Both the position numbers and the translations under genes were made by a program. From the NCBI RefSeq assembly GCF_900130045.1, contig NZ_FQXT01000005.1:248001-312000 (forward strand): 64,000 bases of DNA, in the 5' to 3' direction. Source of the stretch: Leeuwenhoekiella palythoae. Lineage in GTDB: Bacteria; Bacteroidota; Bacteroidia; Flavobacteriales; Flavobacteriaceae. A model generated the notes under the pieces. That model was given only the letters and a program-made list of their open reading frames with translations. It did no database searches and was not told the DNA's origin. This document shows, in pieces, positions 1-64,000 of the stretch. Every line of letters starts with the position of its first letter. Position 1 is the stretch's first letter.

Positions 1-1
1 G

Positions 2-157
2 GAAGAAAAAATAAGTAAATTCAATTCTTTACAGAACCCACTATTGGCTATGCCTCACAAGTTATCCGTAGAAAAATACGGACTATTCCGTAATTATATA
101 CGGTACGTTTTCCTTGTAAAATCACAAGGTAAAGTTACTTTAGATAGAGTTCCCTAA
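2..157 (+). CDS. C-terminal end of an unidentified protein (5' truncated)
   Basis: An open frame runs from the left edge to a TAA at 155-157 and encodes about 51 residues with no start visible. The residues look like a real protein (mixed hydrophobic and basic, ending in DRVP), and the next gene follows on the same strand after about 130 bases. The family cannot be named from this tail. It could be a gene of the conjugative element or simply a chance frame. Confidence 0.4.
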   Translation, partial: EEKISKFNSLQNPLLAMPHKLSVEKYGLFRNYIRYVFLVKSQGKVTLDRVP

Positions 158-290
158 AATACATCAATGAACCACAAATTTTATAAAGCGTGACTTTCAT
201 TTATACCATTTTGCAGGACTATGACATCATCTAACCAACCTTATCAACTAAATCCCATTTCTATGGTTTACTATATTAAAGTTCCTGCTT

Positions 291-1127
291 ATGAACTCAC
301 AATTGCTATCTCAAAAACTTTTAAAGGATCTGGATGAAATCAAAATTCAGAATGGAAACATTATAGAAAGTGCCTACCTTTCCATAAAGGCCTGTCGCAA
401 ACTACTGAGCGCCTATAAAAAAGAAATAATCAAAACGAAATTTAAGACAGTTCAAGATGAGATAAATTTCTTCAAGAACACAAAGCAGATTCCACTCATT
501 AAACTCATCTACTTTTCTGAAATACATTCATTTGAGATTCAACTTCCCAAAGGCGATAAGGATGCTCAACTAAAATCGATAAAGAAAAAAATCAATAAAA
601 TAAATCGGTTTTTCCTTTACAATATTGATTTTGGTCGATACGTCAATTCTGGGGCTACCCATTTTGACAAGGAATATTACACACGAGATTATCTCGAAAC
701 CTTTCATATCACAACATCCAAATTCTACTTCCAAGACCCTGAATTTTGCACACCGAGAGATATGCTTTTGGGCAAATACAAGGCGTATGATTATTTAGTG
801 ACCTATTTTGATGAAAAGAAAGATAGGGTTCGTAACGGATTAAACGGAAAACACAAGAGCATCAAATCAATGGAAAAAATTGACTGGCCATTTTCAAATA
901 CAGATTACGTAGAATTGCTCTATGCATTGTGTTCAAAGGGATTGGGAAAACAAAATAATCAAGGGATTATGCAAGTTTCAAAAAAGTTGGAACAACTTTT
1001 TAACATTGAACCAAAGGACATCTACAAAACCTTTCAGGACATTAAAAACAGGAAAAACAGCAGAACACTTTTTCTCGACGAACTTTCTACATCACTACTC
1101 ATTGAAATGGATAAAAGCGAGGAATAA
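291..1127 (+). CDS. RteC-domain protein of a conjugative element
   Basis: This 278-residue protein resembles RteC, the regulator that controls excision of Bacteroides CTnDOT-type conjugative transposons. The conserved part includes a stretch around residue 55 (EINFFKNTKQIP), a SGATHFDKEYY segment near residue 120 and a C-terminal half with short helices. It has no signal peptide or membrane segment, so it should be cytoplasmic and DNA-binding. It stands alone upstream of a 300-base non-coding stretch with repeated palindromes. In CTnDOT, RteC activates the excision operon; that role here is inferred from the family. No RteA/RteB two-component pair is seen in the window. Confidence 0.75.
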   Translation: MNSQLLSQKLLKDLDEIKIQNGNIIESAYLSIKACRKLLSAYKKEIIKTKFKTVQDEINFFKNTKQIPLIKLIYFSEIHSFEIQLPKGDKDAQLKSIKKKINKINRFFLYNIDFGRYVNSGATHFDKEYYTRDYLETFHITTSKFYFQDPEFCTPRDMLLGKYKAYDYLVTYFDEKKDRVRNGLNGKHKSIKSMEKIDWPFSNTDYVELLYALCSKGLGKQNNQGIMQVSKKLEQLFNIEPKDIYKTFQDIKNRKNSRTLFLDELSTSLLIEMDKSEE

Positions 1128-1153
1128 CAAGCAAATTTTTCTCTTAATAAAAG

Positions 1154-1166
1154 ACCGTAGTACGGT
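1154..1166. promoter_or_regulatory. 13-bp palindrome, copy 1 (ACCGTAGTACGGT)
   Basis: A perfect palindrome around a central G, in the 300-base non-coding stretch 1128-1427. The G before it extends the match to the second copy at 1291-1304. A half-site-like CTACGGT follows at 1171-1177. Two copies in one intergenic region ahead of a helix-turn-helix gene suggest an operator; an origin or transfer site is also possible. Confidence 0.5.
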
Positions 1167-1290
1167 TGACCTACGGTAATCGAGTTCCGCATCAATTTAC
1201 CATAAATTTTAGAGTGATTTGATAGCATCATTTCATAAAAATTATCTCAAAACAGTATAAAACATAACAAATTTCAAGATGTTAAATTTT

Positions 1291-1305
1291 GACCGTAGTA
1301 CGGTC
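1291..1305. promoter_or_regulatory. 15-bp palindrome, copy 2 (GACCGTAGTACGGTC)
   Basis: This copy is a perfect palindrome over 15 bases. It shares 14 bases with copy 1, with 138 bases between equivalent positions. It lies about 120 bases before the start of the helix-turn-helix gene at 1428. Confidence 0.5.
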
Positions 1306-1367
1306 GTACTGGGGAATAAAATCCAATAAACCTATTCAAATTTGTAGAACGAAAGTCAAATTAGGTC

Positions 1368-1406
1368 AGGGACTATCAATTAAAAGTATAAACCCAGATA
1401 GTCCCT
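1368..1406. promoter_or_regulatory. 10-bp inverted repeat upstream of the HTH gene
   Basis: AGGGACTATC at 1368-1377 is matched by its exact reverse complement at 1397-1406, with a 19-base loop. The loop and the right flank share a direct repeat TCAATTAAAA (1376-1385 and 1408-1417). The structure ends about 20 bases before the ATG at 1428. It could be a leader hairpin, an operator or a recombination site. Confidence 0.45.
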
Positions 1407-1427
1407 TTCAATTAAAACCGTTCTATT

Positions 1428-1712
1428 ATGCCGACAAGTATTATTACCACAGACGACCTTCGGGAATTCAAAATGGAATTGCTCGATGACATCAAAAAAC
1501 TACTTACAAGACAAGCCAGTGGGAAACTAAAAAAATACCTCAAATCTTCTGAGGTGATGGACTTATTGCAAGTCAGTCCAGGCACTTTGCAAAATCTTCG
1601 TATTAATGGCACCTTGCCTTATACCAAAGTAGGTGGGATTATCTATTACGATTCAGAGGAAATACAAAAAGTGATGGATGCCAACCGTGTGCATCACGGT
1701 CTAAATTCTTAA
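1428..1712 (+). CDS. Small helix-turn-helix (excisionase/MerR-like) DNA-binding protein
   Basis: This is a 94-residue protein. Residues about 35-85 form a HTH_17-type winged-helix domain: SSEVMDLLQVS, then the turn and recognition helix, then a beta-wing with the typical P-Y-T-K-V-G-G pattern. The N-terminal 30 residues look helical and may dimerise. Such proteins are usual in Bacteroidota mobile elements, as excisionases or local regulators. It is followed 3 bases later by the replication-type gene, so the two are probably co-transcribed. The palindromes upstream are its most obvious possible targets, which is inference. Confidence 0.7.
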   Translation: MPTSIITTDDLREFKMELLDDIKKLLTRQASGKLKKYLKSSEVMDLLQVSPGTLQNLRINGTLPYTKVGGIIYYDSEEIQKVMDANRVHHGLNS

Positions 1713-1715
1713 GCG

Positions 1716-2468
1716 ATGAACTATATAAAGCTACTTAATGCGGCTTTTGAAAAGTTCTATTTTGATGACCGCTTAAACCCTACCCATATCAGTTTGTATA
1801 TGGCGCTGTTCCAGGAATGGAACAGCTCTCGGTTTATGGATGAATTCTATGTAAACCGACGGGAACTGATGGGCGTTGCCAAGATTGGTTCAAAATCAAC
1901 ATACCATAGATGTATTGTGGAATTAGATTCTTGGCAGTACCTATCCTACTTTCCTTCCAACAATCCCTACAAGGGCAGCAAAATCAAGATGGCCATTATT
2001 GGGACAAGTGATGAACCAGTTGTGGGACAGTACAATCCCATTTTAGAACAGCTTGCGGAACAGTACCATCCCAGAGGTGTACCACTTGAAGGACACCACC
2101 ATCCCAAAAATGGACAGGTTGTGTACCAACACCGTCCCACAGATGGACAAGCATTGGTATCTAATACAAACAATATCAAACAAGAAAACAATATAAAACA
2201 GCCAAAGGGCTGGCAGGCTGTTGTTTTATTTTTTGAAGAAAAAGGTTTTGATGCTGATGAAGGAAAAAAATTCTACGAGCATTATGCAGACCGAGAATGG
2301 AAAACAAGCGACGGAAAACCGATACGTGATTGGCGCTCATTGGCCACAAACTGGATGGATAGAACTGAGCTTTTCGAAGAAGAAAACAAACCAAACAAAA
2401 AAGAAGTGTCCCAAATCAAGGACAACTTGCGAACCACTAAAAACAAGGACTATGGACAACCCCTCTAA
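1716..2468 (+). CDS. Replication/regulatory-type protein of the element
   Basis: This 250-residue protein has an N-terminal region (about 1-95) that resembles winged-helix proteins found in Bacteroidota plasmids and conjugative elements (a helix with ISLYMALFQEW, then a motif ending in STYHRCIVEL). A polar Gln/Pro/His-rich linker (about 100-160) follows, then a C-terminal DnaD-like module with a KFYEHYADREW helix and a W-RSLATNWM segment. DnaD-like modules pair with a DnaC-type loader, and the next gene is just that. The 3' end overlaps the ATPase start by 17 bases. A role in initiating element replication is likely but inferred. Confidence 0.55.
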   Translation: MNYIKLLNAAFEKFYFDDRLNPTHISLYMALFQEWNSSRFMDEFYVNRRELMGVAKIGSKSTYHRCIVELDSWQYLSYFPSNNPYKGSKIKMAIIGTSDEPVVGQYNPILEQLAEQYHPRGVPLEGHHHPKNGQVVYQHRPTDGQALVSNTNNIKQENNIKQPKGWQAVVLFFEEKGFDADEGKKFYEHYADREWKTSDGKPIRDWRSLATNWMDRTELFEEENKPNKKEVSQIKDNLRTTKNKDYGQPL

Positions 2469-3114
2469 AATTATCGAAGGTGGCGTGGAATATTCGCTGG
2501 GAAAATTTGATGGTAAAAGTGTGCTCTACGACTTTCCTAAAATTCTGATTTACTTGAATGCCAAAGGCAAACTATTGTTCGGAAAAAAATTTAGGATTTA
2601 CGATGAGGACAAGGATATTCTACTGAAGCTCTGTTCTTACTTCATCAAGGACAAGGAAAATTGTAATACCTACGGAATTGATATTGAAAAAGGGATTCTG
2701 CTTTCCGGACCCGTAGGTTGTGGAAAGACCAGCTTGATGAAGCTATTACGCCACTTGGTTCCCTTGCAACGCCCTTATGAAATGATTCCGTGCCGTAACG
2801 TAACATTCAGCTTTAACCATCTTGGTTTTAAAACGGTTGAAGAATATGGCAACACCAAATTCTATTGTTTTGATGATTTGGGTGTTGAACCGTCCGGAAG
2901 GTTCTACGGAAAGGATCTTAATGTGATGGGCGAAGTGCTCTTATCCCGATATGAACTCTATCTTGATACTAAACGGAAAATCAAGACCCACGCCACTACC
3001 AATCTTAACGCCGAGGAATTGGAAGAACGCTATGGCAACCGTGTTAGAAGCAGAATGCGAGAGCTCTTTAACCTGATTGCATTTGATAAGGCGGCTGGGG
3101 ATAAGCGAAAATAA
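2452..3114 (+). CDS. DnaC/IstB-like AAA+ ATPase
   Basis: This 220-residue P-loop ATPase has Walker A GPVGCGKT at about residues 86-93 and Walker B FYCFDDLG, with paired Asp at about 141-142. A sensor region with TTNLN and an R-RSRMRELF arginine-finger-like segment sit near the end. I place the start at the ATG at 2452, inside the end of the upstream gene; a longer open frame from 2221 would overlap that gene almost completely and has an unnatural Lys-rich N-terminus. The protein most likely loads a replicative helicase, with the preceding protein acting as DnaD-like partner. A terminator follows at 3211. Confidence 0.75.
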   Translation: MDNPSKIIEGGVEYSLGKFDGKSVLYDFPKILIYLNAKGKLLFGKKFRIYDEDKDILLKLCSYFIKDKENCNTYGIDIEKGILLSGPVGCGKTSLMKLLRHLVPLQRPYEMIPCRNVTFSFNHLGFKTVEEYGNTKFYCFDDLGVEPSGRFYGKDLNVMGEVLLSRYELYLDTKRKIKTHATTNLNAEELEERYGNRVRSRMRELFNLIAFDKAAGDKRK

Positions 3115-3210
3115 ATAATACAAGAAAGATTTAACTGCACTATTCTATAAGCCTTTATGTTAATAAATTAATATATTTATAAGCGAAAAAGGCACATATA
3201 GATTTTTTAA

Positions 3211-3240
3211 AAAGCTAATGTTCAGTCATTGGCTTTTTTT
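3211..3240 (+). terminator. Rho-independent terminator after the replication-type genes
   Basis: AAAGCTAATG and CATTGGCTTT form a stem (one G-U pair) around a six-base loop, followed by a run of T. It separates the replication-type genes from the Wadjet operon. Confidence 0.65.
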
Positions 3241-3281
3241 ATTTTAAAATTCAAAAAGCCATTTCCTATGAACCTTTGATT

Positions 3282-4601
3282 ATGGATAGTTTCAACCTTT
3301 ACAGAGAGGCAAAAGACCAATATGAAAAGCTCATTCCAGAACGGAATGACGGATTGATTCTTTTATCTCTCTATGGAAAATTTAAAGATAAAGATTTTAC
3401 AGAAGAGAATATAATTGCAGCTATTACTAAGGTTTTTAAAGATCAAGGAAACGAAAGTTCGCGAACAGAATACAATCGCAATAATGCCATAATCTTGAGA
3501 TTTCAAGAATCTTTTCTATGGCGCAATACTTCAAAAAGAACCTATCAATTCAAGAAGTATGGACTAGAGCTCTGCCAAAACATCGAGAAGCGGTTGATTG
3601 AAAAATATAATCCAGCAAAGATTAAAAGGTTCTTTGCTGAACTATATAAAAGTCTAAGCGAAAACATAGAGGAAGGCAGGGATTTCGGCGAATGGATTGA
3701 AGACCATTTTGAATTAAGACTTCCTGAGTTAACAACTCAAATTGAGATTTTAGACCAACAAGTTAACGACTCTGTAAAGGATTTCAAAGCAGGTATAAAA
3801 TCTGAAGACCAAAATATACTTTCTTCTTTAAGAGAAATTGAAATTAGACTAGAGATAATAAAAGAACAAGCTACAGAACTTAGAAATGCGTTCCAGATAT
3901 CCTACGATATCGATGACCTGCTAATTGGACTTTTAGAAGGCAACAACGGGAATATTAATTCTCTAGACATACAAAGAGTTCAGAATTTTCACAATGAATC
4001 TAGAAGCCAGTTAGAGCAGGTTAGTAAAAGAATTGAAAAGATAAAGCCAAGAATCCGAGAGTTTATCTACGACTTCAACCAAAAGAATTTTGACAGAAAA
4101 ACCAAAAGATTTATCGACCACCTATTAGAAAAATCCACTGTAGTCAGAGAAGGAAGTTCTAAAAGAATAATTCTTCCTGATGGTTTAAAGGGTTTAGCTA
4201 TAAAATTCTCTGATCACAACCCTAAGCTTAATATAATACCTAATAGAAATATAAGCCCAAAGCTACCCATTTCGGTAACTAAAAAGACGGTTGATACTAT
4301 TAAAAGAAAGGAACTTTTAGAAAAGACATTGAAATGGAAACGAGATAAAGAAAAAATTAGTTATTGGACCAAACTAGCATTTAAAGAATTGGAAGAAAAA
4401 GGTAAGTTCGATTTTACCCCTTTATTTTTTAAAATCCTTAAGGAAGACAAGATTACCATCGCAGTAAAAACAGCTCATAGTATTATTAGAAAAAAAACAG
4501 CGTACCGAAATAAATATAAGATAGATATCAAAACAGAAGCACAATCCGACACCAATAAAAAAGGCATATCGATATGGCAAATGACATTACAGAAAAAATA
4601 G
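3282..4601 (+). CDS. jetA: Wadjet protein JetA (MukF-like kleisin)
   Basis: This 439-residue soluble protein heads a four-gene operon with the exact Wadjet order. It has an N-terminal winged-helix-like region (about 1-110, including an SFLWRNTSKRTYQF strand-turn), a long alpha-helical middle with coiled-coil character (about 120-280) and a C-terminal winged-helix-like region. This is the plan of MukF/kleisin subunits that bridge SMC heads. I chose ATG 3282; an in-frame TTG lies two codons upstream. The end overlaps jetB by 28 bases. In Wadjet systems the complex senses and cuts circular plasmid DNA. The identification rests strongly on the neighbours; the Wadjet subtype is not assigned. Confidence 0.8.
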   Translation: MDSFNLYREAKDQYEKLIPERNDGLILLSLYGKFKDKDFTEENIIAAITKVFKDQGNESSRTEYNRNNAIILRFQESFLWRNTSKRTYQFKKYGLELCQNIEKRLIEKYNPAKIKRFFAELYKSLSENIEEGRDFGEWIEDHFELRLPELTTQIEILDQQVNDSVKDFKAGIKSEDQNILSSLREIEIRLEIIKEQATELRNAFQISYDIDDLLIGLLEGNNGNINSLDIQRVQNFHNESRSQLEQVSKRIEKIKPRIREFIYDFNQKNFDRKTKRFIDHLLEKSTVVREGSSKRIILPDGLKGLAIKFSDHNPKLNIIPNRNISPKLPISVTKKTVDTIKRKELLEKTLKWKRDKEKISYWTKLAFKELEEKGKFDFTPLFFKILKEDKITIAVKTAHSIIRKKTAYRNKYKIDIKTEAQSDTNKKGISIWQMTLQKK

Positions 4602-5254
4602 AACCATATGGCTTTCTATATAACAAAAGGGCAAAAAGCATTTTTGCTAAGTTAGATTATACTCTTAGAAATGGCATTCATATACAGAGAGAATACCCTA
4701 AAAATGTGAATCTGTACAGATTTTTAAGTGATGCTGATAATTTTGAATCATTAAAAAGCTACTATGAGGAATTTTACAATTTGGTTCTTGTCAAAGAGGG
4801 AAGTGATTTTAACAGTTATTATTATCTGAATTTAAATGATGATGGCACAAGTAACGTTCCCTCTGATAATAGAGAATACCTAAAAAGTGAATTTATCATA
4901 ATAGGTATGCTTTTTTTAAAGATGTATAAGCTTGATGGGAATATTGAACTTGACAGTATTTCTGATTTCACTTCCTTACTTTACGAAGAATACGATGATC
5001 AAAAAAACGCATTACGAAAGTTAATCAACGATAATTCTTCTGATAAGAGTACAGATTTAGGTGACCAACGGTTTGAAAATGTAATCTCTAAATCTTTTGA
5101 GAAGTTTGGGGACTTGGGCTGGCTAGTGTGGGATAAGGATAGTGATAAAAATAAGTTTAAAGTAATGCCATCATTTGAGCGTTTGAGAATTATCTATCAG
5201 CCCCAAATTGAAACTATTGATGATTTAATTAATGAAGTAAAGGATGCAGAATAA
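4574..5254 (+). CDS. jetB: Wadjet protein JetB (MukE-like KITE subunit)
   Basis: This 226-residue protein sits between the kleisin-like and SMC-like genes, overlapping jetA by 28 bases and jetC by 11. It consists of small alpha/beta modules consistent with tandem winged helices (for example SEFIIIGMLFLKMYKLDG near residue 100, and a C-terminal helix-strand unit ending in FERLRIIYQPQIE), as in the MukE/KITE subunits that bind kleisin. No membrane segment or enzyme motif is seen. Sequence alone gives only moderate support; position in the operon is the main argument. Confidence 0.78.
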   Translation: MANDITEKIEPYGFLYNKRAKSIFAKLDYTLRNGIHIQREYPKNVNLYRFLSDADNFESLKSYYEEFYNLVLVKEGSDFNSYYYLNLNDDGTSNVPSDNREYLKSEFIIIGMLFLKMYKLDGNIELDSISDFTSLLYEEYDDQKNALRKLINDNSSDKSTDLGDQRFENVISKSFEKFGDLGWLVWDKDSDKNKFKVMPSFERLRIIYQPQIETIDDLINEVKDAE

Positions 5255-8200
5255 TTACCCTCGAATATACAGTTTATCTACTATAGGCATTAAACAGCAC
5301 TTTAATGCTGATTATATTTTTCATCAATATAGAACGGATTTTAGTGGTGAGAGTGGAAGCGGGAAAAGTATGGTGGCCGATATGATTCAATTGATTTTAG
5401 TAGGCTCGGGTGAATTCAAATCAGCAACTCAAGGCAATAAGCATAGAGATGTTAAGGGTATGTTGATTTCTAGGAAGGGGAAAACATTGGCTAGAGGTTA
5501 TGTTTTTCTAAATGTTGAAATTAAACCTAAAAAATACATTGTTATTGGCGCATATATTGAAGGCACAAGTAATGCGGCAGAAATGTTCATTATCCAAGAT
5601 GGTTATGATTGGAATGAGCTCGCTCCATTACATAAACCCATCTTAAATAAGGATTTAATTGTTGATAATAAGGTAGATACGTTAAGTAATCTTTGTGACA
5701 CTATTCAATTTGCCAGAATGAAATCGTTCAGGCGAAAAACCTATCACCAAATTTTATTTGATAATAATATTGTATCTCTAGACCTGACTAAGAGTGAGAC
5801 ACTAAAAACCTATGCAAATATTTTAAGGTCTTTTTCTAGAGGAAAAGGATTTAAAACAGAATCTGAGAATTTAAAAAAATTCTTATTTGGCGATGATGAG
5901 CAAAACGCCATACTGCAAAAATATAAAGAGGAAGTAAATAATATCAGTAATGATTTTCACGAGCATATCAGATATACTGATGAAATCAAGCTAATCAACG
6001 ACAAACAGATTTTATTAAAAACCGCGCTAGAAAAGCAAAAGGAATATAAGGCTATATATGCAAATTACATTAGCAAAAAGTTCAATTACTGGAATTGTTT
6101 CCGGAACAAAACAATCAATCAAAAGGTTGAAATAAATGCTAAACTAGAAAAGAAAAAGACGGAACAGGATTTTGTCAAGAAAGAAATTCTAAGATTAGAA
6201 ATAATTGAGTTGAAAGAGCTTGTTAGCACACAAGAAAAGGTTCGTAGTCTTACCGAAAAGCATAAAGACAGTAATAATATTGAAGCTGAATTTTTTGCAA
6301 TCAGTCAGTCTAAATTACAGATCGAGGTGGCCGATAAATGGTTTATTTCCAACGATGGTCAAATAAAAAAAATAAAAGAATGGTTCGCTGCTGAAAGCTC
6401 TAAAAATGAGAATAAGTTAGCGTTATTAAACTTTAAGAAATACCTATCAGATAATAATATTCTAGATGCTTTCGAAAAGTCAAATTGGCTAAGCAATTAC
6501 CAAAAAGAGAATGCGCTATACTCTGAAAAAATTGAAGGATTTGAAAGGCAAATTTCAGAACTTGAATCTCTATCCAAATTTTCAGATTCAAGTGATAGTG
6601 AGTCCTTGGTAAATTGGGCTTTAGATAACTTAACATTTCCACTTTCACGGATACAAGAAAGCACTTTGAAGTATTTTCAGAAATTTGGGAAGATCAAACC
6701 GTCGGAAACAAACTCTAGTCGATATGTTCCGTTTCCAGAATTACTGTTTCAAGATTTGAGTGTAAATATTAAGAAAAAGACTAAAGATGGATTTTGGCTA
6801 AATCTAGACGGTGTGTACGAGTTTATCACCTACTCGGAAGATCAAATTCTTAATGTCAAAAGTCCTGAATCCATAAAAGAATCTTTATCCAAGTACAAGG
6901 AAAATATTGAAGATAGATTGGCCAAGCTCAGAGTTGAAATTCGAAATGAAGAACATCTGAAGAAAACATTATTTAATTTCTCTAATCTTGAAAAGCACAT
7001 TGAGCTCTTCAAAAGAAAAGATAAGTTATTGAACTATAAAATCGATGATAGCTTAGCTAATCTTACTCAAGATTCTTTTGACCTTATTTTGAAAACTTAT
7101 GAGGACAAAGAAAATGTGCTAAAGCAATACAAATCTTTGCAAAAGGAATTTGAAGAATTTACTAGCTGGAAAAGTCTCTTAGAAGGTTATCGAAAATCAA
7201 TTGAAAAATTAATGGCAATTCATTTTGAAAATGCCAATTCAGTAGACACTCAAGTAGTATCGAAAAAAATTGATTCCAATAGTCAAAAGCTACTCGAATT
7301 GGAAAAATACTTAAAAGAGAAGAAGTTTAATAAAAAGTTGTTCCTGGATTCCTATGCTAAGGAAATAAGTACCCAGCATAAACTTACTAAGTTGAAATAT
7401 GAACTTTCAGCTAAAATAAAGGAGTTAGATATAAGAATTGAAGACAAGGATAAATTGATTTCTGTTGCGCAAGAAGAAATAGAGCAAACAGAGCTATTAA
7501 ATGAACAACTTTTTAATAGCTCAATCGACTTAATAGGCAATAAAGAGGAATTGACGAATCCTGACGACGGTGGCTATCAATCTGTTCAAAGTAAGGCTAA
7601 TAGGTCTCAGCAAGCGTATATTGAGTATCTGAAGTTGATAACTAAAGACCTTCCGTACGATGAGACAGCTACTATAGGTCAATTAGCCAATTACTTATTG
7701 CCAACGGTGTTTCCCTCTTCAAAAGTTGATGAAGATTTAATCTCAAACGACATTGTAGAACGACTTAGCAAGCTTACTCAAGACATACAGGAAATTGGCT
7801 CAAGAAAAGTTGACATCATAGGAAGCGTCTTTAACGATGTTTACAATGTTTATCGAAAATATCTAACAAAAATCAATGATATCAATGAGTATTTAAAGAA
7901 GGATAACAAAGAAATTACAGGTGGAAATAAAGCATCGCTTACATTTAAAAAATCAATTCATTATCCCGAAAATTGGCTGAGTACCTTTCGAAAACAACTA
8001 CAAACTCAGATGAATTACACTGGCCTTTTTAGTGATCTTCGAGATGAGATAGACATAAATAAAATGATGATAAGGGCATTTCAAAAACTTGGTGGCGGTA
8101 CTAAAGTTCTACCCGAAGATTTAATGAACCCTACCTCCTATTTTGATTTGGTTTTTGAACTGAAATTAGAAAATGAAGATATTAATTCTGGCAGCAACGG

Positions 8201-8540
8201 ACAGACATACGCAGCAAATGCCTTATTATGTTTGGCTAGATTATCACTGATTGAGGAAAAGGGTAAAGACGGATTAAAGATTATGCCAATTGACGAGGCG
8301 GAAGGCTTGGGAAGCAACTATGATATGCTACACAAACTTGCGAAAAAAGAAGAGTACCAAATTATCACTATGGCTATTGAGACTGCTGGTGAAATAACAG
8401 ATGATGGACAGTATATCTATATAATGAACGAAAATAATTTAGCCAATATCGACAGCTTTGTTCCGCCATTAGGTATATTTTCTGATAAAGTTACTGAGGA
8501 TATAGAAGAATATATAAATACACTTTCTGACGATGAATAA
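5244..8540 (+). CDS. jetC: Wadjet protein JetC (MukB-like SMC ATPase)
   Basis: This 1098-residue SMC-type ATPase has Walker A GESGSGKS at residues 35-42. Two long charged helical arms rich in Lys, Glu and Leu (about 200-430 and 540-790) are consistent with antiparallel coiled coil. The C-terminal half-domain carries an ABC signature-like SGSNGQ near residue 988 and a Walker B IMPIDEAEG about 35 residues later. The head therefore keeps all ATP-binding parts. In Wadjet the JetABC complex extrudes DNA loops until circular DNA is recognised, then activates JetD. The ATG at 5244 lies inside the end of jetB; the end overlaps jetD by 8 bases, suggesting tight translational coupling. Confidence 0.88.
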   Translation: MQNNYPRIYSLSTIGIKQHFNADYIFHQYRTDFSGESGSGKSMVADMIQLILVGSGEFKSATQGNKHRDVKGMLISRKGKTLARGYVFLNVEIKPKKYIVIGAYIEGTSNAAEMFIIQDGYDWNELAPLHKPILNKDLIVDNKVDTLSNLCDTIQFARMKSFRRKTYHQILFDNNIVSLDLTKSETLKTYANILRSFSRGKGFKTESENLKKFLFGDDEQNAILQKYKEEVNNISNDFHEHIRYTDEIKLINDKQILLKTALEKQKEYKAIYANYISKKFNYWNCFRNKTINQKVEINAKLEKKKTEQDFVKKEILRLEIIELKELVSTQEKVRSLTEKHKDSNNIEAEFFAISQSKLQIEVADKWFISNDGQIKKIKEWFAAESSKNENKLALLNFKKYLSDNNILDAFEKSNWLSNYQKENALYSEKIEGFERQISELESLSKFSDSSDSESLVNWALDNLTFPLSRIQESTLKYFQKFGKIKPSETNSSRYVPFPELLFQDLSVNIKKKTKDGFWLNLDGVYEFITYSEDQILNVKSPESIKESLSKYKENIEDRLAKLRVEIRNEEHLKKTLFNFSNLEKHIELFKRKDKLLNYKIDDSLANLTQDSFDLILKTYEDKENVLKQYKSLQKEFEEFTSWKSLLEGYRKSIEKLMAIHFENANSVDTQVVSKKIDSNSQKLLELEKYLKEKKFNKKLFLDSYAKEISTQHKLTKLKYELSAKIKELDIRIEDKDKLISVAQEEIEQTELLNEQLFNSSIDLIGNKEELTNPDDGGYQSVQSKANRSQQAYIEYLKLITKDLPYDETATIGQLANYLLPTVFPSSKVDEDLISNDIVERLSKLTQDIQEIGSRKVDIIGSVFNDVYNVYRKYLTKINDINEYLKKDNKEITGGNKASLTFKKSIHYPENWLSTFRKQLQTQMNYTGLFSDLRDEIDINKMMIRAFQKLGGGTKVLPEDLMNPTSYFDLVFELKLENEDINSGSNGQTYAANALLCLARLSLIEEKGKDGLKIMPIDEAEGLGSNYDMLHKLAKKEEYQIITMAIETAGEITDDGQYIYIMNENNLANIDSFVPPLGIFSDKVTEDIEEYINTLSDDE

Positions 8541-9471
8541 AAACGTTACTTGGAAAGAATTAAAGGCTCTCGACGACATTTACCATTTAAAAAAATCAAG
8601 AGCAAGTATTCAAAATCATCCTTATATAAAATATCTTATTTACGATAAAGGGATTCTGGATTTAAAGCCGGATAATACTAAGGTTATCATAACAACGGAT
8701 GAGTTTGAAATATTTTATGAAAAAGAATTCAAAATAGCCTTTAATGAGGCCAAAAGATTTCTAATTAAAAACGATATAGCACCGACTGCAAATAAGACCT
8801 TCACTATTGAAGAAATAAAGTCGTTAATGCTGATCGCTGAAAACAAGGAAGAATTAAAAAACAATCCCACAACCATAGAAGATTTTTCTAATGAATTTTT
8901 TGATATTTCGAAACACCTTAAAAATAGGAAAAGTGTCAAAGATGCGGTCTTTAAAATACTGGATATAGAAAGATTTTCATTGGACAAGAAAGAGAATCAA
9001 TGGCGTCTGGTTATTGATAATAAAAATCCGTTAGCGGTAATAATGTGCGAGAATAAATCTTTTTTAAAACAACCCTGGATAGCTAAAGAAACACAAACTA
9101 AATTATGGTATGTAGGCGGCAATAATATATCTATTATTGATGATATAGATGAATCTGACCTCTCTAAACCTATATACTATTCCTGCGACTGGGATTTAGC
9201 CGGTTTACAAATCTTTTCGAGAATAAAGACTAAGTTGAAAGAACGCAATAGAACAATTTATTTATTATTTCCCAACGCGCCGCATAAAAGAGTGAGTACC
9301 TATATACCCTATCACAATAGTCATTGGGATTTGACAAAAGAATTATCGGGACTAAATCTAAATTTTTTTTCCAGAAATGAATTACTGCTTATACGATCAC
9401 TCATTGACAAAGAAGAGTGGATCGAAGAAGAATCTTTTGATATAGTTAAAATGATCAAGGGCGTTCTATAG
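8533..9471 (+). CDS. jetD: Wadjet protein JetD (TOPRIM nuclease)
   Basis: This 312-residue protein is the nuclease subunit. The N-terminal half (about 1-155) carries winged-helix-like and arm segments. The C-terminal TOPRIM domain shows the expected acidic residues: Glu173 in the strand-turn AVIMCEN and the Asp-x-Asp pair D219/D221 in CDWDLAGLQI, the pattern seen in Topo VI A-type nucleases and JetD. With all catalytic acids present the system looks functional. In the family, JetD cuts plasmid DNA held by JetABC. It is the last gene of the operon; an amidase gene faces it on the other strand 64 bases away. Confidence 0.85.
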   Translation: MNKNVTWKELKALDDIYHLKKSRASIQNHPYIKYLIYDKGILDLKPDNTKVIITTDEFEIFYEKEFKIAFNEAKRFLIKNDIAPTANKTFTIEEIKSLMLIAENKEELKNNPTTIEDFSNEFFDISKHLKNRKSVKDAVFKILDIERFSLDKKENQWRLVIDNKNPLAVIMCENKSFLKQPWIAKETQTKLWYVGGNNISIIDDIDESDLSKPIYYSCDWDLAGLQIFSRIKTKLKERNRTIYLLFPNAPHKRVSTYIPYHNSHWDLTKELSGLNLNFFSRNELLLIRSLIDKEEWIEEESFDIVKMIKGVL

Positions 9472-9535
9472 TTTCGGTTTAACGAAAAGATGTTTGTAAA
9501 TCTCAATAAGAACTAACTTGATTGTCCTGACAATC

Positions 9536-10219
9536 TCAATCCCCAATTCTCTCATAACCATCCAATTTTTTGATTAAACATTCCCATATAACCGACGCTA
9601 ATGAGTCCAGTGATTCGGGTTTCAATAAATAACTACCTTCATCTTCATTACTCAAAAACCCCAATTCCAAAAGTACCGAAGGCATAAAATCTGTGGTTTC
9701 CCGAAGCACCTGAAAATTGGCAAACTTCACACCTCTACTTTCTAAGCCCAGCTTTTCATTCAAGTCAACTTGTAATTGAAACGCCGTCCAAACAGATTCG
9801 CCGGAATATTTAGATTGTGTATTGGATAAATAGATTTCTACACCTCTTGCATTCGGATTATCCGAGTGATTGCAATGCAGGGAAAGGAACAAATCTGCGT
9901 TAAGAGCTTTAGCCAGTTTGGTCCTATCACTTAAAGAAATTAAGGTGTCGCTATAACGTGTTTGATAAATTTTCACAGTTTTATAGTGGTTTTTCACAGC
10001 CAATTCTGAAATCAACCTTGCTATTTCTAAGGTTATACTTTTTTCCTTTAAGTTATTTACCCCAATTGCACCAGAATCATTTCCGCCGTGGCCAGGGTCA
10101 ATGACTATGATTTTTTTCTCATCCAAATCCTGACCCAAAAGCAAGCAACTTTTGATAAGCAAAATCACAAAACTGACGTTTTTGAGCCACTTTTTCATTT
10201 CAAGGTTTTGGGTTTTCAA
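9536..10219 (-). CDS. N-acetylmuramoyl-L-alanine amidase (Amidase_3) of the conjugation region
   Basis: This 227-residue zinc amidase cleaves the peptide stem from peptidoglycan. It has an N-terminal membrane or signal segment (about 12-30) followed by the AmiC-type catalytic domain: DPGHGG with His44, Glu59 in NLKEKS, His115 in SLHCN, and the catalytic Glu185 in LLELGF. All zinc and catalytic residues are present. The start may instead be the Met at residue 8 (10198). It is divergent from the tra operon. A likely job is local opening of the cell wall for the conjugation channel, which is inferred from location. Confidence 0.85.
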   Translation of the reverse strand: MKTQNLEMKKWLKNVSFVILLIKSCLLLGQDLDEKKIIVIDPGHGGNDSGAIGVNNLKEKSITLEIARLISELAVKNHYKTVKIYQTRYSDTLISLSDRTKLAKALNADLFLSLHCNHSDNPNARGVEIYLSNTQSKYSGESVWTAFQLQVDLNEKLGLESRGVKFANFQVLRETTDFMPSVLLELGFLSNEDEGSYLLKPESLDSLASVIWECLIKKLDGYERIGD

Positions 10220-10387
10220 CAGTTTGGTTTCAAAATTTCATAGAATTTGATACCATTTAATGGCAACGAAAACCAAACACTATCAAATAATATTTTATTC
10301 ACAAATATTTGATTTTCAGTTATTTATATTCAAATATATGTAAATTTCTCATAACAAAAATGAACCAAAAAATTAAACCCATTCGTT

Positions 10388-10675
10388 ATGAAAAAAACAT
10401 ATTATTTGTCGGGCTTTCTTTCGCTCTTATCCACATCGCTTTTTGCACAAATTGGTGGTATTGAAGATTCGGTAAACGATGTTTCCGATACCATCCGAGC
10501 CATTTTCCCAATCATTTTAGGGGTCATATTCCTTATTGGCTTCCTGTTTAATGCAGGTCATTTCTTTGGTGAAAACGCAGATCTCAAGAAAGGGATTACC
10601 CGTGTCTTGGTCTTTGTACTCATTGCAGGTGCGGTAGTTGGAATCTTCACCTATTTAATAGGCATCGTAGTATAG
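10388..10675 (+). CDS. traE: Conjugative transposon protein TraE (DUF4134)
   Basis: This 95-residue inner-membrane protein starts with a signal-like segment (YLSGFLSLLSTSLFAQ) and has two further hydrophobic segments. The Bacteroidota TraE family has this size and layout and resembles VirB2-type pilin subunits. It opens the tra operon; its last base is the first base of the traF GTG start. The probable function is as a membrane-embedded pilin-like part of the type IV secretion machine. Confidence 0.8.
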   Translation: MKKTYYLSGFLSLLSTSLFAQIGGIEDSVNDVSDTIRAIFPIILGVIFLIGFLFNAGHFFGENADLKKGITRVLVFVLIAGAVVGIFTYLIGIVV

Positions 10676-10953
10676 TGAAGAAGTTTGAAGTCTATAGAAA
10701 TATGCGGAAACGGGCGGTCATCTTTGGCCTGCCCATTTCGCTATTTGCTTTGATGATGGTATCTATTTTGGCATCACTGCTTATCATCATCTTTTCCTTC
10801 AGCTTTGGCATCATCATCGGGCTAATGGTCTTTAATGGCGGACTTTATGTTGCCCTAACCCGAATAGCCAACAATCCGCAGCTTTTCCAAATGGGCAATC
10901 CGTTTCCAAAAATCATCAGTAACAAGTGTAACTCAGGTTTTGAATATGAATAA
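10675..10953 (+). CDS. traF: Conjugative transposon protein TraF (DUF4133)
   Basis: This 92-residue protein has two adjoining membrane segments (about residues 17-60) after a basic N-terminus (KKFEVYRNMRKRAVIFGLP), the hallmark of the Bacteroidota TraF/DUF4133 family, a VirB3-like partner of the VirB4 ATPase. It starts with GTG sharing one base with the traE stop. The traG ATG lies 14 bases inside its 3' end, so the three genes are translated as a chain. Confidence 0.8.
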   Translation: MKKFEVYRNMRKRAVIFGLPISLFALMMVSILASLLIIIFSFSFGIIIGLMVFNGGLYVALTRIANNPQLFQMGNPFPKIISNKCNSGFEYE

Positions 10954-13348
10954 GATGAACCTTTCGGCATATCAACCCATTACAGATATTCAGGATAATA
11001 TCGTCTTTGCCAACAATGGCAATGTGGTATTGTGCTTCAAAGGGAACTTACCTGAAATCTATTCGCTTTCCGAAAAAGACTTCGAGGATATACACGGTGC
11101 GTGGTTTCAGGCTTTGAAGTCTTTACCTGTTGGAACGGTCGTTCACAAACAGGATATCTATTTGAAGAAGTCCTACTCTTCAGAACAGCTTCCCAATACA
11201 TCCTTTCTCGAAAAAGCTACGCACAACCATTTTAATGGGCGTGGGTATATCGAGCACCAATGTTATCTGTTTTTTATCCTGACCAAAAACAAGGCGCTCA
11301 ACAATCCAAAATATGTCAATCCGTTCCGTAAGGTTTCCAAAGGCATTGTTCAGCAGATGGATGACAATATAAAAGTCTTTGCAAATGCGGTAAGCGATTC
11401 AGTCTCATTCATCAATAATAGCCGAAAAATGCGTTTTCTTTCACTTGAAGCGAAAGAGATTGAAGACTTGACGAGATCATACTTCAATGGATTCAGTGAA
11501 GGTTTTGATACCGATATTCTTCTCGAAAAGAAAAAAGTCACAATCGGTGACAACCATTTTGATGCCCTGGCCGTCAACAGCGAACTGTGCTTTGGCGAAA
11601 GTGTACAGAGTAGCAAGACCAATGAGAAATTCACTTCGGACGATTTTGTGTTTCACCAGGGGTTTATTGATGGCTTAGGGCTTACATTAAATGAGAACCA
11701 TATCGTCAACCAAATCCTCTATTTGGATGACAAACAGAAATGGCGAAAACTACTCAATAAGAAAATCGAAGAGCTAAACAAAAGTTCAAACTTCGGTTCA
11801 CAGAATAAAGTGGTGCTTGGTAAAATCCAGTACATACTTGACCAAATCAATGCGGATGACAATGCTCGGATTATCCGTGGTCATCTCAACGTAGTGTATT
11901 GGGCTAAAGACAAAAAGAGCCTCGATTCCATCACTTCTAAAATTAAAACCGAGTTTAAAGAACTCGATATCATCCCTTACTATCCAAGAGGTGAAGAACG
12001 CAAGAATTACATCCTAAACAGTTATTGCTGTTTCTCTTCCAACTTCTCAAACAATGATTTGTACGTGACCGATTTAAAGCACGCGCTTTGCCTGTTCATC
12101 AATAATACCAACTACAAATCAGATGATACCGGAATTATCTTTAATGACAGGGAACATAACATTCCAGTTTTAAAGGATGTTTGGGATGAACAAAAGAAGC
12201 GTATCAAAGCACGAAACTTTGCCATTTTCGCCCCAACGGGCGAAGGTAAATCGTTCCTTGCCAATAACATACTGCGCCAATATTTTGAAAGTGGCGTTCG
12301 CCTGGTCGTCATAGACTTGGGTGGCTCGTACACCAAATTCGCCAAGCTATATCCTGAAAAGTACACAGTGCTTAGATATGAAAGCGGAAAGAATTTGGGT
12401 ATCAACCCATTCTTCATCAGCGATAAAAATGACCTGACACCAGAACGCTTAGAGGATTTATCAATTTTCCTTTTTGAATTGTTTGCTTCAGATTTAAAAG
12501 TGACCAAAGCCCAATCGGTTTCGGTCAAAAAGATATTGCGCCATTATTACGATAGCACCTCTGAAAACCATTCTCTGGAAGGCTTCTACAATTTTATAGA
12601 AAGGCATCAGAAGGATATTCTGAACACCCTTAAAATCCATCCCGACTACTTTAATGTGACGAGCTTCTTGCACGTAATGTCCGAGTATGTCGGCGATGGT
12701 CTATATAGTTTTCTCTTTGAGGTTAGCGAAGACCAGACTTATAAAATAGAAGATAAGCGATTGATTGTTTTTGAGCTCGATGAAGTGAAGGACAATAAAG
12801 AAATCCTGTCCGTAATGCTCAAGTTGATTAAGTCGGCTATCCAGCGTACCATTTGGCGAAATCGTGCCGAAAAAGGCATCATCCTGTTTGATGAGTTTGC
12901 GAAGCAACTGAAGTTTGACAACGTACTGGAAAGTGTGGAATTTTACTATCAAGCTATCCGAAAACAAAACGGTGCCATCGGTATCATCCTGCAATCCATT
13001 AATCAATTACCCAACAATTCCACTTCGGCAAGTATTCTTGAAAACACCCAAATCATTTATAGTCTCAACAATGAAAAAGGATATGACGAACTGGTCAAAC
13101 GGCTCAACCTTTCCAGCCACGACCTAAACCAGTTAAAATCCATCAAAAACAGTCTTTCCGGACCACGCAAATACACCGAAATGTTCATCAAAATCGGAAA
13201 GGAAAGCAACATCTTCAGGCTTGAAGTGCCGAAGGAAGTGTATGCAGCTTACCTCACGGATGGAAAGGAAAACGAGGAAATAATGAAGCTCTACAATGAG
13301 CATCACGATATGGAAAAAGCAATAATCCAATTCACATCTAAAACATAA
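10940..13348 (+). CDS. traG: Conjugation ATPase TraG (VirB4 family)
   Basis: This 802-residue ATPase energises assembly of the conjugative type IV secretion apparatus. Walker A APTGEGKS lies near residue 430 and a Walker B-type IILFDEF near residue 648, with a Q-S-I-N-Q-type motif after it, as in VirB4/TraG proteins. Length matches the family (about 800-830). The N-terminal 400 residues are the VirB4-specific region that docks to TraF. It is not the VirD4 coupling protein, which is absent from the window. Confidence 0.9.
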   Translation: MNMNKMNLSAYQPITDIQDNIVFANNGNVVLCFKGNLPEIYSLSEKDFEDIHGAWFQALKSLPVGTVVHKQDIYLKKSYSSEQLPNTSFLEKATHNHFNGRGYIEHQCYLFFILTKNKALNNPKYVNPFRKVSKGIVQQMDDNIKVFANAVSDSVSFINNSRKMRFLSLEAKEIEDLTRSYFNGFSEGFDTDILLEKKKVTIGDNHFDALAVNSELCFGESVQSSKTNEKFTSDDFVFHQGFIDGLGLTLNENHIVNQILYLDDKQKWRKLLNKKIEELNKSSNFGSQNKVVLGKIQYILDQINADDNARIIRGHLNVVYWAKDKKSLDSITSKIKTEFKELDIIPYYPRGEERKNYILNSYCCFSSNFSNNDLYVTDLKHALCLFINNTNYKSDDTGIIFNDREHNIPVLKDVWDEQKKRIKARNFAIFAPTGEGKSFLANNILRQYFESGVRLVVIDLGGSYTKFAKLYPEKYTVLRYESGKNLGINPFFISDKNDLTPERLEDLSIFLFELFASDLKVTKAQSVSVKKILRHYYDSTSENHSLEGFYNFIERHQKDILNTLKIHPDYFNVTSFLHVMSEYVGDGLYSFLFEVSEDQTYKIEDKRLIVFELDEVKDNKEILSVMLKLIKSAIQRTIWRNRAEKGIILFDEFAKQLKFDNVLESVEFYYQAIRKQNGAIGIILQSINQLPNNSTSASILENTQIIYSLNNEKGYDELVKRLNLSSHDLNQLKSIKNSLSGPRKYTEMFIKIGKESNIFRLEVPKEVYAAYLTDGKENEEIMKLYNEHHDMEKAIIQFTSKT

Positions 13349-13352
13349 TGTT

Positions 13353-13940
13353 ATGAAGACAAAAATTAAAACAATTCTATTTGGATTGGCTATGACAGCA
13401 GCCCTTTTAATACCAAGAGGTGCTACTGCCCAGGGAATGCCAGTTTATGACAATACCAACTTCATCAGTTTGGTTAAACAGCTCTTGGAATCGGGTAAAC
13501 AGACGGCAGAAATGATTAAGTCCGTAAAGTTCTTGAAGGATGCCAAAGAGGCGATAGAGAAAGTATCAAGCGTTGTCCAACAGCTTAGGGCAGTTGAGGA
13601 AATCGCACAGAACAATCAGCGCCTTATTAATGTAATGCAGAATGACCTTCAGGATATTCTCAATTCCCCCTACATCAAACCCGAGGAAATTGACAAGGTT
13701 ATGGGTTCTTTCGAAACCATTGTACAAAATTCCTTGGACACGGTGGATTTCATAGACGAAGTTCTCTCAAGTGATTATCTCAAAATGAGTGATGCCGAAC
13801 GCGCCGAAATACTGAAAGCAAAAGAACTGGAATCTAAACAAATGGTTTCCAACATCACTACGAAAACGAAACGCTATCGTGACATTATTTCTTTCAGAAA
13901 AATGCAGGATAAAGTCAATAACCGCGAAACAGAATATTAA
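13353..13940 (+). CDS. traI: Conjugation protein TraI (DUF4141, VirB5-like)
   Basis: This 195-residue exported protein begins with a signal peptide (hydrophobic core about 8-22, Ala-Thr-Ala-Gln cleavage region near 27). The mature part is helical and charged, with repeated heptad-like segments, as in VirB5-type minor pilus proteins and the Bacteroidota TraI family. It starts 4 bases after traG and is followed 2 bases later by traJ. The assignment uses family resemblance and fixed position in the operon. The name is not the relaxase TraI of F-like plasmids. Confidence 0.7.
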   Translation: MKTKIKTILFGLAMTAALLIPRGATAQGMPVYDNTNFISLVKQLLESGKQTAEMIKSVKFLKDAKEAIEKVSSVVQQLRAVEEIAQNNQRLINVMQNDLQDILNSPYIKPEEIDKVMGSFETIVQNSLDTVDFIDEVLSSDYLKMSDAERAEILKAKELESKQMVSNITTKTKRYRDIISFRKMQDKVNNRETEY

Positions 13941-13942
13941 AA

Positions 13943-14785
13943 ATGACAGCGACCATCATTTTAGGGATAGGGTTGGAATACATTGATACGGTGTTCCAGA
14001 CCATACAGGCCAGCGACTTCTCGCAATATACCATTGCGGGAATGAAAACACTTGCTGTCCTATTTTTCTTGGTCAATATTCTTAAAAAATACAACGAAGG
14101 TATTGCAGACAAGGACGGCTACACTTGGGGATTGAGTCCAGGCGAACTGGCCAAGAATTTTGCCATTGTCCTATTGGTCATATTTTCAACGCAGGTGTTA
14201 GGATTCTTTGATGGGATATTGGTAGCCATCGAGGGACAATATAGGGGCACGGCACCTGCGTTACTTCCGTTGCAAATGCAGGATATTCCATTAGAGGAAG
14301 ATGTAAGCCTATTTGATGCCGCAAGTTCGGCAATGACGCTTTTGTATGAGGCATTGGTAACACCATTATATGGGTTCAAGATATTGGCCTTTATCCTAAG
14401 TACCATACTCTGGATATTGGATTTGTTCATCTATCCGCTATTCTTGGCAGAGCGTTTTTTCCTTTTGGGGATAATGCAGGCATTCTTCCCGTTGGTCATT
14501 AGCCTTGCGGTTTTTGAAAAGTTTCGTTCGCTCGCCTATACCTTCTTTAAGTTGTACGCCGCCGTTTATATGCTTGTGCCAGCGTTCTTTCTGGTCAATG
14601 TATTTATCAATGCCATTTATACGGAAATCAACACCAATTTCTGGGTCAACCTATTCGGAACTGACACAGGTCAGGGCTTTTTTGCACCTGTCGTTCAATT
14701 GGGTTCTGTTGGCTTTATCGTCTTCCTGAAATTCAAATTGTACAGACGTGCCACATCCTTCACACTCAGACTCTTTACCAACTAA
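13943..14785 (+). CDS. traJ: Conjugation protein TraJ (VirB6/TrbL-like polytopic membrane protein)
   Basis: This 280-residue protein has several membrane segments (roughly 32-46, 72-92, 145-175, 180-205, 215-235 and 250-270). That layout and its place between traI and traK fit the Bacteroidota TraJ family, a VirB6/TrbL-like inner-membrane channel subunit. No enzyme motifs are visible. It is somewhat shorter than many TraJ proteins, which run beyond 300 residues, but it begins and ends cleanly. Confidence 0.75.
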   Translation: MTATIILGIGLEYIDTVFQTIQASDFSQYTIAGMKTLAVLFFLVNILKKYNEGIADKDGYTWGLSPGELAKNFAIVLLVIFSTQVLGFFDGILVAIEGQYRGTAPALLPLQMQDIPLEEDVSLFDAASSAMTLLYEALVTPLYGFKILAFILSTILWILDLFIYPLFLAERFFLLGIMQAFFPLVISLAVFEKFRSLAYTFFKLYAAVYMLVPAFFLVNVFINAIYTEINTNFWVNLFGTDTGQGFFAPVVQLGSVGFIVFLKFKLYRRATSFTLRLFTN

Positions 14786-14796
14786 TTCAATTCAAA

Positions 14797-15411
14797 ATGA
14801 AAACACCTTACAAGAATATTTATAATGTCTTAAAATTAAATCGGTTTATCGTTTTGGCAGTCGTTGTCTGTTCGTTGCTGTCCAGCACCTTTTCGGTTTG
14901 GATGGTATTCAACACCAATCAAAAGGCACTCAATAGCGCTTTTGCCATCAATACTGATGGCAGTATTATTCCCTTAAAACTCGTTACACAAAAAGAGAAT
15001 TTCAGGGTGGAAGCTTTGGCGCATCTGGAACTGTTTCACAACAACTTCTACAACATCGATGCGAGCAATTATGAACGGAACTTGGAAAAGGCGCTTTGGT
15101 TGGGCAATAGTTCCGTGGACAATCTGTACCGTCAGAAAAAAGCGGATGGTGTTTACAACCGATTGCTTCAGTATTCCTTGGTTCAAAAAGTATTGAGTAT
15201 TGATTCAAAAATTTCAGAAAGCAACGGTACGTACAGTTTCACGACCACAACCATTTTTGAAATCAATAGAGGCTCTATCATCGATACCTACGAATTGGTT
15301 TCCACCGGAAACCTAATTATGGTGAACCGGAACTTTCCCAATAATCCGCACGGACTTTTGATTACGAATTACTTCGAAAACACCCTTAAAAAATTAAACA
15401 ATGAAAGTTGA
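14797..15411 (+). CDS. traK: Conjugation protein TraK (VirB8-like)
   Basis: This 204-residue protein has one N-terminal membrane anchor (about 16-38) followed by a periplasmic NTF2-like domain, the plan of VirB8 subunits. The first residues (MKTPYKNIYNVLKLNRF) match the usual start of Bacteroidota TraK. It links inner-membrane and periplasmic parts of the transfer channel. The gene starts 11 bases after traJ and ends next to a 13-base palindrome. Confidence 0.8.
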   Translation: MKTPYKNIYNVLKLNRFIVLAVVVCSLLSSTFSVWMVFNTNQKALNSAFAINTDGSIIPLKLVTQKENFRVEALAHLELFHNNFYNIDASNYERNLEKALWLGNSSVDNLYRQKKADGVYNRLLQYSLVQKVLSIDSKISESNGTYSFTTTTIFEINRGSIIDTYELVSTGNLIMVNRNFPNNPHGLLITNYFENTLKKLNNES

Positions 15412-15424
15412 GCCGATAATCGGC
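15412..15424. repeat. 13-bp palindrome between traK and traM
   Basis: GCCGATAATCGGC is a perfect palindrome around a central A, directly after the traK stop. It has no T-run, so it is not a classic terminator. It might stabilise or process the mRNA. In many related operons a small traL gene lies at this place; none is present here. Confidence 0.35.
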
Positions 15425-15443
15425 ATTTAATAAAACCACGATT

Positions 15444-16373
15444 ATGAAAGTAGAGAAAAACAAAATAGTATTTGCAGCGGTATTGGCGGTGATTTTCATA
15501 TTCCTCATTTCCTATTCGGTAATGGTTATGGGCGATGATGAAAGTGAGAACGAAAGCCTACAACAGACCTTAGTACCTGATTTGGAAGAAAACCAGAAGG
15601 AATACGAGTCCAAACTGGATGCCATCAACGACCTCAAGGAAGTGCGTGAAACCAACGCGCCCAGCATCTATGATGAAAAGCTGATTGATTCCCTGGGCTT
15701 TTACGACCCAGATTTACCGGAACGTGAAAAAGAACGCATTGTTGACAGTATCTATGATGCTGGCAAGATTAAGTATTCCGAAATACGGTATCAAAATTTG
15801 GGGCAAAGGCGAGCTGTTCAACAAACAGTACCAAATGTGGATTCAGCTGAAGCTAAAAGAGCTCAAAAAATTGAAGCTAAAGAACTGGGCTTGGAACATC
15901 AACTATTCTTTGCCGCTGCGCCCAAACCCAATGAAGTTTCAATTATCGGCAATACAGACGAAACGATTTATGTAGTCGTGGATGGCGACCAAGTTGTTCA
16001 AGCAAATACCCGATTACGGATGCGCCTAACGAAATCGGCTACTATCAATGGCAAACTGATGCCAAAGAACACACCGATTTATGGTTTTATCAGCTTTCAA
16101 CCCAATCGTGCATTGATTGAGATTGAAAACATAAGGCATCATCCCACCAAACTCAAAGCATTCGATTTGCAAGACGGTAGCGAGGGCATCTATGTTGAGA
16201 ACAACTTTAGGGAAGAAGCGACGAGAGAGGTGCTCGATGATGTTATTGGTGATATCAATATCCCGAGTGTCCCACAAGTTGGCGGACTTACACAAGTATT
16301 CAGGCGCTCTAACCGAAGGGTGAAAGTTACCGTATTGAATAATTACAGATTAATTCTAAAACCCAGACTATGA
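15444..16373 (+). CDS. traM: Conjugation protein TraM (VirB10-like)
   Basis: This 309-residue protein has a short cytoplasmic N-terminus, one membrane segment (about 8-28), a charged coiled or disordered periplasmic linker (about 35-150) and a C-terminal beta-rich domain (about 165-309), as in VirB10/TraM bridging proteins of Bacteroidota conjugative elements. It is shorter than typical TraM (about 400 or more), mainly in the linker. The stop overlaps the traN start by 4 bases. Confidence 0.78.
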   Translation: MKVEKNKIVFAAVLAVIFIFLISYSVMVMGDDESENESLQQTLVPDLEENQKEYESKLDAINDLKEVRETNAPSIYDEKLIDSLGFYDPDLPEREKERIVDSIYDAGKIKYSEIRYQNLGQRRAVQQTVPNVDSAEAKRAQKIEAKELGLEHQLFFAAAPKPNEVSIIGNTDETIYVVVDGDQVVQANTRLRMRLTKSATINGKLMPKNTPIYGFISFQPNRALIEIENIRHHPTKLKAFDLQDGSEGIYVENNFREEATREVLDDVIGDINIPSVPQVGGLTQVFRRSNRRVKVTVLNNYRLILKPRL

Positions 16374-17230
16374 AAACAACCACTTTAGTATTCGCAATGA
16401 TACTTTCCACTTTCGTACCTCGACCTTGCTCGGCACAGGATACAGCGAACGCACAAATGACGCACGTACTTGATACCATTTATGCCAACGACACCAAGAA
16501 TGTTGCACTATTCTTCCCAGAACCTATTCGGCAAGGCATAACCGGTTCAGATAATTTTGTCTTTACCTATAACCGTGAGAAAGAACAGTATTTTGGCTTG
16601 CTACAAGCCAAGCCAGGGAAGGAAAGTAATTTACTGGTAGTCAACCGAAATGGCTCTATTTTTTCGTATATTGTAAGGTATAAAAAACAGCTTTCTAAGC
16701 TCAATTATTTTATTCCGATATCAAGTAGTATCGGGAATGAAAAACCGATTGTGACTGATTCAATTCTTGCTGAATCTTCTGAAGAGCGTGTAGATAACAG
16801 CACCTATTATTACCAAAAATTCTGTTCGTATCTTCTCAATAGAAAACAGCGCATTGGTCGAATTAAAAAGCGAAATGAAGGCATTGTATTAAGTATTGAG
16901 AATATCGTTTTTGATAAAGAAGAACTGTACTTCGTTATCCAGATTGAGAATAATTCTACTTTGGATTACGATTTGAATTTCTTGAACCTTTCGATTGAAA
17001 CACGACAGAAAGGAAAAAGAAAATCGTTACAACGTTTGTATCAAGAGCCGATTTATAAACATAATCTGCCTTCAAAAATTGTAGAAGGTCAAACGATACG
17101 GTTCGTTTATGTGTTGCCCAAGTTCTCGTTATCCAATGACCGTAGGGCAATTTTAGAACTGAATGAAAAGGATGGCGAACGAAATATTGAGATGAAACTA
17201 TCGCACAGATATATCAATAACCCAAATTAA
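16370..17230 (+). CDS. traN: Conjugation protein TraN (DUF4138, VirB9-like)
   Basis: This 286-residue exported protein has a signal peptide (about 1-22, ending CSAQ). The mature N-terminal part carries the TraN-type motif where a strand with NVALFFPEPI leads to the GSDNFVFTYN segment; the C-terminal half is beta-rich (about 150-280). TraN is the outer-membrane-associated VirB9-like component. It is the last recognisable tra gene: TraO, TraP and TraQ do not follow, and an unrelated lipoprotein takes their place. Confidence 0.82.
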   Translation: MKTTTLVFAMILSTFVPRPCSAQDTANAQMTHVLDTIYANDTKNVALFFPEPIRQGITGSDNFVFTYNREKEQYFGLLQAKPGKESNLLVVNRNGSIFSYIVRYKKQLSKLNYFIPISSSIGNEKPIVTDSILAESSEERVDNSTYYYQKFCSYLLNRKQRIGRIKKRNEGIVLSIENIVFDKEELYFVIQIENNSTLDYDLNFLNLSIETRQKGKRKSLQRLYQEPIYKHNLPSKIVEGQTIRFVYVLPKFSLSNDRRAILELNEKDGERNIEMKLSHRYINNPN

Positions 17231-17237
17231 AGTCATT

Positions 17238-17609
17238 ATGAAAAATAGTATCGTTTTCACGCTCGTACTGCTGTTCCTTTCGTGTGCTGATTCCACAACT
17301 AAAATTTCAGGACCAAGTGCCACAGCCCAGGTTGTTATCGAAAGTTTTTATGAAAAGGATGAAGAAACCTTAAAAGCCAACTCGACATCACAGGCATATT
17401 CCAACTATATGAATACCATAAATATGTTTAATGCGGCGGTAAAAGATGATTCAAACTTTACTGTTTTGCAAGACACTATTATGGGCGACGTGGCTTGGGT
17501 AAAATATACCACAGCTTACGATAAGACGCCTGGTGTTTTTAAACTGGTTAAACAGGATGGCAAATGGTTGGCAGATGCGAGAGGTTCAAAGGATAAATCG
17601 CCTTTTTGA
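17238..17609 (+). CDS. DUF4878-type small lipoprotein
   Basis: This 123-residue protein has a lipoprotein signal peptide: hydrophobic core then LSC with the lipidated Cys at about residue 16. The mature domain has the NTF2-like DUF4878 pattern (a helix with VVIESFYEKDEETLKAN, a central W-VKY strand, and a C-terminal PGVFKLVKQDGKW hairpin). It is probably in the outer membrane or periplasm. It starts 7 bases after traN and may be co-transcribed with the tra genes. Surface exclusion is one possible role but nothing shows it directly. A broken second copy of its C-terminus lies at 19070-19186. Confidence 0.7.
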   Translation: MKNSIVFTLVLLFLSCADSTTKISGPSATAQVVIESFYEKDEETLKANSTSQAYSNYMNTINMFNAAVKDDSNFTVLQDTIMGDVAWVKYTTAYDKTPGVFKLVKQDGKWLADARGSKDKSPF

Positions 17610-17622
17610 TGAAAGTTGTTTT

Positions 17623-18966
17623 TTAGGTTTTCGGTAGCTTAATTTCCCAATAACCTTGTGTGCCACCTTGACGTACCAAAACACCTTTGTTCTTGATAGC
17701 TGTTATATGTTTTCCAACAGCAGATTCATTAATACCTAAAGCGTCTGCTATTTCATTGTAAGTTATAGATGGATTTGCAGCTATAAGCTTAACAACTTCT
17801 TTTTGTCTTTTAGTAAGTGTATCTATAGCATCTATTGCACCACCTGTTACACCACCTATTGCACCACCTTTTTGACCACCTTCTTCAACAGCAGTTTCTT
17901 TGGCCATAAATGTCATTCTAAGAAAGTTATCTGAAAAATTAAAGCTCTCTTTGCCATAGTGCTCCAAAATACGAGGGATGCCAGAACCTAATTGTTCCAC
18001 CAGTTCCAAATCCTTAAAAATCCGCATCAGTTCTTTGTTCCGAGGGACTGAAAAGCCTTCGAAAAATTCCTGTTTGCTCAAACCTTCTGGCAGACCACCA
18101 GCTGATGTGATTTCAATTCTATCCGTAAAGATTTCAAACTTTGGGGTAATCTCATTGGTATAGTCATTATGCACAAAGGCATTAATGATTGCTTCACGCA
18201 AAGCGATGGGATGCCAAAGGTTGGCTTGTTGTCGTTCTTTGGCTGTGATTTTGGTAGCGGTTCTGTTCTCGACCGCAATTTTATCTATCACTTGTTTAGT
18301 GGCCTTGACTAAACATTCGTGACCATATTCATTGCTTTCTATTAAGTCAGTACGGGTCTTTCCTGAATATTTGGCAACTTTTATAGAGGTATTGTTTTTG
18401 TCGGCCAACAAATAGCCGGCGTAATTGAATGCACCATCCTCGGTAAGTAGTTCCAAGTTCTTTGCAAAAGCATTGCCGAGGGTGTAACCAGCTTCCTCAT
18501 AGTAGATTTTCAACTGGCTAAAGCTTAAATCTTGTCGCCCTGCTTTAATCTTACTGATGGAATTTCGAGTACGTTTAGCAAACAGCTCGTCTATCATCTT
18601 TTGTGGCATCGGTTCAGCTGCTGAGCCTAAGCGTATAAAACAGCCCTTTTCGCTCATCCCATACTTTTTGAGATGATAGGGTTTCTCGGGACCGCTCGCC
18701 ACGATGATTTTCAGGATATCATTGCCATCTCTTTCCTCGCTCACGATGTCAAATAAACCCAAAGCAGAAGGACGGATATTATTCTTCAGTCTATCTTTAA
18801 TCTTCAACTGGTCGCTGTCTGCATCAGCCAAACCATAGGTGTTTCCGTCTTTATCGATACCAATATATAGAATGCCACCTTCACGGTAGTTCAGAAATGC
18901 AATGACTTCTTTTTCAAGCCCATCGGACAATTCTCGTTTGTATTCTATGCGGTTTGTTTCTGGCAT
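17623..18966 (-). CDS. AlbA_2/Schlafen-type ATP-binding transcriptional regulator
   Basis: This 447-residue protein has an N-terminal AlbA_2 (Schlafen-like) domain (about 1-130, with IEYKRE and GGILYIGIDKDG), a GHKL-type ATPase domain of the RecG-like regulator family (about 240-355, with ALREAIINAFVHNDY and a conserved LGSGIPRI end) and a C-terminal winged helix (about 385-445). A Gly-rich spacer (GG repeats near residue 365-380) joins the last two. Such genes are common in mobile and defence regions and are usually called ATP-dependent transcriptional regulators; their targets are mostly unknown. It is convergent to the DUF4878 gene and flanked by an imperfect 18-base direct repeat (about 17588-17606 and 19060-19078). 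Confidence 0.75.
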   Translation of the reverse strand: MPETNRIEYKRELSDGLEKEVIAFLNYREGGILYIGIDKDGNTYGLADADSDQLKIKDRLKNNIRPSALGLFDIVSEERDGNDILKIIVASGPEKPYHLKKYGMSEKGCFIRLGSAAEPMPQKMIDELFAKRTRNSISKIKAGRQDLSFSQLKIYYEEAGYTLGNAFAKNLELLTEDGAFNYAGYLLADKNNTSIKVAKYSGKTRTDLIESNEYGHECLVKATKQVIDKIAVENRTATKITAKERQQANLWHPIALREAIINAFVHNDYTNEITPKFEIFTDRIEITSAGGLPEGLSKQEFFEGFSVPRNKELMRIFKDLELVEQLGSGIPRILEHYGKESFNFSDNFLRMTFMAKETAVEEGGQKGGAIGGVTGGAIDAIDTLTKRQKEVVKLIAANPSITYNEIADALGINESAVGKHITAIKNKGVLVRQGGTQGYWEIKLPKT

Positions 18967-19069
18967 TCATTAAAGTAAATTAGGGGATAAAGATAGTGAT
19001 ATTAATTTTTGAATGTTGACCTTATCTCACCATAAACCCGCTCAAAATTCTCAATTAGTAAAAGGCTAA

Positions 19070-19186
19070 ATCGCTTTTCAATACAATACTTCGTATGATG
19101 ATAAGCCAGGTGTTTTTAAGTTGGCAAAAGTGGATGGTCAATGGAAAGTTACGAGCAAACAACCAGGGGAAAGTTGGCCTTTTTAA
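19070..19186 (+). pseudogene. C-terminal remnant of a second DUF4878 lipoprotein gene
   Basis: Read in frame, this stretch gives 38 residues with SYDDKPGVFKLAKVDGQW followed by a tail ending WPF and a TAA, closely matching the C-terminus of the intact gene at 17238 (AYDKTPGVFKLVKQDGKW, ending SPF). A TAA stop directly precedes it (19067-19069), and no start or lipoprotein signal is present. It is a relic of a tandem or related copy. The rest of the interval 18967-19256 shows no further gene. Confidence 0.7.
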
Positions 19187-19256
19187 CTAGAACCACTATC
19201 GATAACTTATGTGGTAATAGAAGCAAATCAAAAAAGAGTTGTTTATTATCTCAATA

Positions 19257-19916
19257 TCACTGACCAATTAATAAACCTCCACCAGAAAGCAAATTCTTCA
19301 CATCAAACAGTTGATCAAAAGAACTAACTGCAAGTCCTCCTAAAGGGCAACTTTTCAAATTCAAATAATTTGCTACTAATTGTAAGCAGTAAAGCAAGGC
19401 TCCAGCATCTCTCCAATATAGACTTTCTGGATTAGTGTATTTTGTCTTCGTTTTATTAGTTTGGATTGCAAACCAAATTAAACATCCTTTATCAATTGGT
19501 AAATTCATATTTACATCTTCAAAAAAATGTTTAAGATTTTCTTGGGACAATGAAAGTTCACCAAGAGAATGCTCAATAGGATTGTAATAATGAAGTAATC
19601 TTTTATCTTCTGAAGGAAGTGATATTAATATGTCTACTGGATGCCTACCTCCAGCAGATGGTACCGTTCTCTTGGATATTAAATACCCCGATTCATCAAT
19701 ATCTATTTGTTGAATGTTATTGCTTAAAAATAGCAATTCACTTATTGTATCAAGCGATATACTTCCAAGTTCTGCAGAGGATCTTCGAGTTAATAATACA
19801 TCTAAAAAATCTCTTTCCTTTTTATCGAAAGTACGTTTTAACCTTTTTTTTGAACTGATTGGATAATCAAAAGGGACAAACTCTTGAATTGTTTTTTTAG
19901 GTTTTGGATTTTCCAT
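19257..19916 (-). CDS. SagB-type FMN nitroreductase-family oxidoreductase
   Basis: This 219-residue protein of the nitroreductase superfamily is closest to SagB-type dehydrogenases. It shows the R-R-S FMN phosphate motif at about residues 44-46, a TVPSAGGRHP segment near residue 86 typical of SagB/thiazoline-oxidase-like proteins, and a YWRDAGALLYCLQLVAN helix in the C-terminal half. It uses FMN, but its substrate is unknown. The start is the ATG at 19916, sharing one base with the QueC-like stop (TGATG); an upstream TTG is also in frame. It is the last gene of the five-gene operon. No YcaO cyclodehydratase, which SagB usually accompanies in thiazole/oxazole peptides, is near. Confidence 0.75.
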   Translation of the reverse strand: MENPKPKKTIQEFVPFDYPISSKKRLKRTFDKKERDFLDVLLTRRSSAELGSISLDTISELLFLSNNIQQIDIDESGYLISKRTVPSAGGRHPVDILISLPSEDKRLLHYYNPIEHSLGELSLSQENLKHFFEDVNMNLPIDKGCLIWFAIQTNKTKTKYTNPESLYWRDAGALLYCLQLVANYLNLKSCPLGGLAVSSFDQLFDVKNLLSGGGLLIGQ

Positions 19917-20515
19917 CAATCCAAGTTAAGCGATTGTAGAGTAAACAAGTACTTTTTACAGCCATTGCAATTCATACAGGGTTCGTTTGAGGTGTGACAA
20001 GAATGAGCCCATAGTAATAACGACTCAGGCAATTTAGATTTACGTATTAATTCTATCGTGGTTAAATCTATAGCAGGGCAACTAATTTTTATTGCTCCTT
20101 CTTGATACTGAACAAGAGTTGATAAGTAACTGTAAAACTCCATTGTTCCATCCTTATGAGCATCATCAGTCTTAACAGAACCTACAATTAATTCGTTAAT
20201 TCCCAGAACAACGCCTTTCATACAGGCTAAGGTGACTAATAATTGATTCCTGTAGGGCCACCATTCGGAAACTGGGGACATCGATATTGAAGGTTTACTG
20301 CTCATATCTCCTGAACCTAAACTCCCGCAGTCTACCCTAATTATGTGATGGTCTATTGACAATTCTTTAGACACCTGTCTTGCTGCATTAATTTCTGCCA
20401 ATGCAGCTTTTTGACCATAGTCTAATGTAAAGGCATATTTAGGTCTTTTTAAATAGGCGAGAGCAATTGAGTCCATTCCACCTGATAGTAATATTGCCGA
20501 GTTATTTTTTTGCAA
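19916..20515 (-). CDS. QueC-like PP-loop enzyme
   Basis: This 199-residue protein is a QueC homologue. The PP-loop SGGMDS (11-16) binds ATP, WWPYRNQ (85-91) replaces the usual VPGRN-type motif, and four cysteines (C173, C180, C183, C186) form the zinc site. True QueC makes preQ0 from carboxy-deazaguanine for queuosine; no queD, queE or queF is near, and the protein is shorter than typical QueC (about 220-230). QueC-like proteins also occur in defence systems (QatC; Cap9 of type IV CBASS), where Cap9 is reported to attach a deazaguanine to a partner protein. The start appears to be TTG at 20515, 14 bases inside the upstream gene; there is no ATG before the PP-loop. Confidence 0.8.
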   Translation of the reverse strand: MQKNNSAILLSGGMDSIALAYLKRPKYAFTLDYGQKAALAEINAARQVSKELSIDHHIIRVDCGSLGSGDMSSKPSISMSPVSEWWPYRNQLLVTLACMKGVVLGINELIVGSVKTDDAHKDGTMEFYSYLSTLVQYQEGAIKISCPAIDLTTIELIRKSKLPESLLLWAHSCHTSNEPCMNCNGCKKYLFTLQSLNLD

Positions 20516-21713
20516 GTTCCCAGTAAAGTTTATAAATAGCTGTTGTAAAATCTCTTTCTATTATGCAGTGAGTGCCTTCTAACATTTTTATAGATTCTTC
20601 ACCCTCCTTTTGAACAAATGCGATCACCTTCTTTTTTTGGCAGATCGCGTAACCCACCTCAAATAGAGTTCCTGAATCCAGCCCATCTATTACTGCGAAA
20701 ACAATCTCCGATTCATCCAAACCTTGTAAATCTTTATCGACGACATCTTTCGCTTTTCCGTGACCGACATCGTGAAAAGGTGAAAACACTTTTAAACCAA
20801 TAGACTTGAAAGTATTCCATACCTCATTAATCAACCATCTTTCACTAAACGTGAAAAATGGACCTGCAAGGTAAATTTGTCCATTTGGCACTTTATCTAT
20901 CACTAATTTTTCAAATGAAAAGTTTTTAAGTCTATCAACAATTGAAAGATCTTTAGAATCACAGTATAATGCTGTAGCCTTGCTCGCTAATATCGCACTC
21001 GATTCAATATCTCGACCTTTAAACCAATTCATAGCAAAAAAAGCGGAAAACACGTCTCCTGAACCAATCGTCCAAACGGAATTCGTTTTGAATACTGGTA
21101 TTCTTACAGGCTCTTTTTTTGCTGGTTGAAATAAAAGGGCTCCTTTCGCGCCCATTTTTATTATAATTGCGGAACACTTTTCGGAATCAAAAAAGTAATC
21201 AACTATATCTCCTAAATCCAATAGACCAGTTAACTTTTTCGCTTCACCAATATTTATAATGGTAATGAGATCATCTGCAATAGAACCTGTATCTGAAAAA
21301 GAGATTGGATTTGCGGGTGATTGGGGATCATAAACAACCTTGCTACCTTTTACTGAAACTGAAGCTTCTAATAAGCCAAAAAAGAGGATGTTTTTTCCCT
21401 CAACATTTAATTCTGGTTTGTTTTCACTAAATAGATCAGACCTTGGAACTATCATAGGGGTTCGTAGTGGATAATCGTAATGAAACTCAGGACTTTTAGA
21501 AATGTCAGTGATATTGTTTCTTAGACTCGGATTTAGCCTTTGAAAATAGCCCAAATGCGCCTTTATTTCTTCATCACCACAAGTATGAAATTCAACAGAT
21601 TCAAAATCACTATTTTGTAAAATTAAATCAACTGCACGAAAACCCGAACCGTAGATATTCTCCCATATGGGTTCAAAGCAAATCTCGGTATAAGTACCCC
21701 CAACTACAATCAT
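20502..21713 (-). CDS. Fusion: PfkB-family kinase plus nucleoside 2-deoxyribosyltransferase
   Basis: This 403-residue protein has two parts. Residues 1-270 resemble PfkB/ribokinase-type sugar or nucleoside kinases, with WTIGSGDVFSAFF near residue 214-226; D220 in GSGD is the expected catalytic base. Residues 278-403 form a nucleoside 2-deoxyribosyltransferase domain: YLAGPF (281-286) and DSGTLFEVGYA with D346 and catalytic Glu352. Together they could swap or release a base on a (deoxy)ribose and phosphorylate the sugar or nucleoside, but the substrate is unknown. The ATG overlaps the upstream stop by 4 bases. Both active sites look intact, and the fusion is unusual. Confidence 0.8.
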   Translation of the reverse strand: MIVVGGTYTEICFEPIWENIYGSGFRAVDLILQNSDFESVEFHTCGDEEIKAHLGYFQRLNPSLRNNITDISKSPEFHYDYPLRTPMIVPRSDLFSENKPELNVEGKNILFFGLLEASVSVKGSKVVYDPQSPANPISFSDTGSIADDLITIINIGEAKKLTGLLDLGDIVDYFFDSEKCSAIIIKMGAKGALLFQPAKKEPVRIPVFKTNSVWTIGSGDVFSAFFAMNWFKGRDIESSAILASKATALYCDSKDLSIVDRLKNFSFEKLVIDKVPNGQIYLAGPFFTFSERWLINEVWNTFKSIGLKVFSPFHDVGHGKAKDVVDKDLQGLDESEIVFAVIDGLDSGTLFEVGYAICQKKKVIAFVQKEGEESIKMLEGTHCIIERDFTTAIYKLYWELAKK

Positions 21714-22039
21714 ATTGGTCGTATTTGAATCTTACATTGGCCTCCAGATATAGAAATTACTTCTGCCGTATATTCAGTACCAGAAATTATACAGTTAAGT
21801 AGCTTTACCTGTTCTCTTGAAATAATATTTCCAGCTAAATTGCCCTCAGCATCAAAAGCCTGTATAGGACCTTGATCTGAAGCTATAGTGATTTCAAGAA
21901 AATCCCCTTGATTCAAACTTGATACAACTTCGGGCTGTGGTGAAGCTAAATTGGTATTAATGATTAGGCCTTCACAATTTTCATTCTGATTGGGGCGATT
22001 AATAGATGGAATTCCTCCACCTCCTGAACTTCCTGACAT
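21710..22039 (-). CDS. Small protein with Ser/Gly-rich N-terminus, unknown function
   Basis: This 109-residue protein matches no family I recognise. It begins with Met-Ser-Gly-Ser-Ser followed by four Gly, then about 25 polar residues that look disordered. From about residue 40 to the end a pattern of short beta strands and turns (GDFLEITIAS, AEVISIS, KIQIRPI) suggests a small beta barrel. Three cysteines (22, 83, 102) are present. It has no signal peptide or membrane segment. Its gene lies 4 bases after the glycosylase gene and overlaps the kinase fusion by 4 bases. In an operon of modifying enzymes it may be the protein substrate or a scaffold; this is inference. Confidence 0.7.
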   Translation of the reverse strand: MSGSSGGGGIPSINRPNQNENCEGLIINTNLASPQPEVVSSLNQGDFLEITIASDQGPIQAFDAEGNLAGNIISREQVKLLNCIISGTEYTAEVISISGGQCKIQIRPI

Positions 22040-22043
22040 ATGA

Positions 22044-22655
22044 TTACTGATTTATTAATTTTAAAACGTTTCGATTTGCTTGCTTCATCTGCAACCAGAT
22101 TAAAGCATCCATTCTTGAAGGCAGAACATCTAATTCTCCACAAAATTTCAAGAAAATATGCTCTAATTTAACATAATCTTTTTGAACGGAATAAGATTGT
22201 TTATAGAGACCCATTATTAGCAAAGCTCGATAGATATGGATGTCTATTATAGCTACATTTTCACTATTAAGATAATTTCTCGTGACCCAAGCTGCGGTTT
22301 TAGGGCCAATACCGTTAATTGATAACAACCAATCCCGCAATTCAATGTCATCAAATAATGGAATATTATCTAAGTCATTTCTATTTAGAAATTGTGTGAT
22401 ATACTTAGATTTCTGGTTTGGAAAACGATATCGAATCTTCTTCCCATTTAATTCAAAGGGCTTTTCTAAGCAGGAAATAATGTCTTCATATTTAGTTCCA
22501 CTTCTGATTAGATTTTTTCTCCTCAAACGGTCAAACGCTGCTAACCCTACTTCAGATTTCAGCCCGAATCCACCAAGCAAACAAGCCACTACTTCTTCGT
22601 AGATATTATCTCCAAATCGGTATTCAATATCGAATTTGTCATTTTCAGTATACAT
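22044..22655 (-). CDS. HhH-GPD (OGG-like) DNA glycosylase-family protein
   Basis: This 203-residue protein has the helix-hairpin-helix GPD fold of 8-oxoguanine glycosylase-type enzymes. The hairpin INGIGPKTAAW carries the candidate catalytic Lys119, and VAIIDIHIYR supplies Asp138. There is no iron-sulfur cysteine cluster. It could act on DNA or, as suggested for related proteins in type IV CBASS, on a different base-linked substrate. It is the first gene of the five-gene operon and begins 45 bases after the 3' end of the tRNA gene, perhaps sharing its transcript. A hairpin covers the ribosome-binding region (22659-22677). Confidence 0.8.
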   Translation of the reverse strand: MYTENDKFDIEYRFGDNIYEEVVACLLGGFGLKSEVGLAAFDRLRRKNLIRSGTKYEDIISCLEKPFELNGKKIRYRFPNQKSKYITQFLNRNDLDNIPLFDDIELRDWLLSINGIGPKTAAWVTRNYLNSENVAIIDIHIYRALLIMGLYKQSYSVQKDYVKLEHIFLKFCGELDVLPSRMDALIWLQMKQANRNVLKLINQ

Positions 22656-22658
22656 TAA

Positions 22659-22677
22659 ATACTGAACCTTCCAGTAT
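22659..22677 (-). promoter_or_regulatory. Hairpin around the ribosome-binding site of the five-gene operon
   Basis: On the reverse strand ATACTG and CAGTAT pair around a seven-base loop GAAGGTT that holds a Shine-Dalgarno-like GGAAGG (first G in the stem). The ATG at 22655 follows 3 bases after the stem. It could tune translation; it has no T-run, so it is not a terminator. Confidence 0.35.
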
Positions 22678-22699
22678 GCAGGTGTAAGAAAAAATATAG

Positions 22700-22772
<73 letters not shown>

Positions 22773-22783
22773 ATATTGGACGG

Positions 22784-22814
22784 CAAATATACAACCCTTT
22801 TTCTGTTCTCACAA
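22784..22814 (-). promoter_or_regulatory. Promoter of the initiator tRNA gene
   Basis: On the reverse strand a TTG (22814-22812) is followed after 20 bases by TATATTTG (22791-22784), a perfect TAnnTTTG element of the Bacteroidota type, 11 bases before the mature 5' end of the tRNA. It may also drive the five-gene operon by read-through. Confidence 0.65.
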
Positions 22815-22900
22815 GGGGTTTTGAAAAGTTTTTTTTCACTCCTGTAATATTATCGTTTCAATAACATTTAGTAGGCTGACTATTAGATATCTTTATCAAG

Positions 22901-24466
22901 ATGAAAAAATTTTTAATTGGCCTTTTAATTTTGATTGTACTGCTGGGAGCGGCTGCAATTTACCTCAACACGTATCTAGAAAATCAATTAAAAGGAATAA
23001 TTGAAAACGAATTACCGCAATCCCTTTCCTTAGAATATAAAGATTTAGAAATAGACAGCTGGCAAGGAAATGCCAGTTTGACCAACGCCACGGTGCGCAT
23101 AAATATTACGGATACTGTACCTAAAAGCGAAGTAAAAAATGCCACCGTAAAACTTACCGGTTTTAATCATTGGACTTACTTCAAAAGCAAAGACATTTAC
23201 TTTAACGAGGTCAAGATTCACGCCGACACTCTTACGCACTACAGACAACCCAAAAATAAGGAACAAAAAAAATCTAAGGACAATGACAGCCTTAACAATC
23301 CTATTGCTGCTGAAAAATTAGACCGAAAATTTAAAATCAAAGATTTTCAGCTCACCGCAGATTATATACAGATCTTAAAACCTGAATCTGCCGAAGTAGC
23401 CTTGCGCACGGCACATTTTGATTTTAGTTTAAAGAATGTTACTCCGGCACAATCGCAGCGTATTCTTCGGCCATTTGAATATGAAGATGTCTTGATCAAG
23501 ACCGATTCACTCTACTTTAAAATGAATGCCTTTGATGCATTAAAGATTGGTCATCTAGAATGGAATGGCACCGCGTTAGAATTATTAGAAACCCAATTAC
23601 TCACAGAGGTCTCCCGCAGTAGGCTGAGCGAGCTCATAGATAAAGAAAGAGATCACGTCAATTTTCAAATAAAAAGGCTTCATTTTAAGGATTTAAAATA
23701 CGGTCAGAGCGAGGGTAAATTCTTTTTTAACAGTCCGAAATTAACCCTTGGCACTCCGGCTTTAAATATTTACCGCGACAAACGTGTAGCTGATGATTAC
23801 ACCACCAAACCCTTGTATTCTAAAATGCTTCGGGAGTTGCAATTTGATTTGATGATTGACACGATTCAAATTCAAAACGGCGCGATCTTATATACTGAGC
23901 GTGTTAATAATGAAGCCGAAGCAGGCCAACTTCAGTTTGATCAACTTAATGCCACTTTGACCAATGTTGGCAACACGTACAATTCGGGCGAAAAAAAGAC
24001 CGCTATCGCTATTGATGCGCGCTTTATGCAGCACGCTCCCATCACTATCGACTGGGATTTTGACATCAACGATCCTCAAGATAAATTTAAATTGATAGGC
24101 ACCTTGTCTCATCTACCGGCAAACGAACTTGAAGCTTTTACCGGCCCTAATCTAGGCGTAGAAATGACAGGAAATGTTGCACGCACGTATTTTACGATTT
24201 ATGGCACAGATTACAGCTCGCATATTGATATGCAAATGACCTACGATGATTTTAAAGTTAGCATCTTAAACAAGGAAAAGAAACGCAAGAAATGGCTGGT
24301 TTCAACACTTGCTAATATTTTTATTGCCAAGACCAGTAAAAATGAAGAAGGAGGCTTTAAAGAAGGTTCTGGCGACGTAAATAGAGATCAGAACAAATCA
24401 TTCTTTAATTATTTGTGGCTCAATTTAAAGGAAGGGATGCTTAAAACCGTTACCGCGCTAGACTAA
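22901..24466 (+). CDS. AsmA/DUF748-like envelope protein
   Basis: This 521-residue protein has one N-terminal membrane segment (about 4-27) and a long periplasmic part built of beta strands. Early residues with NELPQSLSLEYKDLEIDSW and a later pattern GTLSHLPANELEAFTGPNLGVEMTG (in shorter pieces) resemble AsmA/TamB-type and DUF748 proteins that work in lipid transport or outer-membrane upkeep. A basic stretch KEKKRKKW occurs near residue 460. It is the first chromosomal gene after the tRNA. Its stop overlaps by 4 bases with the convergent STAS-like gene. The precise function is unknown. Confidence 0.6.
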   Translation: MKKFLIGLLILIVLLGAAAIYLNTYLENQLKGIIENELPQSLSLEYKDLEIDSWQGNASLTNATVRINITDTVPKSEVKNATVKLTGFNHWTYFKSKDIYFNEVKIHADTLTHYRQPKNKEQKKSKDNDSLNNPIAAEKLDRKFKIKDFQLTADYIQILKPESAEVALRTAHFDFSLKNVTPAQSQRILRPFEYEDVLIKTDSLYFKMNAFDALKIGHLEWNGTALELLETQLLTEVSRSRLSELIDKERDHVNFQIKRLHFKDLKYGQSEGKFFFNSPKLTLGTPALNIYRDKRVADDYTTKPLYSKMLRELQFDLMIDTIQIQNGAILYTERVNNEAEAGQLQFDQLNATLTNVGNTYNSGEKKTAIAIDARFMQHAPITIDWDFDINDPQDKFKLIGTLSHLPANELEAFTGPNLGVEMTGNVARTYFTIYGTDYSSHIDMQMTYDDFKVSILNKEKKRKKWLVSTLANIFIAKTSKNEEGGFKEGSGDVNRDQNKSFFNYLWLNLKEGMLKTVTALD

Positions 24467-24861
24467 TCCTGACTCGCTATCCAATTCATAGCTTCCATAC
24501 GGCGATCGATAGTGAAGTTGCGCAGGTCTTTACCTATGACCGCTTTATTGAAATTCGCAATGGCGTGAATCCATTTTCGATTGGTTACCATGGCTACTTT
24601 ATTCAATTGATTTTTGTGTTGCATCGGGAAAATTCCTGCAATAAAAACCGCGTCGAGACTGAAACGCTCAATATTGTTATCTTCTAAATACAGGTTGATG
24701 CTGTCGTGCTTTTTAAACTTATCAAGGATTGCTTCTTTAAGTTCTTGAACGGCTTTATAATCCATCGTACCTTCTACGATGTAACCAATAGAATTATCAG
24801 AAAGACTGAAATCAAATAACACAGAGAGGGGTTTTAACAAATATAGAAATTTATTGTTCAA
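24463..24861 (-). CDS. STAS/SpoIIAA-like protein
   Basis: This protein has up to 132 residues. A central VEGTMDYKAVQELKEAILDKF and an AMVTNRKWIHAIANF segment fit the SpoIIAA-like STAS superfamily found in many Bacteroidota. It is cytoplasmic. The open frame begins with TTG at 24861 inside the end of the preceding gene; a GTG at 24822 would give the usual family N-terminus and may be the true start. No ATG lies before the conserved core. The role is unknown. Confidence 0.6.
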   Translation of the reverse strand: MNNKFLYLLKPLSVLFDFSLSDNSIGYIVEGTMDYKAVQELKEAILDKFKKHDSINLYLEDNNIERFSLDAVFIAGIFPMQHKNQLNKVAMVTNRKWIHAIANFNKAVIGKDLRNFTIDRRMEAMNWIASQD

Positions 24862-25033
24862 TGCTTGCTACCTCAAAAGTCATCAAGATGCCGTCGTCAT
24901 AACCTACTGTAAGTTCGATGGGATTACAACACACTTCGCAATCCTCTACATACACTTGACGCCGTACCGAAGTATCTAATAACATCGATATTTCTTCCCA
25001 ACAATACGGACACTGAAAAAAATGTTCTTCCAT
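24851..25033 (-). CDS. CPXCG-motif cysteine-rich small protein
   Basis: This 60-residue protein has two Cys-x-x-Cys pairs (CPYC near residue 9-12 and CEVC near 34-37, followed by one more Cys), expected to hold a zinc ion; it matches the CPXCG family. The start is the ATG at 25033, which lies just after the TolC-family stop; a longer frame would overlap that gene. It is the last-but-one gene of the efflux gene cluster. Its function is unknown; it is probably a cytoplasmic zinc-ribbon protein. Confidence 0.75.
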   Translation of the reverse strand: MEEHFFQCPYCWEEISMLLDTSVRRQVYVEDCEVCCNPIELTVGYDDGILMTFEVASIEQ

Positions 25034-25034
25034 T

Positions 25035-26372
25035 TTAAAATTCAATATTGAGCAATTGCCCAATCTGTTGCAGTAGCTGAAGTTCGGCAAATTTAGCTTC
25101 ATATTTAGCTAAATTTTTATTGGTTTGCGCGTTGATCAAATTAATCTGTGCCTGCCTAAATTCTATCGAAGTAATCTGACCAAGATTGAAACGCTCTCTA
25201 GACCGCTCAAAATTATTTTTATTGGTAATTACATTCTGTTCTTGAATCTCAAACACTTCCACCAGGTTTTCGTAATTCCCCAATGCATTAGCAACGTCAC
25301 GCGCCACTTCTAGTTTGATTTGCTGCTTGAGTAATTCCTGATTGTTTTTAGCGATTTTAGCATTCTTAAACTGCGTGATACTTGTACCACCGTCAAAAAG
25401 ATTCCATCGTAAGCTTAAGCCCCCTTGCCAGCCTGTATTTTGACGCGTACTTCCTCCAAAAAATGCCGAAGCAGGAGAGATAGATTGATTCCAGCCATAA
25501 GAACCGCTCAACCCTACCGTTGGTAAAAAGCGCGCTTTAGAAGATTGAATATCATATTCACTTAAGGTTATTGCAGATTCACTTTGAAGAACGCGCACAT
25601 TGTTCTCTTCAGCCATATCGATATACGATTCTAACTGAATTTTAGGAATAAACACCACATTAGTATCTACCGCAAAACCTTCCTTAAGGTCCCGGGCAAG
25701 AACCACATTTAGATCTCGTTTAGTATTTTGTAAGAGCTGTCGTGTATTCATTAGGTTGATGCTATCATTAGTCACATCTACCTCAGCATTCAGCACCTCA
25801 AGCTTCGTGTTCTGTCCATAATCAAATTGATAACCCGCCCGCTTCACACGATTACGAGAGATCTCTAGAGTCTGCTCTAAAATCTCAACATTTTTAGTCA
25901 ATCGGGCTACTTCATAGTACACAGAAAACAACTGCAACACCGTATTTTCAATGGTTTCTCTAGCCTCAAGCTTAGAGAGGTTATAAGTCTCCTTTAAACT
26001 TCTGTAATTATACAAACGCCCTAAACCGTCAAACAAGGTATACTCCAAATTCACCGAAGCATTATACGTTTCTGACTTTGCATTATTTAGGTCAAAAGAA
26101 CCACCATCATCTCTATCTGTACTTTGATCCTGCACGCTGTAATTGGTCCCAGCCAGGCCAAAAACCGTAGGTAGATAATTTGAATTCAGAAGATCTGCAT
26201 TATTCTCAGCGATCAAGACCGAGTTACCGGCAACCGCAATGTTATAGTTATTTTCTAAAGTCTGTGCTATTGCTTCTGCTTTAGACAATACTTGCTCTTG
26301 AGCTACTCCAACAACTCCTTGTAAAACGAATAACAAGGAAAGCAATGTAAATTGTAATCTAGTGCGCTTCAT
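25035..26372 (-). CDS. TolC-family outer-membrane efflux channel
   Basis: This 445-residue protein has a signal peptide (about 1-24, ending VAQE) and two repeats of long helical segments with short strand regions, as in TolC/OprM channels (for example LNSNYLPTVFGLAG in the first half and SSKARFLPTVGLSG in the second, the duplicated signature). It completes a tripartite RND efflux system with the two upstream genes. The start overlaps the RND gene by 14 bases. Confidence 0.88.
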   Translation of the reverse strand: MKRTRLQFTLLSLLFVLQGVVGVAQEQVLSKAEAIAQTLENNYNIAVAGNSVLIAENNADLLNSNYLPTVFGLAGTNYSVQDQSTDRDDGGSFDLNNAKSETYNASVNLEYTLFDGLGRLYNYRSLKETYNLSKLEARETIENTVLQLFSVYYEVARLTKNVEILEQTLEISRNRVKRAGYQFDYGQNTKLEVLNAEVDVTNDSINLMNTRQLLQNTKRDLNVVLARDLKEGFAVDTNVVFIPKIQLESYIDMAEENNVRVLQSESAITLSEYDIQSSKARFLPTVGLSGSYGWNQSISPASAFFGGSTRQNTGWQGGLSLRWNLFDGGTSITQFKNAKIAKNNQELLKQQIKLEVARDVANALGNYENLVEVFEIQEQNVITNKNNFERSRERFNLGQITSIEFRQAQINLINAQTNKNLAKYEAKFAELQLLQQIGQLLNIEF

Positions 26373-29300
26373 CTTGCTCTTTTAATTCTTTTATAGCTCG
26401 TTCTACTTCTTCTCTGCTTGGTTCTTTTCCGGTACGTACCCAAGCTGCTTTGGTTTTGATTGTATTTGAGATAGAAAGCAATAACGGCAGCATAAGTAAT
26501 GTTAGAATTGTCGCTACTCCTATTCCGTAGGAAATGGAAATCGCCATAGGCTTTAAAAATTGAGCTTGCCTACTCTTTTCTAAAAGCAGCGGTGCCAAAC
26601 CTGCAATAGTAGTAATACTCGTCAAGAAGATTGCTCTAAAACGTGATTTACCGGCATCTAGCAAGGCTTCTTCAAATTTAACGCCAGCTTTAAGCGAACC
26701 ATTTAATTTACCTATGAGCACGAGACCATCGTTAACCATAATCCCGATCAAAGCGATAATCCCCAATGCTGAAAGCACATTGATAGGGAAATCGTGAAAA
26801 TAATGCCCCCAAGCAACTCCTATGATACTGAACGGAATCATAAATAGCAATAAGAACGGCTGACTATAACTGCGGAAGGTAAACGCAATGGTCGCATAAA
26901 TCAAGAACAGAATCACCCAAACTACTTTATTCGCCGAATTACTCAATTTTTCTGCTTCACGATTTTGACCTTCATAAGAAACCGAAATCGTAGGATATTT
27001 TGAGAGTATCTCAGGCATTACATTTTGCTGAATATCAGCCATAATATCTGTTACACTTCCGTTAGGATCAGCCATATCTGCATTGACTTGAATTTCACGC
27101 TGTCCTTCTAAATGGCTAATAGACTCATCGCCTCTTGATATGGTGTATGTCGCGATCTCCCGTAGTGGGATGCGATCTCCCGTTGGAGTCACAATACGCA
27201 TATCATCTAGATCATTTAGGCTGCTACGATCACTGCGATCATAACGCACCCAAACCCGTATCTCATCTTGACCACGCTGAAAGCGCTGTGCTTGCGTTCC
27301 AAAAAATCCGCTACGCACCTGCCCCATCACACTGTTTAGATTAAGCCCAAGTGCGTAGGCAGTCTCTTTCAGTTGAATTTGGATTTCTTTGATTCCCTCA
27401 GGATCTGTATCTACTACGTCTCTAAGTAAAATGTTATCCTCTAACTGCGCTCGCAATTCTTCTTTTGCAGCCTCAAGTTCTTCCGTATTATTGCCTAACA
27501 AAGAAACCGAAATAGGACTTCCTCCAAAATTTCCACCAGAACCAAAGGTTAGCCGCTCTACACCAAAAACAGGCCCTACTTCATCCCGAATCGCATTGGT
27601 AATATCTGGTGATGCAAAATCTCTGTATTCACCGGGAAGCAAATTGATACGTAAAGAAGCTTTATTATTTCCGGGACCTACGCGCTTGATGATATTCTCT
27701 ACCACTTGCATTTGATCTGTTTGTCTCGCGGTAAAATCTTCGTTTACCCTCCAGGCAGCGTCCTCAACCATCGTGATGATACTGTCTGTGCGCTCTGGAT
27801 TGGTACCTTCGGGCATAAGTAATTCGATCCTAACCGTGTCACTCGCCACGCTAGGAAAAAGCGTCACACCTACCACGCTCCCCATAATCGAACTTATGGT
27901 TAGTACCAGCATTGCAAGAAGAATACAGAACGCCAGCAGTTGATTTTTCAGCACATACGTCAGTGTAGGCGCATAGAGCTTATCACGCATATAGCTCATA
28001 AACTGATCTCCTTTTTCATTGAAGAAACGCAGCTTATACAAAAACTTATCAATGCCTTTTTTTGATGCAATATCAATTTCAGACTCGTGAACTAAAGCTT
28101 TACTGTGCGCAATATGCGCCGGTAAAATGATCAAAGCCTCGACTAGCGAAACGACCAATGTAAGAATAACCACTGTGGAAACTTCGCCGAAAAATTCACC
28201 AATTCTACTATCTAAAAATAAAAAAGTTGAAAACGCCAATACCGTAGTAATGATCGCTGAAATAATTGGCGGAATCACTTCTAAAGTACCATCAATCGCA
28301 GCCCGAATAGGCGTTTTACCCATCTCGTAATGCTGGTAAATATTCTCGGAAATCACGATCCCATCATCTACTAATATCCCGATCACGATAATCATCCCAA
28401 ACAAGGAAAGCACATTTATGGTAACTCCGAATCCTCCTGCAAAAATGAACATTCCTAAAAACGCTACCGGAATACCTGCAGCTACCCAAAATGCCAGACG
28501 CGTATTAAGGAAAAACGATAAAAACAGCAGTACCAGCAAAATTCCTTCGGCTCCATTAACCACCAATAATTTGGTTCGCTGTTCTAAACGCACCGAAGAA
28601 TCTGAAGTAATATCAAGCTGTACCGCTTCATAACGCGCATTAAAATCTTCAATATATTCTTTGACTTTCGCAGCTGTGGGAAGTAAATCTTCATTATTCG
28701 TATTGCTGATCTCAACGTTTACTGCCAAATTTCCATTGAAATAAGAAGCATTAGGTGTTTCTGAAAAACGATCTCTAATAATAGCTACATCGCTTAGACG
28801 CACAAGAGAACCATCAGCATCGGCGCGAACGATAAGATTGGTAAGCTCTTTACCATAATACGCACGGTTATTTGCGCGAATAAGGTAATCTTCCGTTTCG
28901 GTTTTTATATTTCCTCCTGTGGTTAGAATGTTGGCTCTAGAAACCGCCTGAGCCACTTCTTGAAAAGTAAGACCGTAAGCTAATAAGTCATTCTCCCTAA
29001 CGGCGATCTCAATTTCTTCTTCAGGAAAACCGGTGATCTCAATTTGAGAAATTCCATCCATCGCCCGTAAATCGTACTCAATAGATCGAGCAATTTGCTT
29101 CAGCGTAGCTAAATCTAGCGTAGCTCCACTTACCGCAAAACTAATGGTTTCCCGTATCGCTTCTTGTTTGGCGACTACTAAAGGCTCCATTCCTGTAGGG
29201 AAACTAGGAACACGATCTACGGCATTTTTCACTTCAGCAAGAATGACATTAATGTCCTCGCCCTGTTCAATTTCGATCGTTACGCTCCCTCCATTTTCAC

Positions 29301-29556
29301 GAGAAGTAGAGGTTACACGATCTATCCCTACAAGCCCTTTAAGGTTATCTTCGATTTTCAGAATGACTCCTTCTTCAATTTCCTGAGGCGCTGCTCCCGG
29401 ATACGCTACACTGATCGTAATGATCTGTGAATCTATAAGCGGAAAGAAAGAGGACCGCATACGTAGGATACCGATGATTCCAAAAATCACAAATGCGAGT
29501 ATCACCACATTTACGGCAACACTGTATTTTATAAAATAGCTTATAATTTTTTTCAT
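26359..29556 (-). CDS. RND-family efflux permease (AcrB/MexF-like)
   Basis: This is a 1065-residue inner-membrane proton-driven exporter. It has an N-terminal membrane segment and then a large periplasmic domain, repeated in the second half. Central membrane segments include the proton-relay Asp pair in IGILVDDGIVISENIY, with a second-half counterpart IGIMVNDGLVLIGK. The Met at 29556 is chosen because the sequence from there (MKKIISYFIKYS) is the usual family start; 36 extra codons upstream overlap the MFP gene. Substrate is unknown; the group resembles drug or metabolite exporters (HAE type) rather than metal exporters. Confidence 0.92.
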   Translation of the reverse strand: MKKIISYFIKYSVAVNVVILAFVIFGIIGILRMRSSFFPLIDSQIITISVAYPGAAPQEIEEGVILKIEDNLKGLVGIDRVTSTSRENGGSVTIEIEQGEDINVILAEVKNAVDRVPSFPTGMEPLVVAKQEAIRETISFAVSGATLDLATLKQIARSIEYDLRAMDGISQIEITGFPEEEIEIAVRENDLLAYGLTFQEVAQAVSRANILTTGGNIKTETEDYLIRANNRAYYGKELTNLIVRADADGSLVRLSDVAIIRDRFSETPNASYFNGNLAVNVEISNTNNEDLLPTAAKVKEYIEDFNARYEAVQLDITSDSSVRLEQRTKLLVVNGAEGILLVLLFLSFFLNTRLAFWVAAGIPVAFLGMFIFAGGFGVTINVLSLFGMIIVIGILVDDGIVISENIYQHYEMGKTPIRAAIDGTLEVIPPIISAIITTVLAFSTFLFLDSRIGEFFGEVSTVVILTLVVSLVEALIILPAHIAHSKALVHESEIDIASKKGIDKFLYKLRFFNEKGDQFMSYMRDKLYAPTLTYVLKNQLLAFCILLAMLVLTISSIMGSVVGVTLFPSVASDTVRIELLMPEGTNPERTDSIITMVEDAAWRVNEDFTARQTDQMQVVENIIKRVGPGNNKASLRINLLPGEYRDFASPDITNAIRDEVGPVFGVERLTFGSGGNFGGSPISVSLLGNNTEELEAAKEELRAQLEDNILLRDVVDTDPEGIKEIQIQLKETAYALGLNLNSVMGQVRSGFFGTQAQRFQRGQDEIRVWVRYDRSDRSSLNDLDDMRIVTPTGDRIPLREIATYTISRGDESISHLEGQREIQVNADMADPNGSVTDIMADIQQNVMPEILSKYPTISVSYEGQNREAEKLSNSANKVVWVILFLIYATIAFTFRSYSQPFLLLFMIPFSIIGVAWGHYFHDFPINVLSALGIIALIGIMVNDGLVLIGKLNGSLKAGVKFEEALLDAGKSRFRAIFLTSITTIAGLAPLLLEKSRQAQFLKPMAISISYGIGVATILTLLMLPLLLSISNTIKTKAAWVRTGKEPSREEVERAIKELKEQDEAH

Positions 29557-29560
29557 AAGC

Positions 29561-30691
29561 CTACTCTGATGGTGTTGCTTGATCTTCAAAAATCTTAACC
29601 CGCATTCCTGCATAAGCACCGGGAACCGATTTAGAAAGGTATTTTGTTCCGTCAGGAAGACCACTAATCACGGCTTCTTTATCTGAAAAATACACCGGAT
29701 TTATCTCTACCAGATCCAGCACACTATCTTTCACTACATAGATCTGCGAGTTGTCTACCAGCAATTGACGCGGAATGCTTATCGCATCAGGTTCGTCTCT
29801 TGCTTCAAGATTAGCCTGAAGATACATACCTTCTTTAAGCTTTTCTGAACCTTTGACTTCGATGAAAACTCTTATAGTTTGTGTAGCCTGATCTACCCTA
29901 CCATTGATGCGCACAACTTTACCCATAAAATTTTCGATCCCATTTCGGTCAGAAAGACGCACTTCTTCTCCTATTTCGAGTAAATCACTAAAGCGCTTAC
30001 TTACAGCAACCTCAAGTTCATACACCGAAGTATCTATAAACTCTCCTAGCTTTTGACCTGAGCGCACTAAAGTTCCCTTATTGACCAAGGCCTCCGTTAA
30101 GATTCCCGAGAAGGGTGCTACGATGCGATATTTACCCAAGCGTTGCTCCAAGTTTTTCACATTATAGTATGAAGAAAAGATACCGCGGCCCGTTATGAAA
30201 TAACGTTCTTTCTCAGAAGCGGTTTCCGGAAGTTCCGGCGTACTTGTGTTGATATCAAAACCATCAAGATAACGCTGCCACTTCTCGTAATAATCCGGAT
30301 AATCTAATCGTAAATCCGGCATTATGGAAGTGATCAAATTGAATAATTCGCTTTTAGCTGCCTGCACAGAAGCGTAATATTCTGAAGCATCTAAGTTGAG
30401 TAAAGTTTGCCCTCTGCCATACTGCTGCCCGGGTTTAAAATCGTGAGCGCTAGATCTAAAAACACCTTGAACTTCTGCATAAAGCTCAAGTCTATTTTTT
30501 GCTGTGAGATTACCATTTGCCGGAATGACAATGGGTACCGTGCGGTTTTGAACTTCTTTTACAAAAACCGTTTTAACCTCTTTAACGATTTCGGTAGGCA
30601 TTTCTTTATCGCGCGTTGCGATAAAATAACCTATGGTGACTGCTATGCCCAATATGAGAATAGCAACGATAGCGCGTACAGCTTGAAGCAT
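29561..30691 (-). CDS. Efflux periplasmic adaptor (membrane fusion protein)
   Basis: This 376-residue adaptor subunit of the RND efflux system has an N-terminal membrane anchor or signal (about 5-25), lipoyl half-motifs flanking a helical hairpin (AEVQGVFRS near 70 and RIVAPFSGILTEALVNKG near 190), then beta-barrel and membrane-proximal domains. It starts the operon; the permease begins 4 bases downstream. The promoter region carries a perfect 10-base inverted repeat. Confidence 0.9.
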   Translation of the reverse strand: MLQAVRAIVAILILGIAVTIGYFIATRDKEMPTEIVKEVKTVFVKEVQNRTVPIVIPANGNLTAKNRLELYAEVQGVFRSSAHDFKPGQQYGRGQTLLNLDASEYYASVQAAKSELFNLITSIMPDLRLDYPDYYEKWQRYLDGFDINTSTPELPETASEKERYFITGRGIFSSYYNVKNLEQRLGKYRIVAPFSGILTEALVNKGTLVRSGQKLGEFIDTSVYELEVAVSKRFSDLLEIGEEVRLSDRNGIENFMGKVVRINGRVDQATQTIRVFIEVKGSEKLKEGMYLQANLEARDEPDAISIPRQLLVDNSQIYVVKDSVLDLVEINPVYFSDKEAVISGLPDGTKYLSKSVPGAYAGMRVKIFEDQATPSE

Positions 30692-30712
30692 TTATATCCT
30701 TTTATGAAAAAA

Positions 30713-30757
30713 TTAACTATTCGCAAAAATACCCGACTAATCGAGCGGAATAGTTAA
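30713..30757 (-). promoter_or_regulatory. Candidate operator-promoter of the efflux operon
   Basis: TTAACTATTC (30713-30722) and its exact reverse complement (30748-30757) flank 25 bases. That spacer begins with a reverse-strand TATTTTTG (30731-30724), which fits the Bacteroidota -7 element. A dimeric repressor bound here would block transcription of the MFP-RND-TolC operon. No regulator gene is adjacent. Confidence 0.5.
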
Positions 30758-30777
30758 AAAAAGCATAAAAAGCAATT

Positions 30778-32691
30778 TTAGCTGTAGGATTCCAATTCTA
30801 TTGATATGGTTTCCCACTTTTCCATAAGCTGCTCTACCTTTTTCTTTTTAGCTTGATATTTATCAAAAAAGTCAGGATTTGAACTCGTTTTCTCGTAATC
30901 TGCAGCAAGCTCTTCATCCATAGTTTTCATCTGGCGCTCCAGCTTATTCACTTCAGATTCTATATTGCTCAGTTGATTACTAAGCGACTTGATTTTCTTT
31001 TGATCTTTATAGGAATCTTTGGTAACGGTGGTTTCTGCCTTAACCTTTGCTTTCGGATCTTTTTTCTCTAAATCCCTAAGGTTTTCAACAGCTCTTTTTT
31101 CAAGATAATAATCAATATCTCCTAGGTATTCTTTGATTTTATGATTTCTGAATTCGTATACCGTATTTGTTAGACCTTGAAGAAAATCCCGGTCGTGCGA
31201 TACAATTAGCAGGGTACCTTCAAAACGTTTTAAAGCCTCTTTAAGCACATTTTTTGATTTGATGTCAAGGTGGTTGGTGGGCTCATCCATTACCAACACG
31301 TTAAAAGGCTGAAGCATAAGTTTTGCTAGCGCTAATCTATTGCGCTCTCCCCCCGACAACACGCGTACATATTTTTCAACCTCGTCCCCTCTAAATAAGA
31401 ACGAACCCAAAATATCGCGCACTTTACTTCGGTTTTTCTCATTAGCTGCGTCGATCATCGTATCGAGCACGGTTTTGCTTCCGTCAAGATGGTCTGCTTG
31501 ATTCTGAGCAAAATATCCTATCTGCACATTATGACCCAGTTTTAGCGTCCCTTCGTGAGTGATTTCGTCAACAATAATTTTAGCTAGTGTAGATTTTCCT
31601 TGACCATTTTGACCTACAAAAGCGGTTTTACTGTCACGCTCTACAAGAAGATCTATGCCATCAAGTACTTTTTTCTCTCCGTAACTTTTCTTAACCCCAT
31701 CTGCTTCGATCACAACTTTTCCGGGAACCACAGAAACCGGAAAATTGAGCGTCATCACACTGTTATCATCTTCATCAACCTCAATCACATCCATACGATT
31801 GAGCTTTTTGATCAGTGACTGTGCCATCGTCGCTTTTGAAGCCTTTGCTCTAAACTTCTCGATGAGTTTTTCGGTCTGCTCAATTTCTTTTTGCTGATTC
31901 TTCTGCGCTGCCATTTGCTGCTCGCGCATCTCTTTACGCAAAACCAAATATTCAGAATACGGTTTTGGGTAATCGTAAATTTTACCTAGCGAAATTTCTA
32001 TCGTACGATTAGTGACATTATCTAAGAACATTCTATCGTGCGATACGATCACCACTGCACCGGCATAGTTTCTGAGAAAACCTTCAAGCCAAATTATAGA
32101 CTCAATATCTAAGTGGTTAGTAGGCTCATCAAGGAGTAACACATCATTATTCTGAAGCAGCAACTTTGCGAGTTCAATACGCATACGCCATCCCCCGGAA
32201 AAGGTATCGGTAATTCGATTAAAATCTTCGCGATTAAAACCAAGCCCCATCAAAATACGCTCAGTCTCTCCCTGATAATTATACCCGCCGTGAATCTCGT
32301 ATTGCTGCTGTACTTCATTAAGCTCAACCATCAGGTCGTGATAAAATTCACTTTCGTAATCGGTACGCTCTGCAAGCTGCGTGTTAATTTCTTCGAGTCG
32401 TTTTTCTAAAGTTTTGATCAGCTCAAATGCTTGATATGATTCTTCAAGCACCGTTCTACCTTCTACAAAATCTATATCCTGCTTTAAAAACCCGATCTGA
32501 ATATCTTTATCTGTAGCGATCTGGCCCGTGTCATATTCTTGTTCTCTAGAAATAATGCGTAACATTGTTGACTTTCCTGCACCATTTTTACCCACGAGTC
32601 CCACGCGGTCTCCCTCTCCTAATCTAAAGGTTACTTCTTCAAATAAATATTCTCCCTGAAATGAAACAGAAAGGTTATGTATGTTAAGCAT
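30778..32691 (-). CDS. ABC-F family ATPase (ribosome-associated)
   Basis: This 637-residue soluble protein has two ABC ATPase domains and no membrane segment. Walker A GKNGAGKS near residue 36 and GQNGQGKS near 360; signatures SGGWRMR and SGGERNR; Walker B LLLDEPTNHLD and VLVMDEPTNHLD. A charged linker lies between them and a C-terminal coiled coil (about 560-637), as in Uup-type ABC-F proteins. These act on ribosomes or DNA rather than in transport. It is monocistronic; downstream is the efflux promoter region. Confidence 0.92.
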   Translation of the reverse strand: MLNIHNLSVSFQGEYLFEEVTFRLGEGDRVGLVGKNGAGKSTMLRIISREQEYDTGQIATDKDIQIGFLKQDIDFVEGRTVLEESYQAFELIKTLEKRLEEINTQLAERTDYESEFYHDLMVELNEVQQQYEIHGGYNYQGETERILMGLGFNREDFNRITDTFSGGWRMRIELAKLLLQNNDVLLLDEPTNHLDIESIIWLEGFLRNYAGAVVIVSHDRMFLDNVTNRTIEISLGKIYDYPKPYSEYLVLRKEMREQQMAAQKNQQKEIEQTEKLIEKFRAKASKATMAQSLIKKLNRMDVIEVDEDDNSVMTLNFPVSVVPGKVVIEADGVKKSYGEKKVLDGIDLLVERDSKTAFVGQNGQGKSTLAKIIVDEITHEGTLKLGHNVQIGYFAQNQADHLDGSKTVLDTMIDAANEKNRSKVRDILGSFLFRGDEVEKYVRVLSGGERNRLALAKLMLQPFNVLVMDEPTNHLDIKSKNVLKEALKRFEGTLLIVSHDRDFLQGLTNTVYEFRNHKIKEYLGDIDYYLEKRAVENLRDLEKKDPKAKVKAETTVTKDSYKDQKKIKSLSNQLSNIESEVNKLERQMKTMDEELAADYEKTSSNPDFFDKYQAKKKKVEQLMEKWETISIELESYS

Positions 32692-32798
32692 CTTGCATAA
32701 TTTTAAGGCGCAAAGTTATCATTAAATAAGAGACTTTAAAGCATTAAATAAAATCGGTTTTGGTAACTCGTGTTACGTATAGAATCTTTGAAAGTGCG

Positions 32799-32806
32799 TA
32801 TTTTTG
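32799..32806 (+). promoter_or_regulatory. -7 element TATTTTTG just upstream of the DUF983 gene
   Basis: This TAnnTTTG match ends 4 bases before the ATG at 32811, so a transcript from it would start about at the initiation codon (leaderless). A good -33 TTTG at the right distance is not obvious. Confidence 0.35.
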
Positions 32807-32810
32807 CAGT

Positions 32811-33227
32811 ATGAAAAATATCTTCAAAGGAAATCCGCTCTATAGCATTTTTACAGGCAGCTGCCCGGTTTGCCAACAGGAAAGTATGTATGTAAAAAGC
32901 AATCCGTATAAGTTATCTTCTACCTTAAAGATGCACGAGCGCTGCTCGCATTGTCACACAAAGTATAAAATTGAACCTTCATTTTTTTACGGCGCTATGT
33001 ATGTGAGTTACGCTGTGGGTATTGCTTTTGCGGTGGCCGCATTTGTAATTTCTTATTTTTTTATAGGCACAAGCTTAGTAACCGCTTTTTTCGCTATCAT
33101 TGGCACGCTATTTATTTTTGCACCAATAATAATGCGTCTAAGCCGAAATATCTGGATTAATTTTTTCTTTGATTACGATCCGAAAAAAACAAATAAAGCA
33201 CCTAGAACTTCTTCGGAAAACGCATAA
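32811..33227 (+). CDS. DUF983 membrane protein
   Basis: This is a 138-residue protein. The N-terminal zinc-ribbon-like part has CPVC (near residue 17) and CSHC (near residue 45), followed by two membrane segments (about 62-83 and 88-110). This is the standard DUF983 arrangement. The start is the ATG at 32811, immediately after a promoter-like element; an in-frame GTG-type extension upstream is unlikely. Its 3' end overlaps the convergent oxidoreductase gene by 26 bases. Function unknown. Confidence 0.8.
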   Translation: MKNIFKGNPLYSIFTGSCPVCQQESMYVKSNPYKLSSTLKMHERCSHCHTKYKIEPSFFYGAMYVSYAVGIAFAVAAFVISYFFIGTSLVTAFFAIIGTLFIFAPIIMRLSRNIWINFFFDYDPKKTNKAPRTSSENA

Positions 33228-34257
33228 TTGATAGTTCTTCATCTAGCGCCTCACCCAATTCAAGATGCGCATAAAGTTGCTGCGCAAGGTAAGGTGCCAT
33301 CATTGTTCCGCGAGTTCCTAAACCATTAAGAAGCACGAGTTGTTTATACTGTGGATGAACGCCCAAAAGCGGCCTGCGATCACCGGTCGTTGGTCTCACA
33401 GCCGCATGTTGTGCTACGACCTCAAATTCACATTTGAGCACCTTTTTTAATTTCTCAATAAGTTCCTTTCGCGCCTCTTTTGTGGGTATCGAATCTTTAT
33501 CCTTCCAGTTGAAAGTCGCGCCTACTTTATACAGATCAGCGCCTAATGGAATTATAAAAAATGAAGCTTTCACAGCTTGAGTGAGTTTTAAACCCGGCGC
33601 GTGAATATCTATATATTCTCCCTTATTCCCCACTAACGGAAGCTTGTTAAAAAAAGGATTTTTATGAATTCCGTAGCCTTCGGCGAAAATGACTTTCTTA
33701 GCCAAAATATCTTTATACTGCACTTGATGCTCACCTAACATTTGTAAAGCTTCATACTCAAAATTCTCTTGAGCATAGGCTCCTATGGTTTCCAAATATG
33801 CTCTATACGCATCTAATAACTTCGGAATATCAATCTTAAGGGTTTCACGTACTTCGCCGCAGTGTAACTTTGCCTCCACTTGAGGCGCAACATCACTTTT
33901 TAATTGTGAATTGAGAAATCGTGATAAAATAGGTTTGTCCGAAGCTTCAAACCAATTGTTCTGATCTTCAACCGAAGAAAACAATTTATACACCTGAAGT
34001 TGCTTTACTGCTTCAACCTGTAATCGCGAAGCTAAATCATTAAAGAAGGTATTCGCTAAATCAAATTGCATTTCGCCTTGCCACGGCATCGTATAGCGTT
34101 TTAGAATCACCGGATTGATTAAACCCGCAGCAACCCGGCTTGCGGCATCCGTTTGCTTATCTATAATAGTAAAAGTGTGCCCCTTGCGTTCTAAGATATC
34201 TGCGAAAGCCATCCCGGCGAGACCGCAACCTACAATGATGTAATCAACTTGCTTCAT
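33202..34257 (-). CDS. FAD-dependent oxidoreductase (DAO family)
   Basis: This 351-residue protein has the Rossmann FAD motif near the N-terminus (IIVGCGLAGMAFADIL, GxGxxG type, then an acidic end IIDKQ) and a DAO-type C-terminal part with GPT-like RPTTGDRRPLLG and GLGTRGTMMAPYLA. It resembles the oxidase half of MnmC and glycine-oxidase-like proteins. No methyltransferase half is present. It begins right after a terminator hairpin. Substrate not known. Confidence 0.78.
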   Translation of the reverse strand: MKQVDYIIVGCGLAGMAFADILERKGHTFTIIDKQTDAASRVAAGLINPVILKRYTMPWQGEMQFDLANTFFNDLASRLQVEAVKQLQVYKLFSSVEDQNNWFEASDKPILSRFLNSQLKSDVAPQVEAKLHCGEVRETLKIDIPKLLDAYRAYLETIGAYAQENFEYEALQMLGEHQVQYKDILAKKVIFAEGYGIHKNPFFNKLPLVGNKGEYIDIHAPGLKLTQAVKASFFIIPLGADLYKVGATFNWKDKDSIPTKEARKELIEKLKKVLKCEFEVVAQHAAVRPTTGDRRPLLGVHPQYKQLVLLNGLGTRGTMMAPYLAQQLYAHLELGEALDEELSIMRFPKKF

Positions 34258-34275
34258 CTGGTAAAATAGGGTATA

Positions 34276-34302
34276 AAAAAACGCCTTAAAAAAGGCGTTT
34301 TT
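34276..34302. terminator. Terminator after gldN
   Basis: AAAACGCCTT and AAGGCGTTTT form a 10-base stem with A/T runs on both sides, between the gldN stop and the oxidoreductase gene start. It ends the gldKLMN transcript on the reverse strand. Confidence 0.7.
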
Positions 34303-34322
34303 ATTTTATCTCGAATGTGAAA

Positions 34323-35213
34323 TTAATAATTCCACATATCGATTTCAAAGTTTCTTATTTGCTCTTTGATACGTTGCGATTCTAACAATTGCATCATCGC
34401 ATTATCTGCAATATACTCTTTAACCTGTCGATCTCCTTGAATATTATCTACTTGATAGATAACCCCATTAAACCGTCGTGAGTTCAAGATGTGATCAAAA
34501 GAAATAGGCTGTGCAGAGTTTTGCGGATTAAACACCTTAGCTTCATGTAAAACTTCACGAGCAGTAGGATACCAAACCCAAAATAATGGTACCATTACAG
34601 GATCTTCATCATCAATAAAGTTTACATCAGGAGCCACAGGAGCCAACCCAATCAAACGATACTTTAACTCTCCTTGACGCTTATCAAAATACCAATACCC
34701 ACGAATCCAGTACTGCTCAATATCAGCTGCTGAAATATCTCTGCGATCAATGTATTGCTCATCAACTTCATAACCGGCGTTGATTTGTTCGATCCCTAGA
34801 TCTGTAGTATCTACACGAGACATTGCTGCTGCAATATCATTCAATTCAATTTTTTGATTAAAGTATGAATCTGCATAGATGTCAAGCTTTCCTTCCTTTA
34901 CATTTTTTACAAGAACATCATATAATGATCTTCTATCAGAACCAATATTATTGGTATCTACCGGATAATATAACGGGAAGTTTACACGCTCATCAAGATC
35001 AACGATTTCCCAAGTATTCTTACCCCATAAAACATCACGGCTATCAACATAACCATAAGGCAAAGGTTTATCATTATCTAGCTGAATCTGGCTTTCTGTT
35101 TTCTCAAACATTTCACCAGGCATTTTAGCATTGAGAATATTAGTCTGTGCCGAAGCAGCACCTCCTAAAATCATTAAACATAATATGCTAAAAGCTTGCA
35201 TCTGGCTTTTCAT
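34323..35213 (-). CDS. gldN: Gliding motility / type IX secretion protein GldN
   Basis: This 296-residue exported protein has a signal peptide (about 1-22, ending ASAQ). The mature domain has the GldN/PorN pattern, with VDSRDVLWGKNTWEIVDLDERVN in pieces near residue 55-80 and an FWVWYPTAREVL segment near 210. GldN forms the periplasmic ring of the T9SS with the lipoprotein GldK. It is the last gene of the gld operon and is followed by a terminator. Length is normal for the family. Confidence 0.93.
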   Translation of the reverse strand: MKSQMQAFSILCLMILGGAASAQTNILNAKMPGEMFEKTESQIQLDNDKPLPYGYVDSRDVLWGKNTWEIVDLDERVNFPLYYPVDTNNIGSDRRSLYDVLVKNVKEGKLDIYADSYFNQKIELNDIAAAMSRVDTTDLGIEQINAGYEVDEQYIDRRDISAADIEQYWIRGYWYFDKRQGELKYRLIGLAPVAPDVNFIDDEDPVMVPLFWVWYPTAREVLHEAKVFNPQNSAQPISFDHILNSRRFNGVIYQVDNIQGDRQVKEYIADNAMMQLLESQRIKEQIRNFEIDMWNY

Positions 35214-35225
35214 ACAATCTCTTTT

Positions 35226-36758
35226 TTAATTAGTAAGCTCAATCAGTACAGGTGAAACTTTCTTAAGTCTGTAACTGCTGTTTCCTGCAATTTGAGCATC
35301 AATATCAAATATCTGAACGGTAGATCCTCGTTGCGCTCTACGTAAAACATCTTTTGCACGCGAATCTAGTTTGTTACCGCTCACTTGCACGGTAGGCTGT
35401 CCCGGAACGTTAAACTTGAAACCGGTTACTCTAAGATTCAATTCAAAATCAAAGTCAGGTAATTTTGCACTTACCTCAGATATCTCTAACGAATTACGTT
35501 GCATTTTTAGTATCCCATCTTCACCGCGCACGGCACCAATAGGACTTGGAATATCTTTAATACGGAATTGTTTGGAGTCACTTACTTTAGTCCCGTCAGC
35601 CAATGTCCCAGAAACGCTAATGGTTACTTCACGACCTTGTCCAGGATTCATCACATAGCTACTACCAGAACCTTTTGAAAGTCCGGGAGCGCTAGCACTA
35701 ACATTATTATCTGCAACACCTGCAAAACTAATAGTCATTGGGTTTGCAACTCCGCGATATACTACATTCATTTTATCAGCAGAAATCGTAGCTGAATTAG
35801 GCTTGTTAATTACCGCATATTCACTGTTAATCGGAATTGATTTTGGCTCACCTTCTTCGGTGTAAACAAGCTCACCGGTAATTTTACGTGTTCCAACGTT
35901 TCCTGCAGGAAAATCTAAAACGACTTGACCTGCTTGTAAATTATCTACCTCATTGCCGTTAATAACCACTTTATCAAAATTTAAAGAGTTATCAAAACGT
36001 CCTAAAACAACTTTTCCTTTAAAATTCTCACCAGAGAAAAAAGCCGTTTTTTCTGGAATTACGATAGCCTGATAATTACTTAAAGAAACGTCTTTACTAA
36101 GCTGTCCTTGTAAAAGCGAAGAATATACTTCAGATTCCGCGGTACGTACATCATTTTGCATCTGAGTAAAACGCGTGATTGATGCCGCTAATGGATATCC
36201 CAGAAAGTTATAGCGCAACCAATCAATCTTTTTGCCGTCTTTGTTAATTTGCGGCTCCACTGCAAATGTGCGTTCGATAATAGCATTCACTTCGCTAAAC
36301 TCCGGACCTAAAGCATTTTTCATTTCTGACTTATAGTTCTCGATTTTAGCTAAGAACGCATCACCTTGTTTAGTATAACGATCTCCGGTAAACCATAATT
36401 CATCAAGAACAGCGGTTTTATCTAAGTTCGCGTAACTACTGGTGTCGATACCGTCTGTAAGCGTGTCTTTTATGCTTCCTAAGTAGTTAAAGAATTCATC
36501 TGATATTTCTTTAACCTCTTTCGCTTTTCCTAGCAACGGCTGATACTTAGCCGGTTGCTCGGTAGCCTTTTCTTCTAAACCAGCCATTGCCAGCTGATTG
36601 TCTTGTTCTAAACGCGCGTTTGAACTAGTGAATTTCACGTCAAATATTTTAAACGCGTTTAAGATCTCTTTATCTACGTTCATCGCAATCATCGCGATAA
36701 AAACGAGATACATAAGATTGATCATTTTCTGTCTTGGCGACTGTCCTCCTCCTGCCAT
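35226..36758 (-). CDS. gldM: Gliding motility / type IX secretion motor protein GldM
   Basis: This 510-residue protein has one N-terminal membrane segment (about 11-33, with QKMINLMYLVFIAMIAMNVD) followed by a long periplasmic stretch of stacked domains. GldM and GldL form the proton-driven rotary motor that powers type IX secretion and gliding. It lies 12 bases before gldN. Confidence 0.95.
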   Translation of the reverse strand: MAGGGQSPRQKMINLMYLVFIAMIAMNVDKEILNAFKIFDVKFTSSNARLEQDNQLAMAGLEEKATEQPAKYQPLLGKAKEVKEISDEFFNYLGSIKDTLTDGIDTSSYANLDKTAVLDELWFTGDRYTKQGDAFLAKIENYKSEMKNALGPEFSEVNAIIERTFAVEPQINKDGKKIDWLRYNFLGYPLAASITRFTQMQNDVRTAESEVYSSLLQGQLSKDVSLSNYQAIVIPEKTAFFSGENFKGKVVLGRFDNSLNFDKVVINGNEVDNLQAGQVVLDFPAGNVGTRKITGELVYTEEGEPKSIPINSEYAVINKPNSATISADKMNVVYRGVANPMTISFAGVADNNVSASAPGLSKGSGSSYVMNPGQGREVTISVSGTLADGTKVSDSKQFRIKDIPSPIGAVRGEDGILKMQRNSLEISEVSAKLPDFDFELNLRVTGFKFNVPGQPTVQVSGNKLDSRAKDVLRRAQRGSTVQIFDIDAQIAGNSSYRLKKVSPVLIELTN

Positions 36759-36805
36759 AGTGTGGTTTTTCTACTGAATTATTAAATTAGTATCAAGAAT
36801 TCAGC

Positions 36806-37444
36806 TTAGCGCTTATTCATTGCAGAAAGCATTCCACCATAAACGCCATTAAGAGAAGAAAGGTTAGTCGCTAGACTTTCCATTTGTTCTTTAAGTCTTC
36901 CGGCGTTATTAGCAACCTCATTATTAATTTCAGCCTGACGACCTGCAGCTTCAACCTGTACTTTATACAAGCTGTTTAAAGATTCTAATTGTGCAGCAGC
37001 AAGTGACATTTCTTGGCTGTATTTTTTTGTAGAGTTCATCGCTTCAGCAGTAGGAGCCATTCCTTTGGCTGCTCCTTCAAAGCTTCTAATACTTGTGCTT
37101 AAGCTGGTCATCAATTCAGAATCAATGCGTGCATCTTTAAGCATCGCATCTAGTTTTTCTGAAAGTAAACCTTTAGCTTCTGTTGGCTCTTCAACAAGTT
37201 TAGCTTTTTTAACCGCTGGAGCGTCTCCGGCAAGTTCAGGGTAAACTAACGACCAGTCTAATTCTTGGGTTGGTCTTTCAAAAGCTGAATAGCCAAATAC
37301 CAAAGCTTCAACAACCATCCCTAGTGTTAAGATCTCAGATCCTCCGGGCCAGTGCTGAATTTTAAAAAGTGCTCCTACAATTACTACTGCCGCTCCAAGA
37401 CCGTAAATCATATTAGTCACTGAAAGTTTTCCTTTTTTTGCCAT
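36806..37444 (-). CDS. gldL: Gliding motility / type IX secretion motor protein GldL
   Basis: This 212-residue inner-membrane protein has two membrane segments (about 10-30 and 36-52) with an acidic Glu in the second (MVVEALVFGYSAFE), the residue proposed for proton flow, and a helical cytoplasmic tail (about 95-212). It pairs with GldM. The gap to gldM is 47 bases. Confidence 0.93.
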   Translation of the reverse strand: MAKKGKLSVTNMIYGLGAAVVIVGALFKIQHWPGGSEILTLGMVVEALVFGYSAFERPTQELDWSLVYPELAGDAPAVKKAKLVEEPTEAKGLLSEKLDAMLKDARIDSELMTSLSTSIRSFEGAAKGMAPTAEAMNSTKKYSQEMSLAAAQLESLNSLYKVQVEAAGRQAEINNEVANNAGRLKEQMESLATNLSSLNGVYGGMLSAMNKR

Positions 37445-37508
37445 TTTAATAGATTTTTTGTTTTTGTGAAATTAGGTTAAGATATATTTTGGGGAAATAT
37501 ATTAGAGG

Positions 37509-38882
37509 TTAGCGTCGAGACGGGCCTTTTCTCATATTGACTTCTTGATCTACTCCAAGATAGTCTTGAACGGTTCTAAACCCGATGTAACTACGTGCAG
37601 AATCTGCATATTCATAGTCACGTGTGCTCACTTGAATTAAGTAAGCAACATCTTTCCAAGAGCCGCCGCGCACCACTTTGCGCTCATTTTTAGTATCGTT
37701 TACATTAGGGTTCATTGTAGAAATGTATTCGTATGCGTTAGGATCGTATGATGATCCTACCCACTCCGAAACATTTCCTGCCATATTATACAAATCGTAA
37801 TCATTAGGCTCATAAGAATCTGCCTCTACCGTGTACAATGCTTGGTCAGCTGCATAATCACCACGCAAAGGCTTAAAGTTTGCCATAAAACAGCCACGAT
37901 CGTTCTTAGTGTAAGGACCACCCCAAGGGTAAGTTGCTCCTTCTAAACCACCGCGCGCAGCATATTCCCATTCTGCTTCACTAGGAAGTCTAAAACGGTT
38001 TACAAGCTCTTGACCACGTTGTTTCTTATACGAATTCTTATTATCAGTACGCCATTGGCAGAATGCTTTTGCTTGCTGCCAGCTAACTCCAACTACAGGA
38101 TAGTCATCATAAGCACTATGCCAGAAGTAATCATTATGCATAGGCTCATTATAAGAGTAAGCAAAATCCTTGATCCAAACTGTAGTATCAGGATAAATTT
38201 TGGTTTCTTCCGTAATGATAAAATCTTTTCGAGAACCTTTCTTTTGGCGGGCCGCAGCCTCCATATCTAGATACTTGTATTTAAAAACAAGCTTTTCTAC
38301 GTCAACCGTACGCTGCCCGTTATATGCTTCTTCTAATGGAATATACATCGTGTCCATCACAGAAACGTAATACTCATCAGGATAATTCATAGGATCTTCG
38401 ATTAGATCAATATCCCAGTTTAATTTACGATCACTATAGTCATCGCTTAAGCTATAGTAGTTATCATACATATATTGCTCGTAAGGCGTCATATTATTAG
38501 GATCATAGTCCTGAAACGCATACTCACCTATGCCACCAGTCCCAGGGGTTTCTCCCATAAGATCAGCTTCGATCGCTAAACGTGCACGAATAACAGAGTC
38601 TCGCACCCAGCTTACAAATTGACGGTATTCTGAATTGGTAATTTCGGTTTCGTCCATGTAGAATGAACGAACAGTAACAGTTTTAGTTGGGGCATTCTTG
38701 ATGGCTGCGATATCATCATCACTTTTACCCATGATAAAAGCCCCACCAGAGACTAACGTCATTCCGTAGGGTTTTTCAGGATTCCATTTTTTGCCTTTTA
38801 CTCCCACAAGTTCGCCACGGTCATTGCGACCACAACTCACTAATAAGCTTACCATCGCAATAAATGCAATAAACTTCTTCAT
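37509..38882 (-). CDS. gldK: Gliding motility lipoprotein GldK
   Basis: This 457-residue lipoprotein has a signal peptide with lipobox LVSC (Cys17) and a formylglycine-generating-enzyme-like fold (about 35-440), including MVSGGAFIMG-like start MTLVSGGAFIMG, FRLPSEAEWEYAARGG and NMAGNVSEWVGSSYD. GldK builds the periplasmic T9SS ring with GldN and is attached to the outer membrane. It heads gldKLMN with its own promoter candidate. Confidence 0.94.
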   Translation of the reverse strand: MKKFIAFIAMVSLLVSCGRNDRGELVGVKGKKWNPEKPYGMTLVSGGAFIMGKSDDDIAAIKNAPTKTVTVRSFYMDETEITNSEYRQFVSWVRDSVIRARLAIEADLMGETPGTGGIGEYAFQDYDPNNMTPYEQYMYDNYYSLSDDYSDRKLNWDIDLIEDPMNYPDEYYVSVMDTMYIPLEEAYNGQRTVDVEKLVFKYKYLDMEAAARQKKGSRKDFIITEETKIYPDTTVWIKDFAYSYNEPMHNDYFWHSAYDDYPVVGVSWQQAKAFCQWRTDNKNSYKKQRGQELVNRFRLPSEAEWEYAARGGLEGATYPWGGPYTKNDRGCFMANFKPLRGDYAADQALYTVEADSYEPNDYDLYNMAGNVSEWVGSSYDPNAYEYISTMNPNVNDTKNERKVVRGGSWKDVAYLIQVSTRDYEYADSARSYIGFRTVQDYLGVDQEVNMRKGPSRR

Positions 38883-38915
38883 AAGTAAATTAGGTTAAAT
38901 CTAGATTTGAGACAG

Positions 38916-38946
38916 TAAACCTATCTATAAAAATGCTAAAAAGCAA
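38916..38946 (-). promoter_or_regulatory. Promoter candidate for gldKLMN
   Basis: On the reverse strand TTG (38946-38944) is followed after 20 bases by TAGGTTTA (38923-38916), one base off the TAnnTTTG consensus, about 33 bases before the gldK ATG. Confidence 0.4.
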
Positions 38947-38989
38947 TTTTTTGATAAAAATAACATTCAAACCCAGAAATTTTTGTTAA

Positions 38990-40156
38990 TTAAATTTCGT
39001 TCTTGCGTTTTGCCTTATACCATCGCTCGGGAATCTCCTGATTACAGGCGTTCTCATAATCTTCTTGCGTGCAAGGTAATAACGTATGTCGCTTTAATTT
39101 ATTATTAACACCTTCTAAGAAAGGTATTTCTATCCACCATCGTTCTGACTTGGTACTTTTATAAAAGCTCAACAGCTCATCATCTACCGGAACATTGTAA
39201 TGCAGAAAATCTGTATCCCTATCAGTTAGGGATTCAGTCATTCTGTAATTTACACCTTCAATAAAATACCAAATTAATTGTGCAACCAATGCCGAAGCGG
39301 TCTCTGTGTTTCCAGCTAACAGATATTCAAAAATCCCAAAAACACTTACACGATCGCTAAGCCCCGCATACCTAGTAATGGCACAAGCCTCTCTTCCGTT
39401 GAAACCATTAACTTTTTCAGGGTGCATCCCTCCTAAAACTTCTGATTGAACAGAAGAAAGATCAAAACTCACCACATCAGCATCTCGCATCACAGGCTCA
39501 ACACTACTTAAATTAGACACCGTATTCCCCAGCCTAAACGAGTCAAAATACAGTTTTTCCATCAAGTCAATTTCCTCCTGACTATTATAGTAGGTTTGAT
39601 ACCCCAAGTTGGAATAATTGAACAAATTATAAGGCTGATCGATGATTATTTTACCCACAAAAGATTTGTGCGTCATAGGCAGACTGCTGTCACCCAGATC
39701 AAAACAACCGTCAACATTCACCAGGTTAACCATTTGATCCAGATTATCAAAAGCGCGATACAGCGCATACGTCAAATCCTGACTTCCTCCTATAACGACT
39801 GGAATCACGTTATTTTTTACCAGCTGCGCAACCATATCCTGAAGCGCATAAAATGTATCTGAAATTTGATCGCCAGCTTCTAAATCTCCCAGATCACCAA
39901 TTACCGTATGCCAATTCCCCGGAAACAATCGATACAACGCTTTGCGTATAGGCGCAAAATCAATCAAGGTTTCCTGAGTGTCTGCTGCGCCCCGATTTTC
40001 ACGAACGCCTATTATGGCGATCTGAAGTTCGCTAAGATTGGGCAACCCATCTTGGCGTGTATGCAGGCGAATCTGATTAAATAAACTTTGCTCATGTAAT
40101 AATGCGGAATGCGCTATTACAGCATCTGAAATAGGCAGAAGGTTCTCAAAAGCCAT
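38990..40156 (-). CDS. Arginase/formimidoylglutamase-fold protein with degraded metal site
   Basis: This 388-residue protein has the ureohydrolase (arginase, agmatinase, formimidoylglutamase) fold. The three metal motifs are recognisable but altered: GGSQD replaces GG-x-H-S, VDGCFDLG replaces D-A-H-x-D, and SFDLSSVQ replaces S-x-D-x-D. So the two His ligands and one Asp are missing. Proteins of this kind sit beside gldK and topA in Flavobacteriia and are often labelled formimidoylglutamase. An enzyme with the usual two-manganese centre is unlikely. The gene starts 3 bases after the topA stop and is probably co-transcribed with it. Confidence 0.75.
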   Translation of the reverse strand: MAFENLLPISDAVIAHSALLHEQSLFNQIRLHTRQDGLPNLSELQIAIIGVRENRGAADTQETLIDFAPIRKALYRLFPGNWHTVIGDLGDLEAGDQISDTFYALQDMVAQLVKNNVIPVVIGGSQDLTYALYRAFDNLDQMVNLVNVDGCFDLGDSSLPMTHKSFVGKIIIDQPYNLFNYSNLGYQTYYNSQEEIDLMEKLYFDSFRLGNTVSNLSSVEPVMRDADVVSFDLSSVQSEVLGGMHPEKVNGFNGREACAITRYAGLSDRVSVFGIFEYLLAGNTETASALVAQLIWYFIEGVNYRMTESLTDRDTDFLHYNVPVDDELLSFYKSTKSERWWIEIPFLEGVNNKLKRHTLLPCTQEDYENACNQEIPERWYKAKRKNEI

Positions 40157-40159
40157 GGA

Positions 40160-42670
40160 CTACTTCTTTTTTGCAGTTGATTTCTTTCGGGTAGTTTTTT
40201 TCTTAGTCGCTTTTTTCTTTGGCTTAGGACCTTGCTTTTCTAGAATATCTTTCACCTCTTCAAGCGTCAGCTTTTGAGCATCTACCGTTTTTGGAAGCTC
40301 GATCTTCACCTTACCTTTAATGATATTCGATCGTCCCCATCTGGCTTTTTCAACGCGTATGCCTTCATCTTTGAAGTCGTGAATGATCTTATCTTTTTCC
40401 TTTTGCTTTTTATCTTCAATTAGCTGAACGATATCTTCATCAGATAGATTATCAAAGTCGTACTTCTTATTTACATTGATAAACATTCCATCCCATTTGA
40501 TGTACGGACCAAAGCGTCCAACACCCTTTTGCACCGGCTTATCTTCATAATGATAAATAGGCGCATCAGCTTTTTGCTTCTCCTTAATATAAACAACAGC
40601 CTCATCGTACTCAACCTCTAAAGGATCTTTTCCTTTTGGAAGCGACACATAGGTTTTACCAAATTTCACATACGGACCAAAACGCCCGTTATTTACCTCA
40701 ACCGTCTCTCCTTCAAACTCACCCAATTCACGTGGAAGCTTAAACAGATCCATAGCTTCTTCAAACGTGATGCTTTCTAATTGCTGATCAGGAAGGAGAC
40801 CTGCAAACCTTGGCTTCTCTTCATCTTCTACCGAACCTATTTGCACCATCGCCCCGTACTTACCTAAACGTACACTTACCGGCTTTCCGGTTTTAGGATC
40901 TTCTCCTAAAACACGCTCACCAACTTCACGCTCTGCATTTTCGGCAACATTCATTACCTGCGGATGAAAATCTTTGTAGAAGTCTTTCATCATTTTAGTC
41001 CACTCCTCATTTCCTTCTGCGATCTCATCAAAGTTTTCTTCAACTTTTGCAGTAAAATTGTAGTCTAAAATATTCTCAAAGTGATTTACTAAAAAGTCGT
41101 TCACCACCATCCCAACATCTGTTGGCACCAGTTTTCCTTTATCAGAACCTACCTTTTCTGTAAGCTTCTTAGCGCTCACTTTCCCTTTCTTTAGCGTAAG
41201 TAGGTCGTATTCTCTTTCGGTACCGTCTACGTTACCTTTCTCGATATATTTTCTGTTCTGAATCGTAGTAATGGTAGGCGCATAAGTTGAAGGTCGCCCG
41301 ATACCTAATTCTTCTAATTTTTTAACCAAAGATGCTTCGGTATAACGGTAAGGCGCTCGGGTAAAACGCTCTGTTGCCGTAATCCAAAGATTGTTTAGCG
41401 CTTCGCCTTCTGTCAACGGAGGCAGGATTCCGCTTTCTTCTTGATCTTCATCGTCGGTTCCTTCAAGGTACACTTTTAAGAATCCGTCAAATTTGATCAC
41501 CTCACCATTTGCAGTAAAATTAAAAGGGTGATTAGACGATGCGATCTGAACATTAGTGCGCTCCAATTTAGCTTCACTCATTTGCGAAGCGATTGCACGT
41601 TTCCAGATCAACTCATATAAACGCGCTTGATCGCGCTCTAGATTTACAGTATGTCTGCTAAAATCTGTAGGTCGTATCGCTTCGTGAGCTTCTTGAGCCC
41701 CTTTACTCTTTCCTTTATAATTACGTTCTTTATGATACTTCTCGCCGTAAGCAGAAACGATCTCATTTGCTGCTCCTTGTTTTGCATCTTGAGAAAGATT
41801 CACACTATCAGTTCTCATATATGTAATAAGACCAGCCTCATAAAGACGCTGAGCCATATTCATTGTTTTACTCACCGAGAAGTAAAGCTTTCTTGATGCT
41901 TCCTGCTGAAGTGTTGACGTCGTGAATGGTGGCGCCGGATTCTTTTTAGCAGGCTTTGTGGTTAAAGCTTCAACCGTAAATGTGGCGTCAGCATTCGCTT
42001 TTAAGAATTCTTCAGCTTCCTTTTTAGTATCTAAATTCTTCGGAAGTTTTGCTTTTAAGGTTTTTCCATCTGCATTGGCAAATTCAGCGTCTACTCTAAA
42101 ATAGTCTTCGGTATTAAAAGCTTGAATTTCGCGCTCCCGCTCTACGATAAGCCGCACAGAAACAGATTGCACCCTTCCGGCGCTGAGTCCGCCTTTTACT
42201 TTTCTCCACAAAACCGGAGAAATCTCATACCCCACAAAACGATCTAAAACACGTCTCGCTTGTTGTGCATTAACCAGATTATAATCTATATCCCGCGGAT
42301 TCTCAATCGCTCGTAAAATAGCCTTCTTGGTAATTTCAGAAAAGACAATACGCTTGGTTTTATCTTTATCAAGTTTTAGCTCTTCGGCAAGATGCCAAGC
42401 GATCGCTTCTCCCTCCCGGTCCTCATCACTCGCTAGCCATACTGTCTCTGCCTTTTTCGCTAAATCTTTCAGCTTTTTAACAACCGCTTTTTTGTCTTTA
42501 TTGACCGTATATTTTGGCGAAAAATCACCATCTACATCTACCCCAAGTTCTTTTGTTGGCAAGTCTGCAATATGCCCAAAACTACTTTCTACTTTGAAAT
42601 CCTTACCTAAAAATTTCTCAATAGTTTTTGCCTTTGCAGGTGACTCAACAATTACCAGATTTTTTGCCAT
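40160..42670 (-). CDS. topA: DNA topoisomerase I
   Basis: This 836-residue type IA topoisomerase relaxes negative supercoils. The N-terminal TOPRIM domain begins NLVIVESPAKAKTIEKFLG (Glu in VESPAKA) and includes the DEDREGEAIAWH acidic motif. The catalytic Tyr lies in GLITYMRTDS near residue 290. C-terminal repeats of the GRFGPYVKFG type replace the zinc ribbons of E. coli, and a Lys-rich tail (about 815-836) ends the protein. Typical for Bacteroidota. A reverse-strand TACTTTTG at 42754-42747 may be its -7 element. Confidence 0.96.
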   Translation of the reverse strand: MAKNLVIVESPAKAKTIEKFLGKDFKVESSFGHIADLPTKELGVDVDGDFSPKYTVNKDKKAVVKKLKDLAKKAETVWLASDEDREGEAIAWHLAEELKLDKDKTKRIVFSEITKKAILRAIENPRDIDYNLVNAQQARRVLDRFVGYEISPVLWRKVKGGLSAGRVQSVSVRLIVEREREIQAFNTEDYFRVDAEFANADGKTLKAKLPKNLDTKKEAEEFLKANADATFTVEALTTKPAKKNPAPPFTTSTLQQEASRKLYFSVSKTMNMAQRLYEAGLITYMRTDSVNLSQDAKQGAANEIVSAYGEKYHKERNYKGKSKGAQEAHEAIRPTDFSRHTVNLERDQARLYELIWKRAIASQMSEAKLERTNVQIASSNHPFNFTANGEVIKFDGFLKVYLEGTDDEDQEESGILPPLTEGEALNNLWITATERFTRAPYRYTEASLVKKLEELGIGRPSTYAPTITTIQNRKYIEKGNVDGTEREYDLLTLKKGKVSAKKLTEKVGSDKGKLVPTDVGMVVNDFLVNHFENILDYNFTAKVEENFDEIAEGNEEWTKMMKDFYKDFHPQVMNVAENAEREVGERVLGEDPKTGKPVSVRLGKYGAMVQIGSVEDEEKPRFAGLLPDQQLESITFEEAMDLFKLPRELGEFEGETVEVNNGRFGPYVKFGKTYVSLPKGKDPLEVEYDEAVVYIKEKQKADAPIYHYEDKPVQKGVGRFGPYIKWDGMFINVNKKYDFDNLSDEDIVQLIEDKKQKEKDKIIHDFKDEGIRVEKARWGRSNIIKGKVKIELPKTVDAQKLTLEEVKDILEKQGPKPKKKATKKKTTRKKSTAKKK

Positions 42671-42878
42671 AATGCTCTTTTCAAAAATTTGTCATTTAAA
42701 ATCCTAAAGACTGCACAAGTCTACATTTTTTCTGACTTTAGATTGGCAAAAGTAGTAGAAAATTTATTATTCGGTATCCTGTCGCTGTTTATAGCAACAA
42801 ATAAAACCTACCAGAAGGCGTCCCAAAAATCCATTGCACCCCTTTAAAATTTCTTTTTCATTTTCGGCTTAATGACAC

Positions 42879-42909
42879 TTTGTCACAACTTTTGTTAATC
42901 GTATCTTTG
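42879..42909 (+). promoter_or_regulatory. Promoter of miaB
   Basis: TTTG (42879-42882), a 19-base spacer and TATCTTTG (42902-42909) give a full match to the Bacteroidota consensus, about 29 bases before the miaB ATG. The rest of the interval 42671-42938 shows no gene. Confidence 0.75.
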
Positions 42910-42938
42910 CCCACTATTTTTAGGTAGCAGTACGTATT

Positions 42939-44384
42939 ATGGAGAAGATTATTAACGAAAGCAAACAAGGTGAAGCACTGGTTCTCGAGCCACAAACCAC
43001 CAATGGTAAAAAGCTTTTTATAGAAAGTTATGGTTGCCAGATGAACTTTAGCGACAGCGAGATCGTGGCTTCTATATTAGCCAAAGAAGGCTACAATACC
43101 ACCCAGCATTTAGAAGACGCCGATCTGGTTTTAGTAAACACCTGCTCTATTAGAGACAAGGCTGAACAAACGGTGCGTAAGCGTCTTGAGAAATACAACG
43201 CCGTTAAAAAAGGAAATCCAACGATGAAAGTTGGTGTTCTGGGCTGTATGGCAGAGCGCTTAAAAAGTAAATTTCTTGAGGAAGAGAAGATCGTTGACCT
43301 TGTAGTAGGCCCTGATGCATATAAAGATTTGCCTAATCTTTTAGGCGAAGTTGAAGAAGGTAGAGACGCTATCAACGTTATTCTCTCTAAAGAAGAAACC
43401 TATGGCGACATCGCACCGGTGCGGTTGCAAAGCAATGGCGTTACCGCTTTTGTGAGCATCACCCGAGGTTGTGATAATATGTGTACCTTTTGTGTGGTGC
43501 CGTTTACCCGTGGTCGCGAACGCAGTAGAGATCCTCAAAGTATCGTTGAAGAAGTAAATGATCTTGCGGCAAGAGGCTTTAAAGAAGTAACACTTCTTGG
43601 GCAAAACGTAGATAGTTATTTATGGTACGGTGGCGGTCTTAAAAAAGATTTTGAAAAAGCCAGCGATATGGCAAAAGCTACCGCTGTAAATTTTGCAGGC
43701 CTACTCAGCCTTGTTGCCGAAGCACAACCTAAAATGCGCATTCGCTTTTCCACTTCTAACCCACAGGATATGACGCTTGATGTGATAAGAACGATGGCAA
43801 AATATCCTAATATATGTAAATACATCCACTTACCTGTACAGAGTGGTAGTGATCGTATTTTAAAAGAAATGAATCGCCTGCATACCCGTCAGGAATATTT
43901 TGAGCTTATAGACAATATCAGAGAAATTATACCAGATTGCGCGATTTCTCAAGATATGATCACCGGTTTCCCTACCGAGACCGAAGAAGACCATCAAGAC
44001 ACCTTGAGTTTGATGGAATATGTAAAATATGATTTCGGGTTTATGTTTGCCTATAGCGAACGCCCGGGAACTTTAGCTGCACGTAAACTGGAAGACGACA
44101 TACCATTAGATGTAAAAAAACGTCGCTTAGCCGAAGTGATCGCGCTTCAACAAGAGCACTCTTTATATAATACACAAAAGCAAGTAGGCAAAACGGTTGA
44201 AGTTCTTATTGAGAAGGCCTCAAAAAAGAGCGATGCAGAATGGGCAGGTCGCAATTCCCAAAATACCGTAGTTGTATTCCCTAAAGAGCACTACAACGTA
44301 GGTGATTTTGTAAATGTTGAAATACTAGATTGCACCAGCACTACGCTTTTGGGAAAAGCCGTTGGATATTCAGATAATAATTAA
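42939..44384 (+). CDS. miaB: tRNA-2-methylthio-N6-dimethylallyladenosine synthase MiaB
   Basis: This 481-residue radical-SAM methylthiotransferase modifies A37 of tRNAs. The N-terminal UPF0004 domain has the three cluster cysteines (SYGCQMN near residue 33, [11 protein letters not shown] near 68, LGCMAE near 103). The radical-SAM motif CDNMCTFC lies near residue 178, and a C-terminal TRAM domain covers about 415-475. All six cysteines are present. It precedes a sigma-54-type regulator by 10 bases. Confidence 0.96.
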
Positions 44385-44394
44385 TCGATTATAG

Positions 44395-45651
44395 ATGGAA
44401 TCAGTTCACGCAATAAAACAGCGTTTTGGGATCATTGGTGATGACCCTAAGCTCAACAGGTCGATTGAAAAAGCAATTCAAGTTGCTCCTACTGATATTT
44501 CGGTTTTAGTAACCGGTGAAAGTGGTGTGGGAAAAGAAAGCATTCCGCGCATCATTCACTCCCTTTCACACCGCAAACACAACAAGTATATCGCCGTAAA
44601 CTGCGGTGCGATTCCTGAAGGAACCATAGACAGTGAACTTTTTGGTCACGAGAAAGGCGCTTTTACCGGCGCAACTTCAACCCGAAGCGGTTATTTTGAA
44701 GAAGCAGACGGTGGAACCATATTTTTAGACGAGGTAGGCGAATTGCCTTTACCTACGCAAGTACGCCTACTGCGTGTTTTAGAAAACGGCGAGTTTTTAA
44801 AAGTAGGTTCGTCTAAAACCCAAAAGACCGATGTACGCATTGTGGCAGCAACCAACGTCAAAATGTTTGACGCCATAAAAAATGAGCGTTTTAGAGAAGA
44901 TCTTTATTATCGATTGAGCACGGTAGAAATTAACCTTCCGCCGTTGCGCGATCGCAAGAATGATATTCATCTTTTGTTTAGAAAGTTTGCTTCAGACTTT
45001 GCCACAAAATATAAGATGCCTACCATTAGACTAGAAGATGATGCCGTGCAAAATCTTTTAAAATATCGCTGGTCAGGAAACATCAGACAGTTGCGTAATG
45101 TGGCCGAGCAAATTTCGGTTTTAGAGCAAAACAGAAGTATTTCCGCAGAAAAATTGAGAGCGTATTTACCTGATACCGGTTCTAATTTGCCTGCAGTTAT
45201 TGGCCAGAATAAAAAGAGTGAAAGCGATTTTAGCAGTGAGCGCGAGATTCTGTACAAAGTACTTTTTGATATGAAAAGTGACTTAAACGATCTTAAAAAA
45301 CTCACGCTTGAATTGATGGAAAATGGTAACAACGCCACGGTTCAAGAAGAGAATAAATCGCTGATCAAAAAGATCTACAGCGAAGATGACAGCGACGCTT
45401 ACGAAAGCGCAGAAGATATTACCGAAGTGCTTCAGCTTCCAGAAGAGTCTGTGGTGAGTTCGCCAATGAAAGACAAGTATCATTTTGCTGAAGATGTAGA
45501 GGAAGAAGAAACCCTTTCACTTCAAGAAAAAGAACTCGAACTGATTGAAAAATCTTTGGAACGCCATAACGGAAAACGTAAAGCTGCCGCCAAAGAATTA
45601 GGCATCAGCGAGCGCACACTGTACCGAAAAATAAAACAATACGATCTATAA
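44395..45651 (+). CDS. Sigma-54-type AAA+ transcriptional activator without receiver domain
   Basis: This 418-residue regulator has an AAA+ sigma-54 interaction domain from near the N-terminus (about 12-245): Walker A GESGVGKE, the GAFTGA loop, Walker B GTIFLDEVGELP and an arginine-finger region. A long acidic linker (about 270-370) follows, then a Fis-type helix-turn-helix (about 378-418). There is no phosphoacceptor domain, so control must come from another partner or from expression level. It is conserved next to miaB and lptE in Flavobacteriia. Targets unknown. Confidence 0.88.
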   Translation: MESVHAIKQRFGIIGDDPKLNRSIEKAIQVAPTDISVLVTGESGVGKESIPRIIHSLSHRKHNKYIAVNCGAIPEGTIDSELFGHEKGAFTGATSTRSGYFEEADGGTIFLDEVGELPLPTQVRLLRVLENGEFLKVGSSKTQKTDVRIVAATNVKMFDAIKNERFREDLYYRLSTVEINLPPLRDRKNDIHLLFRKFASDFATKYKMPTIRLEDDAVQNLLKYRWSGNIRQLRNVAEQISVLEQNRSISAEKLRAYLPDTGSNLPAVIGQNKKSESDFSSEREILYKVLFDMKSDLNDLKKLTLELMENGNNATVQEENKSLIKKIYSEDDSDAYESAEDITEVLQLPEESVVSSPMKDKYHFAEDVEEEETLSLQEKELELIEKSLERHNGKRKAAAKELGISERTLYRKIKQYDL

Positions 45652-45703
45652 AATCCATTAAGCCTAGCGCACGTTATAGCATAACAATAGAAGCTTCTCG
45701 TTT

Positions 45704-46219
45704 ATGAAAAAACTACAAATTGCCTTTTTATTTTTAAGCCTGCTTTGCTATAACAGCTGCGGATTTTATTCGTTCACCGGAGTAGATATCGGTGCTGCCG
45801 AATCGTTTTATGTGCGTTATTTTCAAAACAATGCGCCCATTGTAGAACCTGGAATTGACAGAGACTTTACGTTTGCGCTTTCAGATCTTATTCAAAATCA
45901 AACCAGCTTGAATCTTTCGGCGAATGCAGAAAGTGCCGACTTGATCTATGAAGGTGAAATTGTAGATTACTATTTTGCTCCGCAAACGGCTACCTCAGAC
46001 AATGTCGCGGCACAAACCCGACTGACGATCGTGATTCTTTGTAGATTCACCAATAAATCTATTGCAGATGGAAGCCAGGATTTTGAAAAACGCTTTTCCT
46101 TTTTCGTCGATCTGGCAGGTACGGCACAGCCGGTAGGTCCAGTTTTAGATGGCGCTATCGAAGAAATTTACGAACGTATCACCCAAGATATTTTTCAAGA
46201 ATCGCTAGCCAATTGGTAA
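45704..46219 (+). CDS. lptE: LPS assembly lipoprotein LptE (Bacteroidota type)
   Basis: This 171-residue lipoprotein has a signal peptide with lipobox YNSC (Cys19) followed by GFYSFTG, the usual start of Bacteroidota LptE. The mature part alternates strands and helices (LSDLIQNQTSLNL, then ADLIYEGEIVDY). It acts as the plug of the LptD translocon at the outer membrane. It lies between the regulator and a TPR-like gene. Confidence 0.82.
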   Translation: MKKLQIAFLFLSLLCYNSCGFYSFTGVDIGAAESFYVRYFQNNAPIVEPGIDRDFTFALSDLIQNQTSLNLSANAESADLIYEGEIVDYYFAPQTATSDNVAAQTRLTIVILCRFTNKSIADGSQDFEKRFSFFVDLAGTAQPVGPVLDGAIEEIYERITQDIFQESLANW

Positions 46220-46260
46220 ACTATTAAAGTAACCTGTTAAACATCTCGCCTATTGCGTAT

Positions 46261-47208
46261 ATGAATACAGAAACGTTTACATATCTTTTAGAACACCCTG
46301 ACACGATCAATTCAGAGCAAACTTCGCAGCTAAAAACGGTACTTAACGAATTCCCGTTTTTTCAGGCGGCGCGTGCCTTGCATCTAAAAGGTCTAAAAAA
46401 TGAAGACAGTTTCTTATACAACACGCAATTAAAAAAGACCGCTGCACATACCCAGGATCGCGCAGTGCTTTTTGATTTCATCACTTCAGATATTTTTAAT
46501 CAGCAAGATATTAGCGCGCAAATAAAAGCTCAGGAAGCTCAGCTTTTAAATATGACCGTCACGGATGCAGTTGATGTTTCTGCTGAAATGGAAGCCGAAG
46601 AATTAGAGAAAGCCAACAAAGTTTTAGATCCTGAATTTTTTATTCCGAAGGAAGAACCAGAAGCAACCCAACCTGAAGAACAGCTTCAGTTAGGCAAGCC
46701 TCTTGATTTTAATAAAGCCGAAACGCACTCCTTTAGCGAGTGGTTAAAGCTCACATCATTCAATAAAATCAACCGTTCTGAAGAAGAACCACAGCAAAAT
46801 ACAACTGATCTAGACGCAGGAGAAAAAACCGCAACCCTTGATGAGTCAGTATTATCCTCAGTCACATCAAAAGAAGTTTCAGAACCAACCTCAGAAGAAT
46901 CATCTACAGAGCCGGAACCAGACGCCGAGCGCGCCCGCAGATTAGAATTGATTGACAAATTTATTGAGAGCAACCCTAAGATCAAGGTAAGCGCTCCTGA
47001 CAGCTCATTTAAAAAGCCCAATCTAGAAGACCGCTTTCAGCCCAATGACAGCTTGATGACCGAGACTTTGGCTCGCGTTTATGTGGAGCAAAAAAACTTT
47101 TCAAAAGCTAAACAAGCTTATAGAATTTTAAGTTTGAAATATCCGGAAAAAAGTGGTTTCTTTGCAGACCAAATTCGGGCAATAGAAAAATTGCAAGAAA
47201 ATAAATAA
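46261..47208 (+). CDS. Protein with C-terminal TPR-like unit, unknown function
   Basis: This 315-residue protein is cytoplasmic or peripheral. The N-terminal half is helical (a motif with FPFFQAARALHLKGLK near residue 31). The middle is long, acidic and Ser/Thr/Glu-rich, likely disordered (about 150-240). A TPR-like helix pair ends the protein (TLARVYVEQKNFSKAKQAYRIL in pieces, about 270-300). It is conserved between lptE and secG in Flavobacteriia. No enzymatic motif. Confidence 0.75.
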   Translation: MNTETFTYLLEHPDTINSEQTSQLKTVLNEFPFFQAARALHLKGLKNEDSFLYNTQLKKTAAHTQDRAVLFDFITSDIFNQQDISAQIKAQEAQLLNMTVTDAVDVSAEMEAEELEKANKVLDPEFFIPKEEPEATQPEEQLQLGKPLDFNKAETHSFSEWLKLTSFNKINRSEEEPQQNTTDLDAGEKTATLDESVLSSVTSKEVSEPTSEESSTEPEPDAERARRLELIDKFIESNPKIKVSAPDSSFKKPNLEDRFQPNDSLMTETLARVYVEQKNFSKAKQAYRILSLKYPEKSGFFADQIRAIEKLQENK

Positions 47209-47261
47209 ACAACTTAGCGGAACAAGCCAGAACTTAAACCGCATTTTATAAAGTCAAAACT

Positions 47262-47609
47262 ATGTTTTTTATATTTTTAGTTTTAATCGTAATTGTAGCC
47301 TTTTTACTTATTGTTGTAATTATGGTTCAAAACCCTAAAGGTGGCGGTTTATCTTCTTCTTTTGGTGGCGGTGGTTCTCAGCAAATAGGCGGTGTAAAAA
47401 AGACCGGCGATTTTCTTGACAAAAGTACCTGGGGACTTGCGACTGCGTTATTGATTCTAATTCTTATTTCTAACGTAACCATTTTTGGTGGTCGTTCAGC
47501 TAACGAATCTAAGGTTATTGAAGGTGAAGATGTAGAAAATATTATGCCGGTTCAGGACGTTCAGGCTCCTGCAAATGCAGCACCTGCTTCAGACAGCACA
47601 TCAAACTAA
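47262..47609 (+). CDS. secG: Preprotein translocase subunit SecG
   Basis: This 115-residue inner-membrane protein has two membrane segments (about 1-22 and 62-80) separated by the conserved Gly-rich loop (NPKGGGLSSSFGGGG, then DFLDKSTW). A charged C-terminal tail is typical for Bacteroidota. It assists the SecYE channel. A strong terminator follows. Confidence 0.92.
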   Translation: MFFIFLVLIVIVAFLLIVVIMVQNPKGGGLSSSFGGGGSQQIGGVKKTGDFLDKSTWGLATALLILILISNVTIFGGRSANESKVIEGEDVENIMPVQDVQAPANAAPASDSTSN

Positions 47610-47637
47610 ATGACAGTTTAGACATATACAATTTAAG

Positions 47638-47665
47638 AAGACCGCAATATTGCGGTCTTTTTTTT
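47638..47665 (+). terminator. Rho-independent terminator after secG
   Basis: AAGACCGCAAT and ATTGCGGTCTT form a perfect stem (47638-47659), with a run of nine T beginning in its last bases. It separates secG from groES. Confidence 0.85.
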
Positions 47666-47670
47666 GCCGT

Positions 47671-47702
47671 TTTGTCAGTGAAATTTTGATGGCATAATTT
47701 CT
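47671..47702 (+). promoter_or_regulatory. Promoter candidate and inverted repeat before groES
   Basis: TTTG (47671-47674), 20 bases, then TAATTTCT (47695-47702) resembles a Bacteroidota promoter with a weak -7. GTCAGTGAAATT (47674 on) and AATTTCTGAC (to 47704) form an imperfect inverted repeat over it. No CIRCE element (TTAGCACTC-type repeat) is present. Confidence 0.35.
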
Positions 47703-47755
47703 GACTATACAGCAGCACAACTAAGAAAATTGTTAACTAAAAATTTATATTAAAA

Positions 47756-48031
47756 ATGGGAGTAAACATTAAACCTCTTTCAGATCGCGTTTTGGTAGAG
47801 CCAATGGCTGCCGAGACCAAAACAGCTTCAGGACTATATATTCCTGACACAGCAAAAGAAAAACCTCAGCAAGGTAAAGTTGTAGCTGTAGGAAGCGGTA
47901 AAAAAGACCACGACATGACCGTAAAGATAGGAGACACTGTTCTTTATGGTAAATATGCCGGGACCGAATTAAAACTAGAAGGCACTGATTATCTTATCAT
48001 GCGTGAGGATGATATTCTTGCAATAATCTAA
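47756..48031 (+). CDS. groES: Co-chaperonin GroES
   Basis: This 91-residue protein has the full GroES fold: [12 protein letters not shown] at the start, the mobile loop [12 protein letters not shown] (about 20-32), GKVVAVGSG and a C-terminal [13 protein letters not shown]. It caps GroEL during protein folding. It starts the groESL operon, 76 bases before groEL. Confidence 0.97.
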
Positions 48032-48095
48032 GCCTTAATTCTTCTATTTAACTTTAATAACAACACGCTATTTTTCGCAGCCGCGAAAAATTTAA

Positions 48096-49751
<1,656 letters not shown>

Positions 49752-49782
49752 GCGCGCGCCGCACAGTCAAACTTTTATAACA

Positions 49783-49814
49783 AAAATCCCTTCAGAATGT
49801 TCTGAAGGGATTTT
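49783..49814. terminator. Two-way terminator between groEL and the DUF3347 gene
   Basis: AAAATCCCTTCAGAA (49783-49797) and its exact reverse complement (49800-49814) form a long stem with A and T runs on either side, so it can stop transcription from both convergent genes. Confidence 0.88.
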
Positions 49815-49840
49815 CTTTTTTAAGCCTCTACTTTTTTCGC

Positions 49841-50380
49841 TTAGTTTATTTCAGCATCAACAGTACCGCAATTAAGCATAACATCTCCAAAATACGGATT
49901 GTAAATTTTCTCCTCATTTGAGATCCAATACGCACCTTTTCCATCAAAAGCCATCGGGCAATATTGATAATATAAGGTTCCTGAAACTATATTTTCTTCC
50001 ACCAAGTCTTTAACTCCAACGGTTACTGCTTCAAAATGTTCCCGCTGAATATTCACATCATCTTCATCAACAATCCCCTGAATCGCCTTTACAAAACCCA
50101 ACTCCAAAGTACTAGCTTCACTGTTTTTAAGCATTACTTGTGCTGCATTTTTTGCTGCTTCTGCATCTGTATTTACCAAGGCCGTTTTTAAAAGGTTATA
50201 ATCATCATATACCTGAGCAACTTCGGGATTTTTAAATGCTGCGTTGCGCTCTTCTGAGGAATACGCTTCAGTTTTATGAGCGGTTTCTTGTTGAGAGACT
50301 TCGACTGTTTGCTGCTTCGATTTTGAATCTCCACAAGCCACTAGTGCAAGTAAGACAACACTTATATATATTCTTTTCAT
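49841..50380 (-). CDS. DUF3347 lipoprotein
   Basis: This 179-residue lipoprotein has a signal peptide with lipobox LVAC (Cys16). After a polar linker, the DUF3347 domain (about 55-172) shows the pattern YYQYCPMAFDGKGAYW followed by NPYFGDVMLNCG, including Cys and Met residues that may bind copper. DUF3347 often accompanies CusB-type copper efflux adaptors, but none is next to it here. The copper role is inferred from the family. Confidence 0.78.
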   Translation of the reverse strand: MKRIYISVVLLALVACGDSKSKQQTVEVSQQETAHKTEAYSSEERNAAFKNPEVAQVYDDYNLLKTALVNTDAEAAKNAAQVMLKNSEASTLELGFVKAIQGIVDEDDVNIQREHFEAVTVGVKDLVEENIVSGTLYYQYCPMAFDGKGAYWISNEEKIYNPYFGDVMLNCGTVDAEIN

Positions 50381-50420
50381 TCTATAAATTCTTTAAAAAA
50401 TAATTGAGCAAATATACAAA

Positions 50421-50858
50421 CTAGGTTTTGCTAAGTAGTTTTTGATAATAGAAAGCAGGCACTAAAACCAACAGTAAAATGGGCTGTATTAAAAAACGTC
50501 GCACATAAAATAAAAGCATACTCCACTGCGCGTCGTACATACCAATGATCGTCACAAAAGCTATTATCAACAATAAAAACAAACAACCGTACAACAGAAG
50601 TGTGATTCTAAAAATTTCTTTCTTCGGAAAAAGCACTACTAATATCAATATTGATAAAGCAGCGTTTAACCAAAACCGAAGTATAACGTGAATATGTAGT
50701 TTGAGAGCGTCTAACTCAGGAAGGCTTATCGCTTGCAGATATTCTCCTTCAAAAAAATGTAGAAGCGGGTCGTAAAAAAGCTGTTCTTGCCAATATCTAA
50801 TAGCGATTAAACAGAAAATTGCAGCACTTACAATGCTTATTTTGAGAAGTAATTTCAA
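50421..50858 (-). CDS. Exosortase F-associated membrane protein
   Basis: This 145-residue protein has four membrane segments (about 5-20, 55-75, 80-105 and 112-140) and a motif EQLFYDPLLHFF near residue 25, as in the small partner proteins that always follow XrtF in Flavobacteriia. Its start overlaps the exosortase stop by 4 bases. Function is unknown beyond the association. Confidence 0.82.
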   Translation of the reverse strand: MKLLLKISIVSAAIFCLIAIRYWQEQLFYDPLLHFFEGEYLQAISLPELDALKLHIHVILRFWLNAALSILILVVLFPKKEIFRITLLLYGCLFLLLIIAFVTIIGMYDAQWSMLLFYVRRFLIQPILLLVLVPAFYYQKLLSKT

Positions 50859-51406
50859 CCTGCCTGCTTTTTAAAATTGCGTACCCAAAGCAGCCACAGT
50901 AGAACAACCTGACCGTAAATAATCGCCGGAAACACAATATCGTGTAACAAATTTTGAGCTTCAGGAAAGCGATACAAACCGATGCTCAGCAAAGCAATTC
51001 GCAAAACATTCACGACATAAATCAATATTACACCGCCTAAAGTAAAAAGAATGGTACGTTGCCAACCTTGAAAAAAAGCCATCACAAAAGCGACAAACAA
51101 AATAATGACGCTCATCGCATTACATCCCTCTACCACTCGAGCAACATAAACATTCTCAACGCCGAGCACCATGGAAGCTTCTTCAGGATGCGGCGCCAAC
51201 TGCGTTGCATACCCCAATAAATCAACAAGCCACGCACTTTGCACGGCAACTTGATGAGTAATGTAATCAGGATAATAGCTACTTGACGCTGACCTACTCA
51301 GATAAAATCCATAAAGTAAACTCAGCACCACATACACTCCTAAAAATGTAAGGATAAATAAGATTACCGACTTATATTTGCCAACTATTTTAAACAATTT
51401 CAACAC
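50855..51406 (-). CDS. xrtF: Exosortase family protein XrtF
   Basis: This 183-residue transpeptidase-like membrane protein has a catalytic Cys in VEGCNAMSVIILF (near residue 95), an Arg in VVNVLRIALLSIG (near 137) and a His in LLHDIVFPAII (near 154), the exosortase triad. At least five membrane segments are visible. XrtF is expected to cut C-terminally tagged proteins and link them to the envelope; no clear substrate gene lies in the window. It is divergent from the GAF gene. Confidence 0.88.
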   Translation of the reverse strand: MLKLFKIVGKYKSVILFILTFLGVYVVLSLLYGFYLSRSASSSYYPDYITHQVAVQSAWLVDLLGYATQLAPHPEEASMVLGVENVYVARVVEGCNAMSVIILFVAFVMAFFQGWQRTILFTLGGVILIYVVNVLRIALLSIGLYRFPEAQNLLHDIVFPAIIYGQVVLLWLLWVRNFKKQAG

Positions 51407-51435
51407 GGTTTAGACCGCCCTAAATTACAAGAAAA

Positions 51436-51894
51436 ATGACGTTTGAAGCCCTAAAACCTGAAGTATCAAAAATTTTAGACAGCAGCAACCTATCTGTTGA
51501 GCATCGCTTAGAAGAAATATGCACGTTACTTAAAGATAATGTGACGTATTATGACTGGGTTGGCTTTTACTTTAAAAATGGGGATAAAAACGAACTGAAA
51601 TTGAGTTCGTATGCTGGGGCTCCTACAGACCACACCATTATCCCTTTTGGGAAAGGAATTTGCGGCCAAGTCGCTGTCTCTAATCAAAACTTTGTTGTTC
51701 CTGACGTTGCCGCGCAGGACAATTACATTGCGTGCAGCATCACTGTAAAGGCTGAAATTGTTGTCCCGCTTTTTGTTAATGGTGAAAACATTGGGCAAAT
51801 CGATATTGATTCAAACACTCCAGATCCCTTTACTGAAGCTGACGAGCGCTTTTTAGAATGGGTTAATGAGCAGGTTTCTTCGATCTTGGCATAG
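51436..51894 (+). CDS. GAF-domain protein, probable free methionine-(R)-sulfoxide reductase
   Basis: This 152-residue protein consists of one GAF domain with the residues of free-methionine sulfoxide reductases: a DWVGFYF start, FGKGICGQVA (Cys76) and NYIACS (Cys100) before AEIVVPL. Those two cysteines match the catalytic pair of fRMsr proteins; a third cysteine, common in E. coli, is at a different place (Cys29). A pure signalling GAF domain cannot be excluded. Confidence 0.75.
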   Translation: MTFEALKPEVSKILDSSNLSVEHRLEEICTLLKDNVTYYDWVGFYFKNGDKNELKLSSYAGAPTDHTIIPFGKGICGQVAVSNQNFVVPDVAAQDNYIACSITVKAEIVVPLFVNGENIGQIDIDSNTPDPFTEADERFLEWVNEQVSSILA

Positions 51895-51920
51895 CAACTA
51901 CCTCTAAGAAAATATTCATT

Positions 51921-51952
51921 AGGCAGTACCTGGAAACAGCGCTGCCTTTTTT
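51921..51952. terminator. Terminator between the GAF gene and the MacB-like permease gene
   Basis: AGGCAG (51921-51926) and CTGCCT (51942-51947) pair over a 15-base loop with a T-run after it. The stem is short, so strength is uncertain. Confidence 0.5.
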
Positions 51953-51964
51953 AGGATTAAAGGA

Positions 51965-53218
51965 TTACATTCCGGTTCTGATGGCTTCTACAGGATCAAG
52001 TCGCGAAGCCATAAATGCAGGCACAATTCCTGCGAAAAGCCCAATCACGATAGAACTTGACAATCCATAAAATATATTGGTTGCCGAAAGCACAAACTGA
52101 AAGTCTCCTGTAAATTGCGACATGACCTGCGCAATGATCCAAACGAGTCCCAGACCGATCAAACCTCCTATTGTGGCAAGAATCACCGATTCAAATAAAA
52201 ACTGAAGTAAAATAAATCGGTTTTTGGCTCCTAGTGCTTTTTGAATTCCAATCAAATTGGTACGTTCTTTCACGCTCACAAACATAATATTTGCAATACC
52301 GAAGCCTCCTACGAGTAAAGAAAATAACCCAATAAAACCACCAATAGTAGACATGGTGCCGGTGATATTATCGATCAAGTCTGTAAAGCCCGAAAGCTGA
52401 TTGATAAAAAAGTTGCTTACATCATTAGGCTTCAATCCTCTGAGTTGGCGTAGACGCTGCTCAAGAACCGCATTAAATTCAGGGATATCAACACCCTCAG
52501 CCGGCTTTACCACAATTTGAGGAAAAGCTGATTTATTATTGCTTCCATAAATACGGCGCACCACATTTACAGGCAAGATCACCATGCCATCTTTAGACGG
52601 ACCAAACATACTGCTTCCCTCCTTCTCTAAAACTCCGATTACCGAAAAGCGCTGTCCATAAAGTCGCACTTGTTTACCAATAGGATCTAAACTTCCGAAT
52701 AAACTTTCGGCGATTTCTTGACCCAAAACCAAAACATTTGAACCACTATTGGATTCTGACTCATTAAAAAATCTTCCGTCAGTAAGCTGCAAAGCTTCGA
52801 TATTATAATACCCGTCAGTCACAGGAATAATGTTTACTCCCGTCACTAATTTATCTCCGTACTTTATAGATTCGGCGCCTACATTTAAGCTGAAAGATGC
52901 CGCCTCAACATCAGGAACATTTCGTTTAATATACTGGTATTCGTCATAACTCACATCTGGAAACTGCTCGCGTTTCCATTGTGGAATATCAGTGGGCGCA
53001 AACGAAAAACGCATGATGATAATCGTGTTATTATCTAACGAAGCAAGGCTACCTTTGATCTCCTGTTTGAGCGAGTCTACTGCAGCAAGAACCCCGATAA
53101 TTGAAAAAATACCAATGGTCACCCCCAGTAAGGAAAGCAGGGTACGCAACTTATTATTGCGCAACGCATTGATAGCAAAAGCAAGACTTTCTTTTAATAC
53201 CCTAAGATAGATGAGCAT
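51965..53218 (-). CDS. MacB/FtsX-type ABC transporter permease
   Basis: This 417-residue inner-membrane protein has one N-terminal membrane segment (about 30-55, with LLSLLGVTIGIFSIIG), a MacB periplasmic core (about 60-270) and three C-terminal segments (about 290-315, 340-365, 380-405). MacB-type permeases transmit ATP energy across the membrane for export of lipoproteins, peptides or drugs. No ATPase gene is next to it, so its partner must be elsewhere. Confidence 0.85.
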   Translation of the reverse strand: MLIYLRVLKESLAFAINALRNNKLRTLLSLLGVTIGIFSIIGVLAAVDSLKQEIKGSLASLDNNTIIIMRFSFAPTDIPQWKREQFPDVSYDEYQYIKRNVPDVEAASFSLNVGAESIKYGDKLVTGVNIIPVTDGYYNIEALQLTDGRFFNESESNSGSNVLVLGQEIAESLFGSLDPIGKQVRLYGQRFSVIGVLEKEGSSMFGPSKDGMVILPVNVVRRIYGSNNKSAFPQIVVKPAEGVDIPEFNAVLEQRLRQLRGLKPNDVSNFFINQLSGFTDLIDNITGTMSTIGGFIGLFSLLVGGFGIANIMFVSVKERTNLIGIQKALGAKNRFILLQFLFESVILATIGGLIGLGLVWIIAQVMSQFTGDFQFVLSATNIFYGLSSSIVIGLFAGIVPAFMASRLDPVEAIRTGM

Positions 53219-53326
53219 AAAGGCGTTTTAATTTGAACACAGGTATGACGCAAAAGCCCGCTGTGTGTTACAAATTTAAGCTAAGAAATTACGAAAATTA
53301 GCAAGCTATTTTAGTAGTTAAATTCA

Positions 53327-53334
53327 TACTTTTG
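53327..53334 (+). promoter_or_regulatory. -7 element TACTTTTG of purH
   Basis: A TAnnTTTG match 22 bases before the purH ATG. The -33 region is not clear. Confidence 0.5.
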
Positions 53335-53356
53335 CACCCAAATTAAAAATTTCTTC

Positions 53357-54883
53357 ATGAGCACTCCGATAAAGGCAAAAGCCGCGCTGATTTCCGTTTT
53401 TAGTAAAGAAGGCCTTGAGCCGTTGATTAAAAAGTTTGATGAATTAGGTATAACCCTTTATTCTACGGGGGGTACAGAGAAATTCATTAAAGATCTTGGC
53501 GTACCGGTTGTACCTGTTGAAGATGTGACTTCTTATCCTTCAATTTTAGGTGGAAGAGTAAAAACCCTTCACCCTAAAGTTTTTGGTGGAATTTTAAACC
53601 GTCAAGACAATGAGAGCGATGTTGCTGAAATGAAAGAATACGACATTCCGCAACTTGACATTGTGATCGTTGACTTGTATCCTTTTGAAAAAACGGTTGC
53701 CTCAGGAGCTTCAGAACAAGATATTGTTGAAAAAATTGATATTGGCGGTATTTCGTTGATTCGTGCCGCCGCAAAGAACTTTAAAGACACGCTGTGTGTT
53801 TCTTCGGTTGATGATTATGAAGAGGTTTTAGAGCTTATCAGCGCCAATGAAGGAACGACCACGCTAGCTGACCGTAAGCGTTTTGCCGCAAAAGCATTCA
53901 ATGTTTCATCGCATTATGACACTGCTATTTTCAATTACTTTAATGAAGAAGAAGTAGTTTACAAGGCCAGCTACACACAAGGCAAGTCTTTACGCTACGG
54001 AGAAAACCCACATCAAAAAGGAACCTTCTTTGGTGATTTTGATGCGATGTTTGACCAACTTCACGGTAAAGAATTATCATACAACAACCTGCTTGACGTA
54101 GATGCTGCGGTTAATTTAATGGCAGAATTTCAAAATGAAGCGCCCACTTTTGCAATCTTAAAGCACAATAATGCCTGTGGCCTTGCCCAGCGCGACACAT
54201 TACACCAAGCGTATGTAGACGCCCTAGCCGGAGATCCGGTTTCTGCTTTTGGTGGAATTTTAATCGCTAATAAAGAAATTGATAAAGCTACTGCTGAAGA
54301 AATTCACAAATTATTTTGTGAGGTAGTTATCGCTCCTAGCTATTCTGAAGAAGCACTTGAAATTTTGAAAGGAAAGAAAAATCGTGTTCTTTTAATTCAA
54401 AAACCTATCGCGCTTCCTAACGATCAAGTGCGCAGTTGTTTAAATGGTATTTTAGTTCAGGATAAAGATGCAAAAACAGATAGTCTTGAAGATCTTTCTA
54501 CCGTCACAAACAATAAACCTACAGAACAAGAGTTAAGTGATTTAATCTTTGCTTCTAAGATCTGTAAGCATACCAAATCAAATACGATTGTGTTTGCAAA
54601 AGGTAAACAACTTTGCGCAAGCGGCACCGGTCAAACTTCACGTGTTGACGCGTTACGTCAAGCTGTGGATAAAGCGGTTTCTTTTGGTTTTGACCTTAAA
54701 GGCGCAGTGATGGCCAGTGATGCATTTTTCCCGTTTCCGGATTGTGTTGAACTCGCAGACAAAGCCGGAATCACAGCGGTAATTCAACCGGGTGGCTCTA
54801 TAAAAGATCAGCTGAGCATTGATTATTGCAACGAAAATGAACTGGCCATGGTTATGACCGGAACCAGACATTTTAAACATTAA
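53357..54883 (+). CDS. purH: Bifunctional AICAR transformylase / IMP cyclohydrolase PurH
   Basis: This 508-residue protein catalyses the last two steps of purine synthesis to IMP. The N-terminal MGS-like cyclohydrolase domain (about 1-190) starts ALISVFSKEGLEPL and has STGGTEKFI. The transformylase domain (about 200-508) has KSLRYGENPHQ, the active-site KHNNACG and ends in MTGTRHFKH. Normal length. Confidence 0.97.
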   Translation: MSTPIKAKAALISVFSKEGLEPLIKKFDELGITLYSTGGTEKFIKDLGVPVVPVEDVTSYPSILGGRVKTLHPKVFGGILNRQDNESDVAEMKEYDIPQLDIVIVDLYPFEKTVASGASEQDIVEKIDIGGISLIRAAAKNFKDTLCVSSVDDYEEVLELISANEGTTTLADRKRFAAKAFNVSSHYDTAIFNYFNEEEVVYKASYTQGKSLRYGENPHQKGTFFGDFDAMFDQLHGKELSYNNLLDVDAAVNLMAEFQNEAPTFAILKHNNACGLAQRDTLHQAYVDALAGDPVSAFGGILIANKEIDKATAEEIHKLFCEVVIAPSYSEEALEILKGKKNRVLLIQKPIALPNDQVRSCLNGILVQDKDAKTDSLEDLSTVTNNKPTEQELSDLIFASKICKHTKSNTIVFAKGKQLCASGTGQTSRVDALRQAVDKAVSFGFDLKGAVMASDAFFPFPDCVELADKAGITAVIQPGGSIKDQLSIDYCNENELAMVMTGTRHFKH

Positions 54884-54953
54884 AAAATCATATTTTTTAA
54901 CTACATTTAAGATTTAACCTTTAGCATACTCACCCTAATTTCCAACAGCGCAT

Positions 54954-55982
54954 ATGGGCTTTTTTGATTTTCTTACCGAAGAAATAGCGATAGATCTTGG
55001 TACCGCAAACACCCTTATTATTCACAATGACAAAGTTGTGGTTGACAGTCCGTCTATTGTAGCCCGTGACCGCATGAGCAATAAGATCATTGCTGCCGGT
55101 AAAGACGCTGCGATGATGCAAGGTAAAACGCACGAAAACATCAAAACCATTCGCCCGCTCAAAGACGGTGTAATTGCTGATTTTGATGCCAGTGAGCAAA
55201 TGATGAGTATGTTCATCAAAGAGATTCCGGCGCTTAAGAAACGTATGTTTGCTCCTGCGCTTAGAATGGTGGTATGTATTCCGTCAGGAATCACAGAGGT
55301 TGAGATGCGTGCGGTAAAAGAAAGTGCTGAGCGTGTTAACGGCAAAGAGGTTTACCTGATTCACGAGCCTATGGCTGCGGCTATTGGTATTGGCGTTGAC
55401 ATTATGCAGCCTAAAGGAAATATGATTGTAGATATAGGTGGTGGAACGACTGAAATCGCGGTGATCGCTTTAGGTGGAATTGTTTGTGACAAATCGGTTA
55501 AAATTGCGGGTGATGTCTTCACCAATGATATCATTTATTATATGCGTACCCAACACAACTTGTATGTTGGAGAGCGCAGTGCGGAAAAAATAAAAATTCA
55601 AATAGGAGCAGCTACCGAAGATTTAGAGGTTCCGCCAGAAGATATGAGTGTTCAAGGACGCGATTTGCTTACAGGGAAACCAAAACAGGTTCAAATCTCA
55701 TTTAGAGAGATCGCTAAAGCTTTAGATAAATCTATCTTACGTATTGAAGACGCCGTGATGGAAACGCTTTCTCAAACTCCTCCAGAACTTGCTGCAGATA
55801 TTTACAACACCGGGATTTACCTTGCCGGTGGTGGTAGTATGCTGCGCGGACTAGATAAGCGTTTGTCTCAAAAAACCGACTTACCGGTGTACATTGCTGA
55901 AGATCCTTTGCGCGCTGTGGTGCGTGGTACCGGGATCACGCTTAAAAACCTAAACAAGTTTAAAAGCGTACTCATCAAATAA
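54954..55982 (+). CDS. mreB: Rod-shape-determining actin homologue MreB
   Basis: This 342-residue actin-like ATPase has IAIDLGTANTLI (phosphate 1), the NMIVDIGGGTTEIAVI phosphate 2 loop near residue 158 and IYLAGGGSMLRG as adenosine motif near 288. It directs the elongation machinery. It begins the mreB-mreC-mreD-mrdA-rodA operon, 14 bases before mreC. Confidence 0.97.
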   Translation: MGFFDFLTEEIAIDLGTANTLIIHNDKVVVDSPSIVARDRMSNKIIAAGKDAAMMQGKTHENIKTIRPLKDGVIADFDASEQMMSMFIKEIPALKKRMFAPALRMVVCIPSGITEVEMRAVKESAERVNGKEVYLIHEPMAAAIGIGVDIMQPKGNMIVDIGGGTTEIAVIALGGIVCDKSVKIAGDVFTNDIIYYMRTQHNLYVGERSAEKIKIQIGAATEDLEVPPEDMSVQGRDLLTGKPKQVQISFREIAKALDKSILRIEDAVMETLSQTPPELAADIYNTGIYLAGGGSMLRGLDKRLSQKTDLPVYIAEDPLRAVVRGTGITLKNLNKFKSVLIK

Positions 55983-55996
55983 TAGCATCGTGATTC

Positions 55997-56821
55997 ATGC
56001 AGCAAATCGTCAATTTTTTCATAAAGTACAGAAACTTTCTGCTCTATGCCTTTTTGCTGTTTATTTCGCTGGTTTTTACGATTCAGTCGCACTCGTATCA
56101 TCGTAGCAAGTTTGTAAATTCAGCTAACTTTTTAAGCGGTGGGATTTACAGCAGTCTTGATAACATTACAGAGTACTTCGATCTAAAAGTGCACAATGCG
56201 CAGCTTGTTGAAGAAAACAACAGGTTACGCACCCGATTGCTCAACACGCGAGACAGCATTTCGCAAAAAATAGACACGGCTACTTTTCATAAGCGCTTCC
56301 GGTTTACCACCGCTAAAACCATTAATAACAACTATACGTTTAAGGACAATTTTCTCACGCTACGTGCCGGGACTAAAGACGGCCTGAAGCAAGATTTAGG
56401 CGTGATCACCAGCAAAGGAATTGTAGGTATCGTAGATCGCGCTTCGGCCAATTATGCCACTGTGATAAGCATTCTTAATAGCAATTCTCAGATCAATGCC
56501 AAGCTGAAGAAAAGTAATCACTTTGGTATTTTAGTATGGCGCGGCGGGGATCCTAATATCGTAGATCTTATCGATGTACAGTCTAAAGCCCCGGTTCAAA
56601 AAGGCGACACCATTGTTACCGGCGGAAAGTCAACCATCTTTCCGGAAGGTATTGGCATAGGTACTATCAAGTCTTTTGAGCTTGATCCTAGCGAAAACTT
56701 TTACAGTATTAAAGTTGAACTTTTTAATGACATGACAAACATTGGTTATGTGTATGTCATTGAAAATCTTGACAGAACCGAAATACAAACTCTAGAACAA
56801 CAAACAGCAGATGAACAATAG
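55997..56821 (+). CDS. mreC: Rod-shape-determining protein MreC
   Basis: This 274-residue protein has a short cytoplasmic end, one membrane segment (about 12-30), a coiled coil (about 58-85, NAQLVEENNRLRTRLL) and the beta-domain that binds PBP2 (about 105-262, with GIVGIVDRASANYATVISILN). It overlaps mreD by 11 bases. Confidence 0.93.
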   Translation: MQQIVNFFIKYRNFLLYAFLLFISLVFTIQSHSYHRSKFVNSANFLSGGIYSSLDNITEYFDLKVHNAQLVEENNRLRTRLLNTRDSISQKIDTATFHKRFRFTTAKTINNNYTFKDNFLTLRAGTKDGLKQDLGVITSKGIVGIVDRASANYATVISILNSNSQINAKLKKSNHFGILVWRGGDPNIVDLIDVQSKAPVQKGDTIVTGGKSTIFPEGIGIGTIKSFELDPSENFYSIKVELFNDMTNIGYVYVIENLDRTEIQTLEQQTADEQ

Positions 56822-57317
56822 TGTCACGCAAAACATACTGCGGTTTGTATTTCTTGTTCTGGTTCAAATCGCAATTTTTAACAACATCAATTTTTTAGGG
56901 TATATCAATCCGTATCCCTACGTGTTGTTTATTATTTTATTCCCCATAGGAGATAACAAAGCCTTATTGTTGGCACTGAGCTTTTTATTAGGGATCAGCA
57001 TTGATATGTTTTGCAACAGCGGCGGAATGCACGCTGCCAGTTGTGTGACCATAGCCTATTTAAGACCTTGGATCTTACAATCGATTTTTGGCCTTGCCTA
57101 CGAATATAACGCAGTAAAAGTGGTTAAAGCGGCTTTTGGCCAACGCTTACTGTATACCACGATCTTAGTGTTCTCACATCATTTGCTATTATTTTTCCTC
57201 GAAAGTTTTAACTTTTCAGACATAATCTATATACTTAAAAAGACGTTGTTCAGTGGGGCCTTTACTGTGCTTCTTTGTATCATTCTAATAACCCTTTTTA
57301 GCGTTAAGCGTAGATGA
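56811..57317 (+). CDS. mreD: Rod-shape-determining protein MreD
   Basis: This 168-residue protein has five to six membrane segments across its whole length (for example IAIFNNINFLGYINPYPYV and LALSFLLGISIDMF). Position between mreC and mrdA and the family-like N-P-Y-P-Y-V motif support the call. It overlaps mrdA by 4 bases. Confidence 0.9.
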   Translation: MNNSVTQNILRFVFLVLVQIAIFNNINFLGYINPYPYVLFIILFPIGDNKALLLALSFLLGISIDMFCNSGGMHAASCVTIAYLRPWILQSIFGLAYEYNAVKVVKAAFGQRLLYTTILVFSHHLLLFFLESFNFSDIIYILKKTLFSGAFTVLLCIILITLFSVKRR

Positions 57318-59230
57318 GAAAAATTCTGCTTTTTTCTATTGTTTTAATTTCCGGAATCCTATTAACAGGAAGGCTCTTTTATCTTCAGATTTTAGATACT
57401 TCCTATGCCAGTTTATCGGTAAACAATGCGATCAAGCGAATTTATGATTACCCGCAACGCGGCCACATCTATGATCGCAACGGTTCGCTATTAGTCAGCA
57501 ACCAACCTTCGTATGATGTTATGGTTATTCCTCGAGAAGTAAAACCCTTTGACACTACCGAGTTTTGTGGCTTATTAAAAATGACTAAAGAAGCATTGGT
57601 CAAGCGATTAGACAAAGCCCGTGTGTATTCTCCCAGACTTCCGTCTATTGTGATTCCGCAGCTTACAAAATCGGAGTACGCCTATTTGCAAGAAAAAATG
57701 CGTAAGTATGAAGGTTTTTACATTCAAAAACGCTCGTTGCGTGATTATCAGGTAGATTATGGTGCAAACTTTTTAGGCTATATCGCCGAAGTAAATCGTG
57801 CTGATATTGAAGATAACCCGTACTATCAATCAGGTGACTTAAAAGGGCGTACAGGTGTTGAACGCCAATACGAAGAAATTTTACGCGGAGTAAAAGGAGT
57901 TAAATACATTCAGAAAGATCGTTTTAATCGTGATATTGGCGCTTATAAAAACGGAAGCCTCGATACCATTCCCAAGCCCGGAAAAGACCTGACACTTACC
58001 ATTGATGCTGAGCTGCAAAAGTATGGCGAAGAACTAATGGTAAATAAGCGCGGCGGAATTGTCGCCATTGAACCTTCAACAGGTGAAATTCTTGCCTTAG
58101 TAAGCGCACCTAATTTTGATCCTGCCCTGCTTGTGGGTAGAGAGCGTTCTCGCAACTTTACCAATTTGTATTACGATTCTATTGCAAAACCACTTTTCGA
58201 CCGCGGTTTACAAGCACAATACCCTCCGGGATCTCCATTCAAAACCCTGAATGCACTTATTGCTTTACAGGAAGATGTGGTAGACCCTCAAGAAAGTTTT
58301 GCCTGCCATATGGGCTATTATTATGGCTCCAGAGGAAGAAAATTAGGCTGTCACAGCCACCCAAGTCCGTTGAGTATGGTGCCAGGAATCGCAAACTCGT
58401 GCAATGCCTATTTTGCCAATGTGTACCGCCGCGTGATCGAGAAGTATGACACTCCACAGGAAGGTATGGACGTTTGGCACAATCATCTGGCAAGTTTTGG
58501 CCTCGGGCAATATATGGGAACCGATTTACCTACGGGCCGTCCCGGTTATATTCCTGATAGCGATTACTACAACAGAGCCTATGAATATCCTAAATACAAA
58601 TGGTTTAGTACTGCTACGATCTCAAATTCTATCGGGCAGGGTGAAGTGAGTCTCACGCCTATTCAACTTGCAAATGTGACCGCCACCATTGCAAATAGAG
58701 GTTGGTTTTATACGCCGCATATAGTAAAAGATATTGAAGGCGAACACGACGCTATTCCTGAAAAATACCGCACTAAGAATTATACGACCATCGATGCTAA
58801 AAACTACGAACCTGTGGTTGAAGGAATGTCTGGCGCATATAATTACGGTACAGCGGCTGGCGTACAGATCCCTGGAATTGAGATTTGTGGAAAAACAGGA
58901 ACTGCTGAAAACTATACCAAAATAGACGGTAAACGTCAGCAGCTTACGGATCATTCGATTTTTGTAGCTTTTGCTCCTAAAGACAATCCTAAAATTGCTA
59001 TTGCTGTTTTTGTTGAAAATGGGTATTGGGGTGGTCGCTACGGCGGAAAGATTGCCAGTCTAATGATCGAAAAGCATATAAAAGGTGAGATTACCCGTAC
59101 CGATCTTGAAGACTGGATCTTAACGCACAGTCTCGAAGAAGAATACGCAAAACCCTTAAGCGGAAAGCCATTCCCAATTAATGATGGTAAAAAAATAAGT
59201 GGTAAAATCGAAGAAAAGCTCAAAAGTTAA
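57314..59230 (+). CDS. mrdA: Penicillin-binding protein 2 (elongation transpeptidase)
   Basis: This 638-residue protein has an N-terminal membrane anchor (about 3-22), a dimerisation domain with RGHIYDRNGSLLVSNQ and a transpeptidase domain (about 230-600). The active-site Ser-x-x-Lys is in PPGSPFKTL (near residue 306), SxN in NSCNAYF and KTG in CGKTGTAEN near residue 526. It crosslinks new wall during elongation with RodA. Its stop and the rodA ATG share one base (TAATG). Confidence 0.96.
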   Translation: MRKILLFSIVLISGILLTGRLFYLQILDTSYASLSVNNAIKRIYDYPQRGHIYDRNGSLLVSNQPSYDVMVIPREVKPFDTTEFCGLLKMTKEALVKRLDKARVYSPRLPSIVIPQLTKSEYAYLQEKMRKYEGFYIQKRSLRDYQVDYGANFLGYIAEVNRADIEDNPYYQSGDLKGRTGVERQYEEILRGVKGVKYIQKDRFNRDIGAYKNGSLDTIPKPGKDLTLTIDAELQKYGEELMVNKRGGIVAIEPSTGEILALVSAPNFDPALLVGRERSRNFTNLYYDSIAKPLFDRGLQAQYPPGSPFKTLNALIALQEDVVDPQESFACHMGYYYGSRGRKLGCHSHPSPLSMVPGIANSCNAYFANVYRRVIEKYDTPQEGMDVWHNHLASFGLGQYMGTDLPTGRPGYIPDSDYYNRAYEYPKYKWFSTATISNSIGQGEVSLTPIQLANVTATIANRGWFYTPHIVKDIEGEHDAIPEKYRTKNYTTIDAKNYEPVVEGMSGAYNYGTAAGVQIPGIEICGKTGTAENYTKIDGKRQQLTDHSIFVAFAPKDNPKIAIAVFVENGYWGGRYGGKIASLMIEKHIKGEITRTDLEDWILTHSLEEEYAKPLSGKPFPINDGKKISGKIEEKLKS

Positions 59231-60495
59231 TGCGCAGTACAGCACGCAACGCACGCAATAATTTTGACTGGCTTCTTATAGTGATCTATCTAGCGCTGGT
59301 AGGTATTGGCTGGGTAAATATCTATTCTGCTTCTATTGATCCTTCAGGAGTTTCCAACTTTTTTGACCTCAGCAATCTGTATACAAAGCAGCTGCTCTTT
59401 ATAGCTTTGAGTTTACTGCTAATTGTGTTCATACTCTCACTGGAAGCCAAATTCTTTGAGCGGTTTGCCAGTGTGATCTACGTCGTTTCGATCGCCTCCT
59501 TACTAGGCCTTTTTGTCTTCGGAAAAAATATAAGTGGTGCAACCAGTTGGTACGCCTTTGGAAGCTTCAGTTTACAACCTAGTGAATTTGCTAAAGCAGC
59601 TACTGCCCTAGCCTTGGCCAAATATCTTAGCGACATTCAGACTGATGTAAAGTCATTCACCCACCAGTTTAGAGCTTTTATCATCATCGCTTTGCCTGCG
59701 CTTTGTATTGTACCGCAGCCTGACCCCGGAAGCGCACTTGTTTACGCAGCCTTTTTCTTTCCGCTTTATCGCGAAGGACTTTCTGGAATTTATTTAATTA
59801 CCGGCTCTATTACCATCGCGCTGTTTGTTTTAACGCTTGCTTTTGGCCCTGTGTATATCATTGCCGGCATTGTATTGATCGCTATTATTCTGCTCATCAA
59901 AAACCGAAAAAAGCGCTTTGGTAAACGGTATTTTTACATTCTGCCAATAGTATCTATTCTGTTTGTACTTTCGGTGAATTATATTTTTCAGAACGTTTTT
60001 GAACAGCGCCACAGAGACCGTTTTAATGTGGTCTTGGGCAAAGATGTAGATATGAAAAGTATAGGTTATAATACCTATCAATCTGAAATTGCCATCGGCA
60101 ACGGCGGACTGACCGGCAAGGGTTTTTTAAAGGGAACTCAAACTAAAGGAAACTTTGTACCGGAGCAGCATACAGACTATATTTTTAGCACCGTAGGCGA
60201 AGAATGGGGGTTTTTAGGAAGCACGCTGGTAATCCTTCTTTTTGTAGGTTTAATGCTGCGGATCATCATTCTTTCAGAACGACAAAAGAGTCAGTTTAGT
60301 CGCATTTATGGTTACAGCATCGCCGGAATATTGTTTATACACTTCTTGGTGAACATCGGGATGGTTACCGGAGTTTTCCCTACTGTAGGTATCCCACTGC
60401 CGTTTTTTAGCTATGGTGGTTCGGGGCTTTGGGGCTTCACCATTTTGCTGTTTATTTTTATTAAACTCGACAGCAATCGGGTTAATGAATGGTAA
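59230..60495 (+). CDS. rodA: Peptidoglycan polymerase RodA
   Basis: This 421-residue SEDS-family glycosyltransferase has about ten membrane segments. Family marks include GFKRWIG-like GATSWYAFGSFSLQPSEFAKAA in pieces near residue 105-130, the QPDPGSALV catalytic loop near 157 and the C-terminal FPTVGIPLPFFSYGGSGLW in pieces near 380. It works with PBP2 (mrdA). It ends directly against the convergent nuclease gene. Confidence 0.96.
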   Translation: MRSTARNARNNFDWLLIVIYLALVGIGWVNIYSASIDPSGVSNFFDLSNLYTKQLLFIALSLLLIVFILSLEAKFFERFASVIYVVSIASLLGLFVFGKNISGATSWYAFGSFSLQPSEFAKAATALALAKYLSDIQTDVKSFTHQFRAFIIIALPALCIVPQPDPGSALVYAAFFFPLYREGLSGIYLITGSITIALFVLTLAFGPVYIIAGIVLIAIILLIKNRKKRFGKRYFYILPIVSILFVLSVNYIFQNVFEQRHRDRFNVVLGKDVDMKSIGYNTYQSEIAIGNGGLTGKGFLKGTQTKGNFVPEQHTDYIFSTVGEEWGFLGSTLVILLFVGLMLRIIILSERQKSQFSRIYGYSIAGILFIHFLVNIGMVTGVFPTVGIPLPFFSYGGSGLWGFTILLFIFIKLDSNRVNEW

Positions 60496-61305
60496 TTAAA
60501 ACACCCAGCGATCCACGGGTTTTTCAGCTTCTATTTTGTGTTCTACGGAATCTTCCAACTGCGGAAAAAAGTCAATTCCGGTTGCATTTTCTACCTCATC
60601 TACAGAGACCACAAACTGCTGAAGCGGTGCGTCACTTTCGCGGTGCGGAATTAAAAAAGCCAAACAAGAGTAGCCTGAATCATTTTTCCGAAGGACGATC
60701 TTGTAAAAAGCACTAGGAACGACCACGTTCTCGGTTCCTATCGTACCCAAACCGTTAGTTGTTAATCCGCCAGTTATTACCGTTATCTTATTGTACCGCG
60801 AAGCCCAATCTCTAACTTGATTTTCAAGGCGATTCCAGATTCCCGCGTTGAACGCATTCAGTTGCGGACTAATATTACTGGTTAAAAAAGTTTCATTATA
60901 CGCCTGCGTGCTAAAGCTTCGGTCACCAGCAGGACATAGATGTCCGCGGTCATAACCGCTGTTTTTATAATTACGCCAGTCCGCCGCTCCCGTTTCCACA
61001 GCATTATCTACCATAAAATACGGTCTACTCAAACTCTTGCTGTTCTGCAGTTGGGATTTTTCTAACGTGTAAGCCACCCAAGAGGCCTGCTCTGCCGCTT
61101 CGTTGTATGACAAGCTGTAGTACTGATGATGCACCAGCGTTTCTGGCGCAGCTTCCGGAAGTAAAAAGCTTAATGCCGTTGACTTGATTTCCGCACCGGT
61201 GTCTACATGTCGCTCTTTTTGCTTTTGATCTAAATGCTGATTTACAAGATAAATGATCGTAATAGCCACCATCATCAATAGCGGGTAAGTGTATTTTCTT
61301 CGCAT
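60496..61305 (-). CDS. DNA/RNA non-specific endonuclease (NUC1 family), exported
   Basis: This 269-residue protein has an N-terminal membrane or signal segment (about 5-22) and a beta-beta-alpha-metal nuclease domain (about 55-250). The catalytic motif YDRGHLCPAGD (DRGH, His at about residue 130) and the metal Asn in LNAFNAGIWNRLE are present. It may recycle extracellular nucleic acids. It lies 3 bases after the OppC-like gene, and its stop abuts that of rodA. Confidence 0.9.
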   Translation of the reverse strand: MRRKYTYPLLMMVAITIIYLVNQHLDQKQKERHVDTGAEIKSTALSFLLPEAAPETLVHHQYYSLSYNEAAEQASWVAYTLEKSQLQNSKSLSRPYFMVDNAVETGAADWRNYKNSGYDRGHLCPAGDRSFSTQAYNETFLTSNISPQLNAFNAGIWNRLENQVRDWASRYNKITVITGGLTTNGLGTIGTENVVVPSAFYKIVLRKNDSGYSCLAFLIPHRESDAPLQQFVVSVDEVENATGIDFFPQLEDSVEHKIEAEKPVDRWVF

Positions 61306-61308
61306 AAA

Positions 61309-62427
61309 TTATTTTACTCCTTTTACATCCAAAGCATCGCGTAAGGCATTACCCATAAGCATAAATGCCATCACTAAACTCATAATCGCCAGACCGGGAA
61401 TAATTGCTAAGTAGGCTTTCCCTAAAATAATATAAGAATAGTGATCTTTGATCATCGCTCCCCAACTTGGAATGGGCGGTTGTGCACCAATCCCTAAAAA
61501 GCTGAGTCCGCTTTCTATAAGTATTGCGCTGGCAAAATTTGCGGCGCTGATCACGATTACCGGTGCCAAAATATTAGGGATAATATGTTTAAACAAAATG
61601 CGCATATTTCCATAACCAAGAGCTCGAGCGGCGGTGACATACTGTGCTTCCTTAACGCTCAGAACCTGCCCTCTGACTACACGCGCTACTTCTACCCACA
61701 TCGTAAGCCCTACAGCTATAAAAACCTGCCAGAAACCCTTTCCTAAGGCTAAAGTAATGGCAATTACTAGCAGCAATGTAGGAATAGACCAAGTAACATT
61801 GATAATCCACATAATGAATGCGTCTATTTTGCCACCGTAATAACCAGCAATTGCTCCTAAGACCACACCGATCAACAGTGAGATCAAAACGGCAACAAAA
61901 CCAATACTGAAAGAAATACGCGTACCTATGAGCATTCTACTCAGCAAATCACGACCGTATTTATCAGTACCCAGAAAAAAAACTTTTTCAGATATAAATT
62001 GTTCCTCGAAGTCTTTCTTAGCAACCTCTGTAATTCCAAAATCTTCTAAAGCAACTGCTTTGGTCAACTCGAGGTCTTCATCTTCAGAATATGGCTTATA
62101 TTCTACCTCATCCTCGTGCAAGGTCCAACTCGAGATCGGGATTTCTGTATCGGTATTAACTTCCCCATTTAACAGCGCTCCTATCCAACTTTGCTTTTGA
62201 TGTTCCGGCCCGGGAACATTCAGCATTTCAACACGAAATCCGGGCTTTTTAGAATGGATAGCCAAATGCATTTGATTGGCATTGCTCGAGTCGTCTGGTG
62301 CGATCAAATATGCAAATAAGGCGATCAAACCGCAGAGCACGATATATATAAAACTCAAAACGCCCCAGAAATTTCTTTTGAATTTCTGGAGCGCTAAATG
62401 AGTTAATGAACTTGAATGTTCTCCCAT
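61309..62427 (-). CDS. OppC/DppC-type ABC transporter permease
   Basis: This 372-residue inner-membrane protein has an N-terminal OppC_N segment (about 15-42), a periplasmic insertion of roughly 110 residues (about 45-155, acidic) before FFLGTDKYGRDLLSRMLIG in pieces, and then five membrane segments with the EAA loop (TAARALGYGNMRILFKHIIPN, about 265-285, given in part). Peptide or nickel importers use such subunits. The insertion is longer than in E. coli OppC but is common in Bacteroidota. No OppB, binding protein or ATPase is adjacent. Confidence 0.88.
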   Translation of the reverse strand: MGEHSSSLTHLALQKFKRNFWGVLSFIYIVLCGLIALFAYLIAPDDSSNANQMHLAIHSKKPGFRVEMLNVPGPEHQKQSWIGALLNGEVNTDTEIPISSWTLHEDEVEYKPYSEDEDLELTKAVALEDFGITEVAKKDFEEQFISEKVFFLGTDKYGRDLLSRMLIGTRISFSIGFVAVLISLLIGVVLGAIAGYYGGKIDAFIMWIINVTWSIPTLLLVIAITLALGKGFWQVFIAVGLTMWVEVARVVRGQVLSVKEAQYVTAARALGYGNMRILFKHIIPNILAPVIVISAANFASAILIESGLSFLGIGAQPPIPSWGAMIKDHYSYIILGKAYLAIIPGLAIMSLVMAFMLMGNALRDALDVKGVK

Positions 62428-62430
62428 AGG

Positions 62431-64000
62431 TTAATCCCTAACGTCAGCCAATTTACCTCTTCTAATATTATTTACTTTAAGATCTTCTAACACGTTAATG
62501 GCTTCATCCATATACACATCTTTAGCAAGATCTTGATGCCAACGCTCACGCTTTTGTTTTAAAACCGTGTCGCTTTCAAATTTTTGAATTTCGTATGGAA
62601 GCGATTTAAACGTTAAGCCTGACTTATAATCGCGTAAGGAATCAAAGCGTTTAGCTTCCTCTTCGTTTTGTTCCATCTTAGCAGAATATGCATCAATATT
62701 TAAAGGCCAAACTGAATCATCTTGCTTGCTCTTGATCCATTTTGCATTTTCTTCAATCAATTGCAACTGCTTGTTTTTAGCCATACGTGCGTTACTGTTG
62801 CTGATGGTTTGATCATAATCTATATAACCATCCCAAACCTCATAATCTGCTGCAGCGATCTTATCCCAAGGTAGCGGGTTGTCTAGATCTTTTTCACCAA
62901 TATCAATGTAACTGAATTGGTCTGGAACCACTACATCACTTTTCACACCTTCTAATTGAGTCGAACCACCATTGATTCGGTAGAACTTCTGTGTAGTGAT
63001 TTTTAAAGCTCCCATATCGCCTAAATCATTTTGACGCAACCAGCGGTTTAGGTCATATACATTTTGAACTGTTCCCTTTCCATAGGTTTGCTTACTACCT
63101 ATGATCACAGCTCTTTTGTAATCTTGCATAGCAGCTGCAAGAATTTCACTTGCAGAAGCGGAAATTTCATTAACCAATATCACAAGAGGCTTGTCCCATA
63201 AAATCTCAGGATCTTTATCCTTTAAAATTTCACTATCCGCTCCATTTGATTTTACCTGTACAATAGGTCCTTCTTTAATAAATAAACCTGCGATATCTAC
63301 CACAGTAGAAAGTGATCCTCCACCGTTACTTCTTAAATCAATTACAAGACCATCTACATCCTGCTCTTTAAGACGAATAATCTCTTTCTTAACATCAGTA
63401 GCAGCATTGCGTTGCTCTGCATTCTGCATATCAAAATAGAACTTTGGTAAATTGATCACACCGTACGTTCTATCGTCTTTATCTACAGTCGTGGTTTTAG
63501 CATAGGTTTCTTCAATTTCCACAACATCACGTGTAATTGCAATATTCTTGATAGAGCCATCCTTTTTCTTCACATTAAGGGTTACAACGGTTCCTTTAGG
63601 GCCTTTAATTAGCTCTACCGCATCATCTAAACGCATACCAACAACGCTAGTTGCAACATCTTCATCTGCTTGTTTTACCTTTAGAATAATGTCTCCCTCC
63701 TTAAGCTCTTCACCTCTCCAAGCTGGTCCACCAGAAATAATTTCGGTGATACTGATCTCGTTACTTTTTTTCTGAAGACGGGCGCCAATTCCTTGAAACT
63801 GCCCACTCATTTGCATATCAAAACGATCTTTATCAACCGGTGCAAAATACGTGGTATGCGGGTCAAATTCTTCAACTATAGAATTGATGTAAATTGAAAA
63901 GTAATCTTCTCGATCTAATTCATCTGCAAACTCAAAATATTCAACTAAAGATTGCTTGGTAGTCTCTCTCGTTTCCTTTTCAATTTCTGAATTTGATAAC
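62431..64000 (-). CDS. C-terminal-processing (tail-specific) protease, 5' end outside the window
   Basis: The open frame runs past the right edge without a stop; the visible part is 522 residues. It contains the N-terminal helper motif FDPHTTYFAP (near 63,870), a PDZ domain (about 63,800-63,520), and the S41 catalytic domain with Ser in EISASASEILAA and Lys in QTYGKGTVQ, as in Prc/Tsp. The C-terminal helical tail (about 62,850-62,431) matches the Prc-type extension. It acts in the periplasm on unfolded proteins or lipoproteins. It is followed 3 bases later by the OppC-like gene. Confidence 0.92.
   Translation of the reverse strand, partial: LSNSEIEKETRETTKQSLVEYFEFADELDREDYFSIYINSIVEEFDPHTTYFAPVDKDRFDMQMSGQFQGIGARLQKKSNEISITEIISGGPAWRGEELKEGDIILKVKQADEDVATSVVGMRLDDAVELIKGPKGTVVTLNVKKKDGSIKNIAITRDVVEIEETYAKTTTVDKDDRTYGVINLPKFYFDMQNAEQRNAATDVKKEIIRLKEQDVDGLVIDLRSNGGGSLSTVVDIAGLFIKEGPIVQVKSNGADSEILKDKDPEILWDKPLVILVNEISASASEILAAAMQDYKRAVIIGSKQTYGKGTVQNVYDLNRWLRQNDLGDMGALKITTQKFYRINGGSTQLEGVKSDVVVPDQFSYIDIGEKDLDNPLPWDKIAAADYEVWDGYIDYDQTISNSNARMAKNKQLQLIEENAKWIKSKQDDSVWPLNIDAYSAKMEQNEEEAKRFDSLRDYKSGLTFKSLPYEIQKFESDTVLKQKRERWHQDLAKDVYMDEAINVLEDLKVNNIRRGKLADVRD

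Follow-up and report, generated by a model that had tools for sequence, protein, structure and literature searches.

Two defence systems, type IV CBASS and qatABCD, make use of QueC chemistry. In type IV CBASS, the QueC-like enzyme Cap9 acts on its CD-NTase, and a TGT (Cap10) accompanies the pair. An OGG gene also occurs in type IV CBASS. The qatABCD system combines a QueC-family enzyme (QatC) and its partner QatB with an ATPase (QatA) and a TatD protein (QatD). A further group of QueC-like proteins is described in the main text of Libby et al. 2026 (PMC13329287) as PF06508 'cluster 4', in which ~88% have a PF00294-PF05014 gene in the operon, and section 8 of that paper reads cluster 4 as purine salvage. 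Word searches of its main text return no nitroreductase, SagB, glycosylase, OGG, dGTPase, HIRAN or 'small protein'.

The window analysed here is a stretch of 64,000 nucleotides from Leeuwenhoekiella palythoae (contig NZ_FQXT01000005.1). A sequence-only reading had pointed to a new nucleobase-handling system of five minus-strand genes, and the five genes are indeed found, with gaps or overlaps of 1-14 bases, next to a tRNA gene:

19257..19916, minus strand: SB, a SagB/nitroreductase-like oxidoreductase (probable ATG start at 19916; the listed ORF begins with TTG at 19919)
19916..20515, minus strand: QC, a QueC-like ATP-dependent ligase of the PF06508 cluster 4 type
20502..21713, minus strand: PN, a PfkB-like kinase fused to a nucleoside 2-deoxyribosyltransferase-like (NDT) domain
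21710..22039, minus strand: SP, a small protein with an MSG N-terminus, proposed nucleobase acceptor
22044..22655, minus strand: OGG-like HhH glycosylase/lyase gene, 5'-truncated, 203 residues from the remaining ATG
22656..22692, minus strand: leftover OGG reading frame preceding the ATG; homology with locus L001 ends at 22692, beside the tRNA gene
22697..22741, minus strand: right copy of a 45-bp perfect direct repeat, the end of the element
22699..22772, minus strand: tRNA-Met gene, the integration target
22784..22791, minus strand: TATATTTG, a promoter-like element 11 bases before tRNA-Met

The operon is best read as QueC-like chemistry on a partner protein. With a confidence somewhat above even, it is taken to represent a mobile cassette with SP-PN-QC as its core and a probable anti-phage role, in which QC joins 7-carboxy-7-deazaguanine (CDG) to SP.

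Pfam assigns Ogg-HhH, PfkB plus Nuc_deoxyrib_tr, QueC and Nitroreductase to products of the operon; SP, with 109 residues, matches no Pfam family above its cut-off. The key residues that had been called intact are conserved in alignments that include the window row: OGG Lys119 and Asp138 in 51/51, PfkB Asp220 in 68/68, NDT Glu352 in 66/68, and SGGxDS with four cysteines (C173, C180, C183 and C186) of QC in 71/71. By sequence the OGG product belongs with 8-oxoG glycosylases (PF22175, 63.5 bits against a cut-off of 27; HhH domain with K119 and D138). For SB, the SagB model TIGR03605 matches at 69.4 bits, below its cut-off of 78.4.

QC is 199 residues long and keeps the guanine-reading Asp of Cap9 (Asp122) in all 71 sequences. 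At the base-stacking position only 2 of the 71 have the Tyr itself, 66 having His and 3 Asn, which counts against the preferred reading. HxDG and YGQ(x)5E take the place of the canonical QueC motifs YPDC and YxQxHxxE, and TIGR00364 scores 67 bits, under its cut-off of 150.3. The motif CH(x)5CxxCxGCxK together with the PF00294-PF05014 operon partner identifies QC as a cluster 4 protein. Part of the family has therefore already been published, under the name cluster 4; in the searched literature only the cluster 4 QueC with PfkB appears.

Across 80 homologous loci, spread from archaea to E. coli, SP was found in 73, PN in 75, the glycosylase in 54 and the SagB-like gene in 35, a recurrence beyond chance. 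Among the 64 loci with full flanks, the core SP-PN-QC is present in 63, OGG in 46 (absent from 18) and the SagB-like gene in 29, each of which also has OGG. The notion of a five-gene system therefore gives way to a three-gene core to which OGG is optional and the SagB-like gene more so. That the cassette is a separate unit was upheld, because the gene set persists across loci while the flanking genes vary. A dGTPase lies within the fetched flanks of 15/64 full-flank loci and in all three whole E. coli blocks viewed (PADLOC dGTPase, E 3e-146). An environmental E. coli (KMi029 type) has the complete cassette, SP-PN-QC-SB/OGG-Dam/dGTPase. In the copies viewed from Citrobacter, P. aeruginosa and Synechocystis, and in three from E. 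coli, OGG has a Dam-type methylase as its neighbour; a single-sequence search found none in the 80 loci, and it is therefore lineage-specific or too divergent. OGG, the SagB-like gene, dGTPase and Dam are best regarded as optional modules that vary by lineage.

The cassette is rare and mobile. It occurs in 22/5,426 E. coli genomes and 24/72,556 plasmid records, and the phage records searched held no QC match. In the window, the operon is carried as cargo at the right end of a conjugative-type element of ~37.7 kb inserted at tRNA-Met, the left copy of the 45-bp repeat lying outside the window at G000 C6:233017-233061. A terminator-like hairpin with a T run, instead of following tRNA-Met, is now found on the far side of the left repeat. 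Transcription from the promoter-like TATATTTG may continue into the operon. The OGG gene, earlier taken as whole, turned out to be cut at its 5' end at the tRNA-Met junction. Fifty other OGG rows align 42-179 residues (median 59) upstream of the window Met, the coding extent being putative, and 46/50 carry a (T/S)(P/A)(A/S)(Y/F)W motif in this upstream part. The OGG homolog of L001 is an ATG-started ORF 59 residues longer than the window gene, and DNA homology between the two loci stops at 22692, beside the tRNA-Met 3' end at 22699. A search of the window's own genome with the L001 N-terminus returned only a 16-residue remnant at the window locus and one chance-level match. Since the OGG gene is truncated, the core and SB alone look whole in the window copy.

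The cassette is often found among defence genes but not everywhere; in E. coli H6, for example, the upstream neighbour of the selC copy is a heat-resistance locus. Flanking genes were compared by PADLOC at 1e-20 with genes around QueD/QueE genes as controls, using 20/80 loci and five genes per locus (100/158 test and 99/219 control genes). The 100 flanking genes matched 150 models, of which the best 25 were listed, versus 18 for the 99 control genes, models rather than proteins being counted; six of the 100 are dGTPases, treated here as an accessory gene. One control protein matches DpdF; its placement in L189 failed when four L189 genes were tested. A NACHT-annotated protein near a broken E. 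coli copy had no PADLOC match. Read from the island context only, the role of the cassette is probably anti-phage.

SP is the key new part of the cassette. It had been described as a Gly-rich small protein, which is true of its tail, but the protein belongs to a conserved family and contains an ordered domain. Residues ~1-22 are a Gly/Ser-rich tail of low confidence in structure prediction, and residues 23-109 are predicted to adopt a HIRAN-like fold by fold comparison. The N-termini begin M-S/G/A/T-G, mostly Ser-Gly and not Gly-Gly, a point against the preferred reading; Cys83 is invariant and a second Cys is frequent near position 22. The link to HIRAN is by predicted fold only, sequence comparison giving no detectable relation: an hhalign profile comparison of SP with four HIRAN proteins gave 1.8%, and when 61 SPs were scanned with Pfam, matches were weak only and HIRAN (PF08797) was absent among the best 25 of 31 families listed. 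A CBS domain was rejected as a relative (best E 0.01 in a PDB profile search). Around the weaker viral loci of the QueC family, L088-L162, a search at 1e-5 found no SP.

The sequence pattern of SP fits N-terminal deazaguanylation. In the best-supported step of the proposed mechanism, QC would use ATP to activate the carboxylate of CDG, which is made by QueD/QueE. The activated CDG would be attached to the N-terminal amine that SP exposes once its Met has been removed (Ser/Gly/Ala-Gly), by analogy with Cap9 acting on its CD-NTase. PN might then act on the base, whether attached or free: its deoxyribosyltransferase half could add or remove (deoxy)ribose, and its PfkB half could phosphorylate the sugar. 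The HIRAN-like domain, if the predicted fold is correct, could bring the modified tail to nucleic acid. The initial order of steps, with the base supplied or taken away by the fusion enzyme, oxidised by the SagB-like enzyme and its product acted on by the glycosylase, is not supported. An elaborate version, which we consider improbable, has QC adding deazaguanine to SP and PN adding deoxyribose and then phosphate, leaving SP with a deoxynucleotide bound covalently to it, the HIRAN-like domain setting the conjugate at DNA ends to block phage DNA synthesis, and OGG and dGTPase removing competing guanine; SP would then gain 176, 292 and 372 Da in turn (calculated).

QueD- and QueE-like genes of the CDG pathway lie beside the operon in two actinobacteria, L064 and L076, among six actinobacterial loci (L064, L071, L076-L079), L071 ending just before QC. 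The QueE matches, these two included, fall below the curated cut-off of a model made for the B. subtilis type, and are QueE-like by profile. As background, a QueE-type match at 1e-10 occurs in 37/198 sampled actinobacterial genomes, the centre G035 included, and QC in 1/396 genomes sampled, G035 itself. Against the preferred reading, seven of 39 operon-bearing genomes have no QueE match better than 4.2e-5 and four of these also no QueD match, so that these genomes do not obviously make their own CDG; those of L037, L077 and L078 are examples of genomes lacking a clear QueE. QueE in the host's order was dropped as support. Of 60 genomes there, counting that of the host, 56 have QueE at E 1.3e-17 or lower and only 3 a QueC-family match over nearly the whole model; genomes with QueE but no QueC are frequent whether or not they carry the operon, and so lend no specific support.

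Alternatively, PN could be the effector, its NDT half cleaving nucleosides or nucleotides (or NAD) during infection, with SP-QC as its switch, dGTPase adding to nucleotide depletion and the base on SP serving as a regulatory tag and not as a PN substrate. This is possible, though on balance doubtful. SP and PN stay together even in duplications that lack a second QC, deoxyribosyltransferase domains are proposed as conflict toxins in PMC3710099, dGTPase recurs as described above, and both PN catalytic residues are widely kept. However, the PfkB half and OGG/SagB are left unexplained, and in L058 and L061 the second copy of PN has lost the NDT Glu. The preserved PN sites would also suit the printed reading of cluster 4 as purine salvage, in which PN would be a deoxyribosyltransferase/kinase for nucleosides, QC would amidate a purine-like base in its free form and SP would be a regulator. 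That reading seems quite unlikely, as it does not explain SP, present about as often as PN, or its conserved tail, and it sits poorly with a rare, mobile cassette often near defence genes. It is very unlikely that OGG and the NDT domain swap deazaguanine into DNA, with QC finishing the base in a Dpd-like manner: the conserved OGG residues and the neighbouring Dam-type methylase agree with DNA base modification, but the genes of the window operon include no transglycosylase, 18 full-flank loci lack OGG and the SP tail is unexplained. A RiPP-like pathway, in which the SagB-like enzyme would mature SP as its precursor peptide, is barely credible even with that gene present and SP small, Gly-rich and bearing its cysteines, since SP has a predicted ordered domain, the SagB-like gene is in fewer than half of the full-flank loci and the window operon genes include no cyclodehydratase.

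Deazaguanylation of SP by QC, the preferred reading, lends itself to easy testing in the complete E. coli copies. K-12 strains deleted for queC, queD or queE are standard tools. If the reading is correct, the cluster 4 QueC acquires a defined substrate that can be tested, and its probable role shifts from salvage to immunity.

Among known systems, cluster 4 is the same QueC subfamily by motif (SGGxDS and CH(x)5CxxCxGCxK), although the YGQ(x)6E given for it in PMC13329287 is YGQ(x)5E in QC here. SB resembles SagB/McbC-type peptide dehydrogenases, but the gene is optional here. SP has no detectable sequence relation to HIRAN (HLTF, Rad5) or to HamB of Hachiman. As the sequence-only reading had stated, the operon is neither type IV CBASS nor Qat, the CD-NTase, TGT, ATPase and TatD being absent from its genes. 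It resembles type IV CBASS in the retained guanine-reading Asp, in a partner protein with a Met-small-Gly tail and in having a second glycosyl-type enzyme, but a deoxyribosyltransferase-kinase stands in place of the TGT and the proposed acceptor has a predicted HIRAN-like fold in place of a CD-NTase. With qatABCD it shares a QueC-family enzyme and a partner, QatB having a disordered tail with an essential N-terminal Gly motif; QatA and QatD have no counterparts here, and QC is about half the length of QatC (~400 residues) and keeps an Asp that is Thr in QatC. The partner of Cap9 and QatB both have N-terminal glycine tails like that of SP. If the preferred reading is correct, the cassette would add to type IV CBASS and qatABCD a third case of QueC chemistry in defence, one in which the acceptor is a small protein of HIRAN fold. 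Protein deazaguanylation would then be a general strategy and no longer a special case.

The tight packing of the five genes described in the sequence-only reading was confirmed: all five ORFs lie on the minus strand, and adjacent genes are 4 bases apart in one case and otherwise overlap, by 4, 14 and 1 (or 4) bases. When the five proteins were run through PADLOC, its QueC model was the sole match.

Genes of the operon (Pfam scores shown are over the family cut-offs)
22044-22655, minus: OGG-like HhH glycosylase (OGG); Ogg-HhH, 63.5 bits
21710-22039, minus: small protein of 109 aa (SP); no Pfam family over cut-off
20502-21713, minus: PfkB-deoxyribosyltransferase (NDT) fusion (PN); PfkB 46.8 and Nuc_deoxyrib_tr 60.5 bits
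19916-20515, minus: QueC-like enzyme (QC); QueC, 76.9 bits
19257-19916 (or 19919), minus: SagB/nitroreductase-like oxidoreductase (SB); Nitroreductase, 34.4 bits

A QC scan of genome contigs (genome_contigs) gave 97 relatives, the best 80 of which were kept; by record title these best 80 come from Bacteroidota, Pseudomonadota, Verrucomicrobiota, Actinomycetota, haloarchaea and others. At the best 80 of 97 loci, some of which are cut by contig ends, profile searches of ORFs found SP at 73/80, PN at 75/80, OGG at 54/80 and SB at 35/80. Among the 64 loci with enough flank, the SP-PN-QC core is present in 63 (the exception, L065, is without SP), OGG in 46, a dGTPase in 15 and SB in 29, every one of which also has OGG; SB without OGG was seen at L019, L028 and L047, all near contig ends and outside the 64. 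OGG is sometimes on the strand opposite to the other operon genes, and operon neighbours vary between loci. Distance matrices of the five families are correlated (r 0.68-0.86), with none of 200 shuffles equally high. Six loci (L058, L060, L061, L062, L080 and L086) carry a second SP-PN pair after QC, and the presence of two pairs with one QC fits a role for QC as a shared modifying enzyme. L074 and L075 have one ORF between PN and QC and one more after QC; these may be chance ORFs, and neither of those in L074 has a Pfam match at 1e-4.

Invariant in all 71 QC sequences are SGGxDS, Y33-G34, E41, G67, G69, EWWPYRNQ, D117, D122-G123, F127, Q138-E139, S172, four Cys and K188. In Cap9, the QueC-like enzyme of type IV CBASS, the base is contacted, according to PMC13279940, by stacking of Y115 and by D117, which recognises N1/N2. 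The QC residue aligned with D117, Asp122, is kept in 71/71, and position 120, aligned with Y115, is His in 66, Asn in 3 and Tyr in 2. The catalytic Asp of the PfkB domain of PN is kept in 68/68 and the catalytic Glu of the NDT domain in 66/68, the exceptions being the PN of the second SP-PN pair in L058 and in L061.

The best reading of these data is N-terminal deazaguanylation of SP, in which QC would join 7-carboxy-7-deazaguanine (CDG), made by QueD and QueE, to the SP N-terminus. An acceptor-like conserved tail, a QueC-like ligase with a guanine-reading Asp, and CDG-type genes located nearby in two genomes together point to it. In L076, OGG-SP-PN-QC is followed consecutively by QueD-like and QueE-like genes, and in L064 such genes lie 4.4-4.6 kb past the QC start. 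The operon QC is the only strong QueC-family match in both genomes, which therefore show no evident use of CDG for queuosine. The alternative that CDG is not the sole substrate draws its chief evidence from genomes without a clear QueE. Across 39 genomes (our own, and the genomes in which 38 of the 80 loci lie), matches at <=1e-8 were found for the QueD family (PTPS) in 35 and for QueE in 32, with QueE over the model cut-off in one; no clear QueE was found in seven (G020, G025, G032, G034, G036-G038), four of which (G020, G025, G037, G038) had no QueD either. A further QueC-family gene of at least 195 bits is present in 9/39. Our own genome has two QueD-family matches, one QueE and no QueC besides the operon QC. 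Within the host's order, QueE is found at E <=1.3e-17 in 56/60 genomes (G000 and relatives G039-G097), and in the relatives it occurs mostly without QueC and irrespective of operon presence. A nearly full-length QueC-family match was found in three of the 60, namely our own operon, G041 (C1:354538-355137) and G069 (C1:17193-17795), the latter two being frames of 205-210 aa with scores of 127-131 bits; across the 13 genomes of the genus, full-length matches were confined to our own operon and G041. The higher score of the G041 match points to another subfamily; the G041 and G069 genes are possibly Cap9 or of another subfamily.

The operon is carried at the right end of an integrated element. 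The 45 bp at the 3' end of a tRNA-Met gene (22697-22741) are repeated perfectly on the same contig at C6:233017-233061, where ARAGORN found no tRNA-Met. Just inside this left repeat is a tyrosine integrase (L203 5224-6426; Arm-DNA-bind_5, SAM-like and Phage_integrase), and the ~37.7 kb between the repeats include, by Pfam, an efflux pump (ACR_tran and OEP), a P-type ATPase, TraG and TraM. A protein with Schlafen AlbA_2, HATPase_c_4 and winged-helix domains (17623-18966) adjoins the operon inside the element. A terminator-like hairpin lies beyond the left repeat, and none was found behind the tRNA-Met in the window. Since TATATTTG is located 11 bases ahead of the tRNA-Met, transcription of the tRNA may continue into the operon.

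The window OGG gene is cut at its 5' end. DNA homology with L001 ends at 22692, adjoining the tRNA-Met 3' end, and the ATG-started L001 OGG is 59 residues longer. The 50 other OGG alignment rows reach further upstream than the window Met, by 42-179 residues (median 59), although the rows begin at the first possible start codon and this part need not all be coding; 46 of the 50 have a (T/S)(P/A)(A/S)(Y/F)W motif there. The window frame is open for 12 more codons upstream of the Met (FLTPAYWKVQYL), and a search of our own genome with the L001 N-terminus gave only the window remnant and one chance-level match. The claim that OGG has its key residues intact therefore holds for the residues and not for the gene, which lacks its 5' part. 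The element end at 22697 (left copy C6:233017) interrupts the OGG reading frame; in an excised circle, the left flank, judged by eye, might supply another start.

The operon is often found near defence genes. At 1e-20, 100 genes flanking 20 operons, six of them dGTPases, match 150 PADLOC models, against 18 for a control set of 99 genes that surround QueD/QueE in those 20 genomes (models, not proteins, being counted). One of the control genes (L174-L193) has a strong DpdF match (E 1.8e-202); a search for DpdF in four L189 genes was negative. At individual loci, Mrr-type and patatin genes are near the operon. Gabija (GajA 1.5e-256, GajB 3.3e-151) adjoins the Citrobacter block and, as identified by identical accessions, that of E. 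coli KMi029. The Citrobacter query matched 22 of 5,426 E. coli genomes, 18 over at least 80% of its length. Three of five copies inspected have SP-PN-QC-SB, OGG-Dam and a dGTPase in one block, and these whole blocks occupy two sites, ssb1-yjcB and selC; at selC, the block is preceded by a heat-resistance locus, a non-defensive neighbour. The other two (L172 11905-12800; L173 10268-12616) are remnants disrupted by insertion sequences in which SP-type and PN pieces remain. NACHT- and HEPN-annotated genes are near one broken copy, and PADLOC gave no match for the NACHT-annotated protein. QC is present in 24 of 72,556 plasmid records; all six copies inspected have SP-PN-QC, and in three of them the opposite strand carries OGG along with a Dam-type methylase. 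SP-PN-QC also occurs in five of the 80 viral contigs kept (L083-L087, one with a partial QC), and phage records gave no QC match.

An OGG gene also occurs in type IV CBASS, and retrons have deoxyribosyltransferase effectors. At a threshold of 1e-3, the solved structures matched by the QC profile are Cap9 (9nto, 5.7e-16) and two QueC. QatC, the QueC-family enzyme of qatABCD, differs in having Thr at both positions matching Cap9 Y115 and D117. Searches of the accessible literature, with subscription papers and bioRxiv mostly outside it, gave no account of the operon beyond 'cluster 4', a PF06508 subfamily whose cysteine motif (PMC13329287) is identical to that of QC.
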